Positions 1 to 34,626 of a DNA stretch of 34,626 nt are shown piece after piece. The stretch's first letter is position 1. The number at the start of each line of letters is the position of its first letter. A program made the translations under genes and the position numbers. Source of the stretch: a virus; the IMG/VR virus record IMGVR_UViG_3300005563_000069, positions 1 to 34,626 of that record. One strand, given 5' to 3'. Under the pieces are notes generated by a model that saw only the letters and a list, made by a program, of their open reading frames with translations, searched no databases and was not told where the DNA came from.

Positions 1-326
1 AACTTGGATGATTTACCCGTGGCAGGAGAGGCCTTAATAGCAGTTAATGTGGCGGGATTGGTGATATCGGTGTAATGGCGAATATTGCAAACACGCAAAG
101 CAGAACCTCTATCCAAGGCTCTTTTAGCAAGAAAGGCATCATCGCTATTCGAATCATACCCCCCGAATAATTTTACGAATTGATTCCAACTGTTTACAAT
201 GACCTTCGGGTCATTAATTGCCCCCCTTTTGAATTTCCCAATAACGGAGCTTATTCCTACGGGAACATCCCCGGGTGAAAAGGTTAAGTCCGTCTCATTA
301 AATTGGGCCCTTGAAGCGTTTGGCAT
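1..326 (-). CDS. Contractile tail sheath protein, N-terminal part (runs off left edge)
   Basis: An open frame runs from an ATG at 324-326 to the window edge without a stop, giving about 108 residues. The N-terminus (FSPGDVPVGISSVIGKFKRG, then DPKVIVNSWNQFVKLFGGYD and later ALRVCNIRHY) has the pattern of myovirus tail sheath proteins: a segment in which the virus avoids a generic 'G.ais.FvG...rGp', then a 'v.S..eF...FGgy' block and a 'GG..l.v.Rv' block. Sheath subunits polymerise around the tail tube and contract during infection. It lies at the downstream end of the head/neck/tail operon, where a sheath gene is expected. The C-terminal majority is outside the window. Sheath identity is inferred from pattern, not from a search. 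Confidence 0.8.
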   Translation of the reverse strand, partial: MPNASRAQFNETDLTFSPGDVPVGISSVIGKFKRGAINDPKVIVNSWNQFVKLFGGYDSNSDDAFLAKRALDRGSALRVCNIRHYTDITNPATLTAIKASPATGKSSK

Positions 327-388
327 AATTAGTATTTTTTACGGAAGAAGATTCTTATTTTACTAGCGGCAGTATTGTTCTTTTTTAA

Positions 389-1009
389 TCAGTGGTATCT
401 TTTGAAGATGTCTCTGAGTTTGGCAATTGAGGCATCGATGTATAATCTGCTGAGAGGATTTGATTCCATTGCTTCACTACTTGTTCCGATGGTGGCAATG
501 TATAATACGCTTTTTGTTTGGGCGATGAAGTATACTTCACAAAGCCGTACTCCAATAGAAGTCTCAGCCCCTCTTTGCTTAGAATCATTGGGTAGTTTTG
601 AAATGTCTACGATGGCACTCCCATTCTTGCAAACTGCAAGCAACATCTCTATATAATACTTATCGGGTCTCCATTTCTGGAAAAGGTCCATTACTGGGGT
701 CTTCGTTTTTTCATAGTCCTCATATACCATTGAAAGGAATACGTCAGCCCCGGGAACTATGGGTCCGCCCGAGTCATGTATCTTGGATATCATTACTCTT
801 TCAGCATTGGAGTTTGTTAGGATTGGTTTTAAACCATCCGTATAAATCTCCGTAACGCTATTTAGACTTCTGCTCGGCAACTTTAGTTTTTCCCTACGTA
901 CACTTTTCCAGACATCCACTATTGCTCGTGCAATTGCCGCTCCCGCAGCACCACCGATTACTTCAGGCCAATTCATGTGGGTATGATGTTTGATATTAAA
1001 TGGTATCAT
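389..1009 (-). CDS. Hypothetical protein of the neck/tail cluster, glycine-zipper N-terminus
   Basis: A 206-residue protein not recognised as a named family. Residues about 16-30 (IGGAAGAAIARAIVDVW) form a small-residue-rich helix that could pack tightly or insert in a membrane. The rest is mixed alpha/beta and includes a FVLSMVYEDYE-like helix. The start at 1009 abuts the stop of the upstream gene (TAA then ATG). A second ATG at 976 (MNWPEVIGG) is a reasonable alternative, because the first 11 residues are His-rich and look untranslated. It sits between the tail-completion candidate and the tail sheath, so a structural or tail-assembly role is likely but unproven. Confidence 0.7.
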   Translation of the reverse strand: MIPFNIKHHTHMNWPEVIGGAAGAAIARAIVDVWKSVRREKLKLPSRSLNSVTEIYTDGLKPILTNSNAERVMISKIHDSGGPIVPGADVFLSMVYEDYEKTKTPVMDLFQKWRPDKYYIEMLLAVCKNGSAIVDISKLPNDSKQRGAETSIGVRLCEVYFIAQTKSVLYIATIGTSSEAMESNPLSRLYIDASIAKLRDIFKRYH

Positions 1010-1759
1010 TTAGGTTAAATTAAAAGTTATACCGGATAAATCTACTAAAATACCCTCCAGTTGATATGGGTATGATGGTACAGTAATAGGATGGGAAGGG
1101 AAATTCTTTTCCGCAGTGGTCCAGGTATATACTTTTATTTGTTGTATAACGGGTGCATCAGAATAATCCCCGTCATATAGGTATAGGTCAGGTATCTCAA
1201 AAGAATATACCTTTTCTTCAATACCATTGCGATCATCCGGTAAATCGTAAAAATTAAATTGCCGGATAAAGAACAGGTCATTAGGGTCATCATACATTGG
1301 AATAAATGACCAAGTTCCCAATGCTTTTGCCAAAATAGAATGAAGCAGCCTATCCTGTGGAGCTGATCCCGATACTATGTTAATGTCAACGTGAAAGTTT
1401 GAAGACTGTATTGGGGGTTTTAGTTTCCTGAGTTGATCCGGGTTTGTGGGATCAGGAGCAAATCCCCCGGCAATGGAGGGTCCAATTTCCCCTGGCATAA
1501 TTCTTCTGGGAATGATCGCGATTCTTGGAAGTCTTTGATTCCCCTTTTCCAAAGAAGAACTATGCCCATAAATTTCTGCAGCAAACCCCTTTGTCCCCTG
1601 AATAACCTTCATAGCAGCATCCCAAGCAGCCTGACCTGTTGGATCATCAGAATAGGTGGGATCGGTAATGTCGGGTAGATAGCCCTCAGACACAAGGGAT
1701 TGCCTTATAACCTCATATAGAGACCTTTCTACCCTTTCCTGAACATTACCTATAGCCAT
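1010..1759 (-). CDS. Probable tail-completion/terminator-type structural protein
   Basis: A 249-residue soluble protein. It opens with an amphipathic helix (QERVERSLYEVIRQSLVSEG), followed by a Pro/Asp-rich region and a beta-rich C-terminal half with FHVDINIVSG and FSFIPMYDDP-like strands ending in LEGILVDLSGITFNL. Its position between the neck genes and the tail sheath, and the helix followed by beta-sandwich layout, fit a tail terminator or completion protein that caps the tail tube. No diagnostic motif was seen, so the role rests on gene order. Its start overlaps the stop of the upstream gene at 1759 (ATG/TAA), which indicates translational coupling. Confidence 0.65.
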   Translation of the reverse strand: MAIGNVQERVERSLYEVIRQSLVSEGYLPDITDPTYSDDPTGQAAWDAAMKVIQGTKGFAAEIYGHSSSLEKGNQRLPRIAIIPRRIMPGEIGPSIAGGFAPDPTNPDQLRKLKPPIQSSNFHVDINIVSGSAPQDRLLHSILAKALGTWSFIPMYDDPNDLFFIRQFNFYDLPDDRNGIEEKVYSFEIPDLYLYDGDYSDAPVIQQIKVYTWTTAEKNFPSHPITVPSYPYQLEGILVDLSGITFNLT

Positions 1760-2121
1760 TATTGATAGATAATGTAGTTCACTGTTGAAGTATCAGCCGC
1801 ATTGATTGTATGGGCAGCCAATAAAGCAGTAATGGTTAATGTATCAACCGTGCATACTGCCTGCCGTTCAACAGTATTTGCCGCATTGGCGGGTGTTACT
1901 AATTGAATGAATGCCTTAGAAGTTGCCTTTGTCCCAGGAACAGCTACAGCCTTAGTCCCAGCAACCAATGCCACCTGACCTATAGCTAAAACATTATTGC
2001 CGAAAAGTACGGGAACCAGGTCACACCCAACATAATATAACTGTGTACCCACCTGATAAAAGGATTCGGGTTCGGGAACATGGGGCAATGCTTCTACATT
2101 GAAATAATTACTTTTTGTCAT
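1759..2121 (-). CDS. Hypothetical small beta-rich structural protein
   Basis: A 120-residue protein with no recognised family. It is Ala/Thr/Val-rich with alternating short strands (VALVAGTKAVAVPGTKATSKAFIQLVTP), typical of small virion decoration, fibre-base or tail proteins. It has two cysteines and no membrane segment. It lies inside the neck/tail block, overlaps the next gene by one base at 1759 and follows the HK97-gp10-like gene by 6 bases. A structural role is inferred from context only. Confidence 0.65.
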   Translation of the reverse strand: MTKSNYFNVEALPHVPEPESFYQVGTQLYYVGCDLVPVLFGNNVLAIGQVALVAGTKAVAVPGTKATSKAFIQLVTPANAANTVERQAVCTVDTLTITALLAAHTINAADTSTVNYIIYQ

Positions 2122-2127
2122 GGTGTT

Positions 2128-2724
2128 TTATTTAAAGAGATTAAAATAAGCTTTTACGGGAATACCCCTAACCCTCAGTGATCCCACCAAATGTTTTACG
2201 AACATTTGCTTTAATCCGGGTGCTCCACCAATTTCTGCAATCGTTGGGTTCCATAATGGTCTCCTTGGAATTTTGGTACCATTACTAAATTCATGAACTG
2301 CCGCTATTGAAGCAACATCCAATTTCGATCTTTTTCCCTGAAGATTCCGGGTGTATATACCTTTCTTCACCCCCACATATGCAATATGCTGATTACCAAC
2401 TTGCCATGCCTGAATATTATTGTAGTATTGATGATAGGCTACTAATGTTTCAGTACCTAACCCAGCTTCATTCTTTCTTTTGGCATAGTCGGGATTCAGT
2501 GGTTGCCAATTCAAATCCTGGTTCTTAAGGTGAGCTTTTACCTTCTTAGCAATTAAAGTGCAAATCTTCATCTGAGCAATGAGAGAGCACTCTTTAATGG
2601 TCGGACTTAACCTATTAAGGGTTTTGACTGTCTCATCCCATTGGCCAAATAACTTGAATTGAATTCTAGGAATAAACCCCTGATTTAGGGCAACATTAGT
2701 TTTATTGAAGAATGTCCTGGCCAT
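2128..2724 (-). CDS. HK97 gp10 / Mu virion-morphogenesis-like neck or tail-completion protein
   Basis: A 198-residue protein. Near its C-terminus, VHEFSNGTKIPRRPLWNPTI matches the hallmark 'hEfG...iPaRPflrp' of HK97-gp10 / phage virion morphogenesis proteins, which act at the head-tail joining step. The upstream helix (about residues 40-66, ECSLIAQMKICTLIAKKVKAHL) and the WQPLNPDYAKRKNE segment also fit that family. The ATG at 2724 overlaps the stop of the gene coding at 2724-3185. The neighbours are other neck proteins. The family call rests on the C-terminal motif and context. Confidence 0.75.
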   Translation of the reverse strand: MARTFFNKTNVALNQGFIPRIQFKLFGQWDETVKTLNRLSPTIKECSLIAQMKICTLIAKKVKAHLKNQDLNWQPLNPDYAKRKNEAGLGTETLVAYHQYYNNIQAWQVGNQHIAYVGVKKGIYTRNLQGKRSKLDVASIAAVHEFSNGTKIPRRPLWNPTIAEIGGAPGLKQMFVKHLVGSLRVRGIPVKAYFNLFK

Positions 2725-3185
2725 TAGTCTCTTTTATCTCCAGTGGCAGTTGGTTGTTCCACCATAATCACTGATACCCATACAGCCTCATCAAATACCT
2801 GGGATACTCCCGTATCTCCTACGGGTTTCCTTATAGTGCCATCCAGGATAAAACGATCATAGTCCTGGTTGTATATGAATTTCCCATCGTTATCCAAGTA
2901 ACCCAAATCTTTTAGGTATTGCTTACCGAATAATACTTGAACTGATTGGGCATTGATCTCCCCTGATTCTTTGTTATTTGTGATGGGCCAACTTCTTAGG
3001 TAATTGTAGTTACATAGGCATTTTAATTCAACGTCGGCAGTTTTGTTAGTATCATCCTCCTTGAATCTTTGAAGGGTAGAAGTTCTTCTACGCCAGGTAA
3101 TGGTCTGCTGAGCAAAGGTATCGGCAGCAGATGCCATTAATCCCTTGAACATTTCAAATTGGGCATCAGTAACTAACTGGGACAT
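2724..3185 (-). CDS. Probable head-closure / neck protein
   Basis: A 153-residue protein with an alpha-helical N-terminus and then a beta-rich body (ITWRRRTSTLQRF, VELKCLCNYNYLRSWPI, VQVLFGKQYLKDLGYL, FDEAVWVSVIMVEQP). A small beta-barrel at this position, between the connector-like gene upstream and the gp10-like gene downstream, is typical of head-closure proteins that seal the capsid after packaging. No signature motif confirms this. One base separates it from the upstream gene stop at 3187, so the genes are co-translated. Confidence 0.6.
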   Translation of the reverse strand: MSQLVTDAQFEMFKGLMASAADTFAQQTITWRRRTSTLQRFKEDDTNKTADVELKCLCNYNYLRSWPITNNKESGEINAQSVQVLFGKQYLKDLGYLDNDGKFIYNQDYDRFILDGTIRKPVGDTGVSQVFDEAVWVSVIMVEQPTATGDKRD

Positions 3186-3186
3186 A

Positions 3187-3999
3187 TTAACCTTTTGAAA
3201 CTACCCACCAATACCCGCAATAGGGGGGGTATAAAGGGGGAGAAAAATTTATATTGGCATTCAGGAATACTTTCTTTGTGAAGTTCTTTCTCTGCGGGCA
3301 AAAATCCAATTGAACCCCTATCCTATCCGACCAAGCACATGCTTGAGCCTGTATTGATCCAACTACTGATTTACTACCCCCAACTGAAGCTTTAAACATA
3401 TTGCTCCAAAAGATGGAGGGATCATACCAGGATGCTTTGGAGGGACCCGCTTCCAGAGACTTTAATGCTCCCTGTCCTGTCACAGAAGAGGTGCCCCCAG
3501 TGCTGCTAGTTGCAGCGGATGAAGCTAATAGATTGATTCCCCTTAATACTAAATCATAATCCACTAGCTTCGCAATTAGCACGTTCCATAATGACGGCCA
3601 TTTTGTTTCATCGAATACATCAGCATCGGCAATCTCCGCTGCTCCCTGGAAGTACAGTTGCCATGTTTGAACAGCATTATCAAAACCCTCAGAATCGACG
3701 GCAGTAACTCCTGGAAGATCATACTGAACCATCTCCTTAATGGTAGATTGGATGGTGGGGGTTGATGAAACCAGAATATCATAGGATAGAGTATCTGAAC
3801 CATCAACGTTGGTAGCAGTGAACTTTATGGTATACTTTCCAGCAATAGAGTACGTGTGATTGGGATTTTGAGTGATATCTAGGTCAGACTCATCACCAAA
3901 GTCCCAAGACCAACTCTCGGGAATACCAGATGACCTATCAGTGAATTTTACTGATAGGCCATTGGGTTGAAAAGCAAATTCTGCAGTGGGCTTTGCCAT
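3187..3999 (-). CDS. Neck/connector protein with N-terminal PKD domain
   Basis: A 270-residue protein with two parts. Residues 5-80 are a clear PKD (Ig-like) domain: W-x-W-D-F-G-D at 30-36, NPNHTY at 45-50 and GKYTIKFTATN at 54-64. PKD domains in phage virions are usually exposed and can bind sugars or act as decoration. Residues 85-270 are unrelated: helices (TAVDSEGFDNAVQTWQLYF, SLWNVLIAKLVDYDLVLRG), a Ser/Thr/Gly-rich linker and a C-terminal beta region. This looks like the structural core and, by position, may be a head-tail connector subunit. The start overlaps the upstream stop by one base (3999). Confidence 0.7.
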   Translation of the reverse strand: MAKPTAEFAFQPNGLSVKFTDRSSGIPESWSWDFGDESDLDITQNPNHTYSIAGKYTIKFTATNVDGSDTLSYDILVSSTPTIQSTIKEMVQYDLPGVTAVDSEGFDNAVQTWQLYFQGAAEIADADVFDETKWPSLWNVLIAKLVDYDLVLRGINLLASSAATSSTGGTSSVTGQGALKSLEAGPSKASWYDPSIFWSNMFKASVGGSKSVVGSIQAQACAWSDRIGVQLDFCPQRKNFTKKVFLNANINFSPPLYPPYCGYWWVVSKG

Positions 4000-4457
4000 T
4001 ATTTGGAAAATACCTGATTATACAATTTTTTAAGTTCCTCATCGGGGAGCTTGGTAAGTTTGCTCTTTTGATCAGCTGCCACTTTATCACTTACTTTTAG
4101 GGCATCGATCATCTCCGATTTAGTAAGCTCGTCGTCCTCATCCTCGTCTTCGTCATCTTCCTCGGGTTCCAGATCAGGTTCCGGTTTCTTTGGAGTTTTA
4201 CTTTTGCTGGGCTTTTCGGGTTTGGGCGCAGCAGCAGATGTTTCCCCAGTGGGTGAGGCATGGAGTTTCTGATACTCATTGTATTCAGCCTCAGAAGCCC
4301 AAACTATGTGACCCGTTTTGAGTCCCTCCGATATTTCCTTATGGGATTTATCGGCATTATCAATTACCTTCTTAACCTGCTTATTTACCAGGTTAAACCC
4401 CGTGCTCATGGAGTGGAAAGTATGACGGCCCTCTCCCAATTTTAAATACTTTGACAT
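3999..4457 (-). CDS. Acidic-linker structural protein with SAP/HeH-like C-terminus
   Basis: A 152-residue protein. The N-terminal 60 residues are a compact domain (LKLGEGRHTFHSMSTGFNLV). Residues about 68-112 are a disordered Pro/Lys then Glu/Asp linker (EPEEDDEDEDEDDE). The last 40 residues (LTKSEMIDALKVSDKVAADQ then LPDEELKKLYNQVF) resemble a two-helix HeH/SAP/LEM-like fold often found at the end of phage head or termination proteins. It is the first gene after the capsid terminator and has its own candidate promoter at 4472-4511. It may be a head-completion protein; the function is unknown. Confidence 0.65.
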   Translation of the reverse strand: MSKYLKLGEGRHTFHSMSTGFNLVNKQVKKVIDNADKSHKEISEGLKTGHIVWASEAEYNEYQKLHASPTGETSAAAPKPEKPSKSKTPKKPEPDLEPEEDDEDEDEDDELTKSEMIDALKVSDKVAADQKSKLTKLPDEELKKLYNQVFSK

Positions 4458-4471
4458 GGTAATAAAATTTT

Positions 4472-4511
4472 ATTTGATTATAATAGTCTATCTTGGTAGA
4501 ATTAGTGTTGT
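4472..4511 (-). promoter_or_regulatory. Candidate phage promoter for the neck/tail operon
   Basis: Read on the minus strand, this block contains ACAACACTAATTC and then GACTATTATAATCAAAT, ending about 14 bases before the ATG at 4457. Closely similar blocks precede the genes starting at 16386 and 6221. It lies just downstream of the terminator that follows the capsid gene, exactly where transcription would need to restart. TATAAT within it looks like a -10 element. The shared sequence is observed; promoter function is inferred. Confidence 0.5.
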
Positions 4512-4533
4512 ATAAAGATAACCTGGCAGGAAC

Positions 4534-4567
4534 AAAAAAACCTTCCCCGGGGTTGGTGGGGAAGGTT
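4534..4567 (-). terminator. Rho-independent terminator after the capsid gene
   Basis: A 10-bp stem pairs AACCTTCCCC (4539-4548) with GGGGAAGGTT (4558-4567). On the minus strand it is followed by a run of seven T at 4534-4540. It lies 37 bases past the capsid stop and separates the head genes from the neck/tail genes. Confidence 0.9.
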
Positions 4568-4603
4568 CTTAACTCTATCAGTATTTAAAACCAAAGGGAG
4601 GAC

Positions 4604-5725
4604 CTAGTCAATAACGACCTTCTCTGCATTGGTCGGGTCGAAATATGTCGGGAAGCCATTACCTGAGAACAGGATACTTTCATCAAGAATCAGCCTTGAG
4701 TCTTTCATGACCGTTGCAAAGCCGGTAGTCAGGGACATATAGGTTTCCTGTGTCTGGTTGGATATAATCCTATCGGATTCAACCAGCAATGGTTGGGCAT
4801 TCAGTTTGATGATGGTGTCACTTGGATCAAGCATGATCACCTGTGTATCAGGCATAGCTCCGTGGACGAATATGGAAGCATTGGTGGGTAAGGGGGTTTT
4901 TAATTTCAGACTAACTGTAGCCCTCTGATCCCCGTAATACCGAGTAGTGGTCAGCATATCCAGAATGTCAATGGATATTGTCTCGCCCCCGATCATTACT
5001 GATGGGTTTTTACCCAGCCTCGAAAATCTTACCCATGGTTTGAGCAGGTCCCGGAATACCACTGCATTTGCTGTAGTTACTCCGATTACCGCCGTAGAAT
5101 CAATGCCCCCGGCCTGATCACCATTGATGAGAGTGTTAATAAGCAATGTGTCCATTGCCATACCCAATTTCACTCCCCAGTCCTGCATAAAGATTCCAAC
5201 TACATTCAGGGCAACGTATTGTAGAACTTCGTCAGGAACCCTTATACCCCGGCCGATCTTACTGATCTTTACCGATTTCTGGTCGAACGATACATCCCCC
5301 AGGGCGATGGTTTCAGCAACCCCAACGTATTTGGGTTTTGCATCGCTCATATTGATTGCGGGCATCGTTACCGATGTTTGCTTTACCGATTGTTCACCGG
5401 CAATAACTGAGGGGTAAATGGGATTCTTTCTTAACCCAAGCCGGATGGCGTCCAAGTAGATTTCCGGAAGCAACCAGCGCATTGCCGGGTCAGGCAGATT
5501 GATGATATTCTGGATGGTGTCGACGGTGGGGTCGAGGCCAATATCTTCATAAAGACCATCCATGCTTAGTTGAAGCCTCTCCTGAAGGTACTCTTCAAGG
5601 GTAATATCAACTGGGCTGTCCTGGTCTCTGCGAATAGCATCGCATTCCCGGTTAAAAGACTCCAGTTGCGTCAGATACTTTGACGGTTTACTATCGGAGC
5701 CTCCTAAAGGTTTTTTTCTTGACAT
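4604..5725 (-). CDS. Major capsid protein (HK97-fold type)
   Basis: A 373-residue protein. The charged, helical N-terminal arm (residues 1-60, LTQLESFNRECDAIRRDQD) is followed by a body typical of an HK97-type capsid protein: a long central helix (VPDEVLQYVALNVVGIFMQD, then GVKLGMAMDTLLINTLINGD) and a P-domain/A-domain segment (PSVMIGGETISIDILDML), ending in NGFPTYFDPTNAEKVVID. Its size, and its place after the scaffold-protease and decoration genes and just before a strong terminator, support the call. The start at 5725 gives MSRKKPLGG. The identity is from fold pattern and gene order, not a search. Confidence 0.8.
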   Translation of the reverse strand: MSRKKPLGGSDSKPSKYLTQLESFNRECDAIRRDQDSPVDITLEEYLQERLQLSMDGLYEDIGLDPTVDTIQNIINLPDPAMRWLLPEIYLDAIRLGLRKNPIYPSVIAGEQSVKQTSVTMPAINMSDAKPKYVGVAETIALGDVSFDQKSVKISKIGRGIRVPDEVLQYVALNVVGIFMQDWGVKLGMAMDTLLINTLINGDQAGGIDSTAVIGVTTANAVVFRDLLKPWVRFSRLGKNPSVMIGGETISIDILDMLTTTRYYGDQRATVSLKLKTPLPTNASIFVHGAMPDTQVIMLDPSDTIIKLNAQPLLVESDRIISNQTQETYMSLTTGFATVMKDSRLILDESILFSGNGFPTYFDPTNAEKVVID

Positions 5726-5762
5726 GGTATTTTCTTTATTTAAGAAGGTTAAATGTTAGGGT

Positions 5763-6221
5763 TTAATCCTTGATGATTACCCTCATTAGGGCATATTGGG
5801 CAGCAGCCGGGTCCATGATCCATCCAATGGCATCGGTTACATCCGTTGCAGCTCCATAGATGGAAAAACCCTTGTTCACTCCATCATATGTATTAGCATG
5901 GGTAGTATCGTAACCATTGTATGTGGCAGGCCCAGCATTTGCAGCACCCGCTGAAATACCCCAGATAAGGGCGTATCCCCTGGTAGCAATGGTGACTAAA
6001 CCACCATCAGCGCAATCACTTAGTGCAATGCCAAGGAAAAGATGCTGCAAGTCAGCCTTTGCCCATAAAGTGACCCTGCCGTCAATACCAAGTTTTACAG
6101 GTTGCCCTTTCAGGATAGCCCCATTGGCGGTAAACTCTATCGAGAGCTTATCCTCTTCGTATTGGAGTATAACCGTCTTGGCGGGGTTCGCAAGGGTTAC
6201 AAAAGTTCCTGATCCAGTCAT
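5763..6221 (-). CDS. Head decoration / DUF2190-like capsid-associated protein
   Basis: A 152-residue beta-rich protein. The N-terminal half resembles decoration proteins encoded next to Mu-type capsid genes: ANGAILKGQPVKLGIDGRVT followed by LFLGIALSDCADGGLVTIAT matches the 'G..v.kGqpV.l...g.v......g...iGia......G..v.v...G' pattern of DUF2190. The C-terminal half is Gly/Ala/Tyr-rich. Such proteins sit on the capsid surface and stabilise the shell. It lies directly between the protease-scaffold and capsid genes. A candidate promoter precedes it (6232-6259). Confidence 0.7.
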   Translation of the reverse strand: MTGSGTFVTLANPAKTVILQYEEDKLSIEFTANGAILKGQPVKLGIDGRVTLWAKADLQHLFLGIALSDCADGGLVTIATRGYALIWGISAGAANAGPATYNGYDTTHANTYDGVNKGFSIYGAATDVTDAIGWIMDPAAAQYALMRVIIKD

Positions 6222-6231
6222 GGCTTAATGT

Positions 6232-6259
6232 ATTTGATAATTAAAAATGGTAGTGTTGT
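6232..6259 (-). promoter_or_regulatory. Candidate promoter, member of shared ACAACACTA motif set
   Basis: On the minus strand this reads ACAACACTACC, then an A/T-rich spacer and TTATCAAATA, ending about 10 bases before the ATG at 6221. ACAACACTA and the TCAAAT end are shared with the blocks at 4472-4511 and 16397-16429. The central TATAAT is less clear here. It would give extra transcription of the decoration and capsid genes, which are needed in many copies. Confidence 0.35.
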
Positions 6260-6263
6260 AAAA

Positions 6264-7766
6264 TTACTGGGCCTGTTCCCGTTTCATGCCCAGCATACCC
6301 TTCTTACGTTTATCTAGAAGGGCATTGCGGACCTCTTCCGGAGTTTTTGTGGTCTTATTGCCACCTTTGTCATCTCCTTCCCCGTTAGATGCACTTGATG
6401 CCCGGGATACCTTGGTGGATTGGCAATCATTGCATTTGAGAGGAAATTTGGCATCCAGTTGGGTCTGATACTGTTTTTCCAGGGCAGTAAGGGCTGCCAG
6501 GTTTGCCCCCTCAATCATGGCAACTATGCCAGATTCCGGCTTGTTGTCCATAACTTTATTATAGAGAGCGGTCACATCAGCTCTACGAGTTGTAAGGGTC
6601 GTAGTCTCAAAACTAACCAGGTTTTTGAGAATTTCGGGAGTGAGTCCTGCCCTTTCTACCAATAAAGCATTATGGGCAGTTTCGATATTCTTAAGTCGGG
6701 TTACCTCAGCAGGAGTAGTTACACCGGCAGCAATGAATTGGTTCAGACTTGTCTGGGCAGTAGACCCAGCAGTCATAACCTCCTGGAGTTTTTCCAGGAC
6801 CTGTTGTTCGGTAGCATCGTTGGGAAGACCCAGCTTCAAGGCTAATTGTTGAAGAAGATTCATGTTAAATGAGGGATTTTCGTTATTAGAAGATTGAGTA
6901 GGTATTGTAGTTTGTTCTGAATTCTGAATTAGGTCAGTTTTGAAGTCGAAAATGAAGTATTTCTCATTTTGCCTGGAGTTCTTTACCTCGGGCCATTGTT
7001 CCGAATTATATACGGAATCCGCATATTTCGGATTTACAATCTTGCCATCCTTCCCGGTCTTCTGAGCAAAGGGGTCAGCCCCATGATGGACTAATGAGGT
7101 TTCGGGGTAGTTCTTGATCCTGGTGGCAATCCTGCGGATCATTTGCCCCTCCTTATCATAAGTCCCCAATTTACCCCAGAATTCATCCTCACTAAGGTTT
7201 GGGTGAGACTTATCCCATAGAAACCTTACAGTAACGGAATTGGAGTGAACTGCCGGAGGGTCCATCATAATTGCCCGTGCAATCCTGGGATTACTTTTGG
7301 CGTCTATCTTATAAACTCCATTAATCCCAGATGGCACTGTAGTTCCACCAGATTTGTAGGCATTTTCCCATTCAACGGATTTAACCACTCCCATGGCATT
7401 TCCCACCATCCGGGATTCATGATCCGGATTAACGGTAGCTCCCACCAAAAGAGGCATTGAGTTCTTCAAAGCATTATGCATGGAGAAGTCGACTGGGTTC
7501 CATTCCCTATGAACTATCACCTCGGATAGTGCTCGAAAGGTAGGATAAATAAATTCATCATCCTTTGGAACAAAATCCTCTGCTGTTGCATCCGGATAGT
7601 AATTCACATAGTTAGGTTGAGAAGCATCAAATAACCCCAAATGAACAATGTCCTGTTGGTTATGCTCCTTTACCTTATTAATTACCTGAGCTAATTTGAA
7701 CTTCTCCGGTAAATGCCCGATAATCAGGCTATGCCCTGATCCCAGGTGTATAACGTCTTCCCACAT
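6264..7766 (-). CDS. Prohead maturation protease fused to scaffold (Mu gpI-like), with internal scaffold start
   Basis: A 500-residue protein. The N-terminal ~300 residues form a Mu gpI-like capsid protease region; NSMPLLVGATVNPDHESRMV and VVKSVEWENAY look like the His-containing catalytic strands, though I cannot assign the catalytic residues firmly. From Met302 (ATG at 6863) the sequence is scaffold-like: LQQLALKLGLPNDATEQQVL matches the 'aLgLpadAteeq' motif of Mu-type protease-scaffold proteins, then a long helical region and a Lys-rich tail (EVRNALLDKRKKGMLGMKRE). The internal ATG would yield a 199-residue stand-alone scaffold, as in Mu. It lies between the portal and decoration genes, as expected. 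Confidence 0.75.
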   Translation of the reverse strand: MWEDVIHLGSGHSLIIGHLPEKFKLAQVINKVKEHNQQDIVHLGLFDASQPNYVNYYPDATAEDFVPKDDEFIYPTFRALSEVIVHREWNPVDFSMHNALKNSMPLLVGATVNPDHESRMVGNAMGVVKSVEWENAYKSGGTTVPSGINGVYKIDAKSNPRIARAIMMDPPAVHSNSVTVRFLWDKSHPNLSEDEFWGKLGTYDKEGQMIRRIATRIKNYPETSLVHHGADPFAQKTGKDGKIVNPKYADSVYNSEQWPEVKNSRQNEKYFIFDFKTDLIQNSEQTTIPTQSSNNENPSFNMNLLQQLALKLGLPNDATEQQVLEKLQEVMTAGSTAQTSLNQFIAAGVTTPAEVTRLKNIETAHNALLVERAGLTPEILKNLVSFETTTLTTRRADVTALYNKVMDNKPESGIVAMIEGANLAALTALEKQYQTQLDAKFPLKCNDCQSTKVSRASSASNGEGDDKGGNKTTKTPEEVRNALLDKRKKGMLGMKREQAQ

Positions 7767-7771
7767 AGGCT

Positions 7772-9307
7772 TTATTTATCTTTGGTGATAGGCTTGTTTT
7801 TATCTCGGGTTTTCTTGGCAGATTTATTCTTTTGACCCTGCCTTTTATCCGATTGTGCTCCATCAGTTGGAGCAGTAACCGATCCCCCTGCAAGAATCTC
7901 CCATGGTACTTGAGGCTCATCAAATGCAGGTTCCTCATATCCAAGCTCATCAGCTCCCTGATCCATATCTATTATCCCAGCACACATCTTTTGAATTACA
8001 TTCCTCACTTTTATCTCTTCGGCCTGTTGGTATTTGAGATCATCCTGAAGGGTTGATCTATTGAATACCACTTTTAGGTAGTCGAATTTAAATCCGGCAA
8101 GGGTTAGCTCCATAGCATATCCATACTGAAGATTGTGCTTGATAATATTCTGAATATTCCTAAGCTCTGCCAGCATCTTCATAAATACCACAGTAATCTG
8201 CGTCTCTGTGGTAGAATAGGCTCTTCCTAATAATGTAGAATCCTGCTTTAAACCTGAAGCCAACATTTCCTCATTATTCTGAAATAGGGTTAAAGCATCT
8301 CCCAATGCTTTACCCACGGAGTTAAATTTGAATGCATGCTCATCCATAAATCCCACTATAGTTCCCTTCTGCATACCCTGAGCTACTCTATCCTGGGCCA
8401 TAGTTAATAGATCATTCAATCGAGCATCATATTGCTTATCGGATTCCCCGGCACCTTGATCGGGTTTTCCTATCAAAGCTTCCAGAAATCCTATTAAACC
8501 CAGCTGATTTACGATATAATCAATGTTATTCAGCATTTTACCCTGAGAAACCACCCTATCCAATGCAGCCATATAAGGGGGGAATCCATATGGAATCTCT
8601 GTGTCACCATTAAGGGCATAATACCGAAATGTAAGGGGATTCAGAGGAATAAGGCCAGATGGTAGAATATTAGCATTTGGAGTTAAAAAGCCCCCACCCT
8701 GGATAAGTCTTTGGTATGGGGTGTATTTAATATTATTCTTTCCAAGGGTAAAAACAATGTCCTCGGGGTTAACCATTATATAACTGTCCACACCACTAAG
8801 GTCATTAGCAGGCACCCACTCCCCACTGCAGGCTCCCCCAACTAATACCTGAGCAAACATTTTATTGATAAGTCCATCCATCCCCGCTTGGCCCGCTGCC
8901 CATATTAATTTCTTATTCTCAATATGGTTACGCATTTTTTCAACCTCGTCCGGAGATTGGCCCCTATCAAAATATATTTTATGTCCAGTATTACCCAGGG
9001 AAATGATATTATGAATTGCCTGGCCAATGTCCGGGTTGATCTTCATTAATTTCCGGATTATGGGTATAACCTGAACAATGAAATCGTGATTCACCACACG
9101 ATATTCAGCCCCCAGGCTGGAAATCATATTCCCAACATTTGGAGGATTGTATGGAATGGAAGACCTTGATGTGGGTAATGGGAGAGCTTTTTTCTGACCC
9201 GGCATCTGTACTTTTTCAGCTAAGTCTCTTTGGGTTTGAACGGGTCCAGATGTATCTTCTGGGCCCATAAAAAAATCATAAACCCTATTAACTAAACCTT
9301 TAGCCAT
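7772..9307 (-). CDS. Portal protein
   Basis: A 511-residue protein. Portal character is supported by its size, its position directly after the large terminase, and its layout. The N-terminal helical clip/wing region is followed by IRKLMKINPDIGQAIHNIIS ('p.v..ai..i' start of portal cores), GGACSGEWVPANDLSG (the beta segment that holds 'g.s..E.v'), a long stem helix region (RVVSQGKMLNNIDYIVNQLG) and a C-terminal crown with ATPTDG-like low complexity and a Lys-rich tail. Twelve subunits would form the DNA entry ring. Its start overlaps the terminase stop by one base (9307). Confidence 0.8.
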   Translation of the reverse strand: MAKGLVNRVYDFFMGPEDTSGPVQTQRDLAEKVQMPGQKKALPLPTSRSSIPYNPPNVGNMISSLGAEYRVVNHDFIVQVIPIIRKLMKINPDIGQAIHNIISLGNTGHKIYFDRGQSPDEVEKMRNHIENKKLIWAAGQAGMDGLINKMFAQVLVGGACSGEWVPANDLSGVDSYIMVNPEDIVFTLGKNNIKYTPYQRLIQGGGFLTPNANILPSGLIPLNPLTFRYYALNGDTEIPYGFPPYMAALDRVVSQGKMLNNIDYIVNQLGLIGFLEALIGKPDQGAGESDKQYDARLNDLLTMAQDRVAQGMQKGTIVGFMDEHAFKFNSVGKALGDALTLFQNNEEMLASGLKQDSTLLGRAYSTTETQITVVFMKMLAELRNIQNIIKHNLQYGYAMELTLAGFKFDYLKVVFNRSTLQDDLKYQQAEEIKVRNVIQKMCAGIIDMDQGADELGYEEPAFDEPQVPWEILAGGSVTAPTDGAQSDKRQGQKNKSAKKTRDKNKPITKDK

Positions 9308-10824
9308 TATCTTGGTAGAATTACGTGATTTTGAACTTTTCCTTTACGAACATGATTGCAAATAGCCTTGCCAAATATGGAATCATCCGTGTAGATGTTA
9401 TCGTCTGCTAAGGGATCATCTGAGCTTGTTTTATCCTTATTCATAGCCACGGGCCTATTTCGATTATCATAAATGAAGGTTGGAGTTTCTTCGCAGAATC
9501 TTTTATCCTTGAGATTAATATTGGACTGTCTTACATCTTCCTCCAGTTCGTTAATAATGATGGGGCGATTTGCTTTCGTAGTATACCATCCCGGAATCTC
9601 CTGTACTTCGGGTTTCCTTTTTCCCTTCTTTCTCAAAAGAGATTTGGAATAATAAAGTTTAGAATACCCATCTTCTTGAAGCCCAGATGCCACTGCTAAA
9701 CCTATATCGTTAGATTCAGGAGCAATGGTCGCTTTTCCATAATCCATCCCCAAATCCCCCAAAAGATACCGATATTGAGTTACTCCAATCTTACCCTTAA
9801 ATGAGACTTTTTCATCCCCATATTGGTCCATGAGGGTAAATGCCGAATAATCATTCGCCCTTCCAGTAGCAACGTCAGCTCCTATGGTGTAAATTAAACC
9901 TTTCTTAGGTCTCTCATATATCTGAAGCATTCCATTATGCCGAGTTTCAATTACCTCAACCTCTTCATCAATGTAGTCCTCAATATCCCGGATGTCTGAT
10001 AAATCAAATACGGTATTGCCGGATGTTAGGAAGTCACCGTCTATTTCTTGCGCAGTTTTTCTTGGACCCAGAATTTCTAACTGTTGCTTATACCAGGTAT
10101 AGTCCCTGTCTGGGTGCATTTGCCAATGGAGCCTTATAGCATTAAATACATTACCTCCAGCAACGGCATTAACAAATAGACTGTGGAAGAAGTTTCCTAT
10201 GCCATAAGCAGTGGAGTTAATAATTGCAGAACCCCCGGTAGATAGAGTGGGGAAGGATGCTGCCCAAATTCTCTCAGCCCATCTTACGATTGCTGCTTCA
10301 TCTATCACAAGTAAAGATACTGCCTCAGAACGACCAGCATCCTCCGTGGTAGGAATTGAAGCTATCAGGGACCCATTTACGAATTCTAATTCTGTTGATG
10401 TTCCAATATCCGTCCCCCGCCCATTTACCACTTTAACTTTAAGATGGTCGGGAAGATTCTTGTACATGAATTTGATCTTCCGAAGTACCTTCTTTGCCAC
10501 CCTATCCTTGATAGAGATAATAATGATGTTTTTATGGGGATGGTACATTGCCAACCATAGGCAATACATCGATATAAGTTCGGTTACTCCAGCCTGACGA
10601 AATTTTAGAATAACATTGAACCTATGTTTAATAAATTGTAGTAGAGTAGCCTTCTGGTATGGGTATAATAAAAACGGAATTACTGGTGGTTTATTTCTAT
10701 CACCGGCATTAATTACTTTACAGAATTGCGAAAAGAAGAAAACATCCGTTGCAGCCTTGGACAACTCATGAAATTGGGCAGTAGTTAATCTTACTGCCTC
10801 AACTATTGCCTTTCTTGTCGACAT
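9307..10824 (-). CDS. terL: Terminase large subunit (ATPase and nuclease)
   Basis: A 505-residue DNA-packaging motor. ATPase motifs: the variant Walker A KFRQAGVTE (74-82, with the Lys at the front as in many phage terminases), Walker B LLVIDEA (171-177, Asp175/Glu176) and coupling motif NSTAYG (203-208). The C-terminal RNase H-like nuclease shows GADVATG (Asp317), APESNDIG (Glu370) and an Asp cluster near 469-475. The order and spacing match full-length TerL. It docks on the portal encoded next to it and cuts and pumps DNA into the prohead. It starts at 10824, one base overlapping the upstream stop. No small subunit is recognised beside it. Confidence 0.93.
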   Translation of the reverse strand: MSTRKAIVEAVRLTTAQFHELSKAATDVFFFSQFCKVINAGDRNKPPVIPFLLYPYQKATLLQFIKHRFNVILKFRQAGVTELISMYCLWLAMYHPHKNIIIISIKDRVAKKVLRKIKFMYKNLPDHLKVKVVNGRGTDIGTSTELEFVNGSLIASIPTTEDAGRSEAVSLLVIDEAAIVRWAERIWAASFPTLSTGGSAIINSTAYGIGNFFHSLFVNAVAGGNVFNAIRLHWQMHPDRDYTWYKQQLEILGPRKTAQEIDGDFLTSGNTVFDLSDIRDIEDYIDEEVEVIETRHNGMLQIYERPKKGLIYTIGADVATGRANDYSAFTLMDQYGDEKVSFKGKIGVTQYRYLLGDLGMDYGKATIAPESNDIGLAVASGLQEDGYSKLYYSKSLLRKKGKRKPEVQEIPGWYTTKANRPIIINELEEDVRQSNINLKDKRFCEETPTFIYDNRNRPVAMNKDKTSSDDPLADDNIYTDDSIFGKAICNHVRKGKVQNHVILPR

Positions 10825-11510
10825 CAGTGTAATTGAACTTTTAACCCTATCCCAGCATTTGCATGAGGAATCTGGTCAGTGGAGAATGAAGAAAAGATGG
10901 TTGCCCCTATTTTACCATACATTATCGATCCATCCAGCCTTAAGGTTGCTCCATTAGTAACTGGGTTATAGGTAGTAGACATAAATACCGGGAATGAAAA
11001 GTTTTTACCCAATTTGGATAATCCCGATTCTTGTTTAATTGGGTAGAATTTTAATTCAGTACCCGAAAATTCATAATTATACTTGGAATAATCCGTAGTG
11101 TAGTCTTTTCCTATAATGGTACCATTAGAACCCATAAGGCTTAATGAAATTTTTGTGGGGCTAAATTCTCCCAGGATTAATTTGGGAGAGGTTGGATAAG
11201 CTTCCAGAAAGGCCGTATTATATGAAGCATAGGCACTATCATGTGTTTTTAATAAAATAGTGTCGTGGTACATTTCAACCTGGAGAGTAGTATCATGTAT
11301 CCAGGTTGTATCATAATAGGTTACCCTTTCCGGGATTTGAATTACTGCCCCTTTTGTGGTATCATATACAAAATACCTCTTCATCACGGTATCATGAACT
11401 ATAACTACCGGGGGAATTGGGGTTTTCTTCTTATTGCATTGCCAAACAATAAGGGAAGTAATAATACCTATACCTAAAACTATTAGGGCAATATTAAGTT
11501 TCTGGTTCAT
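10824..11510 (-). CDS. Membrane-anchored hypothetical protein, DTT/HDT-rich
   Basis: A 228-residue protein with one N-terminal membrane segment (about 6-25, IALIVLGIGIITSLIVWQC) followed by a KKK stop. The next 90 residues carry a run of H/Y-D-T/S triplets (HDTVM, YDTTKG, YYDTTW, HDTTLQ, YHDTIL, THDSAY). The C-terminal half is predicted beta strand (LRLDGSIMYGKIGATIF, NAGIGLKVQL), recalling an outer-membrane-like barrel edge. The lysis gene lies upstream and terL downstream, so a spanin-like or envelope role is possible, but no spanin signature is clear. Similar D-T-rich, membrane-anchored architecture occurs in the gene at 16420-17412. Confidence 0.65.
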   Translation of the reverse strand: MNQKLNIALIVLGIGIITSLIVWQCNKKKTPIPPVVIVHDTVMKRYFVYDTTKGAVIQIPERVTYYDTTWIHDTTLQVEMYHDTILLKTHDSAYASYNTAFLEAYPTSPKLILGEFSPTKISLSLMGSNGTIIGKDYTTDYSKYNYEFSGTELKFYPIKQESGLSKLGKNFSFPVFMSTTYNPVTNGATLRLDGSIMYGKIGATIFSSFSTDQIPHANAGIGLKVQLH

Positions 11511-11547
11511 AAATGGAATTTACTACTGATTGAAAAAAAGCGCGTAA

Positions 11548-11555
11548 CAAATATA
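11548..11555 (-). promoter_or_regulatory. Possible Bacteroidetes -7 element (TATATTTG)
   Basis: The minus strand reads TATATTTG, matching the Bacteroidetes -7 consensus TAnnTTTG, about 38 bases before the ATG at 11510. No TTTG is seen at the -33 position, so this is only a half match. If real it would start the packaging/head operon. Confidence 0.3.
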
Positions 11556-11581
11556 TAACTGTGATTATAAAAGGGAAGGGA

Positions 11582-11647
11582 CTATTCGTTTACTGGGTAC
11601 TACGCTGAACCGTAACGGGGTTTATGCTACGTACCGTTTACGAATAG
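11582..11647 (-). other. Long imperfect hairpin between lysozyme and packaging operon
   Basis: Outer arms CTATTCGT (11582-11589) and ACGAATAG (11640-11647) pair over 8 bp. GGTAC (11596-11600) pairs with GTACC (11631-11635), and AACC (11608-11611) with GGTT (11619-11622) at the tip. There is no adjacent T-run on either strand, so it is not a normal terminator. It could be an RNA processing site, an operator or a 5' leader structure for the operon starting at 11510. Confidence 0.5.
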
Positions 11648-11683
11648 GTCCTCCCATATAAACAGGAAAAGATTCAAAGGGTG

Positions 11684-12229
11684 TTAATGCCCAAGATAAT
11701 CTACCCTACCCGTTGAATATAAAATTGCCTCACTTGCCCTTCTCCATATCAGATCATCTACCACTTTACCATTGGCATATACCCATTTCAGGAATTCACA
11801 ACTCTTGATTACTGGGGTTTTCTTTTGAGTACTACCATAAAGGTAAATGGTGGGATCATTAGGGTTTATAAGCAATTTCTGCCATAGAGTTGAGGTAAAA
11901 AGGTTTTTCTCACCCTCATTGTACAAGAAGTCCACCAGAGCATCAAATTGATATTGCTCAAGTTTTAAGGTTTTAGGAAGGTGAGAATCCAGCATATCCG
12001 CAAATCGGTTAATATGCCAATTCATCATATTCTCCACTTCGAATTTGGTTATAGTATCTGATTCCCTTACTGCTGCCCCTTTGGGGTACCAGGTCATTCC
12101 ATACCCAATTGTCCATACTCCGGCTTTATCCGCTTTTCCATGATAGGCATGATATTTCCCATCAGGCCCGGGAGCAGGTAAACCTTCCTGATGTTTAATC
12201 ATGTCGAATGCGACTTTACTTGGTTCCAT
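11684..12229 (-). CDS. Endolysin, T4-lysozyme-like muramidase (GH24 type)
   Basis: A 181-residue protein. The N-terminus FDMIKHQEG puts the catalytic Glu at residue 15; DKAGVWTIGYG gives Asp34-x5-Thr40, the usual Asp/Thr pair of the GH24 Glu-Asp-Thr triad, followed by the IGYG hallmark. The Glu-Asp spacing is longer than in T4 lysozyme, with the insertion PAPGPDGKYHAYHGK as in many phage and Sar-type lysozymes. LEQYQFDALVDFLYNEG matches the conserved 'Q.qfdALvsf.fN.G' helix. It lacks a signal peptide, so a holin is needed; the 39-residue membrane peptide just upstream (12239-12358) is the candidate. It cleaves cell-wall peptidoglycan at lysis. Confidence 0.9.
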   Translation of the reverse strand: MEPSKVAFDMIKHQEGLPAPGPDGKYHAYHGKADKAGVWTIGYGMTWYPKGAAVRESDTITKFEVENMMNWHINRFADMLDSHLPKTLKLEQYQFDALVDFLYNEGEKNLFTSTLWQKLLINPNDPTIYLYGSTQKKTPVIKSCEFLKWVYANGKVVDDLIWRRASEAILYSTGRVDYLGH

Positions 12230-12238
12230 TTTTTTATT

Positions 12239-12358
12239 TTATTGGCGTGTTAATAATTTATAGGCCCATCCAACACCCAGGCTCATTAGGATTAGAAATG
12301 CAAAACCCAAAAAAATAACCCACCATGGGGTCTTTTCCGGAAATTTATCTATTCCCAT
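12239..12358 (-). CDS. 39-residue single-pass membrane peptide, candidate holin
   Basis: The ATG at 12358 opens a 40-codon frame ending with TAA at 12239. The peptide has a short N-terminus (MGIDKFPEKTP), one strong membrane segment (WWVIFLGFAFLILMSLGVGW) and a short basic tail (KLLTRQ). The start overlaps the methyltransferase stop by 14 bases and the stop is 9 bases before the lysozyme ATG, so it sits in a coupled methyltransferase-peptide-lysozyme operon. Its size and position fit a small holin or pinholin-like protein that would release the signal-less endolysin. Function is inferred from topology and context. Confidence 0.7.
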   Translation of the reverse strand: MGIDKFPEKTPWWVIFLGFAFLILMSLGVGWAYKLLTRQ

Positions 12359-13343
12359 AGTATTTATCGAGTTTTTGTTTAAACCAGATTGAAATTTCCA
12401 TAGGCGGAGTTTTTGTTACTGCTGCCCTGGCTTTATTGATCCAGTAATTTCTTTTGAGTCCTTTCTCAACATAAAGCCTGAATGAGTCCGGAACCCCCTG
12501 GATTCTTGCTAATTGCCTGGGAGATAGTTGTCTACCCCAGTGATCGAACTGCCTATTGGATTTACGGGCTGTAGCAGGGTAGTCTTTTTTTCTATTCCGA
12601 TAAACCCCTGGTGCATTTTTATATTTCCTATCTGTAACAGCCCACCTCTTTGCTCTCGGTTTAGAAGCCCAAACTCTTTGAACTTCATATAAAGGCATTT
12701 TGCAACCACCATACATTGCTATTTCCTGAGTTGAGTATTCTGATATATGCCCCAATGGTAAATTAAATTTCATCAGGTCCCCATATAATTCCCCGCAAGT
12801 TTTGATTTTATCCCTTCGATCGGGGAGACGAAAGATTTTCTCCCAATTTCCCACTAGATTATGACGAATTCCTATGATAACTAACCTTTTTCTATTGATC
12901 TGGGAATTCCCCCAATGGGAGACTGAAGCGGTATGTAGAATCAAAGTGTAAGAACCCATTGTTTTGGCCCACCTCTTTTGAGGTAAAGAGTTCATAAGCC
13001 CAGGCAGGTTCTCCAGGTAAAAAAAATCCGGACGGTATTTCCGGATGCTCTTCAAAGAAATGGCGAGAGAAGCATTTAATCGGTGATTCCCCAATTTCTT
13101 GGCTCTGCTGTATCTTAACACCGAACCACTCCCGCAATCGGGAGATGAAATTATCACATTGGGCTTCAACGCATTCTCTGGCAAGTCTCTCCATAAAGGG
13201 ATGTTTCCGAAATTCACTTTCCATTGTTCATTCTTTGGTGTATGAAAAATAGCTCTTGGCTCTATATTGCCAATGCAGTGTTCTTTGAAAGGAAATAGGC
13301 TTACTCCAATGCCCGATGATACCCCAAGTACCGTATAATCCAT
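12345..13343 (-). CDS. DNA cytosine-5 methyltransferase (C5-MTase)
   Basis: A 332-residue protein with the C5-MTase motifs in order: motif I around 5-19 (VLGVSSGIGVSLFPF, AdoMet binding), motif IV SSPDCGSGS (66-74, catalytic Cys70), motif VI ENLPG (111-115), motif VIII QINRKR (148-153), a variable target-recognition region (about 165-265), motif IX RQLSPRQLARIQGVPDSF (271-288) and motif X near NYWINKARAA (299-308). The usual Pro before the catalytic Cys is Asp, as in some phage C5-MTases. No restriction enzyme gene is adjacent, so it is probably an orphan that modifies phage DNA against host restriction. It diverges from the plus-strand gene at 13393. Confidence 0.9.
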   Translation of the reverse strand: MDYTVLGVSSGIGVSLFPFKEHCIGNIEPRAIFHTPKNEQWKVNFGNIPLWRDLPENALKPNVIISSPDCGSGSVLRYSRAKKLGNHRLNASLAISLKSIRKYRPDFFYLENLPGLMNSLPQKRWAKTMGSYTLILHTASVSHWGNSQINRKRLVIIGIRHNLVGNWEKIFRLPDRRDKIKTCGELYGDLMKFNLPLGHISEYSTQEIAMYGGCKMPLYEVQRVWASKPRAKRWAVTDRKYKNAPGVYRNRKKDYPATARKSNRQFDHWGRQLSPRQLARIQGVPDSFRLYVEKGLKRNYWINKARAAVTKTPPMEISIWFKQKLDKYYGNR

Positions 13344-13392
13344 GAAAATACTATTTATTTTATATTATTCAGGCTTGCAAAAATGCAGTAAA

Positions 13393-13860
13393 ATGAGTCG
13401 TAAATTAAATGCTACCGAAATTAAGCTTCTTGATGAGGTTTGTCCAAAACTTCAGGAAATTGTAAAAATGAATCTTGCCACTGGAGAACCAGAAATTCTC
13501 ATCGAGTATGTTATGGGTTCATACTTAAAGGCCCATTACAAAGAAGCATCTGCCAAATTCAAGGTTCCAAAATTTAATAAAATCCGGGATCACCTAAAAT
13601 ATCCATGGCCCAAAGGGTATACTTTTATCAACCCCAGGGAGAGATTGGAAAGAGCCTTATTAAAGGGTAGATTCGACGAAGAAGTAAAAAAACACATGAG
13701 GGAAACTGAGGTTTTCTTGAAATTTCTTAACAAACTGGACAATACCAAAAATTCTAATCAAAACGAAAACAATGAAAAAAATCAAACATCTAGCAGTATT
13801 TGCACTGACGGCGATGATGCTCTGTTGCATGGCTCCGCCGACTTACTCCCAAAATCCTGA
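13393..13860 (+). CDS. Hypothetical helical protein
   Basis: 155 residues from the ATG at 13393 (MSRKLNATEIKLLDE). An upstream in-frame ATG at 13342 exists but lies on the divergent methyltransferase start, so the internal start is preferred. The first 115 residues are helical and basic (RERLERALLKGRFDEEVKKH). The last 35 are Asn/Lys/Gln-rich and overlap the start of the next gene in another frame. No family recognised. It is the first gene of the plus-strand cluster; the 50-base gap to the methyltransferase start must hold any divergent promoters. Confidence 0.65.
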   Translation: MSRKLNATEIKLLDEVCPKLQEIVKMNLATGEPEILIEYVMGSYLKAHYKEASAKFKVPKFNKIRDHLKYPWPKGYTFINPRERLERALLKGRFDEEVKKHMRETEVFLKFLNKLDNTKNSNQNENNEKNQTSSSICTDGDDALLHGSADLLPKS

Positions 13861-14146
13861 TTCTATCTTACAAACGCATGATTCCGTGGTTTTATCCACT
13901 CCGGATTCTGGCAAGGTAACTATTCCCACTACTGCCATCACTGCACCAGCCGATTACACCATTTTTGGCATTAAGCTGCCCAGTTGGGCTAACCTCATTA
14001 TTACAGTACTTCTGGCAATTATGGCATTACTTCCTGGGATTCAATTAGTATTAAAGAAAATCCCGGGGGCAGAACCCATTGATGGCGTATTGGGTAAAAT
14101 CTTGGATGCATTGACCTGGTTCCAAAAGAATATTTTAAAGGAATGA
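13772..14146 (+). CDS. Secreted/membrane protein with signal peptide and C-terminal membrane segment
   Basis: 124 residues. MKKIKHLAVFALTAMMLCCM with a likely cleavage near TYSQ (about 27) is a classic signal peptide. A Ser/Thr/Asp-rich stretch follows, then one hydrophobic helix (about 72-92, ANLIITVLLAIMALLPGIQL), and a basic amphipathic tail (LVLKKIPG, ILDALTWFQKNILKE). The layout of export signal plus one membrane helix is seen in some Bacteroidetes phage envelope proteins. It might be a holin-type or superinfection protein, but there is no direct evidence. It starts inside the previous gene (89-base overlap) and ends just before a terminator. Confidence 0.75.
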   Translation: MKKIKHLAVFALTAMMLCCMAPPTYSQNPDSILQTHDSVVLSTPDSGKVTIPTTAITAPADYTIFGIKLPSWANLIITVLLAIMALLPGIQLVLKKIPGAEPIDGVLGKILDALTWFQKNILKE

Positions 14147-14177
14147 CCTATTAAGAGCCCCATTAACCTTCATCTTA

Positions 14178-14202
14178 GCCCGGTTTTATACCGGGTTTTT
14201 TT
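14178..14202 (+). terminator. Rho-independent terminator
   Basis: CCCGGT (14179-14184) pairs with ACCGGG (14190-14195) around a 5-base loop and is followed by seven T. It ends transcription of the 13393-14146 gene pair. Confidence 0.85.
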
Positions 14203-14240
14203 GTGGTTTACGTGGTTACTATTTTCCTTAAATTCGATAT

Positions 14241-14504
14241 ATGAATGAAAATTTAAAACCTCCGTTTAGGGTAAGATTATCTAAGCAATATGTAGAGGCA
14301 AGGTCTAAAGTTAAAATCCGTAGATTCCGAAGGTTTTCTGATCCCAACCGGGAGGGCACGGTTAAATCCATTTCTCCCGACGGTAAAAGCTGGAGAGTTA
14401 TTTGGGATGGTACTAAAACTGTTCAAACCTATTTTGCATCAATTTTAACTATACTAGATGAAAAAGTTAGCGATTCTGAGCCTGGTGATTTGTGGATATC
14501 TTAA
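14241..14504 (+). CDS. Hypothetical small basic protein
   Basis: 87 residues. Residues 10-70 look like a small beta-barrel: SKVKIRRFRRFSDPNREGTV, then SPDGKSWRVIWDGTKTVQTY and ASILTIL. This alternation of strands with a 'G.V..i..dg....V.wdg' pattern recalls KOW/SH3-like folds that bind nucleic acid or protein, but I cannot name a family. The ATG at 14241 lies 39 bases after the preceding terminator. It overlaps the next gene by 47 bases. Confidence 0.6.
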   Translation: MNENLKPPFRVRLSKQYVEARSKVKIRRFRRFSDPNREGTVKSISPDGKSWRVIWDGTKTVQTYFASILTILDEKVSDSEPGDLWIS

Positions 14505-14688
14505 TGTGTATTCCCAGGATTCTATCACCAGAGAGTGGTATAAGCAATATCGTTGGTATTCCCATCGAGCTGCAATGGTAAAAAACCAAAAAGAGGCCAT
14601 GAGGATGCTTGAAAAAGCCCAATATTACCTTGATAAAATTTATGAACGCCGTAAAATGTTTCGTCATGCTAAAAAATGCCGTTTTTAA
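14458..14688 (+). CDS. Small secreted protein with signal peptide
   Basis: 76 residues. MKKLAILSLVICGYLNVYSQ is a typical Bacteroidetes signal peptide ending in the common YSQ cleavage site. The mature part (DSITREWYKQYRWYSHRAAM and on) is short, basic and rich in aromatic residues. No family recognised. It overlaps both the preceding gene (47 bases) and the following DUF1643 gene (about 23 bases). The same S-Q cleavage context occurs in the gene at 13772, suggesting a set of exported small proteins in this cluster. Confidence 0.6.
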   Translation: MKKLAILSLVICGYLNVYSQDSITREWYKQYRWYSHRAAMVKNQKEAMRMLEKAQYYLDKIYERRKMFRHAKKCRF

Positions 14689-15169
14689 CAATGATCGTAC
14701 CCATAGGTACACTCTTGCCAGAATCTGGAATTCCGAAGTAAGCCTTATTTTATTCATTGGATTAAACCCTTCCACTGCCGATGAATTAAGGGATGATAAT
14801 ACTGTAACTCGGTTAACTACCTTTGCCCAAAATTGGGGCTATGGGGGATTTTACTTGGTAAATTGTTATCCCTGGATAGAAACCGATTCTGATGATCTGG
14901 ATGCCCGGTTAATGGAGGAATCAGACAAAATTCTTAATAAGGCCAAGACGGAGAATAAAAAGCATATTATCAGAGTTTGGAATTTTTGCCATACTCCGGT
15001 TTTCATGTGGGGAGCTCATGAAGTTGATCCCGGGATGGTAAATTGGCTTAAAAATAGATTCCGTGGAGCAAAATGCTTCGGACATACCAAAGATGGTCAT
15101 CCAAAACATCCATTATATCTTCCAAATGAGACGAATCTAGTGGATTTTATCCCTAAGATAAGGAAATGA
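14666..15169 (+). CDS. DUF1643 family protein
   Basis: 167 residues from the ATG at 14666; an upstream in-frame ATG at 14609 would only add sequence unlike the family. The family features are all present: the RYTLARIW opening, IGLNPSTAD at 31-39, DDNTVTR at 43-49, GYGGFYLVNCYPW, then FGHTKDGHPKHPLYLP near the C-terminus. DUF1643 proteins are common in phages and bacteria; their biochemical role is not known to me. The protein appears full-length. It is in the plus-strand cluster behind small secreted proteins. Confidence 0.9.
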   Translation: MLKNAVFNNDRTHRYTLARIWNSEVSLILFIGLNPSTADELRDDNTVTRLTTFAQNWGYGGFYLVNCYPWIETDSDDLDARLMEESDKILNKAKTENKKHIIRVWNFCHTPVFMWGAHEVDPGMVNWLKNRFRGAKCFGHTKDGHPKHPLYLPNETNLVDFIPKIRK

Positions 15170-15241
15170 TCCATTTCCTTGAAAAAATGACTATTTTCAT
15201 CTGAAATTTTGCCTATTTTTAATATCTAAACTCTATTCCAC

Positions 15242-15544
15242 ATGATCTTTGAGAAATGTAAAACCAAAAATTTCCAAGATACCCCAGTTTTGGGGGATTC
15301 CATCCGTGCAGAGAGACCTTTCATAAGGGAAGAAATTGGGATGACCGAATATTTTGATGGGGATGGTCTCCGAATGTATACTAATGGGAAGAAACACTAT
15401 GTGGCGGATATTTATGATACCACTTTTAAAGTGATCCGGGGAAAAATGCATGATAAGAAAACTGCCGGTAAATTGATGAAGAATGAATTCGGGATAGTAA
15501 CTCGGCCTAGTTCAGAGAGAACTCGCCGGATGCTTAGGAAATAA
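15242..15544 (+). CDS. Hypothetical small basic protein
   Basis: 100 residues from the ATG at 15242, the last gene of the plus-strand cluster. It has a beta-rich middle (MTEYFDGDGLRMYTNGKKHY, VADIYDTTFKVI) and a basic helical C-terminus (SSERTRRMLRK). No family recognised. A terminator follows its stop within 10 bases. The 72-base gap to the DUF1643 gene is A/T-rich and could hold a promoter, but I could not make a consensus match. Confidence 0.6.
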   Translation: MIFEKCKTKNFQDTPVLGDSIRAERPFIREEIGMTEYFDGDGLRMYTNGKKHYVADIYDTTFKVIRGKMHDKKTAGKLMKNEFGIVTRPSSERTRRMLRK

Positions 15545-15553
15545 CAAAAAATA

Positions 15554-15580
15554 AACCCCCAGTAGAAATTGGGGGTTTTT
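15554..15580. terminator. Bidirectional terminator between convergent genes
   Basis: AACCCCC (15554-15560) pairs with GGGGGTT (15571-15577); T5 follows on the plus strand and T-rich sequence follows on the minus strand. It separates the plus cluster ending at 15544 from the minus gene ending at 15612. Confidence 0.85.
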
Positions 15581-15611
15581 AGCGTAAGTTGAATTCCAAA
15601 TTAAATTCTGT

Positions 15612-15833
15612 TCAGTAATAGTCCTCTGGGAGACGACTTTTATCTCTTCCTAGTTTTAAAGTATCTTCTCTTTGAATATTCTCCCCTGATCTATAAGAAT
15701 CCGGAACTACGACGCTCTCCAATAAGCATTTAAATGCCTCAAAATACTCCCTATATTGGGGATTATGCTGCATCAAATATGCATGTCTTTTGCTTATCTC
15801 CAACCTAGGATGCAATAAACTAAATGGGTCCAT
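15612..15833 (-). CDS. Hypothetical small protein
   Basis: 73 residues, mainly helical (YLMQHNPQYREYFEAFKCLLES) with a charged C-terminus (NIQREDTLKLGRDKSRLPED). No family recognised. It lies alone between two terminators (15554-15580 and 15853-15880), so it needs its own promoter; the short upstream gap gives no clear match. Confidence 0.5.
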   Translation of the reverse strand: MDPFSLLHPRLEISKRHAYLMQHNPQYREYFEAFKCLLESVVVPDSYRSGENIQREDTLKLGRDKSRLPEDYY

Positions 15834-15852
15834 AAATTTACATTTTAAACAG

Positions 15853-15880
15853 TAAAAAAACCCGATCTTACGGATCGGGT
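15853..15880 (-). terminator. Rho-independent terminator
   Basis: ACCCGATC (15860-15867) and GATCGGGT (15873-15880) pair around a 5-base loop; on the minus strand the T-run at 15854-15860 follows. It ends the 17970-15913 operon. Confidence 0.9.
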
Positions 15881-15912
15881 ATAAATTGCCTAATTAAGAA
15901 CTCCACTTGGGA

Positions 15913-16386
15913 TTAACTTTCAATGGAGGAAGAACCGGAGGCAGTTGCATTGGGATCAGGTGTTGGAGTCTGGTCCCCACCGGTAGAAGTCCCCGGATCA
16001 GCAATGGTGTTTGCCTGAACTGCTGCGGCCAGTTTGTCTTTGCCCTGTCCTACCAAATTGGCAATATTTGTAACACTGTCACGGAGGTCAGTATCATCCC
16101 CATTCAGGGCATCCGTCAATTTGTCATGGAGATCAGTAAGCAGGCCTGCTGCAGAATCGATTACGGTTCCTTCTGCGGTTACTTTTGCCAGAAGATCATC
16201 GAGAAGAGCTTTTGTTTGTGCGTTCATACTTTCTTGATTTTGTTTTATGGTGAATAATAATTCCAGGATTTGCCGGTAGTGGTTAATTATTGCACCATCG
16301 GGTTTTTTTGGAGTAGCATGGGTGAAAAGAATCCCCAGTAAAAAACCTATGGTCAAAAAAGATAAACTACCGAGTAGGTGTTCCAT
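15913..16386 (-). CDS. Membrane-anchored coiled-coil phage protein
   Basis: 157 residues. One N-terminal membrane segment (about 6-24, GSLSFLTIGFLLGILFTHAT), then a helical region with regular hydrophobic spacing (MNAQTKALLDDLLAKVTAEG, then IDSAAGLLTDLHDKL) and a Pro/Thr/Ser-rich tail. The middle part (residues 54-125) resembles a small phage protein type of unknown function in which 'LldkLlakvta...vidSa..Ll..L...l' is the core. An internal ATG at Met54 could give a soluble version of that core alone. A candidate promoter lies just upstream at 16397-16429. It ends at a terminator. Confidence 0.65.
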   Translation of the reverse strand: MEHLLGSLSFLTIGFLLGILFTHATPKKPDGAIINHYRQILELLFTIKQNQESMNAQTKALLDDLLAKVTAEGTVIDSAAGLLTDLHDKLTDALNGDDTDLRDSVTNIANLVGQGKDKLAAAVQANTIADPGTSTGGDQTPTPDPNATASGSSSIES

Positions 16387-16396
16387 AATATGTAAG

Positions 16397-16429
16397 ATTT
16401 GATTATAAATAGTCTGGAATTAGTGTTGT
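16397..16429 (-). promoter_or_regulatory. Candidate phage promoter, same motif as 4472-4511
   Basis: On the minus strand: ACAACACTAATTC, then AGACTATTTATAATCAAAT, ending 10 bases before the ATG at 16386. It matches the block before the gene at 4457 in both halves, with a shorter gap between them (about 2 bases rather than about 10). TATAAT is present. It overlaps the last codons of the upstream gene. Confidence 0.45.
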
Positions 16430-17412
16430 TCCTTAACTTTTATTACCTGCCAGATTAAAATATTATCTGGCACCCTTTTATGGTTTAAAAAAAAGTATTC
16501 ATGTTTGTAATCCCCTTCCTTGTTCTTATAAGTTTTTTGCCATACTAATCGATATATTGCCATACCCACTGCTGGAGCATCCTGGGAATTAAGAATCTTT
16601 GATTGGTAACCAGGGTAAAATTTATCACCCATTATTGCATAACAAAGAGAATAGGTGGAATCTTGATATGTTATGGTATTTTCATCGGATATATCAATAA
16701 TATTTGGTAATGGGTCGAAACCACCAAATAATGAATCCTGTACCCTGCGGATAGAATCCCAAGTACCTTGAGTTACTATATCCCCGGATAATCTTGGAGT
16801 ATCATTTATGGACTCATTATAATAGCCATGGGGTGGGGATATGTTATAAACGACTGATCGTCTGCCCGAATAAAGTGGCATGAATGATCCTTTACGAATA
16901 TGGTCTATGGATTGAGAGTCTAAAGTTCTAATATCTTTTGGTAAAGTATCCGCAATACCCCGAATCACTTTCTTATTTGGGTCTCCCATGATAAGTTGGA
17001 ACCCATCTGGCAATATGCCAGCAATACCATAAAAAGGGGTTTGTTTTTTATGTTTTGAGGGTATCTGGGAATGATTAAGGATGGGTTCAAATTTCAATGC
17101 GGATAAGATGGTAGTAGAAGATATGGATAGGTTTGGAGTAATATTTACCATGGGGGAATCGGGGTTTCCATGATGCATTTCCCACCCAGTATTATCCACA
17201 TCTGTAATCCGGCAAGAATCGTGGATTATTGTAAGGGTATTATCAAAATTAATGGTAGTGGTGTCGGGTTTAAGGAATCTACTACCAAAAGAATCGGGTG
17301 GAGGTTTCTGTTCTATGTGTTTATGTTTGAAACCCCAATGTAGAAGGTAGAAAGAAAAGGCAATGATGATTAACACTGCCAATACACCGGGAAATGGGCT
17401 TTTTCGTTTCAT
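16420..17412 (-). CDS. Membrane-anchored hypothetical protein
   Basis: 330 residues. Basic start (MKRKSPFP), one membrane segment (about 8-26, GVLAVLIIIAFSFYLLHWGF), then an extracytoplasmic domain with KPDTTTINFDNTLTIIHDS, RITDVDNTGW and an exposed-loop-rich body. No family recognised. The D-T/D-S triplets resemble the protein coded at 10824-11510. It shares an exact 24-base segment (17189-17212) with the adjacent gene, both encoding RITDVDNT. Its start is 4 bases after the stop of the preceding gene, so the two are co-expressed. Confidence 0.6.
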   Translation of the reverse strand: MKRKSPFPGVLAVLIIIAFSFYLLHWGFKHKHIEQKPPPDSFGSRFLKPDTTTINFDNTLTIIHDSCRITDVDNTGWEMHHGNPDSPMVNITPNLSISSTTILSALKFEPILNHSQIPSKHKKQTPFYGIAGILPDGFQLIMGDPNKKVIRGIADTLPKDIRTLDSQSIDHIRKGSFMPLYSGRRSVVYNISPPHGYYNESINDTPRLSGDIVTQGTWDSIRRVQDSLFGGFDPLPNIIDISDENTITYQDSTYSLCYAIMGDKFYPGYQSKILNSQDAPAVGMAIYRLVWQKTYKNKEGDYKHEYFFLNHKRVPDNILIWQVIKVKEQH

Positions 17413-17415
17413 GTT

Positions 17416-17970
17416 TTAATGGTTATTTTGAAGTTTAAAAATTTCATCCTGTAATGTCCAAAGGGATACTTTTACGGCAGTATTTATGCTATCTTGAGCC
17501 TCCTTGTTAGTTTCTAATGCATTTACCTTTTCTTCCATATGCTCTACCTTCATAGAACCAATCTTTCCAGTGAGCATTTGATCCTGGGTATTATCCACAT
17601 CTGTAATCCGGTTCTCCACTAAACCCATTGATACCAGAAAAGTGAGTACCCAACAAATGAAGATGATCACCATTATATGGTACCTTTTCATTAGTTTTGT
17701 GTTTTGGTCTCTCAGGTACCTAATATCCAAATCCAGGTTATCTGCCCGATTATTGGTTTCATCATGTAGAATGTTTAATTTCTCGGATAATTTGAGCTCA
17801 AAATTGGATGGTGCTATTCCGGGCTCTTTTATTCTTTCTTCTATGGCCATTAATCTTAATTCCATGGCCATAATTTGTTCTGGTGTAATAATTTGTTCTG
17901 GTGTAATAATTTGTTCTGGTGTAATAATTTGTTCTGGTGTAATAATTTGTTCTGGTGTAATAATTTGCAT
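17416..17970 (-). CDS. Membrane protein with N-terminal IITPEQ repeats and coiled coil
   Basis: 184 residues. The N-terminus is five perfect IITPEQ repeats (residues 3-32), followed by a helix (MAMELRLMAIEERIKEPG), a coiled-coil segment (LSEKLNILHDETNNRADNLD) and one membrane segment (about 99-119, IMVIIFICWVLTFLVSMGLV). The C-terminus has RITDVDNT and another coiled coil. The repeats start right at the start codon. If the real start is the internal ATG at MAMELR, the repeats would be leader DNA; the intact frame through five units favours coding. No family recognised. Confidence 0.6.
   Translation of the reverse strand: MQIITPEQIITPEQIITPEQIITPEQIITPEQIMAMELRLMAIEERIKEPGIAPSNFELKLSEKLNILHDETNNRADNLDLDIRYLRDQNTKLMKRYHIMVIIFICWVLTFLVSMGLVENRITDVDNTQDQMLTGKIGSMKVEHMEEKVNALETNKEAQDSINTAVKVSLWTLQDEIFKLQNNH
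17871..17967 (-). repeat. 18-bp tandem repeat, five perfect copies plus a partial
   Basis: The unit on the plus strand is TAATTTGTTCTGGTGTAA, repeated without change at 17871, 17889, 17907, 17925 and 17943, with a partial copy at 17961. The unit is a multiple of three, so copy-number change would alter length without shifting frame. It encodes IITPEQ on the minus strand. Confidence 0.95.
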
Positions 17971-17977
17971 GGTAAAA

Positions 17978-17994
17978 TTTATCTATAATAGTCC
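17978..17994 (-). promoter_or_regulatory. Possible upstream element (GGACTATTATAGATAAAT)
   Basis: The minus strand reads GGACTATTATAGATAAAT just before the ATG at 17970, close to the GACTATTATAATCAAAT blocks at 4472 and 16397. The ACAACACTA half is missing. It could be a weaker member of the same promoter set. Confidence 0.3.
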
Positions 17995-18044
17995 TGGGGG
18001 CATTAATGGAAAACTGCATGGTTTTTCCGGTATATTTTTCTATT

Positions 18045-18129
18045 GGCTATTGGGTTTAAAAGGTATTGGGCTTTAGGGCTAGTAAGGCTCTATGGCTATG
18101 AGGCTAGTAGGCTTCCAGGGCTCTTGGCT
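18045..18129. repeat. GGCT array phased at about 8 bp
   Basis: GGCT occurs at 18045, 18069, 18077, 18086, 18094, 18102, 18110, 18119 and 18126: gaps of 24, 8, 9, 8, 8, 8, 9 and 7. The bases between copies vary. There is no gene here (17971-18233). It may be a degenerate 8-bp tandem repeat or a row of binding sites. Confidence 0.75.
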
Positions 18130-18167
18130 ATGAAAAAGGCATTCGGTATCCTTAAAGGGAACACACG

Positions 18168-18209
18168 AAAAAAGAGGACTAAGGGACAATCCCTAATAAT
18201 CCTCTTTTT
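18168..18209. terminator. Bidirectional terminator-like hairpin
   Basis: AAAAAGAGGA (18169-18178) pairs with TCCTCTTTTT (18200-18209), and AGGGA (18182-18186) with TCCCT (18190-18194) inside. T-runs flank both sides. It lies past the stop of the minus gene at 18234. Confidence 0.8.
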
Positions 18210-18233
18210 GCAATGAAATGCAGGGAGAATCCC

Positions 18234-18419
18234 CTATTCAGGGATTATCCATAGATCATTGTGGTGGATATAATAAATCTTTTTCTTCTCTCTTCCCCTT
18301 GCATCCTTTCGGATCATTTTTCTTGCAAGGGAATTAATTAAATTTTGCAGTTTATATTCATCCCTCTCTAATGATTGGGATGCATGGGGAATGATGGGAT
18401 TTGACATATTTGCTTTCAT
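18234..18419 (-). CDS. Hypothetical small basic protein
   Basis: 61 residues from the ATG at 18419. A longer frame from 18455 exists but would overlap the membrane peptide coded upstream, and the internal start has the AATTTTATG leader seen at several other starts. The sequence is basic and helical (LQNLINSLARKMIRKDARGR), suggesting nucleic-acid or membrane-surface contact. No family recognised. It ends before a bidirectional terminator. Confidence 0.6.
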   Translation of the reverse strand: MKANMSNPIIPHASQSLERDEYKLQNLINSLARKMIRKDARGREKKKIYYIHHNDLWIIPE

Positions 18420-18429
18420 AAAATTGGAT

Positions 18430-18525
18430 TTAAAAATTGGGAGAATAGATTGCAATTGTGATTAAAAATATCCAAATAAGAAATGCAATTGCAAATAAAA
18501 TATTGAATGTTACATCCTTTTTCAT
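18430..18525 (-). CDS. 31-residue single-pass membrane micropeptide
   Basis: ATG at 18525 to TAA at 18430. The peptide is almost entirely one membrane helix (FNILFAIAFLIWIFLITIAI) with a short charged N-terminus (MKKDVT) and polar tail. It lies 10 bases before the next ATG (18419) and behind a leader that repeats one found before the gene at 19063. Its fit between neighbours supports a real gene; function unknown. Confidence 0.55.
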   Translation of the reverse strand: MKKDVTFNILFAIAFLIWIFLITIAIYSPNF

Positions 18526-18534
18526 CTTGATAAT

Positions 18535-18550
18535 TTTTGATTGTGATTGA
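18535..18550 (-). promoter_or_regulatory. Shared leader element AATCACAATCAAAA
   Basis: On the minus strand AATCACAATCAAAA lies 10 bases before the ATG at 18525; the same 14 bases lie at 19073-19087 before the ATG at 19063. It may be a translation-enhancing leader. Confidence 0.35.
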
Positions 18551-18551
18551 A

Positions 18552-18580
18552 TAAAAAAAGAGAGGAATTTCTTCCTCTCT
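18552..18580 (-). terminator. Rho-independent terminator
   Basis: AGAGAGGAA (18559-18567) pairs with TTCCTCTCT (18572-18580) around a 4-base loop; the minus strand then has seven T. It follows the gene ending at 18590 within 10 bases. Confidence 0.9.
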
Positions 18581-18589
18581 CTCCGAATG

Positions 18590-19063
18590 TTATTTGATCA
18601 GGGATTTGATAATGTCTAATGCAAGGGAGAGATTTCCGATCTTCCCCTCATCCTGGGAATTGGAGATGGAATGAATGGAAAAATCATTCAATCGATAATA
18701 TGTTTTATAATCCTTTTGGAAAAGATCGATCTCCTTTTGCAAATCTTCTATTCGATTATGCTTTGCAAAGAGGAGAATATTATCTGTCATCCTTCTGATC
18801 GATGACCTTCTTTTATTTCTCCATTTTTTCCCCTCATCCGAATTGATCCAATCTTTTCCCTTTCCTTCCGGATAGACATAGATTGTTTCCTTCATTCTTT
18901 TTTCCTTCACATTCACATTAGACAATTTCTCTGTGAATGCAGAAAGATTGATTTTTGATAGAGAGGAATCCGGAGGATTTGGATTTCCTTTTTTTGCATT
19001 GGAATCTTGAGATTTTTTAAAATCTTTTTTTGCATTCTTAGATGCAGATTGATTTGCATTCAT
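18590..19063 (-). CDS. Hypothetical Lys-rich protein
   Basis: 157 residues. The first 60 are Asn/Lys/Ser-rich and look disordered (ASKNAKKDFKKSQDSNAKKG). The middle has KWRNKRRSSIRRMTDNILLF and a helical segment (RIEDLQKEIDLFQKDYKTYY). No family recognised. It has its own Bacteroidetes-type promoter (19132-19162) with an overlapping inverted repeat and its own terminator, so it forms a single-gene unit. A basic, separately regulated protein beside a palindrome-rich region could be a DNA-binding regulator or replication-linked protein, but this is only inference. Confidence 0.6.
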   Translation of the reverse strand: MNANQSASKNAKKDFKKSQDSNAKKGNPNPPDSSLSKINLSAFTEKLSNVNVKEKRMKETIYVYPEGKGKDWINSDEGKKWRNKRRSSIRRMTDNILLFAKHNRIEDLQKEIDLFQKDYKTYYRLNDFSIHSISNSQDEGKIGNLSLALDIIKSLIK

Positions 19064-19131
19064 TTTGATGAATTTTGATTGTGATTAATATTTCAAAGAA
19101 CAATGGAGATTTTTTATCTCCTTCTCTATAT

Positions 19132-19162
19132 CAAAGATAGGAAAATATTTTTATCGGGCAAA
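19132..19162 (-). promoter_or_regulatory. Bacteroidetes-type promoter
   Basis: Minus strand: TTTG at 19159-19162, 19-base spacer, TATCTTTG at 19132-19139, matching the Bacteroidetes -33 TTTG / -7 TAnnTTTG consensus. It drives the gene starting at 19063. The 5' leader would be about 60 bases. Confidence 0.75.
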
Positions 19163-19193
19163 TTTATTTGCATCTTTTTTTAAAAATAAATTT
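19160..19193. promoter_or_regulatory. Inverted repeat overlapping the -33 element (possible operator)
   Basis: AAATTTATTT (19160-19169) and AAATAAATTT (19184-19193) form a perfect 10-bp inverted repeat with 14 bases between. It overlaps the -33 TTTG. Repressor control of the 19063 gene is a reasonable reading; the surrounding A/T richness would also suit a DNA-unwinding element. Confidence 0.5.
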
Positions 19194-19221
19194 ATTCATT
19201 TCCGTTAGAAATATTGATCAT

Positions 19222-19528
19222 TTGGCATCCTATTTGCCAATGATGCCATTTTGCCTCCATATTATGCCATTGCCTCCAATGCAGGATAGGCCCAATAAGG
19301 CCATTTTAAAAAAACCCAAAGGGGCCTGATTAGCCCATGGGTGGCAATGGCCATAAGAAGCTTTATGGCCTTATTGGCCCAATAAGGTTTGTGGTACCTA
19401 ATATTAGGTACCCTATCATATATTACCCAATAATACCTAATTGGTACCTAGGGGCGACGGGCCATCAAAGGTTAAGAAAATAGACCATTAATAGCCATTA
19501 TGCCAATATGGCCCAATAAAGCTTTATT
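19222..19528. other. Palindrome- and repeat-rich gene-free region (possible origin or control locus)
   Basis: The gap 19064-19660 has no gene. It holds TTGGCA/TGCCAA (19222-19240), GGCCATAA/TTATGGCC with 6-base loop (19349-19370), CCTTATTGG-C-CCAATAAGG (19369-19387), the perfect 20-bp GGTACCTAATATTAGGTACC (19393-19412) and AATAAAGCTTTATT (19515-19528). GGCCCAATAA recurs at 19289, 19376 and 19510. An A/T-rich stretch flanks it at 19141-19205. This density is unlike the rest of the window. Candidate roles are replication origin, partition or packaging site, or a large operator; sequence alone cannot choose. Confidence 0.7.
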
Positions 19529-19660
19529 AGCCAATAAAAAAATCCCCAACCTTAGCGGCTTTTGGAGATACTAATATATGGGCTGACTCTGGTAAGCGCA
19601 GCCACAATAAAGGGTAGGAATTACCCTACCCCTATCATCAATCAAAACCATAACCCCATC

Positions 19661-19936
19661 TTATAAAGCCAAAGATATATCAAGCAAGGTAAATGTAATG
19701 GTCCAGGATAATGAATCGCCTCCATCCTGGAGAATATGCAGGTTATATTCAGGTATATTATAACCCAGATTGGATGCGATCTCTTCGCATGATTTCATAA
19801 AATTCCCGGGGCTTAGTGGGCTGGTAAGCTTTACCTGATCTGCCCGAGTTTTTTCGGGTGAGAAATCCTTTAATTCCTCTATGATGGTATTAAGGTATTG
19901 GTCTGCCCATTCAAGGGTTAATTGGGGCTTTTCCAT
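19661..19936 (-). CDS. Hypothetical protein
   Basis: 91 residues: acidic-helical N-terminus (LEWADQYLNTIIEELKDFSP), then FMKSCEEIASNLGYNIPEYN and a beta-strand end (DSLSWTITFTLLDISLAL). No family recognised. Its ATG overlaps the stop of the upstream small gene (TAATG at 19934-19938), so the two are translationally coupled. It is the last gene before the palindrome-rich region. Confidence 0.65.
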   Translation of the reverse strand: MEKPQLTLEWADQYLNTIIEELKDFSPEKTRADQVKLTSPLSPGNFMKSCEEIASNLGYNIPEYNLHILQDGGDSLSWTITFTLLDISLAL

Positions 19937-20115
19937 TATCTTGGTTTTAAATGAAGTGTTAAATCAAATGAGGTTTCGGTCCAATGGTGCCCAGCAACTG
20001 GGTCAAGTTTGATGGTTGGGTGATCCTTCAAATAAGCCTGAATATGCCTGAATAACTTAACCTTTTCAAGATCGAGCTCATTTGGGGTGATCTTCCATTT
20101 AGATTTCTGGTTCAT
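19936..20115 (-). CDS. Hypothetical 59-residue protein
   Basis: ATG at 20115 to TAA at 19936. The sequence runs MNQKSKWKITPNELDLEKVK, then LFRHIQAYLKDHPTIKLDPV, then AGHHWTETSFDLTLHLKPR. The end resembles the C-terminus of the next gene (both describe a strand such as TETSFDLTLHL / SWTITFTLLDI), so the pair may be related. Stop and start overlap as TAATG with the gene at 19936. No family recognised. Confidence 0.7.
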   Translation of the reverse strand: MNQKSKWKITPNELDLEKVKLFRHIQAYLKDHPTIKLDPVAGHHWTETSFDLTLHLKPR

Positions 20116-20163
20116 GAGAATTGATTATATGATTTTGATTGCATAAAGATATGGAATAAATAA

Positions 20164-21039
20164 CTACTTTTTCACTATAAAATCCTCGGCTTTTAGGGTA
20201 TCTGGTACCTCATGAAGTTGGGTACCATCTTTGGAAATTACCTTGTTTGGTATCCTAATTCCTATCTTGGTAAGGTCCTGATTTCTGGCATTTACGTCCG
20301 GGATTTGGTCTTTTAATTCTGCCTCTTTGGCTTCAATTAATTGAGTGTTACTGGCCATGCTCAGCGAGTTATTTTGTATCAATAATAAAGCGTCTTCAGG
20401 GCTCAAATATTCCTTTCCTGAGGTACCCGATGAGGCTCCATTAGGCATGAAAATGTTGATTGGGTTTTTGTCATTGTATCTGCCTATTAGGTCGTGAAAA
20501 GGCTTCTGGGCACCTATTAAATTGGTAAGGCTTTTGTTTACCTCTGCCGATAAAAAGGCCACGTATTTGTTGCCTTGTTGGGCCAGTAATAGTTCGGTTT
20601 GGCTCTGGCATAGGGCCATAATTTCTAGGCTCTTTTGGAGGCCTAGGGCGTGGAGACCCCTAGCGAATTGCCTTCCTTCTTGTCCTTCAAAGAATGCTGA
20701 AATCCTTTGCAGTTCTGCATTTGAGTCTTTTAGTAGTTGTTCTGGGGTAATTGATAGGTAAGCTGCCATATGATTTATTGATACCGTTTTACCCATCCAT
20801 TTAAATCCCTCTCTCGTATATATCTGTATACATATCTTCCTCATCCTTTCTTGTTCTCTTTTCTTATCTTCTTCATTTCCTTGTTTTTGGTGGTTTAGTC
20901 TTTGTAGGTTGAGGTATGTAAGGCCTAAGGGTCTTGGGTGCCTCATTGGTTCTTCCTTATTAGTATTCTTTAGATGATCTTCCAGTTCTTTTCTCCTGGT
21001 TTTTTGTTGGTTTCTGGTACCATGTGTCTTTTGGGCCAT
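20164..21039 (-). CDS. Hypothetical basic protein with possible helix-turn-helix
   Basis: 291 residues. The first 75 are very basic and Gln/Glu-rich (RRKELEDHLKNTNKEEPMRH, then NEEDKKREQERMRK). Residues 88-105 (INHMAAYLSITPEQLLKD) have the spacing of a helix-turn-helix, and the middle is helical (LQKSLEIMALCQSQTELLLA). No named family fits; it could be a small-terminase-like or other DNA-binding protein, but this is speculative. It contains several GGTACC sites. The genes upstream at 21789 and downstream at 20115 are tightly spaced minus-strand neighbours. Confidence 0.6.
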   Translation of the reverse strand: MAQKTHGTRNQQKTRRKELEDHLKNTNKEEPMRHPRPLGLTYLNLQRLNHQKQGNEEDKKREQERMRKICIQIYTREGFKWMGKTVSINHMAAYLSITPEQLLKDSNAELQRISAFFEGQEGRQFARGLHALGLQKSLEIMALCQSQTELLLAQQGNKYVAFLSAEVNKSLTNLIGAQKPFHDLIGRYNDKNPINIFMPNGASSGTSGKEYLSPEDALLLIQNNSLSMASNTQLIEAKEAELKDQIPDVNARNQDLTKIGIRIPNKVISKDGTQLHEVPDTLKAEDFIVKK

Positions 21040-21093
21040 AAGTGGTAATTTTAGAATTAAAAATAGGTACCTCTTTATTGGTACCTTGATTTA

Positions 21094-21789
21094 TTATATA
21101 TGGTTTTCTTCCTGATTCCATTTCATATCATCCCTTAATTGTTCAATTCTTTGGTCTTCTTCTTTTGATAATGGTTCTAAATCTTCTTTGGCACGGAGCA
21201 ATAGAGTGAGGTATTCTCTCAATGTTTGATCCTTATTGATTCTCTCCTTCGCAAGGTTTAAAATTTGTTCTTTTTCAAAGGGTCTATATTCGATGTTTTG
21301 GCTATATAGTTTTGGTTCATTTCCTTGGGTAAAATTATGGGCATATTGGATAATGTTGGGCATCTCTTCATTAGTGATCTCTCTATCCTGGATATTAAAT
21401 ATCACTCTTCTTGCAGTTATTAATTCCCCCTCTATTTGGTTGAGAGTTGATACCCAGTAAAGGTTATCTATTACACCTAATGCCTGGATTAGGTTTCTAA
21501 GGTTTATTGTGGTTTGCCATGCATGTTTCAGTATAATGATTCTTTCCTTATTAGTTAAATCGCCTGGTGGGGGAATCATGATTCTGGTATGTGGTATTGT
21601 TTCAACTATAGTATTGGGGTTTGAACAATCAATACGGCCTGTATCGAGAATCTTTTCGAGGTGTTTAAATTCCTTTTTCTTGATTTTTGGTTCCGATATT
21701 AACCATTTGAATATAGCGATTCCCATAATGGCTATTAGGGTTAAAATGATTAATCCCGGGATTCCTTCAATAACGAATAGATAGAGCAT
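21094..21789 (-). CDS. Membrane-anchored hypothetical protein with helical cytoplasmic domain
   Basis: 231 residues. An N-terminal membrane segment (about 9-31, IPGLIILTLIAIMGIAIFKW), then a mainly helical soluble domain (RIIILKHAWQTTINLRNLIQ, EGELITARRVIFNIQDRE) and a charged helical end (LLLRAKEDLEPLSKEEDQRI). No family recognised. Its leader has CAATCAAAAATCAA, similar to other genes in this block. Confidence 0.6.
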   Translation of the reverse strand: MLYLFVIEGIPGLIILTLIAIMGIAIFKWLISEPKIKKKEFKHLEKILDTGRIDCSNPNTIVETIPHTRIMIPPPGDLTNKERIIILKHAWQTTINLRNLIQALGVIDNLYWVSTLNQIEGELITARRVIFNIQDREITNEEMPNIIQYAHNFTQGNEPKLYSQNIEYRPFEKEQILNLAKERINKDQTLREYLTLLLRAKEDLEPLSKEEDQRIEQLRDDMKWNQEENHI

Positions 21790-21844
21790 AAAGGTTGATT
21801 TTTGATTGAAATAGCATGTTTTCTAGCATCTTTTTTAAATGAAG

Positions 21845-21874
21845 AAAGGGAACTATGTAAATTCAGTTCCCTTT
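21845..21874 (-). terminator. Rho-independent terminator
   Basis: AAAGGGAACT (21845-21854) pairs with AGTTCCCTTT (21865-21874), a 10-bp stem with 10-base loop. The minus strand continues with CTTCATTT, so the T-run is weak. It lies just after the gene ending at 21899. Confidence 0.75.
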
Positions 21875-21898
21875 CAGACTAGATCGATCCCAGTTATC

Positions 21899-22237
21899 CT
21901 ATGCAGGATGCGTATAGGTCTCCTTTTTCCAGGCATTGAATTCCTTTTCTGCCTTGCTGAGTTCTTTCTGGTCTTTCTGGTCATTGGATTTGCGGAGTTG
22001 AGTTAGGGTTTTTTCGATCTTACGATTGTGTGCACGGGACTTCCGGCGGAATTCCTTCTTTTGGTCGGGTGTTTTACAATCTGTGGGGTAATTGTACTTC
22101 AGTTCCCGGTCGTTCGGTACATTCTTCTTGAGTTCCTTGGCACCTGCAGCAATGTTTGCCTTAGTGGTAGTTTTCTCACTCTTGTTTGCTTTTGTAGGGT
22201 GCGTAGTTGCTGTACCCTGTGTTTTGTTCTTTTTCAT
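21899..22237 (-). CDS. Small basic protein with YPxDCxTP motif
   Basis: 112 residues, Lys-rich. The N-terminal 45 are disordered Lys/Thr/Ser (KKNKTQGTATTHPTKANKSE). Residues about 48-75 hold KYNYPTDCKTPDQKKEFRRK followed by SRAHNRK. The same pattern, Y-x-Y-P-x-D-C-x-T-P-x-x-K-K-x-F-R, occurs in the protein coded at 32143-32646 within an otherwise different Lys-rich context. The single Cys is embedded in the motif. This suggests a shared domain in two phage proteins; function unknown, possibly nucleic-acid binding. Confidence 0.7.
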   Translation of the reverse strand: MKKNKTQGTATTHPTKANKSEKTTTKANIAAGAKELKKNVPNDRELKYNYPTDCKTPDQKKEFRRKSRAHNRKIEKTLTQLRKSNDQKDQKELSKAEKEFNAWKKETYTHPA

Positions 22238-22272
22238 AACATTTCGCTTTTTTGTTTATTAATGGTTGTTGT

Positions 22273-22533
22273 TCACTTTGCTTCTTCAGGGGTTGGGTCC
22301 CGGTATTGCTCATCGGCTACCTCATCCCTCATATTGGAGGCCAGATATTCCAATGCAGCAATATATTCAATCATTTGGCCTCGGCTTCTGGTATCGGGAT
22401 CGGGCAATATTCCATTTAATACCCTTTCAATACCTTTAAATATGAATGATTCCTCAAAATTACCCAACCTCTCCTTTTCTTTATTAACCTCCTTTTCTAT
22501 CTTGATATGGACGGCCTGGGATGACTCTTTCAT
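22273..22533 (-). CDS. Hypothetical helical acidic protein
   Basis: 86 residues: a charged helix (VNKEKERLGNFEESFIFKGI), then RSRGQMIEYIAALEYLASNM and an acidic end. No family recognised. It is closely spaced with the genes at 21899 and 22570. Confidence 0.6.
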   Translation of the reverse strand: MKESSQAVHIKIEKEVNKEKERLGNFEESFIFKGIERVLNGILPDPDTRSRGQMIEYIAALEYLASNMRDEVADEQYRDPTPEEAK

Positions 22534-22569
22534 GGTTTATGGTTTTCTTTTTTATATAATGGTTGTTAT

Positions 22570-22797
22570 TCACAGTTGTCTGAGCAGTTTGGTTTCCTCA
22601 TGGAAGAATTTCTCTATGGCACCCGGCAGAGTATTTGCCTCTACCAGGGGGTTTCGAAATAATGAATATTCCGTGTCTTCCTCCACGCTGATCTTGGTAT
22701 TATCTCCTAAGTCGGCCCGATAGATATTCAGATTCCATCTGACCTGACCGGATACCTCATCTAATACCTGCAATTTGGCAATTAATTTCTTTTTCAT
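22570..22797 (-). CDS. Hypothetical small protein
   Basis: 75 residues: KKKLIAKLQVLDEVSGQVRW, then NIYRADLGDNTKISVEEDTE and a helical C-terminus (PGAIEKFFHEETKLLRQL). The strand-strand-helix pattern suggests a small alpha/beta fold. No family recognised. Confidence 0.6.
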   Translation of the reverse strand: MKKKLIAKLQVLDEVSGQVRWNLNIYRADLGDNTKISVEEDTEYSLFRNPLVEANTLPGAIEKFFHEETKLLRQL

Positions 22798-22808
22798 TAT
22801 TTATAGTT

Positions 22809-23117
22809 TTAGGCTTGGTAAGGAATATATAACCAAAGGGTACCCATCCAGTATCTGCAAGAAGAACAAGGCTGACTGTCATCGTCCTGTTCACATATCC
22901 TCCTTATTTCTGGCATATCTTCCAAATCGAATTTGGGGTCGGATTCAAATATCAGGACATTAACCCCATGGCATGCCTGATCTGCACCCATTACCCCAAT
23001 TGATTGAAGAACAAAACCCTTTTCTTCTAATGGTTTAATGAAATGGGCGAATCCTTCCATCAATTCATCTATTTCATTTCCCTGGAGTGGGGATGAGGTC
23101 ATGATTTCTAATTCCAT
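22809..23117 (-). CDS. Hypothetical protein with Cys-rich C-terminus
   Basis: 102 residues from the ATG at 23117 (MELEIMTSSPLQG); a longer frame from 23162 adds an unlikely N-terminus that overlaps the candidate promoter element at 23139. The C-terminal third carries RRICEQDDDSQPCSSCRYWM, three cysteines with a CSSC pair that might bind metal or form disulfides. No family recognised. Confidence 0.6.
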   Translation of the reverse strand: MELEIMTSSPLQGNEIDELMEGFAHFIKPLEEKGFVLQSIGVMGADQACHGVNVLIFESDPKFDLEDMPEIRRICEQDDDSQPCSSCRYWMGTLWLYIPYQA

Positions 23118-23138
23118 AATGATTAATTTTTGATAGAT

Positions 23139-23146
23139 CAAAGATA
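23139..23146 (-). promoter_or_regulatory. Possible -7 element TATCTTTG
   Basis: Minus strand TATCTTTG about 22 bases before the ATG at 23117, matching TAnnTTTG. No TTTG at the -33 distance, so a half match only. Confidence 0.35.
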
Positions 23147-23179
23147 ATGCATTTTCTACCATGAACCGACCATCATTTT

Positions 23180-23545
23180 TCAGGTATCAAATTCAAGGCT
23201 ATCTCCAATTTCATCCGGTTCCACATTTTCTGGGAGTATCTTTACTAAGGCCTCAATTAGTTCAGTGCTACTAGCTGAGTGCATGGTACATGTTTCATCG
23301 GAGTCGGGATCATGAAACTTCTCATCAATCCCCCAATAATGGTATAATGCCATCATAAGATATGGCCAATCCCAGGACTGATCCCGGGCAAATTGAATAA
23401 AACCCAATAAGGTTGCTCCATGAAGTGGCCCTGAAGTTAATTTTCCGGTTTTAGTATCCACCAACCCTTCTTTGATTGCATAATCCCAAACCTCTAATGA
23501 GGTCATCAGGTCAGGCTTCTGTCTTTTTGATATTACCTTTGCCAT
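23180..23545 (-). CDS. Hypothetical acidic protein
   Basis: 121 residues from the ATG at 23545 (MAKVISKRQKPDLM), one base after the stop of the upstream gene at 23547; the longer frame from 23668 is not supported. The middle has WDWPYLMMALYHYWGIDEKF and the C-terminus is acidic (LPENVEPDEIGDSLEFDT). No family recognised; it looks like a small soluble phage protein. Confidence 0.65.
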   Translation of the reverse strand: MAKVISKRQKPDLMTSLEVWDYAIKEGLVDTKTGKLTSGPLHGATLLGFIQFARDQSWDWPYLMMALYHYWGIDEKFHDPDSDETCTMHSASSTELIEALVKILPENVEPDEIGDSLEFDT

Positions 23546-23546
23546 A

Positions 23547-23939
23547 TTAATGATCTTTAGTGTGAGAAATAGGTTTAATGGTGGATATATGCATTTGGTC
23601 ATTTTCTTCCCAGGCATATACCATTGCTGGGTGATCCCTATCAGTACCCATACCCGGTGGGGTAGCAATTAATCCTTCTTCCATTACATATGGTTCCAAT
23701 CTTCCTGAGGCCCATTGAATGATCAGGGTATCCTTTGATTGGGTAAAGGTTACTTCGGCTCTTATTCCTTCTTTTGATGCGGCCATTCCCTTTTCAAATT
23801 CATTGGGCCATTTTATGATCCTGATTTTGGGTATTCCAGTGTCTAATTGGGGGTCGGGTCTAGCTTGCTTGCAATAATAGGTAGTTGCAGAAGCTGCCAG
23901 AATAATAAGGCTGAAAATTAGTAAATTGGGTTTTTTCAT
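23547..23939 (-). CDS. Exported or membrane-anchored hypothetical protein
   Basis: 130 residues. MKKPNLLIFSLIILAASATT then YYCKQA: a signal peptide or lipoprotein-like N-terminus; ATTYYC is not a standard lipobox, so a membrane anchor is also possible. The rest is soluble and beta-rich (EVTFTQSKDTLIIQWASGRL, HISTIKPISHTKDH). No family recognised. Next gene starts one base after its stop. Confidence 0.6.
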   Translation of the reverse strand: MKKPNLLIFSLIILAASATTYYCKQARPDPQLDTGIPKIRIIKWPNEFEKGMAASKEGIRAEVTFTQSKDTLIIQWASGRLEPYVMEEGLIATPPGMGTDRDHPAMVYAWEENDQMHISTIKPISHTKDH

Positions 23940-23958
23940 TTTATTTATGGTTTATATT

Positions 23959-24318
23959 TTAACCCCAAACTACTACCTCTAAATATCGGTATGCCTTTGG
24001 GTAATTTTTAATCCAATATTGATTCAACCCATACCAATGATGGGGTCTACCAATCCAATCTTCATCAGTCCCGGCCTTTAAACTGGATTTTGACCACAAA
24101 AAATTCATACTTTGCAATAAACCCATATAAGCAATAAATTCTTCTCTCTCCATTCTCAACCATTCCTCAATATCACCTGGCTCTCCTAGGTAAGTAATAG
24201 CAGGCATATCCAGGGTCTTTATCTGATCCTCATCAAAGAAATATTCTCCGTATTCTTTCAATAGGTTTGCATTATACAGGGCCTCATAAAAGTCTTGCAA
24301 AGTTTTCTTCCGATTCAT
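23959..24318 (-). CDS. Hypothetical acidic aromatic-rich protein
   Basis: 119 residues: LQDFYEALYNANLLKEYGEY, then IEEWLRMEREEFIAYMGLLQ and a Trp/Tyr-rich C-terminus (WIGRPHHWYGLNQYWIKNY). No family recognised. Its 5' neighbour ends at 24361 and its 3' neighbour starts at 23939, so it belongs to the same packed run. Confidence 0.6.
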   Translation of the reverse strand: MNRKKTLQDFYEALYNANLLKEYGEYFFDEDQIKTLDMPAITYLGEPGDIEEWLRMEREEFIAYMGLLQSMNFLWSKSSLKAGTDEDWIGRPHHWYGLNQYWIKNYPKAYRYLEVVVWG

Positions 24319-24360
24319 ATAAAATAATTTGATGCAATATAATGAATCTATTTACCTGAA

Positions 24361-24615
24361 TTAATTTAAAGATACAGGCTCATAAACCCCCAACATTGCC
24401 CTTTCAATTTCTACGCAGCAGATAGCGTCCTCGGTTAGCCTGGGATTCCGTAGATTATCTGGTAACCCATTCTGAGTTACTACAACCAAACCTCTCGTAT
24501 CTATACATACGATTCTACCATAATTTAATTGGTCTAAACTATCCACCCAATAGATTATCTGGTCTTTTAATGAGACATTTATCTGTTCGATTAGCGACAT
24601 TGTAGTCTTTGCCAT
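24361..24615 (-). CDS. Hypothetical small protein
   Basis: 84 residues. The pattern LKDQIIYWVDSLDQLNYGRI, then VCIDTRGLVVVTQNGLPDNL looks like a small beta-barrel domain (strands with 'G.V..i...glvV...' spacing). No family recognised. The 132 bases upstream hold no gene I can support. Confidence 0.6.
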   Translation of the reverse strand: MAKTTMSLIEQINVSLKDQIIYWVDSLDQLNYGRIVCIDTRGLVVVTQNGLPDNLRNPRLTEDAICCVEIERAMLGVYEPVSLN

Positions 24616-24747
24616 GGGAATATGTTTATAATGATGGAAAAGGGACTAGAGGGAAGATCAGGCAGGAAATAGGATATTCTAATAGAGTGCAATCTAGTAG
24701 ATTTTCCAGAGATTCCAAAACTATTTATTCTGGCTATTGTGCAGGTA

Positions 24748-24960
24748 TCATTTTAAAGTGATGTAGGTTTTAAGTATCCCATTATGGGTCCTGTTATATA
24801 CATCAGCAATTGCTGGGCATTTTAAAAGTTTCTGGGTTCCCTTCTCATCTAATGGATCATACCATGTAGATATAACCAATTGGCCTTTCTTATTCTGTTT
24901 GACCTCAGTGGGATTGCTTACTTCCTTTAATGTCTTAATGGCAATTTCTTTATTAGTCAT
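24748..24960 (-). CDS. Hypothetical small protein
   Basis: 70 residues from the ATG at 24960 (MTNKEIAIKTLKEVSN). A longer frame from 25173 is open by chance through a structured non-coding region, and the internal start carries the AATTTTATG leader used by other genes here. The body has KKGQLVISTWYDPLDEKGTQ. No family recognised. A three-way-junction RNA is predicted immediately upstream. Confidence 0.6.
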   Translation of the reverse strand: MTNKEIAIKTLKEVSNPTEVKQNKKGQLVISTWYDPLDEKGTQKLLKCPAIADVYNRTHNGILKTYITLK

Positions 24961-24979
24961 AAAATTAGTTTTTGAAATG

Positions 24980-25083
24980 GGATGGAGCCCCAGGACTTGC
25001 TTAGACTTCTTTAGAAGCATCGTCGTCACCTGGCCCATACTCCGAGTTATATCCGAGTAGGTGTACATACTGCAACTCCATCC
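24980..25083 (-). ncRNA. Predicted structured RNA, three-way junction, upstream of the 24960 gene
   Basis: GGATGGAG (24980-24987) and CTCCATCC (25076-25083) pair perfectly over 8 bp. Inside, CCAGG (24990-24994, written on plus) pairs with CCTGG (25029-25033) and itself encloses CTTC/GAAG (25006-25009 with 25014-25017); TACTC (25038-25042) pairs with GAGTA (25055-25059). On the minus strand it lies just 19 bases ahead of the ATG at 24960, so it could be a riboswitch, ribozyme or regulatory leader. It matches no class I know. Strand is inferred from the adjacent gene; the arms would fold on either. Confidence 0.5.
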
Positions 25084-25214
25084 ATTATTTTTAATAAGTT
25101 GGGAGAGGAATGTTCTTAAGTAATCGCCCGAGGTGCACCGGCTTTTCTTCAACTTTACATTGCACTCTCCCAATATTTTGAAATAGGCGGGGGGCTCTTA
25201 CCCTGTACTATATT

Positions 25215-25305
25215 GGAATTGGGATCGAAACCCAATCCTTCTCAAGCCTCGGGGATATTACAGAGCATAACCAAATCTTGGTGGATTATTTCGCAAAGGT
25301 AATCC
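25215..25305 (-). ncRNA. Possible tRNA-like or other structured RNA
   Basis: Three adjacent stems: GGAATTGGG (25215-25223) with CCCAATCC (25231-25238) around ATCGAAA; ACCAA (25270-25274) with TTGGT (25278-25282); GGATTA (25283-25288) with TAATCC (25300-25305). On the minus strand the first loop is TTTCGAT, like a T-arm, and TTTGGTTAT resembles a D-loop. No acceptor or anticodon stem can be built, so it is not a normal tRNA gene. Together with 24980-25083 it fills the 390-base gene-free interval 24961-25350. Confidence 0.35.
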
Positions 25306-25350
25306 GTACCTATAGCCTTCTTACACCCTCTTGGTATTATCTCCCCCTGC

Positions 25351-25644
25351 CTATCTTGGTTTAATCTTCTCCTTCATGTTCTCCCATTGTTCCTGCTCAT
25401 AGGCATCCTGGTCCCAGTTGCCTATTAGTTCTTCATGGATGGTATCAAATGAGGCAACTACTGCATCCCAATGCAATAGTATCTTTTCCAACCACATCTT
25501 ACCTTCCTCATTAGTTTCATTCTTTGCCACTTCCTCGATCTCTTCCTTGTCAAAATCAGAGTAAAGGGATGCTACTCCATCTTCCTCTATATGGTCGAGT
25601 ATTTCCTCCAATCTTGGAGAATACCGATGATTTACTCCGGACAT
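25351..25644 (-). CDS. Hypothetical acidic helical protein
   Basis: 97 residues, strongly acidic and helical (RLEEILDHIEEDGVASLYSD, then EEIEEVAKNETNEEGKMWLE and EQEQWENMKEKIKPR). No family recognised. Start at 25644 with the AATTTAATATG leader. Acidic small proteins of this size are common in phage early regions and are sometimes DNA mimics; nothing here proves that. Confidence 0.6.
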   Translation of the reverse strand: MSGVNHRYSPRLEEILDHIEEDGVASLYSDFDKEEIEEVAKNETNEEGKMWLEKILLHWDAVVASFDTIHEELIGNWDQDAYEQEQWENMKEKIKPR

Positions 25645-25665
25645 ATTAAATTGGTTTTTTTATCT

Positions 25666-25881
25666 TTATAAGTAAGGGGTTCCATTCTTTAGCATAGCAT
25701 TGAATTTATCCAATGCCTGAGCCATTCGAGTGATTTCTCCTTTTACTAAATCTTTACTTTTATCATTGCCATGATCCAATTGGTCAAAGTAGAAAGGCAA
25801 TAAGGATTCCCAGGTTGGGGTTATATCGATGGATTTAACCATTTTGCCCTTATATTTAACCTTCTTTTCTTTATTTGCCAT
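25666..25881 (-). CDS. Hypothetical small basic/helical protein
   Basis: 71 residues: NKEKKVKYKGKMVKSIDITP, then WESLLPFYFDQLDHGNDKSK and a helical end (KGEITRMAQALDKFNAMLKN). No family recognised. Its ATG has the CATTTTATG-type leader and it is 9 bases from the upstream micropeptide gene. Confidence 0.6.
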   Translation of the reverse strand: MANKEKKVKYKGKMVKSIDITPTWESLLPFYFDQLDHGNDKSKDLVKGEITRMAQALDKFNAMLKNGTPYL

Positions 25882-25890
25882 AAAATGGAT

Positions 25891-25980
25891 TTAATCATTA
25901 CAAAATGGGTTACATGCTACCGGGATATCATCCCATATGGGAAATTGGCAGGCAATCTCTATAGCATCTTGGTTATTCAT
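25891..25980 (-). CDS. 29-residue cysteine-containing micropeptide
   Basis: ATG at 25980 to TAA at 25891: MNNQDAIEIACQFPIWDDIP then VACNPFCND, with cysteines at 11, 23 and 27. A clean Bacteroidetes-type promoter (26000-26031) is 20 bases upstream of its ATG and the next gene starts 10 bases after its stop, which both argue for a real gene. No family recognised. Confidence 0.5.
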   Translation of the reverse strand: MNNQDAIEIACQFPIWDDIPVACNPFCND

Positions 25981-25999
25981 ATCTATTCATTTGATAAAT

Positions 26000-26031
26000 C
26001 AAAGATAATTGGATTCTCACCTGAATTCAAA
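26000..26031 (-). promoter_or_regulatory. Bacteroidetes-type promoter
   Basis: Minus strand TTTG (26028-26031), 20-base spacer, TATCTTTG (26000-26007). It would transcribe 25980 and the genes downstream to about 24.7 kb. Confidence 0.75.
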
Positions 26032-26044
26032 TTAGGTATTTAGG

Positions 26045-26449
26045 CTAAATCAAATCAGTCATTGCTTCTGCTAATTTAGCAGGGGTTGTAAAGTATTTTT
26101 TAGGATCATCTAATGCCTGATGATGGCCATAAACTGTTTCTATCCACCCGGCATAAAATTCTACCCATCCCAAAACCTCTCGACCTCCTTCCTCATCCTC
26201 AATCCATGCATCATGCAATGCATATCCCCATGCAAAGTAATCATCACCATCCCCAGTACATTTTTTCCCATACCGAGAATTTTCTATCAAATTAGGGTCA
26301 TTTTCATCGGGTAATTTTTCAATAAACCTAATACAGAAATCAACACTTAACTGCCTTAATGGGTTTTTCTCCGAAGTATCAAAATAGAATTTTCTTTCCA
26401 TGTGGTACATCTGGTCTGTATAGGTGGTGTTATATATGCTTTCTTTCAT
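26045..26449 (-). CDS. Hypothetical protein, acidic, Trp/Tyr-rich
   Basis: 134 residues: RKFYFDTSEKNPLRQLSVDF, then CIRFIEKLPDENDPNLIENS and DGDDYFAWGYALHDAWIEDE with GWVEFYAGWIETVYGHH. No family recognised. It ends 14 bases before the promoter at 26000-26031, so it belongs to the upstream transcription unit that includes the repair gene. Confidence 0.6.
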   Translation of the reverse strand: MKESIYNTTYTDQMYHMERKFYFDTSEKNPLRQLSVDFCIRFIEKLPDENDPNLIENSRYGKKCTGDGDDYFAWGYALHDAWIEDEEGGREVLGWVEFYAGWIETVYGHHQALDDPKKYFTTPAKLAEAMTDLI

Positions 26450-26455
26450 AAAAAC

Positions 26456-26950
26456 TTATTTATCGAGTGTATATTCTAATAATCGGTCTATAGTTTTAGC
26501 AGGTAATTCTTTCACTCCATAGAAACACAATCCATATGACGGGTTATTCTCCCTTTTAAAACTCATCTTTTCTAGGATTCTTTGCACTACCCTTAGATTT
26601 GCCTGCTTATCCCGGATGGGATCATCTTCCCATGGCAAATACCATCCCTTTTTCTCCCAAAGATTCAATGCCTGGATTCCGGGTTTATTTTTCATGTATA
26701 GAATCCTTCTTGCCTTTATTTCAGCTTGTAATAGATGGGTTCTCTCACGAATGAATCTACCTTTATCCAGGAAGAAAAATAGATGCCCTTCCCCCAGGGT
26801 AAATTCCCGGGGGATAGGTGCATCCTTTAATGAGCCATTGTGGTACTTGAGTTTCCATAGTAGTGGCAATCGCCAAATTTCTTTTTGCTCAGCAATAAGA
26901 TGTTCGTCTGATAGGATTCTCGGCGGTAACTTAGCATTTATTCGAGTCAT
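26456..26950 (-). CDS. denV: Pyrimidine-dimer DNA glycosylase / AP lyase (T4 endonuclease V-like)
   Basis: 164 residues (T4 DenV is 138). The N-terminus MTRINAKLPPRILSDEHLIA then EQKEI matches T4 DenV MTRINLTLVSELADQHLMAE: the catalytic Thr2 that becomes the nucleophile after Met removal, Arg3, the D-x-H-L-x-A-E helix (DEHLIAE) and Glu24, equal to catalytic Glu23 of T4 with a one-residue insertion. FTLGEGHLFFFLDKGRFIRE equals the T4 'F.lG.GHv.FFydKl.flr.R' block. It cuts UV dimers in DNA by base excision; phages use it to repair their own genome. It starts 4 bases from the preceding gene stop. Confidence 0.9.
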   Translation of the reverse strand: MTRINAKLPPRILSDEHLIAEQKEIWRLPLLWKLKYHNGSLKDAPIPREFTLGEGHLFFFLDKGRFIRERTHLLQAEIKARRILYMKNKPGIQALNLWEKKGWYLPWEDDPIRDKQANLRVVQRILEKMSFKRENNPSYGLCFYGVKELPAKTIDRLLEYTLDK

Positions 26951-26953
26951 TGC

Positions 26954-27250
26954 CTAATCTATTTGATTATGGAGCAATTTGAGGTAAAATTCCAGCCTTG
27001 CCTGATGCAGGGCTCTTTGCAGATAGAATTCATTGAGAGTTTTGGCAGCAGTTTTGTTAAGTCTCTGAACCCTTTTCCAGGAGTCCCAAAACTTGTCGGG
27101 GTGGGTATTAAATCTTTTTATCCACATGGAGAAGACTAATTCCATCCTTTGCTCGATTTTCATGATCCGATCTTCGGCTTTCCATATGCGGAGCTCGACC
27201 GGTTTTCCACCCATTTTAACCTCGGGCTGTTTGAGGGTTCTTTTTGGCAT
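26954..27250 (-). CDS. Hypothetical basic helical protein
   Basis: 98 residues, rich in Arg/Lys and aromatic residues (ELRIWKAEDRIMKIEQRMEL, then NKTAAKTLNEFYLQRALHQA). Mostly helical. No family recognised. It is the first gene after the promoter at 27270-27301 and ends just before denV, so it is likely expressed with it. Confidence 0.65.
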   Translation of the reverse strand: MPKRTLKQPEVKMGGKPVELRIWKAEDRIMKIEQRMELVFSMWIKRFNTHPDKFWDSWKRVQRLNKTAAKTLNEFYLQRALHQARLEFYLKLLHNQID

Positions 27251-27269
27251 GTTATTTAATTTTGATGAT

Positions 27270-27301
27270 CAAATATATTGGAATATCCACCAGAGATCAA
27301 A
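27270..27301 (-). promoter_or_regulatory. Bacteroidetes-type promoter
   Basis: Minus strand TTTG (27298-27301), 20-base spacer, TATATTTG (27270-27277), 20 bases ahead of the ATG at 27250. It would transcribe 27250, denV (26950) and the 26449 gene. Confidence 0.8.
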
Positions 27302-28138
27302 TCAATTTATTTGGCCTTTGGAAGGGTTGGATTTTACCCCTTTATTGATTTCCATTTTCTTACCCGCATCATATCCATGCCCCCACCCATCCATAGATGA
27401 ATTTCTTCTAGGCCCCTTCGGTAGTTTTATCTTCTTGTCTTTCTTTGCTAATCCCGGGTTTTCTAAAAGCTCTCTTTGCCTTGCTTCTCTGGCCTTTCGG
27501 ATGTTATCCGGATGCATGCCAGGATACTTTTCCCATAACCATTCATCTACCTCTTTCTTCTTATCCACAATCATAATGGCATATGGGTTATCTGAATGGT
27601 CCTGCATTTGGGAATATTCCTCATCCAATCTTGAACCAATTGCCACTGCAGCACCTTCCAGGAAACCTCTTCGAAATGTGCCTTTCTTCTCACCATACGG
27701 GTTTTCTTTATAATAAACCTTCCAGGCTGATTTCTCGGCAATTCTGATCTTCTCAATCAATTGATCAGCGATATAGGTTACCAAGGCAATATTATGGGAA
27801 TGCCCAACAATATTTACTACGAATTTACCTGCAGTCCACCAAACCCGACATAGGTTATTCCTGGCGATTCCAGCATATAATCTTGGAACCCAGAAAGACT
27901 CGGATTTCTTGGTTTTAGAAAAGGTATCGATATAGACTTCCTCTACATTTACTGCTGCTCTGCCTGCGATATTTTGGGCTTTAACCTGATCTAAGTCCAG
28001 GTTATATTTCATTAAGAGAGTCTGAAGTTTGGAGGCAGCATTCTCTGCCTCTGCCAAACTATCTACTGCTTCTGCCCCTTCTTTGAGGTTGATGAGTTTC
28101 TGAATCTTTTGCAGAATATCATCTGGTATTTGTTGCAT
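27302..28138 (-). CDS. DUF2786-domain protein
   Basis: 278 residues. Residues 8-55 (ILQKIQKLINLKEGAEAVDS, then AENAASKLQTLLMKYNLDLD) are a DUF2786 domain: a helical pair with an 'EAe.A..kl..Ll.ky.ld' core. The middle (about 75-180) carries FWVPRLYAGIARNNLCRVWW and VVNIVGHSHNIALVTYIADQ, like the second domain (DUF7168-type) often found with DUF2786. The C-terminus is basic and disordered (KKDKKIKLPKGPRRNSS). DUF2786 proteins are widespread in phages; their activity is unknown to me. Another gene here (33617-34123) resembles the second domain. Confidence 0.8.
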   Translation of the reverse strand: MQQIPDDILQKIQKLINLKEGAEAVDSLAEAENAASKLQTLLMKYNLDLDQVKAQNIAGRAAVNVEEVYIDTFSKTKKSESFWVPRLYAGIARNNLCRVWWTAGKFVVNIVGHSHNIALVTYIADQLIEKIRIAEKSAWKVYYKENPYGEKKGTFRRGFLEGAAVAIGSRLDEEYSQMQDHSDNPYAIMIVDKKKEVDEWLWEKYPGMHPDNIRKAREARQRELLENPGLAKKDKKIKLPKGPRRNSSMDGWGHGYDAGKKMEINKGVKSNPSKGQIN

Positions 28139-28166
28139 ATATTGGCTTTAAATTGTTAAAATAAAA

Positions 28167-28187
28167 CCTCCCCTAAGAATAGGGGAG
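28167..28187 (-). terminator. Rho-independent terminator
   Basis: CTCCCCTA (28168-28175) pairs with TAGGGGAG (28180-28187) around a 4-base loop; the minus strand then reads GTTTTATTTT. It lies downstream of the gene ending at 28324, about 140 bases past its stop. The 28188-28323 stretch holds no gene; CCGATC/GACCGG pairing near 28299-28317 is the only structure I see. Confidence 0.75.
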
Positions 28188-28323
28188 ATATGATTCCTTC
28201 CTTGTTTAAACTCTACGAATGAATGAACCCTCCATCCTGGAAAGGGGCGGGTAATCCTAAATCCATTAGGTTAAACCTTATACTGTTTCATGGTCACCAC
28301 CGATCTCTGCGACCGGCAGTTAT

Positions 28324-28503
28324 TTATTCGGCTATCACTATATACGTGATCAATACCGAAAATATCGTATAAGTTGCTCCAGCTTTTACTGAATAATGAC
28401 TTGATTCGATATGATAATTACCTATCCTTTTCAAGGCCTCTTCATACTTTGAATTAAACTCCTTCTCTGTAAAAGCCACTATGTGTTCAAATTTTCTTTC
28501 CAT
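28324..28503 (-). CDS. Hypothetical small protein
   Basis: 59 residues from the ATG at 28503 (MERKFEHIVAFTEKEFNSKY), which has the AATTTTATG leader and lies 11 bases from the stop of the upstream micropeptide; a start at 28533 would overlap it. The C-terminus is hydrophobic (YTIFSVLITYIVIAE) and may touch the membrane. No family recognised. Confidence 0.6.
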   Translation of the reverse strand: MERKFEHIVAFTEKEFNSKYEEALKRIGNYHIESSHYSVKAGATYTIFSVLITYIVIAE

Positions 28504-28514
28504 AAAATTGGGTT

Positions 28515-28652
28515 TTAGCCTCCTATCATCCATAGGAAGAATAGGATCAGGTTAATTAATATAGTTACCCCCCCCCATTTTGCCATTGCCAATACCAATA
28601 GGATGATAATGGTAATAATGAGTTTTCTGCGGTTTAGAATAATCTTTTTCAT
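28515..28652 (-). CDS. 45-residue hydrophobic micropeptide
   Basis: ATG at 28652 to TAA at 28515. MKKIILNRRKLIITIIILLV is followed by two hydrophobic stretches (ITIIILLVLAMAKW and TILINLILFFLWMIGG), so two membrane segments in a hairpin are likely. The frame contains a run of nine G (nine C on the plus strand at about 28568-28576), a slippage-prone site. A -7 element TATATTTG lies only 5 bases before the ATG, suggesting a leaderless message. No family recognised. Confidence 0.55.
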   Translation of the reverse strand: MKKIILNRRKLIITIIILLVLAMAKWGGVTILINLILFFLWMIGG

Positions 28653-28656
28653 ATAT

Positions 28657-28664
28657 CAAATATA
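28657..28664 (-). promoter_or_regulatory. Possible -7 element TATATTTG
   Basis: Minus strand TATATTTG five bases before the ATG at 28652. No TTTG at the -33 distance. If active, transcription would begin about at the start codon. Confidence 0.3.
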
Positions 28665-28674
28665 AGAGGGGTGT

Positions 28675-28914
28675 CTACCATAAAAAAATTTTATTTTTGG
28701 GCTTTCTTTTATGAGTAACTTTTACTCTTCTTACCACTACTGGGCCAATCCATTTGCCCAGGATGAAATTTGTGACCTCTTCATTGATCTCACCTTTAAG
28801 GTAAGACTCCATCTCGTCGAATTCCTCTTCAGCCTGTTGCTTTGTATCAGGCTCTGTATCTTCTACCGTGACTTTAATCTCCACCAGGAATTTTAATACT
28901 TTCTTATGACCCAT
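28675..28914 (-). CDS. Hypothetical small protein
   Basis: 79 residues from the ATG at 28914 (MGHKKVLKFLVEIKVTVEDT), behind an AATTTTATG leader; a start at 28941 would overlap the upstream gene. It is a beta-alpha-beta type sequence with an acidic helix (KQQAEEEFDEMESYLKGEIN) and a basic C-terminus. No family recognised. Confidence 0.6.
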   Translation of the reverse strand: MGHKKVLKFLVEIKVTVEDTEPDTKQQAEEEFDEMESYLKGEINEEVTNFILGKWIGPVVVRRVKVTHKRKPKNKIFLW

Positions 28915-28919
28915 AAAAT

Positions 28920-29126
28920 TTAATTTTCGACATCCACCCAATTTCCATGATAAGGCGTAGTGTCTGGTTTATGAATAAGTGAATCGTATCCTTTTTTAGT
29001 TATTGGCCATTCTATATTGGGCATATCCAAATAAAAATCTTTCTCTTTTGGATTTTTATACCCCGTCCATAGAAGAACCTGAATGATCAGATATATAAGA
29101 ATAGAAGTCCGAATAATCTTTTTCAT
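28920..29126 (-). CDS. Small membrane-anchored or exported protein
   Basis: 68 residues from the ATG at 29126 (MKKIIRTSILIYLIIQVLLW): an N-terminal signal or anchor, then a soluble part with MPNIEWPITKKGYDSLIHKP. The longer frame from 29246 runs through the terminator region and is rejected. No family recognised. Confidence 0.6.
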   Translation of the reverse strand: MKKIIRTSILIYLIIQVLLWTGYKNPKEKDFYLDMPNIEWPITKKGYDSLIHKPDTTPYHGNWVDVEN

Positions 29127-29212
29127 GGCATATTCCTCCCTTGCTAGTTGGATAATAATTGATCTATAATGGGAATTCCTTATCCTGCATCCAAATCCAC
29201 TAGAAAATAAAG

Positions 29213-29238
29213 AATCCCGAGTAGGAATACCCGGGATT
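29213..29238 (-). terminator. Possible rho-independent terminator
   Basis: AATCCCG (29213-29219) pairs with CGGGATT (29232-29238); the minus strand then reads CTTTATTTTC. It follows the gene ending at 29284 by about 45 bases. The T-run is interrupted. Confidence 0.6.
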
Positions 29239-29283
29239 TCATTCAATCACAATTCAAATCCATGGTTACATGAATCTTGCTTA

Positions 29284-29538
29284 TTAGGCAAGTTCTTTAG
29301 TGGCTTCTTTCTTGAATGCTTTCAGGAATCCCGGCTCCATTAACCTTACCCGGGTTGCATTGCATATTATTGTAGCGTTGTTAAATCCGGGAAATTCCTG
29401 CGCCATGATCGTTAGTGCCTGTTCTTTCTTTTTTGCCACTACAAAGCCCTCCTTTATTGGGACTTCCTCTCCCCCCTGGTGGGATACTTTGGCGGTTACA
29501 TAGTAGAGTTTAAGTTTCTTTTTCTTGTTTTTGGGCAT
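29284..29538 (-). CDS. Hypothetical small basic protein
   Basis: 84 residues: KKKKLKLYYVTAKVSHQGGE, then VPIKEGFVVAKKKEQALTIM and a helical end. The pattern 'yyVtakv...g...i..gfvvA..e.eAl' suggests a small alpha/beta module. No family recognised. A -7 element TATATTTG (29571-29578) is 33 bases upstream, without a clear -33 box. Confidence 0.6.
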   Translation of the reverse strand: MPKNKKKKLKLYYVTAKVSHQGGEEVPIKEGFVVAKKKEQALTIMAQEFPGFNNATIICNATRVRLMEPGFLKAFKKEATKELA

Positions 29539-29597
29539 ACTGTAGAATTAAAGATGAATAAATTGAATATCAAATATAAGGAATTCCAACCAGATTT

Positions 29598-29819
29598 CTA
29601 CCCCCTTGTTCCCAGCTCAGCTATTTCATTAGCTCCATCTTTTAGAGTCTCCGAAATCTTCCTTGCCAATCTTTTGGCTGCATATTCGAAGCCTGCTAGC
29701 CAGGCATGCTCAGAGGAAGAACCTGGGTCTTCATCTTCTTCATCCAAATAATCCTGAAGTTGCCCTTCCTCCTCATTATCCAGGTCCTTCCGGGTCCATG
29801 GTGTTTTTTTCTTTGCCAT
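29598..29819 (-). CDS. Hypothetical small acidic protein
   Basis: 73 residues from the ATG at 29819 (MAKKKTPWTRKDLDNEEEGQ); an upstream ATG at 29879 lies inside the next gene and is rejected. An acidic stretch (YLDEEDEDPGSSSEHAW) precedes a helix (LAGFEYAAKRLARKISETLK). No family recognised. The acidic run plus helix suits a small regulatory or assembly protein. Confidence 0.55.
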   Translation of the reverse strand: MAKKKTPWTRKDLDNEEEGQLQDYLDEEDEDPGSSSEHAWLAGFEYAAKRLARKISETLKDGANEIAELGTRG

Positions 29820-29829
29820 ATAAAGTATT

Positions 29830-30375
29830 TTAAAAGTGATAGTTACAACCGTAATCGTAAGGGTCTTTGGTGGGATCAACTCCCAACTCCAGGAGTTTTT
29901 GCCTTCGTTCGGGTAGGAAAGTTAAATCGGTAAGGATATTCCCCTCTCCGTTATAAACCCCATTTTTTATGTAATAAAAATGCCGATTTATTTCCTTTAT
30001 CCACTGGGTAATTCTTCCGGTATCTGCAATGGACCTCTCACCATAATAAAACTTGCAGTACCATTCAAACCATCCAAACCGATGAATTTGCCTTTGCTCA
30101 ATGGTCATATTATAGGTCCGGTCCTCCCTTCCTCCGGCCACTTGAAAGTAATTTTTGGTATTATCATAGGTATAACTTTTCCAGGTGGAAGTATTTATAT
30201 TCCGGAATAGATCAGGGTCTATATCCGGTAAAATTCGTGCAGCATTATTGGGTCCGAAGAATGCCCCTCCATAAACTCCCAACGCCAGCATATCATTGGG
30301 AGAGTAAAATGGCCTGAATAATCTGGGACTCAGCATAGCAAGAAATGGGTCCGTACTTGGGATAGTTGCTGACAT
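29830..30375 (-). CDS. Conserved protein of widespread GWFEWYCKFY family, function unknown
   Basis: 181 residues. MLALGVYGGAFFGPNNAARI, then the core FGWFEWYCKFYYGERSIADT followed by GRITQWIKEINRHF, matches a family common in bacteria and phages in which 'P..ML.lGvFgGkYf', 'dprGWFqWYcrYy.GRR' and 'qI.RW' are the landmarks. The whole length is covered, so it is not truncated. I know no established function. Its start overlaps the stop region of the KTSC gene (30377) with one base between. Confidence 0.8.
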   Translation of the reverse strand: MSATIPSTDPFLAMLSPRLFRPFYSPNDMLALGVYGGAFFGPNNAARILPDIDPDLFRNINTSTWKSYTYDNTKNYFQVAGGREDRTYNMTIEQRQIHRFGWFEWYCKFYYGERSIADTGRITQWIKEINRHFYYIKNGVYNGEGNILTDLTFLPERRQKLLELGVDPTKDPYDYGCNYHF

Positions 30376-30376
30376 A

Positions 30377-30643
30377 TTAGGTTAATTTAAAGTCTGAGTA
30401 ATGGGCATTATTCCGGATTTTGGCATGGAAGTATTTGCCAATGGACTCTGCATTTACAAAGGCAGTGAACACTTCATGGTCAATTCCCATGTATGCCCAT
30501 ATATCCCCGGAATGGAATGCTACCACCACTGATTTGGTTGTGTCATGGTATCCAAGGGATTCAATGTTAGAGGATTTTACCTGAACCCGGGTAACTGCCA
30601 GCAATGCATCTACAGTTGACTTTAATAGTCCTTTTTTAGACAT
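30377..30643 (-). CDS. KTSC-domain protein
   Basis: 88 residues from the ATG at 30643 (MSKKGLLKSTVDALLAVTRV); an upstream ATG at 30697 overlaps the previous gene. Residues 20-84 fit the KTSC domain: VKSSNIESLGYHDTTKSVVV, then FHSGDIWAYMGIDHEVFTAF and NAESIGKYFHAKIRNNAHY, equal to 'vsSs.I.sigYd...k.L.V.F.sG..Y.Y..Vp..vf..f..A.SiGkyf...Ir..y'. KTSC domains occur alone in phages and fused to other enzymes; their role is not established. Confidence 0.85.
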   Translation of the reverse strand: MSKKGLLKSTVDALLAVTRVQVKSSNIESLGYHDTTKSVVVAFHSGDIWAYMGIDHEVFTAFVNAESIGKYFHAKIRNNAHYSDFKLT

Positions 30644-30648
30644 GATGA

Positions 30649-31011
30649 TTAATTTAGGTTTATGTGTGTTTGTTCGTGAATTAATATTTTTATCCAAACT
30701 TGCCTCTTTGCCTGCTTGATCTTTTTCTTCTTACCCCATTTATGGGTATGGAGAATATGCTTCAAGATGGACAGATAATCTTCGGGCAATTGAAGGAATG
30801 TTTCGGGCTCTTTCATGATCTCTGCAAAAACTCGGATATTCTTTTGCATCAATAATTTAAGGTCCCCCTTATCTACGCCGGACTCAATACATTCCAATGT
30901 TACATCAACTTCGGGCACATCCTCATTTATCAAACGCTTCAAGTTTTCAATTTGAATTCGGACTAATGATCTGACGATATACTTCTGGTAGCTATTTAAT
31001 TCCACTTGCAT
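30649..31011 (-). CDS. Hypothetical helical protein
   Basis: 120 residues, helical and charged (SYQKYIVRSLVRIQIENLKR, then LKLLMQKNIRVFAEIMKEPE) with a Lys-rich end (KWGKKKKIKQAKRQVWIKIL). The final residues overlap the upstream part of the KTSC frame. No family recognised. It is the first gene behind the promoter at 31027-31058. Confidence 0.65.
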   Translation of the reverse strand: MQVELNSYQKYIVRSLVRIQIENLKRLINEDVPEVDVTLECIESGVDKGDLKLLMQKNIRVFAEIMKEPETFLQLPEDYLSILKHILHTHKWGKKKKIKQAKRQVWIKILIHEQTHINLN

Positions 31012-31026
31012 ATTCTAATCCTTTCA

Positions 31027-31058
31027 CAAATATAAATGAAAATCAACCATTAATCAAA
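31027..31058 (-). promoter_or_regulatory. Bacteroidetes-type promoter
   Basis: Minus strand TTTG (31055-31058), 20-base spacer, TATATTTG (31027-31034), about 16 bases ahead of the ATG at 31011. It would transcribe the 31011, KTSC and GWFEWYCKFY genes. Confidence 0.8.
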
Positions 31059-31063
31059 ATTGA

Positions 31064-31345
31064 TTACTTGGCTGGTATCCTGTATTCCAATAGATGTTTC
31101 CTCGTTATCACCACTGAAGTACCGTGGTTTGATACTATCAATGCGTCTGTTACCCATTCATTAAAATGGGCATAATCCCCAGCTCTCTGATAGGCCTCAT
31201 GATAAGTTTCGTATACGAACTTACCTGCACCGGTTCCCCGGTCGGGTTCAACATCCGTGAGATTGCCCATTTTACGGCCAATATAAAATACTTCGTATTC
31301 TTTTGCTGGTTTTTTAGCTCTACCCGTGAGCGACCCTTTGTTCAT
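31064..31345 (-). CDS. Hypothetical small basic protein
   Basis: 93 residues: SLTGRAKKPAKEYEVFYIGR, then VYETYHEAYQRAGDYAHFNE and a strand end (TDALIVSNHGTSVVITRKHL). No family recognised. The start overlaps the gene coded at 31320-31835 by 26 bases. Confidence 0.6.
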   Translation of the reverse strand: MNKGSLTGRAKKPAKEYEVFYIGRKMGNLTDVEPDRGTGAGKFVYETYHEAYQRAGDYAHFNEWVTDALIVSNHGTSVVITRKHLLEYRIPAK

Positions 31346-31835
31346 GTTTTTCTAAGAATTTAACATCAGATAATATTTTGGAATACCATTTACTTGGTTC
31401 CCTTTCTGGGTTCTTCATTTGCTTCTGGTGCTCGGTTCTCCACTTTCGCCTCTCATCATAATCCAGATAGTTGGGGAATACCACAGTTACCACGCTTCTT
31501 TTGAAGTTTATATCATGGGTCTCTTTCCAGTCCTTCTTGATAACTTTATATTTTTGGACGACCCTAACACTCCCCATCTTCTGGCTCCCGTGAAGAATTA
31601 TGATTATCTTCCGGGTACGCTTACCCCAAAGTTTAATTCCCACCATAAGGGTTTTATCCCACTTCTTTCCGGTTTTCCGAAGCATCCAGGAGTATTTGCA
31701 CTCTATTTCCATTTCGGGGGCAAATAACAAAGAGCCCTCAAAGAACCTAAAATTATAGGTACGCAGATACTCGATGGCCTTTTCCATTGTTGGAACCCTT
31801 TCCAGAGCTCTAATTATCTTTTCATGTACAGTCAT
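31320..31835 (-). CDS. Hypothetical basic protein
   Basis: 171 residues, basic, with beta strands (NFRFFEGSLLFAPEMEIECK, TLMVGIKLWGKRTRKIIIIL, SVVTVVFPNYLDYDERRKW). The strand order suggests a compact beta domain followed by a basic helix tail. No family recognised. Its start overlaps the upstream coiled-coil gene by 4 bases (31832). Confidence 0.65.
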   Translation of the reverse strand: MTVHEKIIRALERVPTMEKAIEYLRTYNFRFFEGSLLFAPEMEIECKYSWMLRKTGKKWDKTLMVGIKLWGKRTRKIIIILHGSQKMGSVRVVQKYKVIKKDWKETHDINFKRSVVTVVFPNYLDYDERRKWRTEHQKQMKNPEREPSKWYSKILSDVKFLEKHEQRVAHG

Positions 31836-32041
31836 TTCTTCTTCATTTGGATTTGTAATATGGTTAAATTAGCTTCCACATTCTGCCTTTCCTCCTTAAG
31901 TTGATTAACCTTTTTAAGTAACCAATCATTGGGATTCCCGCCAGCTTCAAGGTGGTCTATCAATTCAATCAATATATCATGGGCTATAGATAGAACCTTA
32001 AGCCTTTCTTTTAACTTGATAAGATTTTCTTTATCGGTCAT
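31832..32041 (-). CDS. Small coiled-coil protein
   Basis: 69 residues from the ATG at 32041 (MTDKENLIKLKERLKVLSIA); an ATG two codons earlier (32047) is possible. Heptad-like hydrophobic spacing over most of its length (LKERLKVLSIAHDILIELID, then VNQLKEERQNVEANLTILQI) predicts a coiled coil. No family recognised. The upstream hairpin at 32059-32094 ends the previous transcript, so this gene needs a promoter that I could not identify. Confidence 0.6.
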   Translation of the reverse strand: MTDKENLIKLKERLKVLSIAHDILIELIDHLEAGGNPNDWLLKKVNQLKEERQNVEANLTILQIQMKKK

Positions 32042-32058
32042 AAACAATCTTTTAAATG

Positions 32059-32094
32059 AATAAACCCATCAGATAATAGTCCGATGGGTTTATT
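32059..32094 (-). terminator. Strong hairpin terminator
   Basis: AATAAACCCATC (32059-32070) pairs with GATGGGTTTATT (32083-32094), a 12-bp stem with 12-base loop. The minus strand continues with T-rich sequence. It follows the gene ending at 32143. Confidence 0.8.
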
Positions 32095-32142
32095 AATGGA
32101 GCCTAAGGCTTTTTATTACCTTATCCCAGGACCGGAACCATC

Positions 32143-32646
32143 CTAGTCCTCCGACTTCTCCGTTTTGTCGGATTTGTCCTTTTTTTCGCCCTTGTCCTTC
32201 TTTTTGGCCTTGTTGCCGTCTTTGTCCTTTTTTACAGACTTTTCGGATTTCTCCGTCTTTTCGGCCTTTTCCTTCTTTTTGCCACCGCCGTTCTTTTCCT
32301 TTTCGGCTCTCTTGGCTTCAGCCCTCTTGGAGGCCCGGAATTTCTTCTTGTCAGCCGGAGTAGTGCAATCGGCCGGATACTCGTACTTGGTAACCCTGTC
32401 CTTCTTTTCCTTTTTGGGTTTGTTTTCTTTCATCCAGGTCTCGATCTCTTCCACTGCAGCTTTCTTTTTCTCCTTGATCTCCTTAAGCTTGGTGTAGGTT
32501 TTGAGGATTTTGGGATCGGTCGGGGGGTTTTCCTTATCGATCTTGTTTGCCTTGCAAAACTTCTTGAACTCGTCTACTGATACTGCCCTTTCTTCCTGAG
32601 CAGATTTTTTTGCCTCCTTGGCTTCATCATAATTTTTGAACTTCAT
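32143..32646 (-). CDS. Lys/Glu-rich protein with YPxDCxTP motif
   Basis: 167 residues, about a third Lys. Residues 1-85 are helical (EAKEAKKSAQEERAVSVDEF, then KTYTKLKEIKEKKKAAVEEI). Residues about 86-113 hold TKYEYPADCTTPADKKKFRA then SKRAEAKRA, the motif shared with the 21899-22237 protein. The rest is Lys/Glu/Ser low complexity (EKTEKSEKSVKKDKDGNKAK). The GC-richer, Lys-AAG-heavy codon use stands out from its neighbours. Candidate DNA- or RNA-associated or virion-internal protein; function unknown. Confidence 0.7.
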   Translation of the reverse strand: MKFKNYDEAKEAKKSAQEERAVSVDEFKKFCKANKIDKENPPTDPKILKTYTKLKEIKEKKKAAVEEIETWMKENKPKKEKKDRVTKYEYPADCTTPADKKKFRASKRAEAKRAEKEKNGGGKKKEKAEKTEKSEKSVKKDKDGNKAKKKDKGEKKDKSDKTEKSED

Positions 32647-32748
32647 TTGAAATGATTAAGTGGTTAAAAAATAAAACCGTATTTGAAAGAAAAGAGTCCG
32701 GCGCTTTTTATAGTCGAGTAATTTTTTGGGACTAGAGAAAAATATTTC

Positions 32749-33132
32749 TTAGAGCTGTGCAAATTCCTGCTCTAGTTGAGCAATCTTGCGCATTACCTTC
32801 ATATGATACATCTCCATGAATGCTTGTCGGTCTCCTTCAGGCAAGAATTCATCATATACTACGATCTTCTCCCCATGTTTTACCGCAAAATACAGGCTGC
32901 TCTTCATGTAAATGGGAGCTGGTTTAGGTGTGGATTTCATATAAGAAGGTTTACCCTTCCCTTTAACGGGCTCTTCTTCCTCATCCCCATCTTCGTCCTC
33001 ATATTGTTTCCTGGGTTTTTCCGGAAGCATGTACCCATACTGGAATCCCATATTAAGATGATTGAGGTGGGTCCGTAAACCAAAAATCAGGTCTTGAATT
33101 TCGGTTGCTCGATCAAAATTTTCTTGTTTCAT
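32749..33132 (-). CDS. Hypothetical protein with acidic linker
   Basis: 127 residues: helical N-terminus (QENFDRATEIQDLIFGLRTH), a YGYMLPEKPRKQYEDEDGDE linker, and a basic to mixed C-terminus (YFAVKHGEKIVVYDEFLPEG, then KVMRKIAQLEQEFAQL). No family recognised. A -7 element TATATTTG (33154-33161) lies 22 bases ahead of the ATG, without a -33 box. Confidence 0.6.
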   Translation of the reverse strand: MKQENFDRATEIQDLIFGLRTHLNHLNMGFQYGYMLPEKPRKQYEDEDGDEEEEPVKGKGKPSYMKSTPKPAPIYMKSSLYFAVKHGEKIVVYDEFLPEGDRQAFMEMYHMKVMRKIAQLEQEFAQL

Positions 33133-33153
33133 GTTTTAATTTTTTTGAATGAT

Positions 33154-33161
33154 CAAATATA
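33154..33161 (-). promoter_or_regulatory. Possible -7 element TATATTTG
   Basis: Minus strand TATATTTG about 22 bases before the ATG at 33132, in the same TATATTTGATC context as the promoter at 27270. The -33 half is not clear. Confidence 0.4.
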
Positions 33162-33632
33162 TCATCCTTTCAACCAGGAAATGAATAAATTATTTGGGTC
33201 ATTAAATTTCTGGCCTAATGGCATTGGTAGGATGGTTTTTTCTAATAGTTTTTCATTATCCTTCACTCCGTTATTAATTAACTGGGAAATTGAACCATCA
33301 TCCAAGTCATGCCAGAACATGATTTCTGTGAATTCTTCCCAAAAACCCCCCGCAATGATTAGAGATGAAGTCTCCCCATTTTCTTGTATTTGGGCATCAT
33401 ATCTAGGTTTATGCCATCTTTTCTTCTTCACAATAGAAACCTTTAATTCCCCTTTCCTTCCCAATTGATCGATTCGGGATTTTATCTGTCTTATTCTGGT
33501 TTCTATCCCGGCACATTTGCCACTAAGTCTGGGATTACGTACCTTTTGGGATTCCAACTCAAATTGTTCCTCCATCTTGCGGAGGTCTTCTATGAGGATT
33601 GCTAATCTGGGTATTTCTAATCTATGTGCCAT
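33162..33632 (-). CDS. Hypothetical protein with coiled-coil N-terminus
   Basis: 156 residues. The first 70 form a coiled coil (RLAILIEDLRKMEEQFELES, then IETRIRQIKSRIDQLGRKGE); the rest is alpha/beta (KKKRWHKPRYDAQIQENGET, then FWEEFTEIMFWHDLDDGS). No family recognised. It overlaps the upstream gene by 16 bases. Confidence 0.65.
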   Translation of the reverse strand: MAHRLEIPRLAILIEDLRKMEEQFELESQKVRNPRLSGKCAGIETRIRQIKSRIDQLGRKGELKVSIVKKKRWHKPRYDAQIQENGETSSLIIAGGFWEEFTEIMFWHDLDDGSISQLINNGVKDNEKLLEKTILPMPLGQKFNDPNNLFISWLKG

Positions 33633-34123
33633 TTATATTTTTTAAAATGATGTAATCGGTGTTCTCTCAGATATTCCGGAAAGAAAGCCTGATCAAGTAA
33701 TTCATTATCTCTTACTGCCCTTATCCTTGCATACTTATCCAGGTAATATTCCTTCTTTAATTTGGCAATTCCTAAAAGCTCAGATATTAATTTTTCTATC
33801 AACATAGACCTAAAGGAATTTATATGCTCGGATAAATGGCATTTTATGGTTCTACGATAGGATTGCTGATCTCTCTCAAAGGTAACTTTCATTTCCACTT
33901 CCCGGATCATTGTAGTGATTAGATCAGGAAGATATTGCAATATCTCTTTTCTTCCCACGAAAATTACTGTAGACTCCGTCTTTCTAAGAATACGGACATT
34001 AAAGAGATGAGAGATAACCCGGAATACGGAATCATATCTAGTAAAAGATTCCGTGTAGGGGCCATAATTGTGGGTTTCGTGTATAAAGGTTCTTTTGGGA
34101 AATGCATTAGCATATAAGGTCAT
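33617..34123 (-). CDS. Hypothetical protein, possibly related to the second domain of DUF2786 proteins
   Basis: 168 residues from the ATG at 34123 (MTLYANAFPKRTFIHETHNY), which starts 7 bases after the upstream stop; a longer frame from 34207 would overlap that gene by 77 bases. The pattern RVISHLFNVRILRKTESTVI then FVGRKEILQYLPDLITTMIR (strand, strand, 'vG.k..i', long helix) recalls CRVWWTAGKFVVNIVGHSHN in the DUF2786 gene at 27302. This similarity is weak and by eye. The C-terminus is helical and basic. Confidence 0.6.
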   Translation of the reverse strand: MTLYANAFPKRTFIHETHNYGPYTESFTRYDSVFRVISHLFNVRILRKTESTVIFVGRKEILQYLPDLITTMIREVEMKVTFERDQQSYRRTIKCHLSEHINSFRSMLIEKLISELLGIAKLKKEYYLDKYARIRAVRDNELLDQAFFPEYLREHRLHHFKKYKWHID

Positions 34124-34130
34124 AAAAAAC

Positions 34131-34382
34131 CTATTGGTTATTCCCGTGGTTTGAAAGGAGAAGTTCCCGGGCATCTTTGAATTGGGAGTGGGCTGTGGAT
34201 AGTTCATGGTGATGGAGTCTTAAGTTTGAAAGATTCATTTCAAGCTCATCCTGCGGGGTTTTTTCAACCCTATACTTTTCGGGTAATTCGCATTGATGCT
34301 GAATGTAAAGTATTGAGGCCATAGTTATATCTGATTCCGCCTCCAGCATTGCATTTATGGTATTTATAGCTCTCTGATCCAT
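34131..34382 (-). CDS. Hypothetical helical protein
   Basis: 83 residues, helical and acidic/His-rich (AINTINAMLEAESDITMASI, then EMNLSNLRLHHHELSTAHSQ). The N-terminus 'I..I.aMLe.a.....a' loosely recalls a DUF2786 helix, which would pair it with the following gene; not firm. The hairpin at 34408-34428 is upstream. Confidence 0.6.
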   Translation of the reverse strand: MDQRAINTINAMLEAESDITMASILYIQHQCELPEKYRVEKTPQDELEMNLSNLRLHHHELSTAHSQFKDARELLLSNHGNNQ

Positions 34383-34407
34383 TTGGAGGAATTTTTTAAA
34401 TTAAAGA

Positions 34408-34428
34408 AGCCGGATTATTAGTCCGGCT
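34408..34428 (-). terminator. Rho-independent terminator
   Basis: AGCCGGA (34408-34414) pairs with TCCGGCT (34422-34428); the minus strand then reads TCTTTAATTT. It follows the partial gene ending at 34454. Confidence 0.7.
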
Positions 34429-34453
34429 CCTCTTTTCCAGGTGATGTGATGAG

Positions 34454-34626
34454 TTATTTCTTCTTTTTGCCCCCCTTGTCCTTTTTTCCCTTGGGCTTCT
34501 CATCCTCATCTTCGTCCTCATCTTCGTCCTCATCTTCGTCCTCATCTTCGTCCTCATCTTCGTCCTCATCTTCGTCCTCATCTTCGTCCTCATCTTCGTC
34601 CTCATCTTCGTCCTCATCTTCGTCCT
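34454..34626 (-). CDS. C-terminal part of an acidic-repeat protein (runs off right edge)
   Basis: The frame ending at TAA 34454 reads, from the window edge, as repeated Asp-Glu-Asp-Glu and then KPKGKKDKGGKKKK. The alternative frame that opens with ATG gives a repeat of MRTK and a random tail, so it is a shadow. The protein has a poly-acidic region directly followed by a poly-basic tail, similar in style to the Lys-rich protein at 32143. The start lies outside the window. It ends at a terminator. Confidence 0.6.
   Translation of the reverse strand, partial: DEDEDEDEDEDEDEDEDEDEDEDEDEDEDEDEDEDEDEDEDEKPKGKKDKGGKKKK
34511..34626. repeat. 12-bp tandem repeat, over nine perfect copies
   Basis: The unit TTCGTCCTCATC repeats without change from 34511 to the window edge (nine full copies plus 8 bases). 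It encodes Asp-Glu-Asp-Glu on the minus strand. The array may continue beyond the window, and assembly may have collapsed or ended within it. Confidence 0.95.

Follow-up and report, generated by a model that had tools for sequence, protein, structure and literature searches.

Introduction

The replication origin of E. coli, oriC, carries a cluster of GATC words, that is, many short palindromic methylation-type sites, beside an A+T-rich stretch. Iteron-type origins of plasmids and phages are built from direct repeats and come with a Rep gene, and REP/BIME elements are GC-rich palindromic repeats that occupy intergenic gaps. To our knowledge, the initiation sites of uncultured Bacteroidota phages are unmapped. 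In phage P1, methylation of GATC by Dam at pac is needed for proper packaging (PMC12707154).

Here we describe a gene-free zone rich in palindromes and GGCC words in a 34,626-bp IMG/VR virus record, called the window below. The zone is a real, recurring and position-conserved DNA element in a phage lineage, and it was found through its position and motif content, not through alignable sequence. Like oriC, it has clustered short palindromes next to an A+T-rich stretch, but its recurring word is GGCC rather than GATC and there is no skew sign of bidirectional replication. The direct CTGGCC repeats of three relatives (L154, L164 and L165), ~36, 32 and 25 bp apart, recall iterons; in contrast to iteron origins, the spacing is irregular, the sites are mostly palindromic, the motif varies between relatives and no Rep was identified. 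As in REP/BIME elements, GC-rich palindromes lie in an intergenic gap, though here they are confined to one locus and lack long high-identity copies. Like P1 pac, the zone would be a cis site with many copies of a short palindrome, and its phages encode a methyltransferase. It differs in that the word is GGCC, the enzyme is a C5-cytosine methyltransferase of putative specificity, and the cluster lies upstream of a gene that we call B, not within the terminase gene. A zone of this type offers a concrete place to seek an origin, a packaging start or a late operator in dozens of genomes. It would also exemplify a cis element kept by motif density despite turnover of its sites, a kind of element that alignment-based searches miss.

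Results

Composition of the zone

The zone and its parts are as follows.

19222..19528, no strand: palindrome- and GGCC-rich zone without genes
19222..19240: dyad with 6-bp arms and a 7-nt spacer
19286..19513, no strand: GGCC cluster, with GGCC at 19289, 19299, 19323, 19349, 19367, 19376, 19460 and 19510
19349..19370, no strand: inverted repeat GGCCATAA / TTATGGCC, 8-bp arms, 6-nt non-palindromic spacer
19369..19387, no strand: 19-nt dyad CCTTATTGGCCCAATAAGG, 9-bp arms and a 1-nt centre
19393..19412, no strand: 20-bp perfect palindrome GGTACCTAATATTAGGTACC
19515..19528, no strand: 14-bp perfect palindrome AATAAAGCTTTATT

An earlier note on this DNA had described a cluster of perfect palindromes and repeats in a gene-free region bordered by A/T-rich sequence. 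Every coordinate was checked, and the dyads and repeats exist where the note had placed them. The word perfect holds for the whole of 19393-19412 and 19515-19528, and for 19369-19387 as 9-bp arms around a single central nucleotide, but for 19349-19370 and 19222-19240 it is true of the arms and not of the whole. The repeated GGCCCAATAA does have three copies (19289, 19376 and 19510), the only ones in the contig, the five copies of TGCC were counted at 19235-19271, the region 19064-19660 contains no ORF of at least 60 aa, and the A/T-rich neighbor corresponds to 19140..19200, between the zone and a promoter.

Within 19200-19540 (341 bp) we counted four dyads whose arms measure 7 bp or more, against 0.62 in dinucleotide shuffles, and none of 500 shuffles reached four. 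No perfect palindrome elsewhere in the contig is as long as the 20-mer or the 19-mer, and three of the contig's nine palindromes of at least 14 bp are inside the zone, the contig-wide number being ordinary (6.25 in shuffles). The contig's GGCC density also peaks here, with 8 in 500 bp, and a further GGTACC lies at 19443, beyond the 20-bp palindrome. Palindromes of 6-8 bp taken alone show no excess in the zone over local dinucleotide content, and no long high-identity repeat copies were found in it. What is unusual in the zone is thus GGTACC, moderately GGCC, and a few long dyads.

Neighboring genes and signals

Most genes around the zone lie on the minus strand, along which the order is gene A, a 91-aa ORF, a terminator-like stem, the zone, the A+T-rich stretch, the promoter, a boxA-like element and gene B.

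20164..21039, minus strand: gene A, 291-aa protein, small-terminase candidate
19661..19936, minus strand: ORF of 91 aa lying upstream of the zone, without a family match
19611..19627, minus strand: terminator-like stem-loop with T-rich tail, putative end of the upstream transcription unit by consensus match
19140..19200, no strand: A+T-rich stretch leading from the zone to the promoter
19132..19162, minus strand: Bacteroidota-type promoter, TTTG (19159-19162), 19-nt spacer, TATCTTTG (19132-19139)
19093..19101, minus strand: boxA-like GTTCTTTGA in the leader, by sequence match
18590..19063, minus strand: gene B, basic 157-aa protein, first gene past the promoter

The boxA-like GTTCTTTGA has a putative role, and such an element was found in 8 of 28 loci. 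Terminator-like sites number five in the region, against 1.7 in shuffles. In 21 of the 28 loci the 700 bp before gene B include a promoter-like TAnnTTTG (expected, 0.39 per 700 bp), and G+C falls to 16-27% over the last 300 bp before gene B homologs in relatives. Since the −7 consensus of Bacteroidota promoters is TANNTTTGY (PMC12632263), the motif makes a Bacteroidota host likely, and the phages probably infect bacteria of this phylum; matches among genome contigs were MAG bins. One locus (L107:2436-3935) has a promoter-like block of ~80 bp in two direct copies upstream of gene B.

Family scans of the A and B proteins returned no function. The AF2 model of B is helical and confident (pLDDT 81); against the PDB it had no significant match, the best being weak and ribosomal S20-like (E 0.56), and in BFVD it matched only an uncharacterized phage protein. 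Gene A, which itself contains GGTACC sites, encodes a predicted HTH-like domain (residues 65-119) followed by long helices, and Foldseek and VIA-align returned HTH/sigma-region-4-like and generic helical matches only. An assignment of A as the small terminase was not supported, the model (pLDDT 58) being too poor and without a significant fold match.

Recurrence in relatives

Relatives were collected through TerL, which gave 23 IMG/VR loci and then 80 using alignment, and which also matched the human-gut phage MT121964. IMG/VR scans with gene A, gene B and the portal protein yielded no relatives, and DNA similarity of 18900-20200 to a phage collection gave no match. Homologs of A and B are present in many relatives in the same order, and gene B served as the positional marker for the zone. 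Most of the sequence from A to B cannot be aligned among them, yet its motif vocabulary recurs. Conservation of the palindromes, raised in the earlier note as a check, therefore has a divided answer: relatives do not preserve the dyads letter for letter, and an exact match to the 20-mer was not found in IMG/VR, whereas position and type of motif are conserved.

The GGCC density maximum falls in the A-B DNA in the window and in G001, G003, G012 (narrowly), G006 and G014. In seven of nine genomes the 2 kb upstream of B exceed all other 2-kb segments tested in GGCC; G007 and G010 show no clear excess there. Several locus boundaries in a set of 14 genomes had been drawn partly on GGCC peaks, which biases those counts, so we rely on tests placed by gene B. 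Seventeen loci were fetched after the idea had formed, with 1.5 kb upstream of B or part of it available. These contain 133 GGCC against 34.6 expected, all 17 exceed the expected number (Wilcoxon p=1.5e-5, without correction for phylogeny), and in 10 of them the count is matched by no other segment of the locus. The related word AGG-N0-CCT was found 59 times against 7.9, with less enrichment at spacings of 1-3, falling as spacing grows, and GGTACC 51 times against 8.2 in loci partly chosen on GGCC.

Part of this excess is compositional. Local GG/GC/CC content accounts for some of it, and because a Markov model places locus GGCC hardly above the prediction from GGC and GCC, the excess is one of GGC/GCC-type words overall. 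A general intergenic GGCC bias was rejected for most genomes, in which other intergenic DNA is mostly unenriched: density is 3-14 GGCC per kb in the intergenic DNA of the locus and mostly ~1-4 elsewhere between genes of the same genomes, with G014 not far above the rest of its intergenic DNA. No helical phasing was found in the GGCC spacing, and no description of such a region was found in the literature.

Among closer relatives, individual sites turn over while position and motif content persist. The zone is mostly unalignable among W01, W02 and G005, which share a block of ~46 bp with GGCC or GGC words at its bounds; the 19-nt core of the W01 block was matched in G005 only. Between W01 and G005, 6 of 11 GGCC are kept, against 17 of 169 (~10%) other GC-rich 4-mers. 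In L154, L164 and L165 all four CTGGCC copies are kept, but the zone is well conserved throughout and GGCC is therefore not singled out, its retention being not much better than that of other GC-rich words. Between G006 and G026, GGCC sites are partly kept and partly gained or lost.

Discussion

The zone probably acts in cis as DNA, through many copies of a protein-binding site, and would be either an initiation region for replication or packaging or a large operator. The earlier note had named origins, partition sites, packaging sites and large operators as candidates; all but the partition site fit, better than a gene or an ordinary 3' UTR would, a GGCC/GGTACC-rich gap that is syntenic in most relatives. 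From position and motif content, both of which are observed, we infer protein binding, cooperativity and the event that would be started, and we give about even chances to a cooperatively bound cluster that starts a DNA event, as distinct from a gene or a structured RNA. The sites would be short and two-fold symmetric, with half-sites AGG and CCT joined as AGG-CCT (spacing 0) or AGG-TA-CCT (spacing 2), in a cluster that occupies the gap from the putative end of a transcription unit to the A+T-rich promoter of the one that follows. A phage DNA-binding protein may bind many such weak sites cooperatively, and the bound complex would most likely start replication or the first packaging cut, with promoter activation less likely.

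Replication initiation would fit the clustered dyads beside an easily melted A+T segment, although the low-G+C 300 bp before gene B also contain a promoter. Cumulative GC skew, another check raised in the earlier note, does not single out a bidirectional origin at the zone. In favor of an origin, three of five genomes have the maximum no more than ~3 kb upstream of B; in the others it is ~8 and 13 kb off. The skew reverses only in a short block on the downstream side of B, where ORFs lie on the opposite strand at least in L009. Its sign is otherwise the same along most of the genome, which does not point to a bidirectional theta origin.

A packaging site alone, at which the small terminase, perhaps the product of gene A, binds the repeats and positions the first headful cut, is unlikely. 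End overlaps of ~78-127 bp in G006, G019, G023, G026 and G037, which on their sequence are probably complete circular assemblies, point to circularly closing, permuted genomes, the expected product of headful packaging. Also in favor, TerL is a member of phrog_2 with matches in many T4-like phages. Against the proposal, T4-like phages package without a unique pac (PMC9611059). The gene immediately upstream of TerL looks membrane-anchored and unlike TerS, and A, with its predicted HTH and long helices, would be the better candidate, but its model is poor and matches no fold significantly, and in G005, G007 and G014 gene A is 4-6 kb away while the zone remains with gene B. About 5 of 16 near-complete contigs break at -2.2 to +0.7 kb from gene B, as ends produced at a pac site might, but the breaks may stem from repeats, since W01 terminates in a repeated promoter-like block.

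Two contig ends deserve separate mention. L004 (MT121964) ends in a promoter-like block also found ~1.3 kb earlier, so assembly may have stopped here at a repeat. L181, a contig end of G024, begins in the late direction with a fold-back hairpin of 65 nt, which may be genuine or may have arisen in assembly.

We consider it unlikely that the zone is a large operator or enhancer of the gene B promoter, through which a phage regulator would time the following unit. In most relatives, as in the window, a Bacteroidota-type promoter does follow the zone directly; the sites, however, extend 1.5 kb upstream over successive gaps around small ORFs, unphased, and their span far exceeds that of usual operators.

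The need of P1 pac for Dam methylation makes it worthwhile to compare the cluster with the methyltransferase that these phages encode.

12345..13343, minus strand: C5-cytosine DNA methyltransferase, shared by nearly all relatives

In nearly all relatives the gene lies between B and TerL. Compared with the PDB, its profile matched M.HaeIII (GGCC) best (2e-9, 40 bits, most of the enzyme spanned) and M.HhaI over the catalytic half (32 bits), which suggests GGCC as the specificity. Short palindromic methyltransferase-type sites are clustered in the window and most relatives, with GGCC as the methylated site taken as an assumption. Two near-complete genomes that lack the enzyme (G016 and G019) have weak clusters of 3 GGCC each, but two fragments without it at the usual place (L127 and L135) have 12 and 6. 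That a HaeIII-like enzyme marks the cluster and that the mark gates the start of replication or packaging is an unlikely proposal. If true, it would give an orphan enzyme a function, and the gated site would do with 5-methylcytosine what P1 pac or Dam-controlled oriC does with Dam methylation.

It is improbable that the zone has no function and merely reflects composition or mutation in an intergenic gap that tolerates change. Fast site turnover, and the share of the GGCC excess that local GG/GC/CC content yields, speak for this reading. Against it, the same genomes show little enrichment in most of their remaining intergenic DNA, most relatives have the cluster in the same position, and GGCC is preferentially retained in the W01 group.

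A structured noncoding RNA or structured UTR is highly improbable. The minus strand has a strong predicted fold (z -6.2 over 451 nt), but the plus strand folds too (z -3.7), as palindromic DNA would on both strands. In relatives the fold signal is absent or strand-inconsistent, and compensatory change was seen in 0 of 77 and 3 of 73 pairs, with both covariation terms unfavorable (three sequences each). Rfam returned nothing at the gathering score and chance-level matches only below it. RNA structure as the main reading was rejected on the relatives' folds and the unfavorable covariation, and a role at the DNA level is preferred. The partition site (parS) named as one candidate in the earlier note was rejected, as 14 phage records searched for ParA/ParB (PF02195, PF13614) gave no match, the sole hits being on other contigs of a MAG.

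Several other features of these phages were recorded. GATC is present at 0.02-0.10 of Markov expectation in G005, G010, G014, G015 and W02, against 0.86 in the window, and its scarcity in those relatives probably reflects avoidance of a host restriction system. The window itself carries the tailed-phage genes for terminase, portal, head protease, capsid and endolysin, and also encodes a DUF1643 protein, together with a UV repair enzyme that is endonuclease V-like (14609-15169 and 26456-26950). The protein encoded at 17416-17970 has an unusual repeat at its start, QIITPE in five tandem copies.
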